A stretch of 34,716 nucleotides of DNA from Nitrospira sp. (GTDB lineage: Bacteria; Nitrospirota; Nitrospiria; Nitrospirales; Nitrospiraceae). Positions 1 to 34,716 of this stretch are shown here, in pieces. Within the stretch, counting starts at the first letter, position 1. Every line of letters starts with the position of its first letter. The translations under genes and the position numbers were made by a program. Below the pieces are notes generated by a model. That model did not search any database. It was given only the letters and a program-made list of their open reading frames with translations, and was not told the DNA's origin. Where the stretch lies: NCBI GenBank assembly GCA_029865225.1, contig JAOUHJ010000030.1, positions 1 to 34,716 on the forward strand, given 5' to 3'.

Positions 1-315
1 GAACGCCCAGCCGCCTGTCGGGAGCTGCTTGTCACCTCACCGGCTGATCGCTGTGATGACCTGACCAAGAATCCCATCGACCCAGTTGCTGTGCCTATAC
101 AGGTGAGTACAGTCTTGGGGTTGGTGTGGCAGGAATTGACGGCGGATCCTACGAGGTTGATCCCACTTCCGCTGGCATTGGAATGGGCCGAGCAGCATGA
201 TGAACAGAGTCGTCGTACGTGGAGAGGGGGCGAGTTATTCGATCAAGCGTTGGACAAGACCTGGCGTTTCTTAAGCCAAGCCTTTGTGACAAGCGACAAG
301 GATCCTACCAAATAG
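1..315 (+). CDS. 3' end of an unidentified gene (5' end outside window)
   Basis: The reading frame is open from the first base and closes with TAG at 313-315, giving about 104 C-terminal residues. A GTG at 91 is in frame, but nothing requires it to be the start, so the gene probably begins before the window. The visible part is soluble-looking, with no membrane segment. It is moderately acidic and rich in Leu, Trp and Glu, and its end looks helical (EWAEQHDEQSRRTW, then FDQALDKTWRFLSQ). I do not recognise a family. The gene lies 46 bp upstream of thrH on the same strand and could be co-transcribed with it. Function unknown; that it is coding is supported by the long open frame and compatible codon use. 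Confidence 0.55.
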   Translation, partial: ERPAACRELLVTSPADRCDDLTKNPIDPVAVPIQVSTVLGLVWQELTADPTRLIPLPLALEWAEQHDEQSRRTWRGGELFDQALDKTWRFLSQAFVTSDKDPTK

Positions 316-361
316 TAACGGCTGCAGAGGAAGTGTTCATACATGAGCAAGGAGAGACGAG

Positions 362-973
362 ATGCGTGAGCCAGTTCTGGTGTGTTTGGACCTGGAAGGG
401 GTGTTGGTGTCTGAGATTTGGATCAACGTGGCCTTAAAGACCGGGATCGAAGAGTTGAAGGTCACCACGCGTGAGATGCCGGACTACGATAAGCTCATGG
501 AGCAACGGCTGAAGATACTGGACCGGCACCATCTTAAGATCAACGACATTCAAGCCGTCATCGCCAAGATGGGACCGTTAGACGGGGCGGTAGAATTTAT
601 CGCGTGGCTTCGTGAACGGTACCAGGTCGTGATCTTATCCGATACGTTCTATCAGTTTGCCGAACCGCTGATGCGACAACTGGGGTTCCCAACTCTCTTC
701 TGCAATCAGCTGGAGATTGACGGGAGTGGACGGATCATCGCGTATCACATGCGGATGATGGATCCAAAGAGACACGCCGTGGCCGCTTTCAAATCCCTGA
801 ATTTCCGTACCATTGCGGCTGGTGATTCGTACAATGATACAGCAATGCTGGCGGAGGCCGATGCGGGGTTTTTCTTTAGGCCGCCCGAGCATTTACCGAA
901 AGAATTCCCACAGTTTCCAGTGACGCAGACGTACGGTGAACTTCAGAGTCGATTTGAAAGTGCGGGGTCGTAA
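362..973 (+). CDS. thrH: Phosphoserine phosphatase / homoserine phosphotransferase ThrH (HAD superfamily)
   Basis: The 203-residue product is full length for ThrH, a cytoplasmic HAD-family enzyme. ThrH dephosphorylates phosphoserine, the last step of serine synthesis, and can transfer the phosphate to homoserine. HAD motif I reads CLDLEGVLV (residues 8-16) with Asp10 as predicted nucleophile; the DLEG form with Glu12 is typical of ThrH rather than SerB. Motif II is ILSDTFYQF (Ser in SDT), and motif III is GDSYNDTAML with the two metal-binding aspartates. The ATG at 362 follows an AAGGAGAG ribosome-binding site at good spacing. No other serine or threonine genes are adjacent. It could supply the phosphoserine phosphatase step if no SerB exists elsewhere. 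The gene converges on the porin gene across a 62-bp gap in which I see no clear terminator hairpin. Confidence 0.93.
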   Translation: MREPVLVCLDLEGVLVSEIWINVALKTGIEELKVTTREMPDYDKLMEQRLKILDRHHLKINDIQAVIAKMGPLDGAVEFIAWLRERYQVVILSDTFYQFAEPLMRQLGFPTLFCNQLEIDGSGRIIAYHMRMMDPKRHAVAAFKSLNFRTIAAGDSYNDTAMLAEADAGFFFRPPEHLPKEFPQFPVTQTYGELQSRFESAGS

Positions 974-1035
974 GCAGTCATGAATAGATGCATGGTGTGA
1001 TCGTCAAAGATGTGTGGGACTGGCTCATGAGACGC

Positions 1036-2676
1036 CTAAAAGTTGATCCAGAGTTGAGCGTAAGCCCAATCTTGACCGACGGCTCGGCGTCCTAGATTGT
1101 GTGAAACATAGGAGCCAGGCCAGAAATGACCATAGCCGGTTTGAAAAGCGACCAGGCCTTGCATGAAAAAATGGGTCCAGACGAAATTGATTTCATCACC
1201 GACATGCGTCTTAGTGTTGTCAGGTCTGGAATAGACATAGACACCTTGACTGGCGCGATACCAATTGTCCTTTGCGTTTGCGAGATGCAAGTTCGTGTAC
1301 CAGATCTCAATGTGATCATTCTGCGTTGGGCGCGCTTGGAAATTACCTGAGAAACTCATCATGTTCTTCCACGCCATGACATCCATGTACCCCATGTGGA
1401 TGTGATTAGTCGGGAACAGATTTTCAAATGTGTTGGCCGTTTTGCACGTGCCATAGGCCGCGTTTAGTGTACAATTCGCCCGGCCGTCTCCAGAGGCATA
1501 GTCGAAATTGAAGGCGAGGCGAGGCTTTCCCGGTAGGTTGAACGCAGTATAGCCAAACCAGTTTCTCGTCGCCCAGGCATTGATGTGGAGGCATTTCCCC
1601 TCACCTCCTGGGTTGCCACACAAACTGCTGGCACTGTCAGCAGTGTCTCCCATTTGTCCAAACTGGTAGGCGATTTCATTGGAAAAATCGAAGCCGCCCT
1701 TCTTGACGGCTATGCGGTTCCCAATCGTATGGCGTGTTTGGTTCCCATGCTTGGGTGTCCCGAGACCTTGGATATTATTGCCATCTGCGCCGAGATTGTT
1801 CTTGTAATAGATGTAGAAGGGTTCGACCAGCGCCCATGGGATGGTCTTGATTTGGTTATAGAACACCAGCATGTCGACTTCCCCCTGTGCGTTCTTGGCC
1901 TGACCTGTTCCGGGTAGATTTGGCCCTCCGCTACCGAGCGGGGCGCCCTGTGGGAGATCGGTCTCGGCAAGTCGATACCAGCCGAACGAAGAGTCGATGA
2001 TCTCAGTGCTATAGTTTGTCGTGATCCCGTCGAAGGAGAAACCAGTATTGGCCCAATCGAAGTGGCCGAGCAAACTTTGGTCTCCGAAGACCAGATATTG
2101 TCGGCCTGCCTTGAGGCCGAGGCCCTTGATTCCGGCAAAGTTGCGAATGAGCATGTAGCCCGCTCGAATCCCAAGGGAACAGGTTGATTTCCCACTGCTG
2201 AGGGCAGGGCCACAGGTATGGGAGATCGGGTCTTGGTTACCTCCCCAGGTACGTGAATCAATCAACTCGAGATAGAAATTGATATCCGGAGACAAGTCAT
2301 AGCCGATACCAAATCGGGTGAGCTGTTGAACGAATTGATCGTTGGCTTTGCCAATCAAGCTATTGGGGGTCCCAAGGGGGGCGTTACATTCTCCGGCGCT
2401 TCCGATACCACCTCCGAAACACACATTGTTTCGGTACTCGGGGCGAACGCGCATGTCTGCACGAATCCAGAGATTTCGAATATCGAAATTCCGGCCGATC
2501 CTCGGGTCAAAGAGTTCGTAGGCCTCTTTTTGGGGAATGCCTCGACCGATGACGATGGGATTGGTGATTTTTTCTCCTTCGGGCAGTTCGAACACAGCGT
2601 GAGCTGTGGCAGCGAATGTCAGGAGGAAACTGAGAGCCATGAGGCTGTTGAACGTCTTCGTCCGAATGCTCGACAT
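1036..2676 (-). CDS. Outer-membrane beta-barrel porin, alginate-export family type
   Basis: Predicted outer-membrane beta-barrel of 546 residues. I chose ATG at 2676 because GGAGAA lies 7 bp upstream and the product then begins with a clean signal peptide (MSSIRTKTFNSLMALSFLL..., cleavage near AHA). The longer frame from 2760 would bury this signal peptide. The mature part has alternating beta-strand character. It has segments typical of the alginate-export (AlgE-like) family, such as LTRFGIGYDLSPDINFYLEL followed by DSRTWG, and NTGFSFDGITTNY. It ends in Phe (LWINF), the usual BAM recognition signal. The mature chain has exactly eight cysteines in four close pairs: 86/97, 155/166, 353/362 and 402/411. 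This suggests disulfide-closed loops. Substrate unknown; the family name does not imply alginate here. It lies downstream of two Tat-component genes with a 269-bp leader region. Confidence 0.82.
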   Translation of the reverse strand: MSSIRTKTFNSLMALSFLLTFAATAHAVFELPEGEKITNPIVIGRGIPQKEAYELFDPRIGRNFDIRNLWIRADMRVRPEYRNNVCFGGGIGSAGECNAPLGTPNSLIGKANDQFVQQLTRFGIGYDLSPDINFYLELIDSRTWGGNQDPISHTCGPALSSGKSTCSLGIRAGYMLIRNFAGIKGLGLKAGRQYLVFGDQSLLGHFDWANTGFSFDGITTNYSTEIIDSSFGWYRLAETDLPQGAPLGSGGPNLPGTGQAKNAQGEVDMLVFYNQIKTIPWALVEPFYIYYKNNLGADGNNIQGLGTPKHGNQTRHTIGNRIAVKKGGFDFSNEIAYQFGQMGDTADSASSLCGNPGGEGKCLHINAWATRNWFGYTAFNLPGKPRLAFNFDYASGDGRANCTLNAAYGTCKTANTFENLFPTNHIHMGYMDVMAWKNMMSFSGNFQARPTQNDHIEIWYTNLHLANAKDNWYRASQGVYVYSRPDNTKTHVGDEINFVWTHFFMQGLVAFQTGYGHFWPGSYVSHNLGRRAVGQDWAYAQLWINF

Positions 2677-2945
2677 GATATGTTCTCCGATCGAGGTTAC
2701 GGTGTTAGCGCCTTCGCGTTGGTCACAATCGCCCGGGTTGTGCCCATAGACAAGGAACAAAGCAGCTGATGCTTGACTTTATCCCCGACCCAATCGCGGG
2801 TCAGACCGCCTGTAGTAGCGAGCAATGCGCTTGAGCTACATGAAGGTCGCCGGGGGAGATCCTTGCGAGGCAGAATTTAGTAAAGCAGGTCTATCGTCGA
2901 TAGCTGTGTCATTCGCATTCAAGCAGGGTGCGTTAGCTCCCCGTA

Positions 2946-3245
2946 TCAGACGGGGCCGGACTTACTGGCTGTTTCGTTACCCTCCTCTGCAGATCGACCT
3001 GCAGCAGTAATCTCTTCCTCTGCTTCTTTCATAGAAGCTTGGAAGTCCTGCTCGACCGTTTTAACCTCCTGTTGGATAAGATTAAGCTCGGGTTCCACGG
3101 ACTTGCGCAGGTCGTCGGCAGTATCCTTAAAGCCCTTGATAGCCTTTCCAACTTGCCTTCCAACCTCCGGCAGTTGTTTGGGGCCGAAGAGGAGGAATGC
3201 GATGATCAGGATGATTAAGATCTCGCTTGTGCCCAGTCCGAACAT
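2946..3245 (-). CDS. Twin-arginine translocase component, TatA/TatB type
   Basis: A 99-residue protein with the TatA/B/E layout: a short periplasmic N-terminus (MFGLGTSE), one membrane helix (about residues 7-21, ILIILIIAFLLFG), the hinge FGPKQLPEVG, and an amphipathic helix (RQVGKAIKGFKDTADDLRK). An acidic coiled tail follows, ending ASKSGPV. FGP at the hinge and the long Glu-rich tail lean toward TatB, whereas the upstream paralogue (3312-3599) looks more like TatA. Sequence alone does not settle this. Tat components build the channel that exports folded proteins through the inner membrane. The start follows the upstream stop by 66 bp, and no strong ribosome-binding site is visible. No tatC is in the window. 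Confidence 0.85.
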   Translation of the reverse strand: MFGLGTSEILIILIIAFLLFGPKQLPEVGRQVGKAIKGFKDTADDLRKSVEPELNLIQQEVKTVEQDFQASMKEAEEEITAAGRSAEEGNETASKSGPV

Positions 3246-3311
3246 AGTTCACAGTGGTTCAGCTATGCTGACGGTGCTATGTGCTCCAGCCGTCACGCTT
3301 CAGCTGGGCAA

Positions 3312-3599
3312 TTAACCTTGTTTCATCTGGCCCGGTTGGGTCGTTTGCTGACCGGGCGATCGCGATGATTCCGATTCGTTGGTGGTCTGGCCAGATGGAG
3401 TAGTCTGGGATTGTGCGTGTTGGGATTGCTCTTCTCCGGGTGTGACGTCGATCGCGTCAGCCTCATGGACTGATTTCTTAAATCCTTTGATGGCCTTGCC
3501 GAGGCCTTCTCCTAGTTGTGGGAGTTTGCCGGCGCCAAAAATGATCAACACAATGATCAAGATCAGCAGTAACTCCATCCAGCCAAATGAACCGAACAT
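3312..3599 (-). CDS. tatA: Twin-arginine translocase pore subunit TatA
   Basis: A 95-residue protein with N-terminal helix MELLLILIIVLIIFG (about residues 8-22), hinge FGAGKLPQLG, and amphipathic helix EGLGKAIKGFKKSVHEAD. This is the canonical TatA pattern. The C-terminal third is low-complexity and rich in Gln, Ser and Thr, ending GQMKQG; it is probably disordered and cytoplasmic. Start ATG at 3599 has GAGG five bases upstream. TatA oligomerises around a TatBC-substrate complex to move folded proteins into the periplasm. It sits directly upstream of a second TatA/B-type gene, but TatC is not here and must be encoded elsewhere. Confidence 0.92.
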   Translation of the reverse strand: MFGSFGWMELLLILIIVLIIFGAGKLPQLGEGLGKAIKGFKKSVHEADAIDVTPGEEQSQHAQSQTTPSGQTTNESESSRSPGQQTTQPGQMKQG

Positions 3600-3740
3600 C
3601 GATACCTCACACCCACATTTTGGACGGTCGGCTACGCATGACAGGGACCTGCGTCGGCCTCCGGAATCCGCAAAACTGTTCGGCTGCGAGGCTATAGAAG
3701 ATCGTATGACAAAGTCAAGCGAGGGAGGGAGAAAAAGCCG

Positions 3741-4823
3741 TCAGGATGGCTGGATAATGCCTCCCCCGAGGACCGCATCATGGTCGTAGAAAACAGCAGA
3801 TTGCCCTGGGCTGATCGCTCTCTGTGGGTGGTGAAATCGGACCCCAAGGCCGGAGGTGCCGAGTGGTGAAACCGTCGCGGGTGTTGCGGGTGTCGCATAG
3901 CGAAGTTTGATTTGGACCTCCGTTTCGCCTTGGGTGAGTCGTGGATCCAGGAGATTGAGATCTGACACGGTGCAGGCGTTCTTGTAGAGAGATTCCTCTG
4001 GGCCGAGCAGGACTGTGTTGGTAAAAGGATTGACTTGCTGAACATAGAGGCGTTGACCGGTGGCAATGCCGAGGCCTCGGCGCTGACCGGGTGTGTAGAA
4101 GGCAATGCCGTCGTGTTCGCCGAGCGGGACTCCAGCTTCGTTAATAAAGAGGCCGGATTTCTTGGCTGTGGGCCGCTCGTGTTGGATAAAGGTCCGATAG
4201 TCGCCCTGAGTCACAAAACAAATCTCCTGGCTTTCCTTGAGCTCGTCTGGCGGTAGGCCTAAGGCTTCCGCCTCTTCCCATACGGTTGATTTGAGAAGCT
4301 CACCAACGGGGAAGAGGAGCTTCCGTAACCACTGACGGTGGAGCCTATAGAGAAAATACGTTTGATCTTTGCGGTGATCAACGGCTCGAGAAAGAGTCGG
4401 AATTGGGCCATCCATCGTGAGCCGAGCATAGTGACCTGTCGCAACATAGTCGAAGCCTTGGGTGGTTGCCAGGTCGATGAGAGTCCGGATCTTGACTCGT
4501 TCATTACAGCGAACACAGGGATTGGGTGTTGTGCCAGACGTGTAGCCGGAAAGAAAATCGTCGATCACACCGGCTCGAAAAGATTCACGGGCATCCAGGA
4601 CATTGTGCGGAATATTGAGACGTTGAGCGACGTGCTTAGCAAGCCCTACTTTACAGCAACCTCGTTCTTGCCATTTTTTCGAGGTGGCGACTGAGTCGTC
4701 CTCGTGTTCCCATACCTGGAGGGTGATACCGTGGACATTATAACCCTGGCGAACCAGCAATGCCGCTGCGACGGAGCTGTCAACTCCACCGCTCATTCCA
4801 AGAAGAACGGAGGGACGATTCAT
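3741..4823 (-). CDS. mnmA: tRNA-specific 2-thiouridylase MnmA
   Basis: A 360-residue cytoplasmic enzyme that thiolates U34 of tRNAs for Lys, Glu and Gln, using ATP and sulfur relayed from a cysteine desulfurase. Visible features are the ATP-pyrophosphatase PP-loop GMSGGVDSS near residues 9-17, the catalytic cysteine in NPCVRCNE, and the second active-site cysteine in QEICFVTQGDYR. The C-terminal beta-barrel segment contains RRGLGIATGQRLYVQ. I chose ATG at 4823 because MNRPSVLLGMSGG matches the family's usual start. The open frame extends 55 codons further into the region between mnmA and the bactofilin gene, but that extension is low-complexity and not family-like. It starts 37 bp after the bactofilin stop. 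MnmE and MnmG, which build the other half of the mnm5s2U34 modification, are encoded in the same block. Confidence 0.95.
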   Translation of the reverse strand: MNRPSVLLGMSGGVDSSVAAALLVRQGYNVHGITLQVWEHEDDSVATSKKWQERGCCKVGLAKHVAQRLNIPHNVLDARESFRAGVIDDFLSGYTSGTTPNPCVRCNERVKIRTLIDLATTQGFDYVATGHYARLTMDGPIPTLSRAVDHRKDQTYFLYRLHRQWLRKLLFPVGELLKSTVWEEAEALGLPPDELKESQEICFVTQGDYRTFIQHERPTAKKSGLFINEAGVPLGEHDGIAFYTPGQRRGLGIATGQRLYVQQVNPFTNTVLLGPEESLYKNACTVSDLNLLDPRLTQGETEVQIKLRYATPATPATVSPLGTSGLGVRFHHPQRAISPGQSAVFYDHDAVLGGGIIQPS

Positions 4824-4860
4824 GGTGCCTGGTATTGTAGCGGGAGGAGTGCGTGAAGAG

Positions 4861-5307
4861 CTAGAGGTCGGAGGCCCGCATCTTGGCACGGTGGCCGGAA
4901 AAATCGTAGGCGTGCTTGGATGGCGAAGGCTGCTCCTCAACCCATTTATGAGCCCCCATATCACACATCCCGTGGAAGTGGGCCCCATCTTCTATTGAAA
5001 TGCCGGGTGTTCGAATATCCCCGATCAGCACACCATGTTTCTGTATTAATATCTTGGCCGTCGCGGTCACTGTGCCGTTGATTTTTCCACTGGTCATCAG
5101 GGTTCCCACTGAAATGATGCCCTTGACCGTAGCTTGTTCACCTACGATCAAGGTTCCTGTGGTATGGACCTCGCCCTCCACGCGTCCGTCGATACGGATC
5201 GTTCCATCAAAGGTGACCACTCCTTTGAAATCCACTCCTTTGGCGAGGAACGTGAAATTTTCGCTGTCGCCTGTCTCCGGAACCTGCTTTTCGCCTATGG
5301 CCCACAT
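4861..5307 (-). CDS. Bactofilin family cytoskeletal protein (first copy)
   Basis: A 148-residue bactofilin. The core (about residues 16-110) is a right-handed beta-helix of short repeating turns: FLAKGVDFKGVVTFDG, then TIRIDGRVEGEVHTTG, TLIVGEQATVKG, and a KINGTVTAT turn. Bactofilins polymerise without nucleotide into filaments that scaffold cell-wall enzymes, polar complexes or chromosome-segregation proteins. The tail after residue 112 (KWVEEQPSPSKHAYDF...) is polar and basic and resembles the disordered arms of the family. An AAGGAG lies about 12 bases before the ATG, which is rather long. It lies between a second bactofilin and mnmA, downstream of parAB, on the same strand. Confidence 0.92.
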   Translation of the reverse strand: MWAIGEKQVPETGDSENFTFLAKGVDFKGVVTFDGTIRIDGRVEGEVHTTGTLIVGEQATVKGIISVGTLMTSGKINGTVTATAKILIQKHGVLIGDIRTPGISIEDGAHFHGMCDMGAHKWVEEQPSPSKHAYDFSGHRAKMRASDL

Positions 5308-5421
5308 TAGGGTTCCCAGCTCCTTGTGACAAAAAACTGACGAGGTATGCTCTTTACAGCATCACCTGGTTCACGAAGGGCGCCCACTCGTCGTACGTCG
5401 AGGTGAAGGGATAGCACATCG

Positions 5422-5913
5422 CTAGCCGTTCACTTTTCGGAGAGGGATGTCGCCGACTGTTCCAACCGGATGGAGCACCGTTTCCCGTTGGATCGGTCGA
5501 ACAGGTTGTTCCATCTCCAATGTGCCGTTAAAGAGAACTCCTTCTTCAATGGAGAGCATCGGGGTGGTGACCCCGCCATCGATGATAGCAGGGGCCCGGA
5601 GTTTCATCTTGTCTTTTGCATGAATGTCGCCAGTGATCTTGCCTTTGCACACGATCGTACCAGCGGTTACTTTTGCCGTGATCACGGCCTCTTCTCCTAC
5701 GAGCAGGACCCCCTCAGTGTGGATTTCACCTTCGAGGGTTCCGTCAATTCTAACGGTCCCGTGATAGGTAATCGTACCTTTGAAAACAACGCCCTTTCCG
5801 ACAAAGGCACTGACATCTTGCCCTGCATCTGACCGTGTGGATTCGAAACTTGGTGCGGGACCGTCAAGGTCCACCTCATCAGCGCGTCTGCCATCTTGCT
5901 TGTCCTTCCACAT
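5422..5913 (-). CDS. Bactofilin family cytoskeletal protein (second copy)
   Basis: A 163-residue bactofilin paralogous to the copy at 4861-5307. The beta-helix core begins near FVGKGVVFKGTITYHG and continues with TVRIDGTLEGEIHTEG, VLLVGEEAVITAKV and a KITGDIHAKDK turn. The N-terminus (MWKDKQDGRRADEVD) is charged and carries no hydrophobic membrane-targeting segment. The C-terminal arm (QPVRPIQRETVLHPVG) is about 35 residues long and ends IPLRKVNG. The start has a strong GGAGAGGAGG ribosome-binding site. It is the first gene after parB in the transcription direction, with a 187-bp gap that could hold its own promoter. Two non-identical copies suggest co-polymers or division of labour. Confidence 0.92.
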   Translation of the reverse strand: MWKDKQDGRRADEVDLDGPAPSFESTRSDAGQDVSAFVGKGVVFKGTITYHGTVRIDGTLEGEIHTEGVLLVGEEAVITAKVTAGTIVCKGKITGDIHAKDKMKLRAPAIIDGGVTTPMLSIEEGVLFNGTLEMEQPVRPIQRETVLHPVGTVGDIPLRKVNG

Positions 5914-6100
5914 ACGGTCGCCTCCTCTCCCTGCGTGGGATAGTGGTTAGTAGCCGAATTATGAGTTCGTTCCCGTTAGGTGTCGTATCGGTCGGTCGTG
6001 CCAAGATATTTAGCGTTGAGAAGTGAAAAAAAGGCAAATAGATGTGGATTCTTGACCAGGGGGCCAGTAACTGCGTGAGGGGGGGGTGATTTAGGGAGAG

Positions 6101-6949
6101 CTAGCCGAGAAGAATATCGACAACGCCATCAAGCTCTTCCTTTGAGAAGCAATGAATCACGAGTCGTCCTCCCTGTTTTTGAGGCTCGACGGTCACTTTT
6201 GTACCAAGGCGCTTCTGGAGGCGAGTCTCGAGATCCGCCCAGAGTGAGTTGTGTGTAGGGATGGGACGACGGGTGTTTTTCTCGAGAGAATGGGTAATCA
6301 GTTTTTCTGTGGCTCGCACGGAAAGGGAGGCGGAGACAACCTTCTTTCCAATACGGAGTTGTTCTTCTGGAGAGGGGAGACCGAGTATCACTTTGGCGTG
6401 ACCAGCTGATAGGCGTCCAGTTTCAACGAGCTCCTGGAGTTCGGGATGCAGGTGTGTGAGACGAATAAAGTTTGCGACGGATGACCGATCGCGTCCGACT
6501 TTGAGCGCAATTGCGTCCTGTGTGAGGCCGAATTCCTTCATCATTCTGGTATAGGCGCGTGCGGTTTCCATTGGATTCAAGTCTTCTCGTTGGATATTTT
6601 CGATCAGGGCCAGCAATAAGGATTCCTGATCGGAGCAATTTTTAATAATCACAGGGATGGTCTCAAGGCCTGCCTCTTTGGAGGCCCGCCATCGGCGTTC
6701 TCCCGCGATGAGTTCATAGGTGCCGTCTCCTTTGCGTCGCACGACGATTGGCTGCAGAACACCGCTTTCCTTAATGGAGGCAGCGAGGTTAGCTAGTTCC
6801 TCCTCTGGAAAGTGGTGGCGAGGCTGATAACGATTTGGGACAATGGCGTCGATCCGGAGCCGTTGAATATCGGCTCCCTCGGCAGAGGGGGTGACCTTGG
6901 TGGGTGCTAGAAGGGCCCCAAGGCCCTTACCGAGCGCTTTCTTTTCCAT
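6101..6949 (-). CDS. parB: Chromosome-partitioning protein ParB (CTP-dependent clamp)
   Basis: A 282-residue ParB. It binds parS, closes into a CTP-loaded sliding clamp and is moved by ParA to segregate origins. The N-terminus ([14 protein letters not shown]) is the usual ParA-stimulating arm. The CTP-binding fold shows GERRWRA (83-89) and ENIQRED (117-123). The parS-binding helix-turn-helix lies near [19 protein letters not shown] (142-160). The C-terminal 40 residues form the dimerisation domain. The ATG lies inside the end of parA (23-bp overlap), indicating translational coupling. Two parS sites lie 0.8 and 1.5 kb upstream of its start, so it probably loads in its own neighbourhood. An uninterrupted run of eight G (6079-6086, + strand) follows the stop. 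Confidence 0.97.
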
Positions 6950-7703
6950 GAGCTATAAACTCCTTAGCTAGAAGTACGTAGGATTGGGATCCTGCGGACG
7001 CAGCGTTGTACAAGATTCCCGGCCGACCGTAACTCGGTGCTTCTGCAAGGGCTACATTGCGAGGAATGACAGCTTGATAGACTTTGTGGGCGAAGTGAGA
7101 TCGGATTTGCTCGGTCACCTGTCGAGCCAAGCTGTTGCGCGAATCGTACATGGTCAAGACGATTCCTTGAATTTCCAAATTTTGGTTCACGGATTGCCTG
7201 ATAAGTTCAATGCTGTCAATAAGGCGTGTCAGGCCTTCCATGGCGTAGTATTCACACTGTACTGGTATGAGGACTGAATCAGCAGCCGTCAGGGCGTTGA
7301 GAGTCAGAACTCCGAGGGCTGGCGGGCAGTCAACAAAAATCAGATCATACTTTTCCCTTATGTCACCAATGATTGATTTCAGATGTCCCTCACGTTCTTC
7401 AAGATTGGCGAGTTCGACTTCCGCGCCCGCAAGATCTGCATTGGATGGAAGTAGCGAAAGCCCTTGTATAGTTGTTTCGAGAGAAGCTTCTTGGATCGAA
7501 GTGTTTTTTACAAGGCATGTGTACGTGGTTTTCGTCAAGGATCGCTGATCAATTCCTAAACCACTTGTGGCATTCCCCTGGGGGTCCATATCAATGAGTA
7601 AGACAGATTTTCCCTCAAGTGCGATGGCGGCAGAAAGATTGATGGCTGTCGTTGTCTTTCCAACGCCTCCTTTTTGATTTGCTATAGCGATGATTTTTGC
7701 CAT
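6927..7703 (-). CDS. parA: Chromosome-partitioning ATPase ParA (Soj)
   Basis: A 258-residue deviant Walker ATPase, the short Soj-type form without an N-terminal HTH domain. The deviant Walker A is KGGVGKTT (11-18), with the signature lysine Lys11 and Lys16. A' is [10 protein letters not shown], and Walker B is in LIFVDCPP. C-terminal basic and hydrophobic residues are those used for nonspecific DNA binding. ParA-ATP coats the nucleoid and ParB triggers hydrolysis, producing directed origin movement. In this cell it may also contact the downstream bactofilins, but that is inference from gene order. It starts 54 bp after rsmG, with a parS palindrome in that gap, and overlaps parB at its 3' end. 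Confidence 0.97.
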
Positions 7704-7727
7704 TAAGGTACTCCAGGACTGGAATCA

Positions 7728-7743
7728 TGTTCCACGTGGAACA
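7728..7743. other. parS centromere site 1
   Basis: The sequence is TGTTCCACGTGGAACA, a perfect 16-bp palindrome. It matches the ParB-binding parS consensus, in the variant with CC/GG instead of TT/AA next to the CACGTG core. It lies in the short gap between the rsmG stop and the parA start. It is embedded in a 19-bp stretch (CATGTTCCACGTGGAACAA) repeated identically at the rsmG start. The presence of parA and parB immediately beside it makes the assignment strong. Confidence 0.93.
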
Positions 7744-7756
7744 ACAAATATCATCT

Positions 7757-8416
7757 TCAAGACGAGGGTGAGAAAATGCAAATATGTCTTCTCCCGAATC
7801 TTCTTGGAAGATCAAACGAATAGTCGTTTATCAACTGCCAGGGTTTAAGAAAATCGAGCCCACTCATGGACCTTGAGGAATAGAATATTGCGGCCCCGCC
7901 AGGGCGAAGGAGCTTAGGGCCGATCTGCAGGATCAGATTCGTTTTCAAGGCACGCGTCGTGATGTAATCGTAGGAATCGACACCCTTACGCTGAGATACA
8001 AATCGATCGAGGGTTCCCTCAAAGATCTCTGTGGCTTCTAACCGCAGGGTGCCGACGAGAAACCGAAGAAAAGAGGTCTTTTTTGAAACTGGTTCAACTA
8101 GGGTGATCCGCAGATCAGGTCTGACAATCTTCAGAGGAACTCCAGGAAAGCCTGCTCCAGTTCCTACGTCAAGAAGTCGGGTGCCAGAACCTATTTCAAC
8201 AGCATTCAGCACGGCAAATGAGTCCACGAAATGCTTAATAACGATTTCTTCATCAGAAGTGATACCAGTTAGATTGAAGGTTTGATTCCAAGTTTTAAGA
8301 AATTCCAAATAGACCACGAACTGCTGAACCTGTTCGCTATTGAGAGAAACTCCAATATCGGTAGAACATGTCTGAATTAATCGGTGGAGATCGATTTCAT
8401 GTTCCACGTGGAACAA
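7757..8416 (-). CDS. rsmG: 16S rRNA (guanine527-N7)-methyltransferase RsmG (GidB)
   Basis: A 219-residue class I methyltransferase that modifies G527 of 16S rRNA using S-adenosylmethionine. Motif I is LLDVGTGAGFPGVPLKIV (81-98), and the family motifs NLTGI (48-52) and KHFVDS (61-66) are present. The start is uncommon. TTG at 8416 comes directly after an in-frame TAA and lies in the parS palindrome, so the first residues (MFHVEHE) are written by parS. GTG at 8407 is the only other early start and also lies within the palindrome. Neither has a convincing ribosome-binding site, so translation may depend on coupling to mnmG, whose stop lies 52 bp upstream. It is flanked by the two parS sites. Confidence 0.95.
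   Translation of the reverse strand: MFHVEHEIDLHRLIQTCSTDIGVSLNSEQVQQFVVYLEFLKTWNQTFNLTGITSDEEIVIKHFVDSFAVLNAVEIGSGTRLLDVGTGAGFPGVPLKIVRPDLRITLVEPVSKKTSFLRFLVGTLRLEATEIFEGTLDRFVSQRKGVDSYDYITTRALKTNLILQIGPKLLRPGGAAIFYSSRSMSGLDFLKPWQLINDYSFDLPRRFGRRHICIFSPSS
8400..8415. other. parS centromere site 2, inside the start of rsmG
   Basis: This is the same perfect palindrome TGTTCCACGTGGAACA as at 7728-7743. It overlaps the first codons of rsmG, so ParB binding or spreading here would sit on the translation-start region. The two sites are 672 bp apart and enclose rsmG. Confidence 0.93.
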
Positions 8417-8468
8417 TTACGCTGATGTTCGTTGAAGGTCAATAGTAAAGGGGCAGGGCGAAGATACT

Positions 8469-10358
8469 TCACGACACTGCTGAGCGATTTGAAAGCTCTT
8501 CTCGTTTCAGCTTTTCAATTGTTATAAGAAGTAAGGATATGGCAGCAGGAGTTACGCCGGATATACGAGCGGCTTGTCCAATTGTTTCAGGGCGGACTCT
8601 ATTCAACCTTTCTTTTACCTCACGAGAAAATCCAGACACAGAATCGTAATTAAATGTATGGGGAATTAACTTCCGTTCAAATCTCTTGAACTTCTCGACC
8701 TGTTGGATCTGTCTCCGTACATACCCTTCATACTTGATATGAAGCTCCACTTCTTCTGCGCTCTCCTCGTCATTCATAACCGATTCCCCAAAAAACTCGA
8801 CGAGATCACGATACGTGGCTTCTTGCCTCTTAAGGAGTTGCGCCATAGTGAGGGTTGGTGAAGCGTTTTCCAAATAGGTACCTTTAGCTTTCAAGGAGTG
8901 TTCGGCCGTGAAACGTGGTCTTGTAGCACCCAAACGCTCGATCTCCATTTCGATCGACTTTTTCTTCAATAAGAGCTTTTCGTAAGCATCGTCTGGAATC
9001 AACCCAACGTTGTGTCCGATATACATCAACCGAAGATCCGCGTTACTGTGACGCAGTAGAAGCCGGTATTCGGCTCGTGATGTAAACATGCGGTAAGGCT
9101 CACTAGTATCCTTCGTGATAAGGTCATCGATGAGAACACCAATGTACGCCTGAGATCGATCCAAAATTAGCGGAGGCTGTTGCCGAATCTTCAAGACAGC
9201 GTTAATTCCGGCGAGCAAACCTTGTCCGGCGGCTTCTTCATACCCAGAAGTGCCGTTGATCTGCCCAGCGTGATAAAGACCACTCACCAATTTGGTCTCT
9301 AGCGTTCTGTAGAGTTGTCGAGGAGGGAAATAGTCGTACTCAATCGCGTAACCGGGCTTGAGCATTTTGGCATGCTCCAATCCTGGAATCGTCCGCAACA
9401 TAGCTGCCTGGACATCGACCGGGAGGCTGGTTGAGATGCCATTTGGATAAAACTCCTTGGTGTTGAGACCCTCCGGTTCAATAAAGATCTGATGTCGGTT
9501 CCTTTCGGAAAAGCGTACAACCTTGTCTTCAATTGACGGACAATATCGAGGTCCTATCGAATCGATCACGCCGCTGTACAGTGGAGAGCGATCAAGGTTC
9601 TCCCGAATCACCTGATGGGTTTCAGGTCCGGTATACGTCAAATGACACGAAACCTGTGTCGTTGTAATCTGTCGGGTTCGATAAGAGAATGCGGGTGGTG
9701 GAGTGTCGCCGGGTTGCGGAATCATGGTTGAGAAATCGATTGTGTCCTTATCCAAACGAGGCGGGGTTCCAGTCTTGAGTCTTCCAGACTCAAACCCAAG
9801 ATCGCGCATACAATCAGTAAGATGTTCTGCAGCTGCTTCTCCGGCGCGACCAGCTGGAAAATGGCTGAGCCCAATATGGATAAGTCCCCTAAGAAAAGTA
9901 CCTGATGTGAGAATGACGGCTCTGGCGTGGATCGTCTCACCAGCCCCTGTTACGATACCAACAATTGAACCCCCAACCACGAGCAATCTGTCTACGACAC
10001 CCTCCATCAAGGTCAAGTGCTTCTCTTGCGAGAGGGTTTCCTGCATCGCCGTACGATACAGCGACTTGTCGCACTGCGCCCGCAATGCACGCACCGCAGG
10101 CCCCTTACTGGTGTTAATGAATCGAAATTGAATGCCCGCACGGTCGGTGTTGCGCCCCATTTCACCACCGAGCGCATCAATTTCCTTTACCAGGTGTCCC
10201 TTAGCAATTCCTCCAATTGCTGGATTGCATGACATCTGTGCGATACGGTTTAACTCCATGGTCAAGAGCAACGTCTTCGTTCCCATTCGCGCCGCAGCCA
10301 GGGCTGCCTCGCACCCTGCATGGCCACCGCCTACCACAATGACGTCAAAGGCTGTCAT
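8469..10358 (-). CDS. mnmG: tRNA uridine-5-carboxymethylaminomethyl synthesis enzyme MnmG (GidA)
   Basis: A 629-residue FAD protein. With MnmE it installs the (carboxymethyl)aminomethyl group at C5 of wobble U34. The N-terminal dinucleotide-binding motif is [19 protein letters not shown]. The MnmG signature [20 protein letters not shown] follows soon after. The C-terminal helical domain that docks tRNA and MnmE ends near [16 protein letters not shown] chose ATG at 10358, since [15 protein letters not shown] is the family start; the open frame runs nine codons further upstream. It begins 11 bp after the mnmE stop, so the two are almost certainly translated from one message. Confidence 0.97.
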
Positions 10359-10369
10359 CAAAAAGTATT

Positions 10370-11821
10370 CTACTTTCCAATGCAAAATTCAGAAAAAATG
10401 CGGTTCAAAATATCATCCGACGTAATGTCGCCTACGACCTCTCCCAGCGCATCCGAGGCTCCTCGAAGATCCACCGCTACAAACTCGGGTTGGACATCAC
10501 TACTAACTGACGTGAGCGCTTGATCGAGGAAACCCATCGCACGTTCTAAGGCCAGGCGATGGCGCAAATTGGTAATGATCAACCCATCACTGGCTTCCAA
10601 AGAAGGCCCCAAAAACCGACCTTCTATCACTCGCTTCAACTCTCCCAACCCTTCTCCCGTTCGGACTGAGATAGGCACCACCGTGTGGGCGGAATCTTGA
10701 GAGAGCGCTTCACAGAGCTGCACAACCGCTCCGGAATTTACAAGGTCTATCTTGTTCACCACGGTCACATCGTGACGCGCAAGACCCGGGGAGACGAACT
10801 CAGTGTTGGTAGTCTTGCCGGCCTCTGCTGCGTCAACAACATGAAGGACCACATCGCTCTCCTCCTGAGCCATTCGCGATCGTCTAATGCCCTCCTGTTC
10901 AACCACATCGGAGGTATCACGAAGTCCGGCAGTGTCGACAAATGTAAGTCGCAACCCTTGCCACTCTACAGAGTCTTCGATCAGATCTCGCGTGGTTCCG
11001 GGAATATCCGTCACAATCGCACGGTTCTCTTGGAGAAGAGCATTCAGCAAACTCGATTTCCCAACATTGGGTTTCCCAACAATCGCGATGCGGCCTCCTT
11101 CTCGCAAGATGCGACCGGTTTCCGCAGTCGATACCATCCGTTGTATCTGCATTCGGGTGTCTTCAATCGAAGCGATCAGCTCCTCTCGCCCGACAAATGA
11201 GATATCTTCATCAGAAAAATCAATCCCCGCCTCAACATGGGCCAGCACGGCCATCAGAGAATTTCGTAATTCAGTAATCTGCTGACCGAGAGCACCGCGG
11301 AGGTGACGTTGGGCCATCTTCAGACCAAGTTCCGATTTGGCTGTAATCGTATCTAACACAGCCTCAGCTTGGGAGAGGTCCAGACGTCCGTTTAGGAACG
11401 CCCGCTTTGTGAATTCTCCAGGCTGAGCTAAACGGGCGCCAGCCACCACGCAGGCCTCGCAGACGCGCTTGAGGGCAATCCCGCTCCCGTGACAATGAAT
11501 TTCAACAACGTCCTCGCCCGTGAACGATCGGGGCCCTTTCATGTAGACGGCGAGACCTTCATCGATGAGATTCGAACGGGAACACGGTTCATCAGCCGAT
11601 GAATCCTTGCGTTGATCGATGTGAGGGGGACCGAAGATATCAACTGTATGAAGCATGTGCGATACGGTCGCTTGGAAGGACTGATTGGAGCGGAACCGTA
11701 TGACTTGGCGGGCAACATGGGTGGCGTTCGGCCCGCTAATCCGAACGATTCCAATCCCTCCCTCGCCCATGGGTGTCGCAATGGCACAGATAGTATCGTC
11801 AGGTGATCCGTCGAGAGCCAT
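10370..11821 (-). CDS. mnmE: tRNA modification GTPase MnmE (TrmE)
   Basis: A 483-residue G protein, partner of MnmG in U34 modification. The N-terminal tetrahydrofolate-binding domain starts [19 protein letters not shown]. The inserted G domain carries G1 GKPNVGKS (249-256), G2 TDIPGTTR (271-278), G3 DTAG and G4 NKID (356-359). The C-terminal CIGK, with the conserved cysteine, is intact. ATG at 11821 is the family-like start. AGGAG lies only one base before it, which is unusually tight, so initiation may be coupled to yidC or use a slightly different site; no other start codon is available in frame in the yidC-mnmE gap. The gap to yidC is 58 bp. Confidence 0.96.
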
Positions 11822-11879
11822 GCTCCTGACCGTTCTTACGGTGCAAAACCCTACCTGAGTCGAAAGCAACCGAGGGATT

Positions 11880-13580
11880 TCATTTCTTAACGTCAGCGTT
11901 CTCTGTGCTGGGTAAAACGGGGCGATTCTTGAAGAAGAAACGATCGGTGACAAACTGTTGAACGATGCTCAATACGTTATTTGTGAGCCAGTACAGCACC
12001 AAGCCGGCAGGAAAATTAATAAACAGAAACGTCATGAACACGGGTAGCAGCAGCATGATTTTTGCCTGGTTCGGATCCATGGTGGTGGGTTGGATCTTTT
12101 GCATCACGAACATGCTGACTCCCATGATGATGGGGAGAATGTAGTAGGGGTCCTGCACGGATAAATCAGTAATCCAAAGGCCAAGAGGCGCTTGGCGTAG
12201 GTCGATGGTCATGTACAGGATATTGAACAGGGCAACGAATACCGGCATCTGTAACACCATCGGGAGACAGCCTCCCACGGGATTCACTTTCTGATCGCGG
12301 TAGAGCTTGATGAGTTCCCTATTCAGGCGTTCTCGATCGTCCTTGAGCTTTTCCTGTAGCGCCATCACTTTGGGCTGAATGGTCTGCATCTGCTTCATGG
12401 ACTTATAACTCTTGTACTGTAGGGGCACGAACAGCACTTTGATTCCCACGGTCAGCAGGATGATGGTCAACCCATAGTTGTGCGTATATTCGTTGATCCA
12501 GCGGAGAATATGGAAGATTGGCTTCGCGATTGCTCGAACCGTGTCCCAGCTCCCAAAAAGAAACCATCCGAAATCGATAGTATCTTCCAACCCCATGTGC
12601 AGGTTCTCTAGGGTGTCATGCTCTTTAGGACCGGCATAGAGTTGCAGGAGGAGCGGTGTCCCAGGCCCATCAGTTGGTAGACGAACAGCGGTCGAAACGA
12701 GTTTTTCACCCTGATTGTTGGCTACTGTCGAGGAACTATTCTTTGGCATCAGCGCTGAAATGAAATACTTGTCCTGCAAGGCTACCCATTTTACGGTCCC
12801 TTTGCGCTCTAACTCTCCGTCTGGCATACCCTTTTCAATCTTGTCATCGACAAGCGATGCCGCACCGACGGAACCAATGAACCCCTCTCCCCAGTCTACG
12901 ATGCCAAAGTTCGTCCCTAATTCAACTTGAGTGGACGCCGATAACCCGCTCTGCCCCAGTTCCATGTCCACCACATAGCTGTCGACATGAAAGGTGAACT
13001 GCTTTTGTAGCCGTGCTCCCGTTCCTGGGCTCTCATAGGAAAAGGTGACATGACCGGTTGGGTGCTCCTGATCCAATGTCGTGAAGTCCTTCGAGACGCG
13101 ATAGACTCCCTGGCCTAACTCCTTTGTGAGCGCGGTGTCATCTGTTGTGACTGTCAAAGGCTGGGCGAACTTACTCCCTTGTCTGACAAGCTGAACCAGT
13201 GTTTCAGCCTCGTGGGTGCTACGATACTGTTTGAGTTCCCAGCTTGTGAGGGCGGCCCCCCGACTCGTGAATTTGGCACGGTATAGATTCGTTTCTACCT
13301 CAACCATTTCAGGTGCGGTAAGTTCTTTCCGAGCCTCCTGCGCGTTTGCATTGTCGGTGATCGGTTTTGGAGAGGATTCGCCACTACCTGCCTGCAGGGG
13401 AGGAGCCTGAGACTCTAAATCCCGAGTACCGGCGTGAGAAGGTGGTTCCTCGGTGGTCGTCTGATCAGCCGGCTCGGACACAGTCGTTTCGGGGAGTAAA
13501 CCAAGCTCATTGAGCAGGTACTCATATCCGAGAATAATTGTGACCGAAAGCGCCAGGAAGACTATGACTCGCTTATCCAT
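11880..13580 (-). CDS. yidC: Membrane protein insertase YidC
   Basis: A 566-residue inner-membrane insertase of the long Gram-negative form. It has an N-terminal membrane helix (about 4-20) and a Pro/Glu/Ser-rich linker (30-90). A large periplasmic P1 domain follows (about 90-325). The conserved insertase core (about 368-550) includes NPVGGCLPMVLQMPVF (432-447) and the final hydrophobic pairs. YidC inserts small membrane proteins alone and helps SecYEG with larger ones. At the charged position of the hydrophilic groove, where E. coli has Arg366, this protein has Lys380 (TVGIKVLFVPL). A positive charge is therefore retained. It lies between yidD and mnmE in the conserved order, 38 bp after the yidD stop. 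Confidence 0.97.
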   Translation of the reverse strand: MDKRVIVFLALSVTIILGYEYLLNELGLLPETTVSEPADQTTTEEPPSHAGTRDLESQAPPLQAGSGESSPKPITDNANAQEARKELTAPEMVEVETNLYRAKFTSRGAALTSWELKQYRSTHEAETLVQLVRQGSKFAQPLTVTTDDTALTKELGQGVYRVSKDFTTLDQEHPTGHVTFSYESPGTGARLQKQFTFHVDSYVVDMELGQSGLSASTQVELGTNFGIVDWGEGFIGSVGAASLVDDKIEKGMPDGELERKGTVKWVALQDKYFISALMPKNSSSTVANNQGEKLVSTAVRLPTDGPGTPLLLQLYAGPKEHDTLENLHMGLEDTIDFGWFLFGSWDTVRAIAKPIFHILRWINEYTHNYGLTIILLTVGIKVLFVPLQYKSYKSMKQMQTIQPKVMALQEKLKDDRERLNRELIKLYRDQKVNPVGGCLPMVLQMPVFVALFNILYMTIDLRQAPLGLWITDLSVQDPYYILPIIMGVSMFVMQKIQPTTMDPNQAKIMLLLPVFMTFLFINFPAGLVLYWLTNNVLSIVQQFVTDRFFFKNRPVLPSTENADVKK

Positions 13581-13618
13581 GGGAGAGTTATGCTTTCTTT
13601 AAAAAGATGGAATTGTCA

Positions 13619-13840
13619 CTACTTGACCGGGTCTTCACCCCCGGGATGGAAAGGATGACACTTCAGGAGCCGAATCAGGGCAAGCCCGAGGCCATGCAAC
13701 GTCCCGTACCTGGTAATCGCCTCCGACGCATACTGCGAGCACGTTGGGTCGAAGCGACAATTTGGCCCGAGCAATGGGGAAATCACCATTCGGTAGCCTT
13801 GAATGAGCCACAAACACAGGCGTTGCATATCACGATCCAC
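13619..13840 (-). CDS. yidD: Membrane protein insertion efficiency factor YidD
   Basis: A 73-residue amphipathic protein with the YidD pattern: [35 protein letters not shown], a [17 protein letters not shown] segment, and an intact three-cysteine set. It is thought to sit at the inner face of the cytoplasmic membrane and to assist insertion by YidC. Its start overlaps the 3' end of rnpA by 11 bp (start ATG at 13840; an alternative ATG four codons later would almost abolish the overlap). It keeps the rnpA-yidD-yidC order seen across bacteria. Confidence 0.95.
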
Positions 13841-14180
13841 CTTTTATGCTATGACGAAGAAGGTGCATGCGCTCCAGCGAAGATTTCCACGCATTGGTCA
13901 GGTCTTCCCTCGACTGCAGGAGAGCGTCCCGTTTGGGAAATACGAGAAGCCCTCGGCCCGGTACCAAGTCCGGGTACAATTCTCTGGCCAAGTCTCGGAA
14001 CACCCGTTTGGCTCGATTACGCCGAACGGCGTTTCCAAATCGCCTTCCGACAATGATCCCCACTCGGGTGGGGGCATCGTCCATCCTGCATGCGAGAAGA
14101 TTGAAGAAGGTCGTGGAAAATCGGCGCCCATGGCGTTTGACAACTTCGATATCCCGGCTACTCCGTAAATAGATGGTCAT
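13830..14180 (-). CDS. rnpA: Ribonuclease P protein component RnpA
   Basis: A 116-residue basic protein that binds the RNase P RNA and helps mature tRNA 5' ends. The family pattern is clear. The N-terminal [18 protein letters not shown] is followed by [20 protein letters not shown], which contains the RNR signature, and by [13 protein letters not shown] prefer ATG at 14180 (MTIYLRSS), which fits the family's length. An ATG eight codons upstream (14204) is also open, and neither has a good ribosome-binding site. It is separated from rpmH by about 165 bp, longer than usual. Its 3' end overlaps yidD. Confidence 0.93.
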
Positions 14181-14345
14181 GCGTCGGGGTGCCCCCGGCG
14201 CCATATGAAAAAGCCGATCCCTTCGTTGTACCCACTCGGAATAATCCTTATGGAAGCTACGAAGTGGTGGGTGCCCCTACACAAGGGCAGCACGAAGAGA
14301 ATTGAGACGCACACCGAAGAACACCGCTGATCAGCCACACAGTGC

Positions 14346-14483
14346 CTAGACGGTCAACCGTGCTCGTCCTTTTGCCCGCCGCCGGGCCAAGACCTTACGA
14401 CCGTTCTTGGTGCTCATGCGCTTTCTAAATCCATGTTCACGCTTCTTTTTTAGGTTGGACGGCTGTTGAAATGTAAACGACAT
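14346..14483 (-). CDS. rpmH: Large-subunit ribosomal protein L34 (bL34)
   Basis: A 45-residue, very basic protein: [19 protein letters not shown], then [20 protein letters not shown], ending RARLTV. This is an unmistakable bL34. The start ATG at 14483 has GGAAGGAG five bases upstream, and the stop TAG is at 14346-14348. A consensus promoter lies 56 bp upstream of the start. It is the first gene of the rpmH-rnpA-yidD-yidC-mnmE-mnmG-rsmG-parA-parB block. In many bacteria dnaA lies divergently next to rpmH; here the neighbouring gene is a DUF4398 lipoprotein instead. Confidence 0.97.
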
Positions 14484-14854
14484 GGTTCTCCTTCCGCTCT
14501 CCAACGATTGGGATTCTGCTCAAAAAAATGAACGCTGAATTATAGGTGAGGCACTGCGAGGAGTCAATTTCGCGTTCACAGCAACCATGACAGAAATTTG
14601 GATTCCATACTGATATAATTTGACCAGATGACTCCCGGCTTGAGGCCTTTTTGCTATCGACTGCCAAAACGCCACAAACCGTACTGTCAACTCCTAGTTG
14701 ACTTCTTTCTAAATATGCGAAATAGATAGTATGTCAATAAACCAATCAGCAAGGCTGTTGGCATCGAGCTTGCTGACCTCCAACGGTTGGCATACAACGG
14801 TAGATTCAATCGTGCGCAGGCTTGCAAGCGAGCCCTTAAGGAGGACCCATAGCT
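14484..14854. other. 371-bp intergenic region between divergent rpmH and the DUF4398 lipoprotein gene
   Basis: It holds the rpmH promoter (14539-14567) and the rpmH ribosome-binding site. Near 14686-14702 there is an inverted repeat GTCAAC-5 bp-GTTGAC whose right arm supplies a possible -35 TTGACT for the + strand lipoprotein gene. No good -10 follows at 17-19 bp, so that promoter is uncertain. I looked for DnaA boxes (TTATCCACA-like) because rpmH is often next to oriC, and found none. No RNA gene is recognisable. Confidence 0.5.
14539..14567 (-). promoter_or_regulatory. Sigma-70 type promoter of rpmH
   Basis: On the minus strand: -35 TTGACT (14562-14567), a 17-bp spacer, and -10 TATAAT (14539-14544). 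This is five of six and six of six matches at ideal spacing. Transcription would start near 14531-14533, giving a leader of about 50 bases that contains the AAGGAG ribosome-binding site of rpmH. It probably drives rpmH-rnpA-yidD-yidC and perhaps more of the downstream block. Confidence 0.8.
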
Positions 14855-15472
14855 ATGCAGAGCAGAGTATCCCGTGTAACCATCGCTCTCATGATCGTCG
14901 CGACAGCGGGATGTGCCGACCCGCCTACTGAACAAATCCAAGAAGCCGAGAAAGCGCTCAAAGATGCACGGGAGAGCGGAGCATCCACCTATTCCCCGGA
15001 CGAATATGCAAAGCTCGAAGGGACTCTCGATGCCATCAGGAAAGAGGTGTCGGAACAGGATGGAAAATTCGCCCTGTTCAGGGACTACGGAAAAGCACAG
15101 CAATTATCCGTCTCGGCGAAAGCCGACAGCGAACGAATAAAGGTGGCCACTGCGCAGAAGAAGGAAGAGGGCAGGGCCGCTGCCATGCAGGCCCAGCAAG
15201 TCGCTGAAGAAGCCGTGAGGGCAGCCCAAGAATTGGCGGCTAAAGCACCGGTGGGGAAAGATCGCGCCGCTGTGGAAGCGATTAAGAATGATATCGAGGG
15301 GCTCAAGTCATTGTTAAAACAGGTGCAAGTTTCCATCGACAAGGAAGATTATCCGGCGGCGCAGACACAGGCCAAGGCTATCAACGAGATGAGCCAGGGA
15401 GTTCAGAACGAACTCCAGCAGGCCCTGGCGAAGGTAGGAAGAGGCAAGTCGGCTCGTTCAAGCAGACACTAA
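14855..15472 (+). CDS. Coiled-coil lipoprotein, DUF4398-type
   Basis: A 205-residue predicted lipoprotein. The signal sequence (MQSRVSRVTIALMIV) ends in lipobox ATAGC, with Cys20 the lipidated residue; Ala-Asp follows the Cys. The remainder is Ala/Glu/Lys-rich and strongly helical. It shows DUF4398-like segments such as EAEKALKDARESGAS and YSPDEYAKLEGTLDAIRKE, and later AAAMQAQQVAEEAVRAAQEL. The tail is basic (GRGKSARSSRH). A strong AAGGAGG ribosome-binding site supports the start. Function in the family is not established. A lipid-anchored helical rod beside L,D-transpeptidases suggests an envelope spacer or peptidoglycan-linked role. It is the first gene of a four-gene + strand group. Confidence 0.82.
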   Translation: MQSRVSRVTIALMIVATAGCADPPTEQIQEAEKALKDARESGASTYSPDEYAKLEGTLDAIRKEVSEQDGKFALFRDYGKAQQLSVSAKADSERIKVATAQKKEEGRAAAMQAQQVAEEAVRAAQELAAKAPVGKDRAAVEAIKNDIEGLKSLLKQVQVSIDKEDYPAAQTQAKAINEMSQGVQNELQQALAKVGRGKSARSSRH

Positions 15473-15481
15473 CAGGCCGCC

Positions 15482-16615
15482 ATGGACGTAGGTCAGCTCA
15501 ACCGGCTGCTCACATCAGCTCTCTGCATGTTCTCCTTTGCCGGCTGCGTCCAGGCCGTGCCACCGGACCTCCTCACAGCTCTTGAATCCATCGACCAGGA
15601 TTTGATCGCGCTGCGCGCTCCAGAGACCGCACCCGAGGAGTATGGTTCGTTCGTGCGGCAGTGGATTGCTCTGAAAACGCGCGCCGAACTGGACGATGAC
15701 CTCATTCGATGGCCGTGGGAAACAAGCGAGCTCGAGAATGAGCTCAGGGGCTTATACGTCCGAGGTGAGAGGACTGTTTCCCAGCTCCATGATCGGAAAG
15801 TCGCTCGGCAGCAGCAGGCACAGTCCAAAGTAGAAGGGATCGAGGATCGACTTTTCCATCTCACATCTCAGGTTGGGGCCATCGACGGCCGTATCGTCTT
15901 GGGGGAACAGGTCGTTCAAACTCATCACCTTGTGAGACAAGCTCGCTCGTTCTTGGAAGCAGAAGATTACCAGCGAGCCCTCCATCTTGCTGAGCAGGCG
16001 GAACAAGGCCTTATGGACCAGACGACACGCCTAGTCGAAGAACTGGGACGGTATGCTGATCCGAAGCGGATCGCCTCCTGGCAAACCATGGCGCGACAGA
16101 CGATCGAGTGGTCGCGGGCCTACCAATCACCAGCCATTGTTGTGAGCAAAGCCGAGCGTGAGCTGACCCTCTACCTGAACGGACGCAAGGTGTTATCATA
16201 CCCTGTGCGATTGGGGTTCAACGGCATACGAGAAAAGCAGGTCCAAGGTGACGGCGCAACACCGGAAGGCCGATATCGCGTGACTGATAAGCGCGGGCCC
16301 GGGCAAACGCAATTCTATCGCGCCCTTGTGCTTGACTACCCCAATGCTGAGGATCGTCGCCGGTTCAACCTCTCCAAAAAGGCTGGGAGGATCGCTCCTG
16401 GAAGGGGTATCGGCGGACTGATCGAAATCCATGGTGTGGAGAACGAATCAGCTGAGCAGACGCTGGGTTGCGTCATGCTGGATAATCCCAACATGGCTGC
16501 CCTCTTTGAGCGTGTCACTGTTGGCACTCCGATCACCATCGTCGGTGCCTTAACCAAAACCAACGCCGTGGCGTTGGCCTTGTCTTCACTGACGCAGCAA
16601 AGAGAAGAGATCTGA
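15482..16615 (+). CDS. L,D-transpeptidase (YkuD) lipoprotein with variant active-site motif
   Basis: A 377-residue protein starting 9 bp after the DUF4398 gene. A hydrophobic signal ends in lipobox SFAGC (Cys22), so it is predicted to be a lipoprotein. Residues 30-210 are helical and charged. The YkuD catalytic domain spans about 217-355 (AIVVSKAERELTLYLNGRK..., DGATPEGRYRV). The active site has His317-Gly318 and Thr327-Leu-Gly-Cys330, with the nucleophile Cys330 present. The usual S/T-H-G-C reads TLGC, and the following Arg is replaced (CVML instead of CIRL). YkuD enzymes form 3-3 crosslinks or attach lipoproteins to peptidoglycan. The altered motif may change the acceptor, or reflect the YafK/ErfK-like spread of the family. 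Confidence 0.85.
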   Translation: MDVGQLNRLLTSALCMFSFAGCVQAVPPDLLTALESIDQDLIALRAPETAPEEYGSFVRQWIALKTRAELDDDLIRWPWETSELENELRGLYVRGERTVSQLHDRKVARQQQAQSKVEGIEDRLFHLTSQVGAIDGRIVLGEQVVQTHHLVRQARSFLEAEDYQRALHLAEQAEQGLMDQTTRLVEELGRYADPKRIASWQTMARQTIEWSRAYQSPAIVVSKAERELTLYLNGRKVLSYPVRLGFNGIREKQVQGDGATPEGRYRVTDKRGPGQTQFYRALVLDYPNAEDRRRFNLSKKAGRIAPGRGIGGLIEIHGVENESAEQTLGCVMLDNPNMAALFERVTVGTPITIVGALTKTNAVALALSSLTQQREEI

Positions 16616-16625
16616 ACAGAGGACT

Positions 16626-17264
16626 ATGAGTCGCGTCATTCTTGCTGGTACAGCAGTAGCGGTTCTTATCGTCTGGATCGCCATGGCTCCGGACGCCAGG
16701 ATTACTGTCTCCACCGCCTCACGGGCCGTTCATCGGCCCGTTGTTCGGGACGCATCAAGCTTACGTGCCCTGCAAGCTAAGTATAAGACGCTTTCAACAC
16801 AACTCGCCAAATTACAGCCAAGCCAACCATATATCTTGGTAGATACGGCGCGAAACCGGCTCTACGTCAAGCGTCACGGAGAGGTGGTTTTGGACGCTAT
16901 TGCCTCCACCGGCAGTGGAACTATTCTGGACAAACCCGGGGACGATGCTAATCAATGGATTTTCGATACGCCGCGCGGAGAATTCCTTGTGCAGTCGAAA
17001 CTGACGAAACCCACGTGGATCAAACCTGATTGGGCCTTTATCGAAGAAGGGATCGGGGTCCCGCAGAATGCGGCGGATCGTGCTGAGGAGGGTGTTCTCG
17101 GTGACTATGCCCTAGGCTTTGGGAAGGGGTATTTCATTCACGGGACCCTATACACACGATTGCTTGGGAAGAACGTGACTCATGGATGTATTCGCCTCAA
17201 CGATAGCGATCTTAAAGGCGTCTACACCCTCGCCCGTGTTGGGACGCCGATCATGATCTTTTGA
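16626..17264 (+). CDS. L,D-transpeptidase (YkuD domain), canonical active site
   Basis: A 212-residue protein with an N-terminal hydrophobic segment (about 4-20) that acts as signal or anchor, then a short helical linker (45-63) and a YkuD domain (about 68-212) starting YILVDTARNRLYVKRHGEV. The catalytic site is complete: His172 in IHG and Thr185-His-Gly-Cys188 with Arg190 (THGCIRL). It should crosslink meso-diaminopimelate residues or anchor proteins to peptidoglycan in the periplasm. It starts 10 bp after the preceding L,D-transpeptidase gene. Its stop TGA is read within the TTGA that supplies the next gene's start, so all three are probably one operon. Confidence 0.93.
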   Translation: MSRVILAGTAVAVLIVWIAMAPDARITVSTASRAVHRPVVRDASSLRALQAKYKTLSTQLAKLQPSQPYILVDTARNRLYVKRHGEVVLDAIASTGSGTILDKPGDDANQWIFDTPRGEFLVQSKLTKPTWIKPDWAFIEEGIGVPQNAADRAEEGVLGDYALGFGKGYFIHGTLYTRLLGKNVTHGCIRLNDSDLKGVYTLARVGTPIMIF

Positions 17265-17935
17265 TTCCTCTGAACGCGCAAACCGTCCATACAGCACTCT
17301 GTGTCCTGTTCCTGTTCCTTACCCCGATCACCAACAGTTGGGGCAAGGATCTCGAAGCCTTTCCTAACCTCAATTTCAGCGATCTGGCGAGTGTGAAAGA
17401 AGCCGCTCGGGTTTTGGAGGAAGAACTCAAACTTGCGGCCCGCCCTCAAACCTACGTCCTGATTGATCTTGCTGAAAAGACCATTCACATCAAGGGACGA
17501 GGGGTGAAACTGCATCACATGCCAATCGGCCAGTGGACTGTCAAATCCCGAGAAACATTGACCGGCGTTCACCGCTTGGTGGCTCGTCCCTCGGTCGTTC
17601 GTCGTAAGATTGAGCCCGGAAAGAGTGCGGAACAAGATCCGATCTCGCTGGCCGACATGCCGGCGGACTACGACTTATCGTTTGCGTCCGGGCTGACGAT
17701 CGTTGTAGCTTCCTCAGCCGGAAAGGACAGTCTTGTCCAGGGCATTGCCTTTATGGGGAAAGCGTGGTGGCGTCAGGTCAAAAACTGGGCCAGCGCCATC
17801 GGCCGGGACTCCTCGATACCGCCGGCTCATTTGGAATTGACGGTCTCCGTTGATCATGCACAGTCTCTCGCCTGGTCACTGGTCGATGGGATGGCTATCA
17901 TCATACGACGACCAGCCGATAGTGACGCATTCTGA
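17261..17935 (+). CDS. Exported YkuD-like protein lacking the catalytic cysteine (degenerate L,D-transpeptidase)
   Basis: A 224-residue protein starting with TTG at 17261, overlapping the previous stop by four bases (TTGA). No ATG or GTG lies in frame at the right place. The first 28 residues form a signal peptide (ALCVLFLFLTPITNSWG). Residues 57-85 (LAARPQTYVLIDLAEKTIH...) align by eye with the start of the neighbouring YkuD domain (QPYILVDTARNRLYV). The rest diverges and contains no H-G...S/T-x-G-C motif, and there is no cysteine at all in the mature chain. It cannot be an active L,D-transpeptidase. It may be a structural or regulatory partner of the two upstream enzymes. The YkuD relationship is an inference from a short match; position and length support it. 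Confidence 0.6.
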   Translation: MIPLNAQTVHTALCVLFLFLTPITNSWGKDLEAFPNLNFSDLASVKEAARVLEEELKLAARPQTYVLIDLAEKTIHIKGRGVKLHHMPIGQWTVKSRETLTGVHRLVARPSVVRRKIEPGKSAEQDPISLADMPADYDLSFASGLTIVVASSAGKDSLVQGIAFMGKAWWRQVKNWASAIGRDSSIPPAHLELTVSVDHAQSLAWSLVDGMAIIIRRPADSDAF

Positions 17936-18163
17936 TCGGTGACATTCGTCAGATCCACGAGCGACACGACTCAAAAGCTCTGCTTGTTTGGACACCGACG
18001 GTTGTATTCAGCATCTCTGATCGGCCTCAAACAGAATCCAGCTACGATCGCGTCACGGTCCTGCATGGACACGAAGAAGCGTTGCCTTTTCTTGACTGGC
18101 TCCATAAGATACGAATCACTACTTACCACGGCACTACCTAGAATAAGTCGAAAGGGGATATCG

Positions 18164-19861
18164 ATGCCTACACGGCTGCCCGACAGGCTTCCGCCTTCAT
18201 TTGGACCGACCATCAATTCAGTGCTTGAAGGCCTCACACGTGATCGCGTCGTGGATCGCCTATGGAACAAAGATCATCGCCTCTGGAAGAACGATCCAAC
18301 GGAGATCAGCAACCGGCTTGGGTGGCTGAACGTGCAGGACCAGATGCGGCAACAGATCGATCAGCTCCGGCGTTGCGTAACAATGGCAAAGGAGTTGAGT
18401 ATACGTGATGTCGTACTTTTGGGCATGGGAGGCAGCAGCTTAGGGCCAGAAGTGTTCCGGACAGTGTTCGGATCGCAAAAGACCGCTCCTCGCCTGTGGG
18501 TGTTGGACTCGACTGTCCCCGGTTGGGTTCGACAGGTGACCAAGGCCATTTCTCCGTCGAAGACGCTCTTCCTCGTTGCCAGCAAGTCCGGCGGGACGAT
18601 TGAAGTCATGTCCCTGTTCAGCCATTTTTGGCTGCTGGTCTCGAAGGCGAAGGGGAATCACGGGGGCAAGCAATTCGTTGCCATCACCGATCCAGGTACA
18701 GGGTTGGAGCAGATGGCAAAGGAGTACGGATTTGGCCAGATTTTTACAAATCCACCAGACATCGGGGGGCGCTATTCGGTACTCTCTCTGTTTGGGCTGG
18801 TACCGGCAGCACTCTTAGGTCTCGATATTACCCGGCTCTTAGACCGAGCAGATGAAATGGCGGAACGATGCAGGAAGCAGGATGCGATGGCTGCCAACCC
18901 CGGTGCCTACTTGGGAGCCGCGATGGGAAGCCTTGCGAAAAGCGGACGCGACAAGGTGACGATCATCGCTTCGCCGTCACTTTCCACATTTGGTCTGTGG
19001 GTCGAACAGCTTCTTGCGGAAAGCACAGGGAAAGAAGGGACCGGCCTGATTCCCATCGCACAAGAACCGGTCGTGAAACCCAAGGCGTACGGAGAGGACC
19101 GCTTCTTTGTCTATCTGAAGCTCAAGGGGGATAAGAACGGGGCTCTGGACCGAGCCGTTCAAACGTTGATCAAGGCTCAACATCCGGTCCTTCAGTTGGA
19201 TCTCAAGGATCGGTATGACTTGGGGGCAGAGTTTTTCCGATGGGAATTTGCCACGGCCGTCGCTGGCCATGTGCTGGGGATTCATCCCTTCGACCAACCG
19301 AATGTCCAGGAGAGTAAGGATAACACCAATCGTGTCTTAGACGCCTACCAATCAACTGGCCGATTACCTGAGCAGACGGGTACCGACCCGAAAAAGGTTG
19401 CGCAAGACCTCTCACATCACGTTCAGGCTGGTACCTATGTCTCCATGCTGGCCTACACGGCACCATCGCGCTCCTTGGAAACGGCGATGGGCCGACTTCG
19501 TAAAGCCCTGATGGGCACACACCGTGTCGCCACGACATTTGGATATGGGCCCAGATATCTCCACTCAACGGGACAGCTTCATAAAGGCGGGCCTAACACG
19601 GGACTGTTTGTGGAACTCGTCGATCGCATGAAACCAGACCTTGCAATTCCCGGCAAACCCTTCTCTTTTGGAACGCTGGCTCAGGCTCAAGCCGCCGGTG
19701 ACCTCGAATCGCTCCGTGCGCACGATCGACATGCGATCCGCATTCCCCTCGGTGCAGATGCGGCTGCCACGGTGAACCGCATCGCAGACGGTTTTCGACC
19801 ATCCACTAAGGCTCGCCGACGAGCTACCAAAAAGAAACCTCGCCGCGCCTCTCGTCGTTGA
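18164..19861 (+). CDS. pgi: Glucose-6-phosphate isomerase
   Basis: A 565-residue cytoplasmic isomerase of glucose 6-phosphate and fructose 6-phosphate. Sugar-phosphate binding and signature motifs are seen in order: GMGGSSLGPE (87-96), SKSGGT (140-145), GGRYSVLS (201-208), and HPFDQPNVQESK further on. It resembles the Pgi half of transaldolase-Pgi proteins, but no transaldolase domain is present. I chose ATG at 18164, with AAAGGGG eight bases upstream. The frame is open back to 17939, but that extension is not family-like. The C-terminus ends in a very basic tail (KARRRATKKKPRRASRR), unusual for this enzyme. It is the first gene of a pgi-pgl-glk-rpiA operon; the next start is one base after its stop. 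Confidence 0.93.
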   Translation: MPTRLPDRLPPSFGPTINSVLEGLTRDRVVDRLWNKDHRLWKNDPTEISNRLGWLNVQDQMRQQIDQLRRCVTMAKELSIRDVVLLGMGGSSLGPEVFRTVFGSQKTAPRLWVLDSTVPGWVRQVTKAISPSKTLFLVASKSGGTIEVMSLFSHFWLLVSKAKGNHGGKQFVAITDPGTGLEQMAKEYGFGQIFTNPPDIGGRYSVLSLFGLVPAALLGLDITRLLDRADEMAERCRKQDAMAANPGAYLGAAMGSLAKSGRDKVTIIASPSLSTFGLWVEQLLAESTGKEGTGLIPIAQEPVVKPKAYGEDRFFVYLKLKGDKNGALDRAVQTLIKAQHPVLQLDLKDRYDLGAEFFRWEFATAVAGHVLGIHPFDQPNVQESKDNTNRVLDAYQSTGRLPEQTGTDPKKVAQDLSHHVQAGTYVSMLAYTAPSRSLETAMGRLRKALMGTHRVATTFGYGPRYLHSTGQLHKGGPNTGLFVELVDRMKPDLAIPGKPFSFGTLAQAQAAGDLESLRAHDRHAIRIPLGADAAATVNRIADGFRPSTKARRRATKKKPRRASRR

Positions 19862-19862
19862 T

Positions 19863-20618
19863 ATGGCCGCCACTCCGGAAATTTATGTCACTCGTCATGA
19901 AGATTGGGCCCAGAAGGCGGCTGCATTCATCCTGACCATCAGTGAGCAAGCGATTCAATCGACTGGTCGATGCGTAATCGCCCTCTCTGGTGGATCGACG
20001 CCAAGGACGCTCTACCAGACTATCCGAACACCAGAATGGAACACCCGTTTCAATTGGTCCCGTATCGTCTTTCTCTTTGGAGACGAACGATGTGTCGCAT
20101 CGGAAGATCCCGACAGTAATTTTGGGATGGCACAACGTGAATTGTTTCAGCCGTTGAACCTGTCGGACGATCATGTCCATCGTATGAAAGGCGAATACCC
20201 AGATCCAGCGGTGGCAGCTGCGGAGTATGAGAAAACACTCCGAGACGTGACGCGCTGTACGGAACCCGCGGTACCTCGTATTGATCTGATCCTGCTCGGC
20301 CTCGGAGAGGATGGCCATACTGCATCGCTGTTTCCTGGCACCGCAGCCCTACAAGAACAATCTAAGCTTGTCACGGTCGGTCAAGCTCCGACCGGTATTC
20401 GTTCGCGCCTCACACTCACCCTAGGTGTCTTGAACCAGGCTGCTGTGGTACTGTTCATTGTTACGGGGGCTGGGAAAGCAGAGATGGTCCACAGAGTCAT
20501 CGAGTCGGACGCAGAACATTCGCTACCCGCTTCGAGAGTCTTGCCAGATGCCGGACGACTCGTGTGGATGCTTGACGAAGCCGCCGCACAACACCTGACT
20601 GTACAACCATCGAATTGA
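19863..20618 (+). CDS. pgl: 6-phosphogluconolactonase
   Basis: A 251-residue enzyme of the NagB/DevB-like family that hydrolyses 6-phosphoglucono-lactone in the oxidative pentose phosphate pathway. The visible motifs are VIALSGGSTPRTLY near residue 38, the FLFGDERCV strand, and LILLGLGEDGHTASLFPG with the catalytic-loop histidine. Start ATG at 19863 lies one base after the pgi stop; translation is probably coupled. The neighbours pgi and glk supply glucose 6-phosphate, but the dehydrogenase that would make its substrate (Zwf) is not in this window. Confidence 0.95.
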   Translation: MAATPEIYVTRHEDWAQKAAAFILTISEQAIQSTGRCVIALSGGSTPRTLYQTIRTPEWNTRFNWSRIVFLFGDERCVASEDPDSNFGMAQRELFQPLNLSDDHVHRMKGEYPDPAVAAAEYEKTLRDVTRCTEPAVPRIDLILLGLGEDGHTASLFPGTAALQEQSKLVTVGQAPTGIRSRLTLTLGVLNQAAVVLFIVTGAGKAEMVHRVIESDAEHSLPASRVLPDAGRLVWMLDEAAAQHLTVQPSN

Positions 20619-20626
20619 GACGACGC

Positions 20627-21697
20627 ATGATTTTGGCCGGCGACATCGGTGGAACAAAAACGAACCTCGCCCTCTATGACTGGACCAAGGAGCGAGTGGA
20701 ACCGTTGCGTCTCGAGAGTTTTCACAGCGGGGATTACACATCCCTCGAAGATATTCTTGTGGAGTTTCTGACACCGCCGCAACCACCTCGGCCTCTAGAG
20801 TCACATGAGCCTGAAGGTGGTGACAAGGACAAACCAGCCGATAGGCAACATTCGGAAGGGGTAAAACTTTCAGCAGCCTGTTTCGGTATCGCCGGACCGG
20901 TCATCGACAATCGCTGCGAGACGACCAATCTTCCCTGGATTGTCGACGGTCGGGCGATCGCTAAACAATTCGACATTCCACGTGTCCAACTGCTTAACGA
21001 TCTCGAATCAACCGCGTACGGCGTACTGTGGCTTCGCTCAGACGAACTGGAAGTGCTCAACGTGGGAACCCCACCGAAGAAGCGGCAGGCGTTGGCACTG
21101 ATCGCCGCCGGCACCGGGTTAGGCGAGGCGATCCTGTTCTGGGACGGCAAATCCTATCGCCCGATGCCGTCGGAAGGAGGCCATGCGGATTTTGCCCCGA
21201 ACAACGACCAGGAAATCGAACTGCTTCGCTATCTCCGGAGCCAGTATCTCCATGTGAGCTACGAGCGAATTGTCTCAGGCCCAGGTCTCCATGCCGTGTA
21301 TGAGTTCCTCCGTGATACCAAGAAGAACGAGCCGACGTGGTTGGCGGAAAAAATCAAGGCCGGAAATCCCCCAGCCGAAATCGCCCAGGCGGGGTTGCAA
21401 GGTCAAGCGGAGATTGCACAGCAATCACTCGATCTGTTTACATCGATTTATGGGGCCGAAGCCGGGAATCTCGCCTTGAAAGCCCTCTCATTGGATGGTG
21501 TATACGTTGGTGGTGGAATTGCGCCGAATCTCATTACCAAACTCAAAGATGGCACCTTCATGAAGGCATTCACCAACAAGGGTCGGTACAAGAAGCTGAT
21601 GACGCAGATGCCGGTGAAAGTGATCATGAACTCACAGACTGCCCTCGTTGGCGCAGCCTCGGTTGCCGCTGCCCTCTCGCACGCTCCCGCGCCATGA
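20627..21697 (+). CDS. glk: Glucokinase (Glk family)
   Basis: A 356-residue ATP-dependent hexokinase of the bacterial Glk type. Phosphate-binding loop GDIGGTKTN lies at residues 5-13. The sugar-binding segment is LLNDLESTAYG, and adenosine-binding motifs follow in AAGTGLGEAIL. Compared with E. coli Glk (about 321 residues) it carries an extra Pro/Glu/Asp/Lys-rich stretch near residues 49-79 (PQPPRPLESHEPEGGDKDKP) that is probably a disordered surface loop. ATG at 20627 gives the family start MILAGDIGG. A TTG at 20615 that would overlap the pgl stop is possible but less likely. Its end overlaps rpiA (ATGA). Confidence 0.94.
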   Translation: MILAGDIGGTKTNLALYDWTKERVEPLRLESFHSGDYTSLEDILVEFLTPPQPPRPLESHEPEGGDKDKPADRQHSEGVKLSAACFGIAGPVIDNRCETTNLPWIVDGRAIAKQFDIPRVQLLNDLESTAYGVLWLRSDELEVLNVGTPPKKRQALALIAAGTGLGEAILFWDGKSYRPMPSEGGHADFAPNNDQEIELLRYLRSQYLHVSYERIVSGPGLHAVYEFLRDTKKNEPTWLAEKIKAGNPPAEIAQAGLQGQAEIAQQSLDLFTSIYGAEAGNLALKALSLDGVYVGGGIAPNLITKLKDGTFMKAFTNKGRYKKLMTQMPVKVIMNSQTALVGAASVAAALSHAPAP

Positions 21698-22395
21698 CCA
21701 TCCACGATCTCGATGGCTTCAAGAAAGCTGCCGCGTTAAAGGCTGTAGAATTTGTTCACGATGGGATGGTCGTTGGGTTGGGGACTGGGTCGACCGCTAA
21801 GCATTTGGTGCTCGTACTCGGGGAGAGAGTCCGCAGTGGTATGAAGCTACGAGGCGTGCCGACCTCCCAAGAGACCGCTGCGCTCGCCAGGGACTGTGGG
21901 ATTCCCCTTCTCGATTCAGAAAATCGATGGGAGATCGATGTTGCCATCGACGGCGCCGACCAGGTAGATCCAGAGTTCAATCTCATTAAAGGCGGTGGTG
22001 GCGCGCTGCTGAAAGAAAAGATTGTCGCGGCCTCGGCGAAACAATTCATCGTGATGGTGGACCATACCAAGCAAGTTCCAGTGCTTGGTGGCTCTTTTCC
22101 TCTCCCGATCGAGGTGATCCCTTTCGGCTGGGGTAGCACGGCCCGTGAGATCGAAGTCCTGACCAAGAGTCGTGTGGTTCTCAGGGAGCGGAATGGCACT
22201 CCGTTTAAAACTGAGGCGGGGAACTTAATCGTGGATGTGCATATCGACCGCATCACCCAGCCGGATGATCTCGAAACAGCATTAAACCTGATCCCGGGCG
22301 TCGTGGAAACCGGCCTGTTCGTCGGTCGAACGAACGTTTTGATCGTCGGCACGCCTCAGGGGGTCCAGACCCTTCATGTGTCGCCTAAACGATGA
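21694..22395 (+). CDS. rpiA: Ribose-5-phosphate isomerase A
   Basis: A 233-residue enzyme that interconverts ribose 5-phosphate and ribulose 5-phosphate, serving the pentose phosphate and Calvin-type or other carbon pathways. Motifs: GLGTGSTA (28-35), IDGADQ (85-90) with catalytic-region aspartates, and KGGGGALLKEK (99-109). The start ATG at 21694 overlaps the glk stop in an ATGA. The frame is open much further upstream through glk, but that part is a shadow of glk in another frame. It is last of the tightly packed sugar-phosphate genes. Confidence 0.96.
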   Translation: MTIHDLDGFKKAAALKAVEFVHDGMVVGLGTGSTAKHLVLVLGERVRSGMKLRGVPTSQETAALARDCGIPLLDSENRWEIDVAIDGADQVDPEFNLIKGGGGALLKEKIVAASAKQFIVMVDHTKQVPVLGGSFPLPIEVIPFGWGSTAREIEVLTKSRVVLRERNGTPFKTEAGNLIVDVHIDRITQPDDLETALNLIPGVVETGLFVGRTNVLIVGTPQGVQTLHVSPKR

Positions 22396-22537
22396 GGCAA
22401 TCAACCGCAGAGAGATGTTATGGCGGTTGGCGAGACAGATACGTCTCTGTCTGTGCCTTCCACTCGCTCACGCAGTGATCTCACGATCTGAATCTTCCGG
22501 GGCTGCAACTACTACCATCGTACCCAATGGAGTTGAG

Positions 22538-25132
22538 ATGAATGACAACCTTCACGGTAGCCGCGATCCTTACCGACTCCCTCGACATGTGATTCCTACC
22601 CGCTATGACTTGAGGCTCGAGCCGGACCTGAAGGCCGCCACATTCACTGGGCATGTCAGCATCACCCTGTCAGTCAAGCAGGAGACCCGGACCATTCTCC
22701 TGAACGCAACCGATCTCCATATCTCATCCAATGGAATCGAAGGGCAGAACGGCAAGAAGATCGCAGCGGAAGTCGAATTGGAACCTGCCCTTCAACGTGC
22801 GCGCATCTCGTGTCATCAACCCCTTGCCATGGGCGAATGGCGGCTGAATCTCTCTTTTCAAGGAACACTGAATAATCAGTTGAGAGGGTTCTATCGCAGT
22901 ACCTACAAGGACTCGTCAGGCACCGTGCAGACTATGGCCGCCACGCAGTTTGAGGCCACAGATGCCCGTCGAGCCTTTCCCTGTTGGGATGAACCGGATT
23001 TCAAAGCCGTCTTCTCGACCACGCTCGTGGTCGATCCACCACTTACGGCTATCTCGAACACATCGGTTGTCTCTGAGTCGATCGACCAGGACAAAAAAGT
23101 GGTCCGGTTTAACGAGACGATTAACATGTCAACGTACCTCGTTGCGTTCGTAATCGGTCAACTCCAACCAACCGAACCCGTCTTCGTCGGCAAGACACCG
23201 TTGCGAATTTTGACGGTGCCGGGGAAACAGGGCCTTACAGCGTTCGGCCAGGAGATTGCCGTGGCGTCTTTGAAGTTCTTTGAAGACTATTACGGCATCT
23301 CCTATCCGGGCGACAAACTCGATCTCGTGGCCATTCCCGACTTTGCCTCCGGCGCGATGGAGAATTTTGGCGCCATCACATTCCGCGAGACGGCACTCCT
23401 TGTCGATCAGAGGTCAGGTACCCACGCTGAGCTTGGACGGGTTGCCGATGTGGTGGCCCATGAAAATGCCCATATGTGGTTTGGAGACTTGGTCACGATG
23501 TCCTGGTGGAACGGCTTGTGGCTGAACGAGGCCTTCGCGACCTTTATGGAGATGCTCGCAGTCGATGCGTGGAAACCTGAATGGAAACGATGGGAGACGT
23601 TCAGTGTGGCCCGCGCAGCGGCGTTTTCAGTCGATGGATTGGTGAGCACGAGGCCAATCGAATTCCCAGTGCGGGCGCCGAAAGATGCGGAGGCGATGTT
23701 CGATGTCTTGACCTATGAAAAAGGGGCGTCGGTCCTTCGGATGCTGGAGCAGTACATCGGGCCGAATGTATTTCGTGACGGTGTACGGCAATACCTCCGC
23801 ACCCATGCCTATGGCAATGCTGATACCAAGGACTTATGGGCGGCTATTGGCGCGCTCGCACACCAACCGGTTCCTGAGCTGATGAACGGCTGGATATTTC
23901 AACCTGGTTTCCCACTGGTCACGGCTGAGATGCATGGCCAAACGCTCCAGCTCTCACAGCAACGGTTCACCTATCTCAGACAAGAAACACAATCAGAACA
24001 GCTATGGCACATTCCCATCCAGATTCGCTTCTCGCGCGGTGATCGTACCGAACAGCGTCAGGTTCTTCTGACGAAGCGGGAGGAGACTGTGCCGTTGCCG
24101 TGTGGCGTGACGGCCTTGTTGGTCAATGCGGGAGGGCATGGCTTTTACCGGGTCCACCATCGTGGGGCTCTTCTCCAGCAACTGCTCGATCAAGGCCGTG
24201 AACATCTGGCGCCCATTGAACGGTTCAATCTAGTTAGCGACGTATGGGCCACGACGGTGGCTGGAATCATACCATTGGGCGACTATCTCACGCTTACTGC
24301 ACGGTTCAAGAACGAGCGGGACAAGAATGTCTGGGCTGTCCTCCTCGACTCATTCTCATTTCTGAACAGGATCATTGCACCAGACGACCGCCCTTTCCTC
24401 GAAGACTTGGTGCGTGAGCGCGTGGGCCAGGTCGTCAAGGATCTCGGTTGGGATCCGAAGCCAGGTGAGTCCGATCTCGTCCGACAGTTGCGTGGCGACC
24501 TCCTTGCTGCCATTGGACGGAAAGGGAACGACCCGGCAACACAACAGCAGGCTGTGGAACGGTATCGGCAATATCGAAAAGACCCCTCAGTCGTTGATTC
24601 GAACATCGTGCCTGCGCTTGTGAGCATCTTGGCCTCTATCGGGGACGAGACCCGCTACGAGGAGTTCTTGGAGCGGTACCGAACGGCTTCCACCCCGCAG
24701 GAAGAACGCCGCTACCTCTTTTCGTTGGCGATGTTCCGCTTGCCCGAATTGTTGTCTCGAACCTTAGCCAAGACGATCAACGGGAAAATCCGTACGCAGG
24801 ATGCGCCTTTCATCGTAGTAGCTACGATGATGAATGTGTATGGTCGCGAACTGGCCTGGGAGTTTGTGAAAACGAACTGGGATGAAATGGACCGGCTTTT
24901 CCCCAAGCAAGGATTACGGCGGATGTGCGGGGGAATCGTGGGACTCGCCACCCCAGAGCTGGAACAGGACGTCAGGAATTTCTTTATCTCCCGGAACATC
25001 AGTCTTGGCGGGAGGACGTTGGATCAGTACTTGGAACAGCTCCGTATTGCCGTGGCCTTCAGAGAACGAGAAGGCAATAGGATACAGGTCACCCTGGCCA
25101 ACGCAGGTCAACCGATCTTTTCGGTTTCGTAG
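22538..25132 (+). CDS. M1-family zinc aminopeptidase
   Basis: An 864-residue metallopeptidase removing N-terminal residues from peptides. Order of domains: N-terminal beta saddle (about 12-200); catalytic domain with substrate-recognition GAMEN (272-276) and zinc site HENAH (308-312) plus Glu331 in WLNEAFA (HExxH-x18-E intact); then a large C-terminal helical ERAP1-like region. I chose ATG at 22538, which has GGAG five bases upstream. An ATG at 22376, overlapping rpiA, would add 54 residues with a hydrophobic stretch (LCLCLPLAHAVIS) that might act as a signal peptide, so location is not fully settled. Its 3' end overlaps the convergent methyltransferase gene by 25 bp. Confidence 0.93.
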   Translation: MNDNLHGSRDPYRLPRHVIPTRYDLRLEPDLKAATFTGHVSITLSVKQETRTILLNATDLHISSNGIEGQNGKKIAAEVELEPALQRARISCHQPLAMGEWRLNLSFQGTLNNQLRGFYRSTYKDSSGTVQTMAATQFEATDARRAFPCWDEPDFKAVFSTTLVVDPPLTAISNTSVVSESIDQDKKVVRFNETINMSTYLVAFVIGQLQPTEPVFVGKTPLRILTVPGKQGLTAFGQEIAVASLKFFEDYYGISYPGDKLDLVAIPDFASGAMENFGAITFRETALLVDQRSGTHAELGRVADVVAHENAHMWFGDLVTMSWWNGLWLNEAFATFMEMLAVDAWKPEWKRWETFSVARAAAFSVDGLVSTRPIEFPVRAPKDAEAMFDVLTYEKGASVLRMLEQYIGPNVFRDGVRQYLRTHAYGNADTKDLWAAIGALAHQPVPELMNGWIFQPGFPLVTAEMHGQTLQLSQQRFTYLRQETQSEQLWHIPIQIRFSRGDRTEQRQVLLTKREETVPLPCGVTALLVNAGGHGFYRVHHRGALLQQLLDQGREHLAPIERFNLVSDVWATTVAGIIPLGDYLTLTARFKNERDKNVWAVLLDSFSFLNRIIAPDDRPFLEDLVRERVGQVVKDLGWDPKPGESDLVRQLRGDLLAAIGRKGNDPATQQQAVERYRQYRKDPSVVDSNIVPALVSILASIGDETRYEEFLERYRTASTPQEERRYLFSLAMFRLPELLSRTLAKTINGKIRTQDAPFIVVATMMNVYGRELAWEFVKTNWDEMDRLFPKQGLRRMCGGIVGLATPELEQDVRNFFISRNISLGGRTLDQYLEQLRIAVAFREREGNRIQVTLANAGQPIFSVS

Positions 25133-25689
25133 TAATTATTTTCGCCTTCATCGATATGAGTGCGGATTACGCGAAAGCCTTCGCGCTCGAGGGCACGAGT
25201 GTAGGTGGCTCGACCGAGTGACCAACACTCAAGACCGGTTGTGACATCCTGCCAGGTTCCCATTTCGACAGGAGCCGTAAAGAGAAAATGCCCTTGCGGC
25301 CGTAGGATCTTCGATACTCGATGAAGGAAGGCCAGCTGCTCATTTTCACGAAGGAGAAATAGGAAGCCGATCGAGGTGACTGCATCGAACGTTCGCCCAA
25401 AGTAGTCACTGTCCAGGGCCGATGCGCATTGCGTGGGAATCGCGGGAAAGCGTAATCGAAATTGTCTCAGCAAGGTGGGCGATGAATCGACAGCCCATAC
25501 CGTGAGCCCAGAGTCCACGAGGACTCTCGTAATGGGATACCCCCCGCCGCAGGCGATTTCGACGACAGTACTACCGGAAGGGAGAGATCTTGCCCAACTC
25601 TGAACAATCCCGGTCCCTACACGGGAACGATCTCGGGCGTCAAGGTACTTCATCGCCTGGGCTTCATAGAAACGGGCTGCATCCGTCAT
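25108..25689 (-). CDS. Class I SAM-dependent methyltransferase, substrate unknown
   Basis: A 193-residue Rossmann-type methyltransferase. Motif I is VVEIACGGGY (42-51), the acidic end of strand 2 is VWAVDSSP, and FDAVTSIGFLFLLRE with the later LRPQGHFLFTAPVEMG are the usual post-motif strands. The start MTDAARFYE (ATG at 25689) resembles small SAM methyltransferases. A frame extension to 25758 exists but begins with TTG and lacks family character. GGAG lies about 14 bases upstream. It is convergent with the M1 aminopeptidase, their coding ends overlapping by 25 bp. I cannot name the substrate. Confidence 0.85.
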   Translation of the reverse strand: MTDAARFYEAQAMKYLDARDRSRVGTGIVQSWARSLPSGSTVVEIACGGGYPITRVLVDSGLTVWAVDSSPTLLRQFRLRFPAIPTQCASALDSDYFGRTFDAVTSIGFLFLLRENEQLAFLHRVSKILRPQGHFLFTAPVEMGTWQDVTTGLECWSLGRATYTRALEREGFRVIRTHIDEGENNYYETEKIG

Positions 25690-26014
25690 AAAGTTGCTTT
25701 CTCCATCAGAGAACCAATAGTCAAATCGAGAGCCCGGGCTAAATACTCGTGCCAACAACTATACGATTCGGCAAAGAGCTTGCCTAAGGCCATAGCTCCT
25801 CAGCTCGTTTCCGTAGACCATCACTCTCACCCTAAGTAAGGCTTCCATAATGGCTCGCCCCAAGCCAGAGGTCAACTACATGGCTGTACACAGCTATGCA
25901 ATCCTCTCCTAGCACTATTACTCACGGCTAGAATCCCTGAGTGCCTGTTACGTATATGCCCTCTGTTGCTCCAAGCAATAACGCTCGATAGAATTCTCAG
26001 CGAACGGGTATCTG
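25690..26014. other. 325-bp intergenic region between divergent methyltransferase and PilZ genes
   Basis: No coding frame with convincing features is seen here. It contains a candidate + strand promoter for the PilZ gene (25966-25994). A short hairpin TTGCT-CCA-AGCAA (25966-25978) overlaps the -35 element. Nothing else recognisable: no RNA gene, repeat or mobile-element end. Confidence 0.4.
25966..25994 (+). promoter_or_regulatory. Candidate promoter of the PilZ gene
   Basis: TTGCTC (25966-25971), a 17-bp spacer, then TAGAAT (25989-25994, five of six matches to the -10 consensus). The -35 is weak (three of six) and lies in a small inverted repeat. Start of transcription would be near 26001, leaving only about 14 bases of leader. 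Confidence 0.4.
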
Positions 26015-26536
26015 ATGGGACGCAAGACATCCAATATCACCTGTCCGACTTGCCATGGGGTAAAAGTTCGCCTGGCAGCCAGAAAGGGTTTGTCGGATGT
26101 CCTGCTAGGCGGGTTCACTATTTATCCGTTCCGTTGCCAGCTCTGTGCCGAACGGTTTCGGAAGTTTCTCGGCCGCCGCACACTCAATCCTCGAAGGAGT
26201 TTCGATCGGGTGGAGGTGTCGTTTCCGGTTTGGTTTCGAATACCACGGACTCCAGGTTCGCCACGAGTCGGTCAGGAAGGTGTGATCGAGAATCTCTCGA
26301 TTCGTGGGTGTCGGATCCGCACGACCGCTCCAGTCATCATCGGCTCCCGGTTGGAACTGGAATTTCAGTATTCCAACGATTCGCTCCCCATCACCATTGC
26401 GGAGGCAGTGGTCCGCTCTTCAGTAGGGAATGGTACGATCGGTTTGCGATTTACCCGTCTCCACAGGGGAGAAGAGCGGAGGATCAGGCGCATCATCGAT
26501 GTGTGGTTGCCTGAACTCATGCCGTCACGCATGTAA
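26015..26536 (+). CDS. Zinc-ribbon / PilZ domain protein
   Basis: A 173-residue soluble protein. An N-terminal four-cysteine zinc ribbon has CPTC (10-13) and CQLC (41-44). A C-terminal PilZ domain (about 60-170) has the c-di-GMP binding pattern: RSFDR (61-65, RxxxR) and NLSIRG (93-98, N/DxSxxG). Both halves of the binding motif are intact, so it probably binds cyclic di-GMP. Output partner unknown; the zinc ribbon could contact protein or nucleic acid. It stands alone between divergent and convergent neighbours. Confidence 0.85.
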   Translation: MGRKTSNITCPTCHGVKVRLAARKGLSDVLLGGFTIYPFRCQLCAERFRKFLGRRTLNPRRSFDRVEVSFPVWFRIPRTPGSPRVGQEGVIENLSIRGCRIRTTAPVIIGSRLELEFQYSNDSLPITIAEAVVRSSVGNGTIGLRFTRLHRGEERRIRRIIDVWLPELMPSRM

Positions 26537-26569
26537 CCACGATTGCCTCGACGACCACGGGTGGGCGTG

Positions 26570-29239
26570 TTATTCCTGCCGGAGCACGGCTAAAGGTGGT
26601 TGTCCAAGAATCCGGTAGGTGCTAAGAAAACCCACCAGCAGGGTCAGCGTGACCGTGGCCAGGAATCCCACGGCCAACACCCCCGGTTGAAGGCTCCAGG
26701 AAAGGTCGAACACGGTCTCAAGGACAGCCCAGGAAAGTGCGCTAGCGAGCGCGATTCCCAGGAACCCGCCCAAGGCTCCCAACATGGCATACTCGAGGGC
26801 GAAGGAACGCGCAATGACGCCGCGCGTCGCGCCCAAGGCTTTGAGAATCACGGATTCGTACAACCGGCGATACCGGGTCGCAGCCAAGGCCGCCGCCATC
26901 ACCAATCCTCCTGACAGGACACAGAACAAGGCTACCGCGCGAATGGCAAGGGACAATCGATCCAGCACCCGTGCGAAACTGTCGAGCACATCGCCGATAT
27001 TGATCGCGGTCACATTCGGGAATGCCGCCACGACCGCTTGCTGAAGGGGTACTTCGTCAGAGGGAGCCACGCGAACGGTGGCGACATAGGTATGCGGGGC
27101 TCCTTCGAGCGCACCCGGTGAAAAGATCATGAAGAAGTTGGTCGACATGTTCCCCCACTCGACCGATCGAATACTGCTGATCTCACCCGCGATGGGTACA
27201 CCTTGAATATCAAGTTCGATCGTATCGCCGACGGTGACCCCGAGTTGCTTCGCGGCGTCTTCCTCCATCGAGATCAATGGTTTGGACAAGACTTGCCCTG
27301 GTTTCCACCATTCACCTTGAATCACCTTGTTATCTTTGGGCAGGTCTTGAAGGAACGTCAGCACGTACTCGCGCGTCAAAAACCACTTCCTCCGACGTTC
27401 TTCCTTCTGGTCTGTTTTGGCCCGCTGCTCGGCTTCCTCCGACATCGGCTCAAACATGACAGACTCGCCCTTCACCGCGGACAGCCGTGAGCGGACCAAT
27501 GGTGTCAATTGGGGCTGCGGGTCGCCGGATCGCTGGCGCAGGAGATTCACCATTCCTTCCGCCTGATCTGGCTGGATGTCGATGAAGAAAAAGGTAGGCG
27601 CGTCGCTCGGGCGATTCTCTCCCACCTGGGCGAGCAAGGACCGCTCCACCAATGAGACAGTGGTCACGACCATCACACCGATACCGATGGCGATCGTCAC
27701 GCTCACGACCTGACTTCCTGGCCGCGTTACGTTCCCCACGGCCTGGCGAAGTGCCAGGGGTTCAGGCCGTGGCCATTTCTTGACGGCCATGAGGGACGCA
27801 CTGGCGGCAGCTCCGAGCAGGAACACCGCCGCGGTAAACGCCAGGATAAACAGGAGTCCCACTCTCCAGGATCCTGCTTGCCAAATCGATAGGAGGGCCA
27901 ATCCGAAGCCAATTCCGATCGCCACCAGCAACTTGACCCGGTCAAGCCTCTGCCAAGAGCTCCACCATTTGATTCGCCCTGAACCGACTGTCGAGTCGGA
28001 GGGAGCGACCTCACGGCGAAAGATTCGCGCGGGTTTGACCTCGCGGATTGTCAGCAACGGCCACAAGGTAAAGAGCAATGTCGACAGCATTCCCAAGGCC
28101 AATCCCTTCAACAGCGGAGGGAGCGAAAGGCCCATCCCTCCACTTGCGAAACCCAATTGATCCAGCAGGTCCGTGGCCATCACAGCAGCAATCACCCACG
28201 GAAGCCCCAAATGGAGGGCCATGCCGATGAGCAGGCCGACAAGGCTGCCGACCAGGCCCAGCATCAGGGCTTGCCATCCATAGGTCAGCACGATGGTTTG
28301 AGAATCCGCACCCACCGTCTTGAGAATAGCGATGGTATTCAGTTTCTCCCGCACAAAGGCATGAACTGAAGTTGCGACTCCGAGGCCTCCCACGAACAGG
28401 GCGGTCAGCCCGATGAGGCCCAGATAGCGGGTCAGCTGGTCCAAGGACTGCTTCAGTTGCGGTTGGGCTTCACGGTAGCTCGATACACGAGCTGAGTCCG
28501 ACGCCAGTCGACCACGTAGTTCGTACAGCAGGGCATTTGGTGGCATGGTACTAGGAATCTTTAAGAGAAACCGCTCACGGATCCTGCTGCCGACCTTGAC
28601 CAGCTCAGTCGTGTGAAGTCCTTCTTGCGACATCAGGACACGAGGGCCCAAACTGAATGCGTTGGCCATACGATCCGGTTCCGTTCTAACGACCCCGGTG
28701 ATGACGAACCGACCTTCCCCGATTGTGAGCTGATCTCCAAGCGCCAGCCCCATTCTGATGAGCAAGGCTTCTTGGACCACCACCCCATAACAGGTGAGCC
28801 CTAAACAGTCTCCATCTTGTCGGCGAAGCAATTCCCGTAAATCCGTGTTGGGTTCCACGCGAAGGGAACCATACAACGGATATTCTGGTTCGACCGCCTT
28901 CAGCTCAACGATCTGTGTCGGTTGGCCAACCACAGATGGTTCAGCCTGCGCCGCCATTGCGACGAGCTCGCTGACATGGGTGAAGACGATGCCACGATCC
29001 ATTAAGGAATCAAGGACGTCCCGACCTTGAGGACTGATACGGCGAGTCAGACGAATTTCGAGGTCGCCGCCCAGCAATCCACGCGCTTCTTTGGTGACGG
29101 TTCGCTCGACTTGGGTGCCGAACAGAGACACTCCCGTCAGTGCGCCGACTCCGATCGCGATGCAGACTAAGAAATAGAGGAAATGTCGCCAGGCGGCGCG
29201 TGTCTCGCGCCAAGCCATCTTGACGATAAACCAGGTCAT
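26570..29239 (-). CDS. ABC transporter permease, YbbP/FtsX family
   Basis: An 889-residue inner-membrane permease with about ten hydrophobic segments. The first is near residues 22-40 (YFLVCIAIGVGALTGVSLF) and is followed by a large periplasmic domain. A first block of helices lies near 270-390, a middle pair near 425-475, another at about 510, a second periplasmic domain at about 530-740, and the final three helices before LGQPPLAVLRQE. This duplicated FtsX/MacB-like layout matches COG3127 (E. coli YbbP, 804 residues). Such systems act as mechanotransmission or lipoprotein/lysolipid-handling ABC complexes; substrate is unproven. The start overlaps the ATPase stop (ATGA at 29236-29239), so stoichiometric co-translation is likely. 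Confidence 0.92.
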   Translation of the reverse strand: MTWFIVKMAWRETRAAWRHFLYFLVCIAIGVGALTGVSLFGTQVERTVTKEARGLLGGDLEIRLTRRISPQGRDVLDSLMDRGIVFTHVSELVAMAAQAEPSVVGQPTQIVELKAVEPEYPLYGSLRVEPNTDLRELLRRQDGDCLGLTCYGVVVQEALLIRMGLALGDQLTIGEGRFVITGVVRTEPDRMANAFSLGPRVLMSQEGLHTTELVKVGSRIRERFLLKIPSTMPPNALLYELRGRLASDSARVSSYREAQPQLKQSLDQLTRYLGLIGLTALFVGGLGVATSVHAFVREKLNTIAILKTVGADSQTIVLTYGWQALMLGLVGSLVGLLIGMALHLGLPWVIAAVMATDLLDQLGFASGGMGLSLPPLLKGLALGMLSTLLFTLWPLLTIREVKPARIFRREVAPSDSTVGSGRIKWWSSWQRLDRVKLLVAIGIGFGLALLSIWQAGSWRVGLLFILAFTAAVFLLGAAASASLMAVKKWPRPEPLALRQAVGNVTRPGSQVVSVTIAIGIGVMVVTTVSLVERSLLAQVGENRPSDAPTFFFIDIQPDQAEGMVNLLRQRSGDPQPQLTPLVRSRLSAVKGESVMFEPMSEEAEQRAKTDQKEERRRKWFLTREYVLTFLQDLPKDNKVIQGEWWKPGQVLSKPLISMEEDAAKQLGVTVGDTIELDIQGVPIAGEISSIRSVEWGNMSTNFFMIFSPGALEGAPHTYVATVRVAPSDEVPLQQAVVAAFPNVTAINIGDVLDSFARVLDRLSLAIRAVALFCVLSGGLVMAAALAATRYRRLYESVILKALGATRGVIARSFALEYAMLGALGGFLGIALASALSWAVLETVFDLSWSLQPGVLAVGFLATVTLTLLVGFLSTYRILGQPPLAVLRQE

Positions 29240-29997
29240 GAGCTGAACCGGACCGGGGCCTTGGGTGTGGACAATCTGGCAGACCGTTCGGATTCAGCTT
29301 TGGGGGCGCCGTGACACCGTGAAGAGGAGGACAGACTATCCGACTCAAGACGCCCATCACGGAGTGAAAGCACGCGTTGCATCGAAGTGGCCAACGCGGT
29401 GTCATGTGTCACGAGTACGAGGGTTGTTCCGTAATCACGATGGAGCGCAAGCAAGAGCTCAACGATATGGGCTCCTGTTGAACTATCAAGATTGCCTGTC
29501 GGCTCATCGGCCATCAAGATCGGGGGGCGGCAGGCAAACGCCCGGGCGATCGCCACTCGTTGCTGCTCTCCTCCGGATAATTGGACCGGATAGTGCCTCA
29601 TCCGGTCGGCCAAGCCCACGGCCGCGAGCAAATCCGCCGCGCGCTCGTCAGCCCGATGCTCTCCGCTTAGTTCGATCGGCACGGCCACGTTTTCCATAGC
29701 TGTGAGCGTGGGAATGAGATGAAACGACTGGAAGATGTAGCCCACCTTTTCTCGTCGGAATCGGGCCATCCGGCTTTCAGCCATCGTGGTGATGTCGGAT
29801 CCGTCCAACTCGATCGATCCGCTGGTCGGCCGATCAAGACCCGCCATCAACCCGAGCAACGTCGATTTACCGCTCCCGGACGGCCCCACGATCGCGACCG
29901 TCTGTTTGGCTGGGATCTCAAAACTCACACGGTCGAGGATGGTGATGGAATGTCCTCCTGCAGCCAAGACCATAGAAACTTGCGTCACAGTAATCAT
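29236..29997 (-). CDS. ABC transporter ATPase, YbbA/LolD-type
   Basis: A 253-residue nucleotide-binding subunit. Walker [10 protein letters not shown] (38-46), Q-loop in [18 protein letters not shown], signature [14 protein letters not shown], Walker B LMADEP with TGNLD, and H-loop VTHD are all intact. The FQSFHL Q-loop and TGNLD are typical of the LolD/MacB/FtsE group. A C-terminal extension ([20 protein letters not shown]) is low-complexity. I chose ATG at 29997 with AGG six bases upstream; the frame extends to 30264 but that part is antisense to tesA. It pairs with the overlapping permease and is divergent from tesA, as in E. coli ybbA/tesA. Confidence 0.94.
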
Positions 29998-30042
29998 CGG
30001 AAACCTATTTCCTTCTCCCGGTTCATGCGTGTAGAGAATGAT

Positions 30043-30048
30043 ATTATA
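30043..30048 (-). promoter_or_regulatory. Possible -10 element for the ABC ATPase/permease operon
   Basis: On the minus strand the bases read TATAAT, a perfect -10, 45 bp upstream of the ATPase start. The -35 region 16-18 bp further (30065-30072) is poor. The same A/T patch could serve the divergent tesA as TATTAT. Only the -10 match is seen; the promoter itself is an inference. Confidence 0.35.
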
Positions 30049-30072
30049 CAGGACGGGGAGGGGGAGCAAACG

Positions 30073-30750
30073 TTGAGTGCCATCATGCGACGGGGAAGGA
30101 CATTTCGCGAGATATTGTTGCCTGCAGTAGTGCTCATCCTGTGGCCTTTCGCAGTGTATGCGACCTCTCCTTCGGCGTCGGACACGAGGCCACGGATTGT
30201 GGCCTTCGGGGACAGTCTCACGGCGGGGCTCGGGGTACAAGCCAACGAATCCTACCCTGCCCAATTGCAGCGGAGATTGAACGATCTCAGATATCCCTAT
30301 CGAGTGATTAATGCCGGTGTCAGCGGCGACACCACAGCTGGCGGGTTGAGACGTGTGCCGTGGATCCTGAACAATAAGCCCGAGCTGGTAATCCTCGAAT
30401 TAGGCGCGAATGACGGACTTCGCGGGCTGGATGTCGATCAAGTTAAACATAACCTGCAACAGATTATCGAGCAATTGAGAAAAGCCGGCGCGACGGTGAT
30501 CTTGGCCGGCATGAAACTTCCTCCGAACTATGGACCGGATTACACGACGCGCTTCGAAGCCATCTATCCGGCGCTGGCAAAAGAATATGATCTACCCCTC
30601 ATTCCCTTTTTTCTTGACGGAGTGGGGGGCGCCTCTTCCTTGAATCAAGCCGATGGTATTCATCCAACCACGGAAGGCTATGAAATCATCGTGGAGCAGG
30701 TGCTCAAAGTCCTCGAACCCGTGTTGAGCAAGCACACCCATACCCCTTGA
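30073..30750 (+). CDS. tesA: Secreted SGNH hydrolase, TesA (lysophospholipase L1 / arylesterase) type
   Basis: A 225-residue periplasmic esterase or thioesterase. A hydrophobic signal (about residues 14-30, LLPAVVLILWPFAVYA) is followed by block I FGDSLTAG (Ser48), block II GVSGDTT, block III LGANDGL and block V DGIHPT with the catalytic Asp and His. All SGNH residues are present. TTG at 30073 is preferred because GGGGGAG lies about six bases upstream. ATG at 30085 (MRRGRTF) is the alternative, four codons later and too far from that site. The gene is divergent from the YbbA-like ATPase across 75 bp, a conserved arrangement suggesting a shared envelope-lipid role. Confidence 0.93.
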   Translation: MSAIMRRGRTFREILLPAVVLILWPFAVYATSPSASDTRPRIVAFGDSLTAGLGVQANESYPAQLQRRLNDLRYPYRVINAGVSGDTTAGGLRRVPWILNNKPELVILELGANDGLRGLDVDQVKHNLQQIIEQLRKAGATVILAGMKLPPNYGPDYTTRFEAIYPALAKEYDLPLIPFFLDGVGGASSLNQADGIHPTTEGYEIIVEQVLKVLEPVLSKHTHTP

Positions 30751-30833
30751 TGGTCTACCTAGTGGCACGCTCGGTCACTGGCTGAAACCGGCAAGAAATC
30801 AGGAAAGCGGACGCACGGTAGAGCTAGAAATCG

Positions 30834-31022
30834 TTACGACTTTTTGAAGAACGTGTCGTAGACGCCGTACGCGAGGATAGCGGCGATCAGTGTGAAATAC
30901 AGGCCGGTGATTCCACTGTAATCCGGAGGTCCTTCGCCCTCTGGCGCGTTGGCTAAGACAGGCAGTGCCTGGGCCAGCAGAATACCCGTGATTGCACTCG
31001 TACGCGAAAGTAACCGCTTCAT
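30834..31022 (-). CDS. Small exported single-span membrane protein (62 residues)
   Basis: It starts at ATG 31022 with GGAGGGAG before it. The first 26 residues look like a signal peptide (MKRLLSRTSAITGILLAQAL, cleavage after ANA). A short acidic/proline segment (PEGEGPPDYSGITG) and one hydrophobic helix (about 38-56, GITGLYFTLIAAILAYGVY) follow, then DTFFKKS. The mature protein would be about 36 residues, N-terminus outside and a lysine-capped tail inside. I do not know its family. It lies convergent with tesA and downstream of the SWIM gene, 106 bp away. Clean start site and signal-plus-anchor design make it a credible gene. Confidence 0.7.
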   Translation of the reverse strand: MKRLLSRTSAITGILLAQALPVLANAPEGEGPPDYSGITGLYFTLIAAILAYGVYDTFFKKS

Positions 31023-31128
31023 TGTTGCTCCCTCCAAGGTCTGACAATCTAACGAAGGCCGCATTTTACTGGACCTGAATCGGAAGGCGCAAGAGGGATC
31101 AACATGGGGGAATATGACGGACGGAGGG

Positions 31129-32031
31129 TCATTCCGAATCTTTCAGCATCGGCTTAGCAGTAGCGATGAGTGTCTGTGCGATTTCTTTGATAGATCCGGC
31201 GATTTTTTCGAACTGCGAATCCTGCTGGAGCAGATCACTTGCCGCTAGCTGCAGTTGTGCCTCACACGTGACCATTTCGGTCGCTAATTTAGCCACCTTG
31301 GTGAGCCGATCCTCATAGGTCGCGATCTTGAGCCGCAATTCCTCGGCTGTCATCTGTGCGGCCTTCACCTCGTCCATCGAAGCTTGGAGTTCCTGGGTCA
31401 CCCGTCGCACGTGCGTTTCCCGATCCCGCATTTCGGCCCTCAGCCTTGTGGCGGCTTGATCACTCGTGCGACGGCCTTCCGCCAAGTGGCAAATGGCGTG
31501 GGTCCAAGCCGAAACCTCCGGAGAGTCGCATTGAGGAGGGTCCGGAAGTTGTCCCTGTGCCTGGATTGCTGTCGTCGCCGATGGAAGCCACTCCATAAAC
31601 TTCACGACGTCACTCAATTTCACTTCAGCAATAGATGAAGTGTTCCCAGCCGTCTTTCTGTTCACAAAATGAGCCGCCTGATTTGGGGGAGGGGATTCTT
31701 GTGGAGCATCGGCGTTCGGTTTAGGCTGGGACCATCGATGGTACTCCAGCAGGACCCCGATGCAATGGCGGCACATGGGTTCTTCAGATAGTGTGCAAGA
31801 GCACTTGGACAGGAGATGGCCATCCTTCAAACGGATGGTCTGCTCGTACAGGCCGGCATTACCGATCACAGCCGAGGTGATCTGAGCATCGTCGGCCTCC
31901 GCGATACGGACCCGATTCTCGGTCAAGTATTGTTGCGCAATTTGAAAGGCAGACGCTTCCGAGACGGCTTGGATCATCTGGGGATCCAGCAAGCCGAGTC
32001 GCTCAGCGCTGCAGGGAATCTTGTTTCGCAT
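31129..32031 (-). CDS. SWIM zinc-finger / coiled-coil protein
   Basis: A 300-residue soluble protein. A SWIM-type zinc site is seen at CSC (77-79) and CRH (87-89), i.e. CxCx7CxH, preceded by the strand QTIRLKDGHLLSK typical of SWIM domains. After a Pro/Gln-rich linker, residues about 200-285 are strongly heptad-like (RETHVRRVTQELQASMDEV..., LRLKIATYEDRLTKVAKL). The tail ends TAKPMLKDSE. SWIM domains bind nucleic acid or protein. Bacterial SWIM proteins often go with Swi2/Snf2 helicases, but none is nearby here. Function unknown. A perfect -35 TTGACA lies upstream on its strand (near 32096-32101), with only a poor -10. Confidence 0.78.
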   Translation of the reverse strand: MRNKIPCSAERLGLLDPQMIQAVSEASAFQIAQQYLTENRVRIAEADDAQITSAVIGNAGLYEQTIRLKDGHLLSKCSCTLSEEPMCRHCIGVLLEYHRWSQPKPNADAPQESPPPNQAAHFVNRKTAGNTSSIAEVKLSDVVKFMEWLPSATTAIQAQGQLPDPPQCDSPEVSAWTHAICHLAEGRRTSDQAATRLRAEMRDRETHVRRVTQELQASMDEVKAAQMTAEELRLKIATYEDRLTKVAKLATEMVTCEAQLQLAASDLLQQDSQFEKIAGSIKEIAQTLIATAKPMLKDSE

Positions 32032-32168
32032 CGTCGATGCCGAAGCCGTCCATAGGTTTTGATGGCCCCAGTCTGCCGGGCAAGGTGAAGGGTGTCAAGT
32101 ATTGCGTAGATAATGAAGAGGAAAGTTATCCCCAGTAGTATGAAACAATATCACGATACAGAGATTCT

Positions 32169-33179
32169 CTATCGGCAGGGCTTGACTGGGCGTGCTTTGT
32201 CCATCGGCGTCAGCCAAATGTAGTCCGCAATGGGTTCTTTGATGAGCGAGCGCACGTCCTCCGCTTTACTCGAGTCAAAGGAGAGCAGATAGATCGTCGC
32301 TTGTTTGACCGCTCCTCCCAGGCGCCTGGCTACACGCTTGGGTACAGGCAGGTTGTATTGGACATGGCCTCCACCGGTGTAGCTGACGATGATGTGTCGC
32401 TGAGCGACGGGATCGCGTCGGAGCTCGCCTTCTCTCAGAGTCAGCGTCCTTGCCATGCCTTCGTCGCGGACCATGGAGGCCTCATACATCGTGCGGTAAT
32501 GTTCCGCAGACCCTCCATGGCACCGTTGGAGCTGATCAAAGATCTTTTCGCGATAGGCGGGGTCGTCAAGGATTTCCTCTTGATCCAGTCCCCATGAGGC
32601 CCATTCAGGGTCTTGTGTGGCTTGCTCGAGTCCCAATTTTACGACGCGACGAATCAGTGGCTTGGGCGGATTCATAGCACGGACAGACAACCGTCGATCA
32701 CGAGCGAAGCCGAGCAAGGGTGCGTAATCGTCAAATGCGCCACCCCAATTTTGTTTCCAGCGCACCTGCTCCAAAAACTCATTCGTGACAGGTTGAGTGG
32801 TCGAAACATAGGTGTCCAGAGCCGGTTGACCATCCCACCCGAACATCTCCATGCCGATAGTGGGTTCAATCCCATCCTCAACCAATTGCGTCAGCACCTT
32901 CAAGGCCGCTTCGATGTGGTGGGGGTTGTGGTGCTCTTCTCCCAGATAGATGATGTCCTGCTGTTCCAAGTCTTTTATCAAGTCGGGAAACGAGATGACC
33001 TGACCGGTTCGGGTGTCTAGAATTTCCCAAGGCTGCCATCCGGTTTGCAGATTGGGACCAGGGCCGCCGCCACGCTCCATCGCGCAGCCGCTTGGGAACA
33101 CCAGCAGGAAGACGAACAGACTCAGTGTGGCGACGGATCGCCACCGTTCAAACACGATGGGGATGAAAGGGGTATGCAT
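32169..33179 (-). CDS. ChaN-family lipoprotein (DUF399), putative iron/haem-binding
   Basis: A 336-residue lipoprotein. The signal sequence ends in lipobox FPSGC (Cys32). The ChaN domain starts near QPWEILDTRTGQVIS and carries its hallmark metal/haem-site region YLGEEHHNPHH (78-88), then the GMEMFGWDGQ segment, and a later GGGHVQYNLPVPKRV stretch. The E. coli/Campylobacter family members bind haem or affect iron uptake. That function here is family-based. Start ATG at 33179 has AGGAG at good spacing. It is divergent from the gene at 33302 across 122 bp. Confidence 0.9.
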   Translation of the reverse strand: MHTPFIPIVFERWRSVATLSLFVFLLVFPSGCAMERGGGPGPNLQTGWQPWEILDTRTGQVISFPDLIKDLEQQDIIYLGEEHHNPHHIEAALKVLTQLVEDGIEPTIGMEMFGWDGQPALDTYVSTTQPVTNEFLEQVRWKQNWGGAFDDYAPLLGFARDRRLSVRAMNPPKPLIRRVVKLGLEQATQDPEWASWGLDQEEILDDPAYREKIFDQLQRCHGGSAEHYRTMYEASMVRDEGMARTLTLREGELRRDPVAQRHIIVSYTGGGHVQYNLPVPKRVARRLGGAVKQATIYLLSFDSSKAEDVRSLIKEPIADYIWLTPMDKARPVKPCR

Positions 33180-33221
33180 GAGACCACTCCTACCATACCG
33201 GTCGGATTACGAACAAGCCGC

Positions 33222-33251
33222 TTGACCATGAAGTTTCCATGCGACTATGCT
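33222..33251 (+). promoter_or_regulatory. Candidate promoter of the 33302 gene
   Basis: TTGACC (33222-33227, five of six), an 18-bp spacer, and TATGCT (33246-33251, four of six). It lies 50 bp before the ATG in the 122-bp divergent gap. Spacing and distance are plausible. Confidence 0.45.
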
Positions 33252-33301
33252 CCGATCACAGATGCCGTCGATAGGCTGCCACACGCGTCTGCGCAGGCTC
33301 C

Positions 33302-34594
33302 ATGACTCCTGATCCATTCGCCGAGTTCCGCCGCCTTGTCAGTCATCGTGCGCGCCGTTTTCCCAAACAGTGGGAAGCCTCAAAACGGTTGATAGACCAG
33401 TCCAACTTCGCCTCAACGGTTGACCGACTACATCATGCGATTTCACACTACGACCTTCAGGCTCCAATCAAGGAATCCCTGCTTCGCTTCTTTGAACAAG
33501 ACACACCGCGCCGAATTCACGATCTCGATGGGGAGCGCCTTGGATCGCTCACCGGCTTTCCTCCAGCCAAAGGGCTTCGCGCGCTGTGTGTTTTTTTCGA
33601 ATTAGTCCCTACACCTGGCAGCAAATGGCCGACGACGAAGCTGACCAGCCAAGAAATAGAACGAGTGGTTCGTGAGGTGGAGAATCCATTCGATCTCCTT
33701 TGTCACGCTGACGTGGCCTCCCTCCTTGATATCGGAGCCGGCGACCTCACGTTCGCAGAGGACTTGGTCGATCGCTATCGGGCTGAATGCAAAGCACAAC
33801 ACCGACAGCTGGTCGTACACTGCTTGGACCGACTTGACCCTCGCTCGCGCCTGGGTGGCCCGCTTCACCCTCAACAGGACCGGCTCCAGAGGTTGCAGCA
33901 GACACCAGGGGTGTCATTTGCGTTCTTTGGTAACCAGGACATGTTCGATGTTGACCTTTTGGATAAGCAGGAGTTGCTGGCTCCTCGCTACACCATGGCC
34001 ACCTGCTGGGCACCTGCTACTCCCACCTTCGCCTACGAACCGACGAGACTCTCGCGATCGCTGATCGATCTAGAGCTCAGGCGGACCAAAGGCGCCTATC
34101 GACAAACGCACTTCGAGAGAGAGCCGGCGCTCGAAGTAGAGCATGGCGACCGAGTCCTCCTTTTCCCACCGTGGAAGTTTGAGATCATCGGTCCCCTGGC
34201 CTTACTGAATCTGCTTGCCCGTCGGGGAGCCGCCTGTGTATTGGGGGCAGTCGATGACCAAGTGTTTTGGGAACTCCTCGCTCAGTTGCTTGACGATTCA
34301 CGCTATCGGCCACAGGAAGAACCCTTTAACACGGCTACGATACCGAAGGTTTTTGGAGATGTGTACAAGGCTCTCGCTGGTCTGTCGCTCGGTGAGTCGA
34401 TCGACCTGTCGAGTCTAGCGACACTCCGGCATGCGTATCCTCCCGGGACTGAGAGCACTGCCGCTGTGTTCCGCTATATCCGGATCCGCCGAGGGGCTAT
34501 CTTCTCGGGAATCCCCGCGAGTAGTACCGCACGGAAGTTTTCCTCCATGAGCGAAGAGCTTCCACCCTGGATGGTTACCCTCGTCCCTGCCTAG
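33302..34594 (+). CDS. Large hypothetical protein with methyltransferase-like motif
   Basis: A 430-residue soluble protein. The middle contains VASLLDIGAGDLTFAEDLV (about 138-156), which looks like SAM-binding motif I of class I methyltransferases, followed by a strand-helix pattern (LVVHCLDRLDP). The flanking N-terminal 130 residues are helical (MTPDPFAEFRRLVSHRARRF...), and the C-terminal half has segments such as EHGDRVLLFPPWKFEIIG that I cannot assign. The start ATG at 33302 lacks a clear ribosome-binding site. Its stop TAG (34592-34594) overlaps the stop of the transposase on the other strand, so the last codons may have been altered by insertion-sequence arrival. Function unproven. Confidence 0.7.
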   Translation: MTPDPFAEFRRLVSHRARRFPKQWEASKRLIDQSNFASTVDRLHHAISHYDLQAPIKESLLRFFEQDTPRRIHDLDGERLGSLTGFPPAKGLRALCVFFELVPTPGSKWPTTKLTSQEIERVVREVENPFDLLCHADVASLLDIGAGDLTFAEDLVDRYRAECKAQHRQLVVHCLDRLDPRSRLGGPLHPQQDRLQRLQQTPGVSFAFFGNQDMFDVDLLDKQELLAPRYTMATCWAPATPTFAYEPTRLSRSLIDLELRRTKGAYRQTHFEREPALEVEHGDRVLLFPPWKFEIIGPLALLNLLARRGAACVLGAVDDQVFWELLAQLLDDSRYRPQEEPFNTATIPKVFGDVYKALAGLSLGESIDLSSLATLRHAYPPGTESTAAVFRYIRIRRGAIFSGIPASSTARKFSSMSEELPPWMVTLVPA

Positions 34595-34716
34595 TGTAGT
34601 GCGTCCAACGCTTCTTTACATTTGGCGATCTTGGCCATAATACTCTCGACAGATGCGGTCCAGACAAACACGCGCGGGTTCTGATTGTGGTTGTTCATGT
34701 AATCTTCGATGGCGGC
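34591..34716 (-). mobile_element. IS630-type transposase, 3' end (continues beyond window)
   Basis: The minus strand is open from the window edge to TAG at 34591-34593, giving the last 41 residues. It reads AIEDYMNNHNQNPRVFVWT, then ASVESIMAKIAKCKEALD and ALH. The YxxxHN...P..FVWTAS...IxAKI pattern is the characteristic C-terminus of IS630-family DDE transposases. The rest of the element, including its other end, lies outside. The outer inverted repeat next to the stop would fall in or near the last codons of the 33302 gene; I could not identify it without the partner end. Confidence 0.82.

Follow-up and report, generated by a model that had tools for sequence, protein, structure and literature searches.

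Nitrospira and its relatives possess an old, operon-like four-gene cassette, A-B-C-D, and we propose that it serves for reversible covalent anchoring of the outer membrane, with A as the tether, C attaching it to peptidoglycan, B detaching it and D acting as a pseudo-enzyme partner. We consider the case for this function evenly balanced. The cassette is located at positions 14855–17935 of the window, i.e. the whole 34,716-nt contig JAOUHJ010000030.1 of Nitrospira sp. (GCA_029865225.1) that was analysed, with all four genes on the + strand:

14840..14844, + strand: GGAGG, likely ribosome-binding site of gene A, judged by sequence.
14855..15472, + strand: gene A, 205-aa DUF4398-like lipoprotein with signal peptide, invariant Cys20, helical body and Lys/Arg-rich C-terminal tail; proposed tether.
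15482..16615, + strand: gene B, 377-aa lipoprotein with invariant Cys22, a helical domain homologous to A (about residues 10–191) and a DpaA-like YkuD domain (218–353).
16626..17264, + strand: gene C, 212-aa L,D-transpeptidase with N-terminal hydrophobic segment, helical arm and YkuD domain (68–211), IHG...THGCIRL.
17261..17935, + strand: gene D, 224-aa exported protein with TTG start and a YkuD fold that has no catalytic His/Cys/Arg; proposed pseudo-enzyme partner of C.

Genes A and B are separated by 9 bp, B and C by 10 bp, while C and D overlap by 4 bp, bearing out the gaps of about 10 bp or overlap described in an initial sequence-only reading of this DNA. The cassette is flanked on one side by rnpA and yidC on the opposite strand, and on the other by the phosphoglucose isomerase gene (pgi), followed by a gene which we take to be pgl from its resemblance to 6-phosphogluconolactonase. 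Orthologues of the four genes are conserved across Nitrospira at 43–96% identity, hence these are not chance open reading frames. B and C are the only recognisable matches to the YkuD profile (PF03734) in the whole genome; other Nitrospira genomes have one to five YkuD genes each. The initial reading had counted three L,D-transpeptidase-like proteins, which stands as regards the fold, the enzymatic signature being carried by C only.

In the proposed mechanism, A would be sorted to the outer membrane, its helical body spanning part of the periplasm and its lysine-rich tail reaching the peptidoglycan. C would cleave D-Ala from the tetrapeptide stem and transfer mDAP to a lysine in the A tail, as LdtA/B/C do for Lpp. 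B, located in the same membrane and possessing a homologous helical body, would hydrolyse the A-peptidoglycan bond, as DpaA does for Lpp, while D may serve as a scaffold or regulator by pairing with either C or the substrate. The content, order and conservation of the genes, the enzyme classes of B and C by sequence, the A/B and C/D homologies and the loss of the motif in D are what we show; that A reaches the outer membrane and is the acceptor, that B is its eraser and that D is a partner of C are what we infer. A dedicated outer membrane-peptidoglycan system with Lpp-like logic had been suggested by the sequence-only reading, and fits the evidence including synteny, with the exception of the role it gave to B.

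In loci fetched from genome records, A-B-C-D are found in order on one strand in 33/35 Nitrospira cases; one exception is cut by a contig end, and the other is a partial copy with a nearly complete copy on the same scaffold. The four genes are also contiguous and in order in 20/20 further loci read (families f1, f2, f5, f9, f24, f25 and f26), and the same order is seen in families f13, f16 and f17. Separation of the genes in close relatives, which had been raised as an objection to a single module, was thus not observed. Outside the home family f1, none of yidC, rnpA, pgi or pgl was found near the cassette, which nevertheless persists. We therefore rejected the idea that the gene order merely follows from a chromosomal region that has stayed unchanged. 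Two partial cassette copies are located on scaffold JABMDK010000023 (L037, L067), perhaps through duplication or an assembly fault.

D is present in 56/59 genomes of the genus and, using a D profile that includes distant members, in 106/395 genomes of the phylum, distributed over ten families. It is absent from the other 289/395, i.e. the cassette is missing from most of the phylum, and this counts against the anchoring model. All contigs returned by a scan of genome records are labelled Nitrospira, Nitrospiraceae or Nitrospirae, plus one uncultured Nitrosospira. When plasmid records were compared with B, the enzyme part alone was matched, at ≤36% among the matches listed. In family f10 (L101–L103), C homologues occur for which no neighbouring A, B or D was found, and in the L101 homologue the motif Arg is replaced by Ser (THGCVSV).

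The initial reading is also to be amended in that profile comparison shows the proteins to be related in pairs: the A profile aligns with the non-enzymatic, N-terminal part of B (E 8e-12 over 181 columns) and the C profile with that of D (E 4.5e-6 over 109 columns), such comparisons being weak with Nitrospira-only alignments and strong once distant members are added. Distant B proteins are also matched at their N-terminal end by the A profile, in register and with hardly any composition bias. A is thus essentially B without the enzyme. C and D have in common a helical arm immediately preceding the first strand, a hint that the two may pair.

By profile and motif, C is a canonical L,D-transpeptidase. 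It scores 74.4 bits against YkuD (cut-off 23.4), and the full transpeptidase motif is present in the C protein of all four-gene loci read. The C profile scores LdtB at 43.5, LdtA at 42.0, LdtE (a 3-3 crosslinking enzyme) at 41.8 and DpaA at 3.4 bits.

Model and profile data indicate D has a YkuD fold and is a catalytically dead paralogue of C. D has no Pfam match, and a PDB sequence search with D found nothing. A D recognisable as YkuD by sequence was rejected, as no YkuD Pfam match was obtained for any of 19 D orthologues or for six distant ones. When an AF2 model of D (mean pLDDT 68) was submitted to Foldseek, the listed matches were L,D-transpeptidase-type proteins (best E 6e-5). Alignment of the model to 5bmq with VIA-align gave Z 8.2 and rmsd 3.5 over 112 residues, a Z that alone is near the level of common arrangements, but almost all of the matches listed are YkuD proteins, and the sequence profiles point the same way. 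As the initial reading had noticed for this locus, the catalytic motif is missing, and this applies to every D orthologue read, with L092 D keeping only the His. D as a chance open reading frame was rejected given its presence in 106/395 genomes. A literature search for YkuD together with pseudoenzyme found none.

It is conceivable, if unlikely, that D is an independent periplasmic protein with a YkuD fold that binds something else, in which case the system would consist of A, B and C only. D is indeed the fastest diverging of the four proteins (43–46% identity to distant Nitrospira orthologues, compared to at least 65% for C) and carries a long helical insertion. However, D is found directly after C in every complete cassette read, and both the 4-bp overlap seen here and the helical arm in common with C argue for a connection between the two.

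B is a probable DpaA-like hydrolase, i.e. an eraser beside the writer C. It scores 69 bits against YkuD (cut-off 23.4), with catalytic His317 and Cys330, Lys252, and a Met at Cys+2. The closest solved relative of the enzyme part is E. coli DpaA (8IKR), followed by Csd6, with Pgp2 also next among PDB relatives. The B profile scores DpaA at 40.8 bits, as opposed to 22.7–25.3 bits for the E. coli L,D-transpeptidases, and a quick tree places B with DpaA and C with the L,D-transpeptidases (SH-aLRT 92), DpaA being a long branch. The Arg of the transpeptidase motif His...[ST]xGCxR is missing from all B proteins read: the residue at Cys+2 is Ala, Gly, Ser, Met or Gln, or Leu in genus g2, and never Arg. 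DpaA-like proteins likewise mostly have Ala or Asn at this position (PMC8263019). The position of DpaA Lys83, which binds mDAP (PMC10653827), is Lys in 28/28 aligned B proteins, and the catalytic His and Cys are kept in all B outside genus g2. Counting against the model, the DpaA-specific Arg108, Lys130 and Tyr131 are mostly not kept. Furthermore, B scores 29.4 bits against the DpaA equivalog NF040599, far below the curated cut-off of 365, and so is not filed as DpaA. On the profile scores, tree and motif, we rejected B and C being two enzymes of the same kind; the earlier view of B as a second crosslinking L,D-transpeptidase is thus replaced by its placement with DpaA. The latter is a hydrolase/amidase that detaches Braun's lipoprotein from peptidoglycan, and as B is closest to DpaA, the set would hold a probable eraser as well as a writer.

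The L,D-carboxypeptidases Csd6, Pgp2 and Bd1075, which set curvature in other bacteria, are related to B and, as YkuD hydrolases, likewise have no transpeptidase Arg. By likeness to these, B could be an L,D-carboxypeptidase that trims tetrapeptides to tripeptides and C form 3-3 crosslinks, with A and D positioning the enzymes, so that the cassette would set spiral shape. We regard this as distinctly improbable. Csd6 and Pgp2 do follow DpaA among the PDB relatives of B, in L,D-carboxypeptidases the Arg is likewise replaced by Ala or Val (PMC8938487), and most Nitrospira are spiral (PMC6251164). However, DpaA outscores Csd6 for B, and two residues before the catalytic His, B has Glu as opposed to the aromatic Trp158 of the Csd6 D-Ala pocket. 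In addition, Csd6, Pgp2 and Bd1075 possess a C-terminal NTF2 domain; B ends 22–24 residues past the YkuD domain, and hence has no NTF2 domain, and has an N-terminal helical lipoprotein domain instead. A role in shape also gives no account of why the two lipoproteins have matching bodies, or of the basic tail.

Under the anchoring proposal, A provides the acceptor. A matches DUF4398 (PF14346) with E 4.1e-5 and 24.4 bits, below the Pfam cut-off of 27.9, and is therefore a relative under the curated line; a literature search for DUF4398 function found nothing. Cys20 of A and Cys22 of B are invariant after the signal peptide, with no Asp following either. The lipobox is imperfect in this species (TAGC, FAGC) and better in orthologues. 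A is predicted to be an outer-membrane-type lipoprotein, sorted to the outer membrane. In the four-gene loci, 26/42 A tails end in Lys and 37/42 in Lys/Arg, with 5.3 basic residues in the last 12; for 20 further orthologues, the corresponding counts are 13/20 and 15/20. Counting against the model, the last residue of A in the window itself is His, and several f2 and f5 orthologues are also without a terminal Lys/Arg. The acceptor lysine would have to be internal here, as is known for LimB of Coxiella (PMC12274547). The A copies outside the cassette, as well as that of L088, are without a Lys/Arg-terminated tail; in some genomes (L104, L105, L106) such a copy is a second A paralogue away from the cassette. 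The basic tail of A could also simply bind the wall electrostatically.

The same genome contains a DUF4398 lipoprotein followed by a DUF4398-OmpA fusion (G000:C67, L136:1873-3432). This pair has the layout of A and B in common, a rod alone followed by a rod with a wall-binding part, although the binding domain is non-covalent. It could favour plain wall crosslinking, in which C would act as a 3-3 crosslinking enzyme and B as a hydrolase of stems or crosslinks, with A as an unattached rod binding the wall by its basic tail, as could the near-equal C scores for LdtE (41.8 bits) and LdtA/B (42.0, 43.5), but we judge this a poor prospect because it does not account for the fact that in ten families C is accompanied by a rod lipoprotein and by a DpaA-type enzyme with this same rod, or for L088, a locus of A and C only.

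Among the closest known counterparts to the proposed anchoring is the E. coli system of Lpp, LdtA/B/C and DpaA, which similarly combines a helical lipoprotein with basic C-terminus, an LdtA/B-type transpeptidase and a DpaA-type hydrolase. A is unrelated to Lpp in sequence, with no match to the Lpp profile (PF04728), and is about 2.6 times longer. A search of the whole genome with this profile also gave no match, the E. coli control being positive. In contrast to E. coli, where the parts are scattered, all are located in one cassette; furthermore, B has its helical body in common with the protein on which it presumably acts, and D is without counterpart. The genome contains 13 OmpA-domain matches, so other tethers exist, and this counts against the anchoring model.

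Species without Lpp are known to tie other outer membrane proteins to peptidoglycan, such as LimB in Coxiella and bound beta-barrels in Brucella and Coxiella (PMC12274547). The proteins attached in these systems differ from A. We know of no eraser or dead paralogue encoded with LimB or the bound beta-barrels. The helical domain of B can also be compared to Borrelia BB0323, although the YkuD half of the B model is poorly modelled and only helical proteins were among the matches listed in a search with the model. In the B model, the helical domain can be superposed on almost all of the BB0323 domain (9qaa: Z 8.4, 156 residues, rmsd 4.5; 6rjw: Z 7.9, 160 residues, rmsd 4.4), bearing in mind that for helical bundles a Z under about 13 may reflect no more than an arrangement that is common. 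BB0323 has a role in cell fission and in the stability of the outer membrane, and joins its helical domain to a peptidoglycan-binding part (PMC5462797), which is LysM, as opposed to YkuD in B.

A wider reading, which we put forward tentatively as possible, is that of a phylum-wide, independently built writer-eraser-tether system standing in for Lpp, with a lipoprotein anchor, a transpeptidase working with a dead paralogue, and a DpaA-like eraser borne on the helical domain that the anchor also has. If true, it would to our knowledge be the first case of an anchoring system encoded entirely within one cassette, and would provide the first pseudo-L,D-transpeptidase. The invariant dead paralogue would then show that L,D-transpeptidases can have pseudo-enzyme partners. 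It would also be the first candidate for how the Nitrospira outer membrane is held to the wall, these nitrite oxidisers having for the most part been described as possessing an enlarged periplasm (PMC6251164). Many bacteria that have no Lpp do have DpaA-like proteins, whose substrates there are an open question (PMC8263019). Here, the gene for such a protein lies next to those for a candidate substrate and for its proposed attaching enzyme, making this question directly testable.

Partial cassettes offer a further view of the system. Sister genus g2, of the same family, has B alone, still located between rnpA/yidC and pgi, and A, C and D thus appear to have been lost in place. The catalytic Cys is replaced by Ser in 10/10 of the g2 B proteins (L099, L100, L125–L132), with the His and its surroundings kept and the protein otherwise well preserved, and the two that were included in the tree nest among B from whole-cassette loci. 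Loss of the proposed substrate and writer together with the eraser nucleophile is what the anchoring model predicts; a switch to serine chemistry or to a binding role is possible for g2 B. In one genome of the same order, locus L088 consists of an A-C pair only. The L088 C motif reads THGCIQL, with Gln for Arg, and the A tail is not Lys-rich. Finally, the cassette shows decay in a 2-Mb Nitrospira genome (L107, L133; G047:C28), where A and B are gone along with the first half of C, and D is kept.
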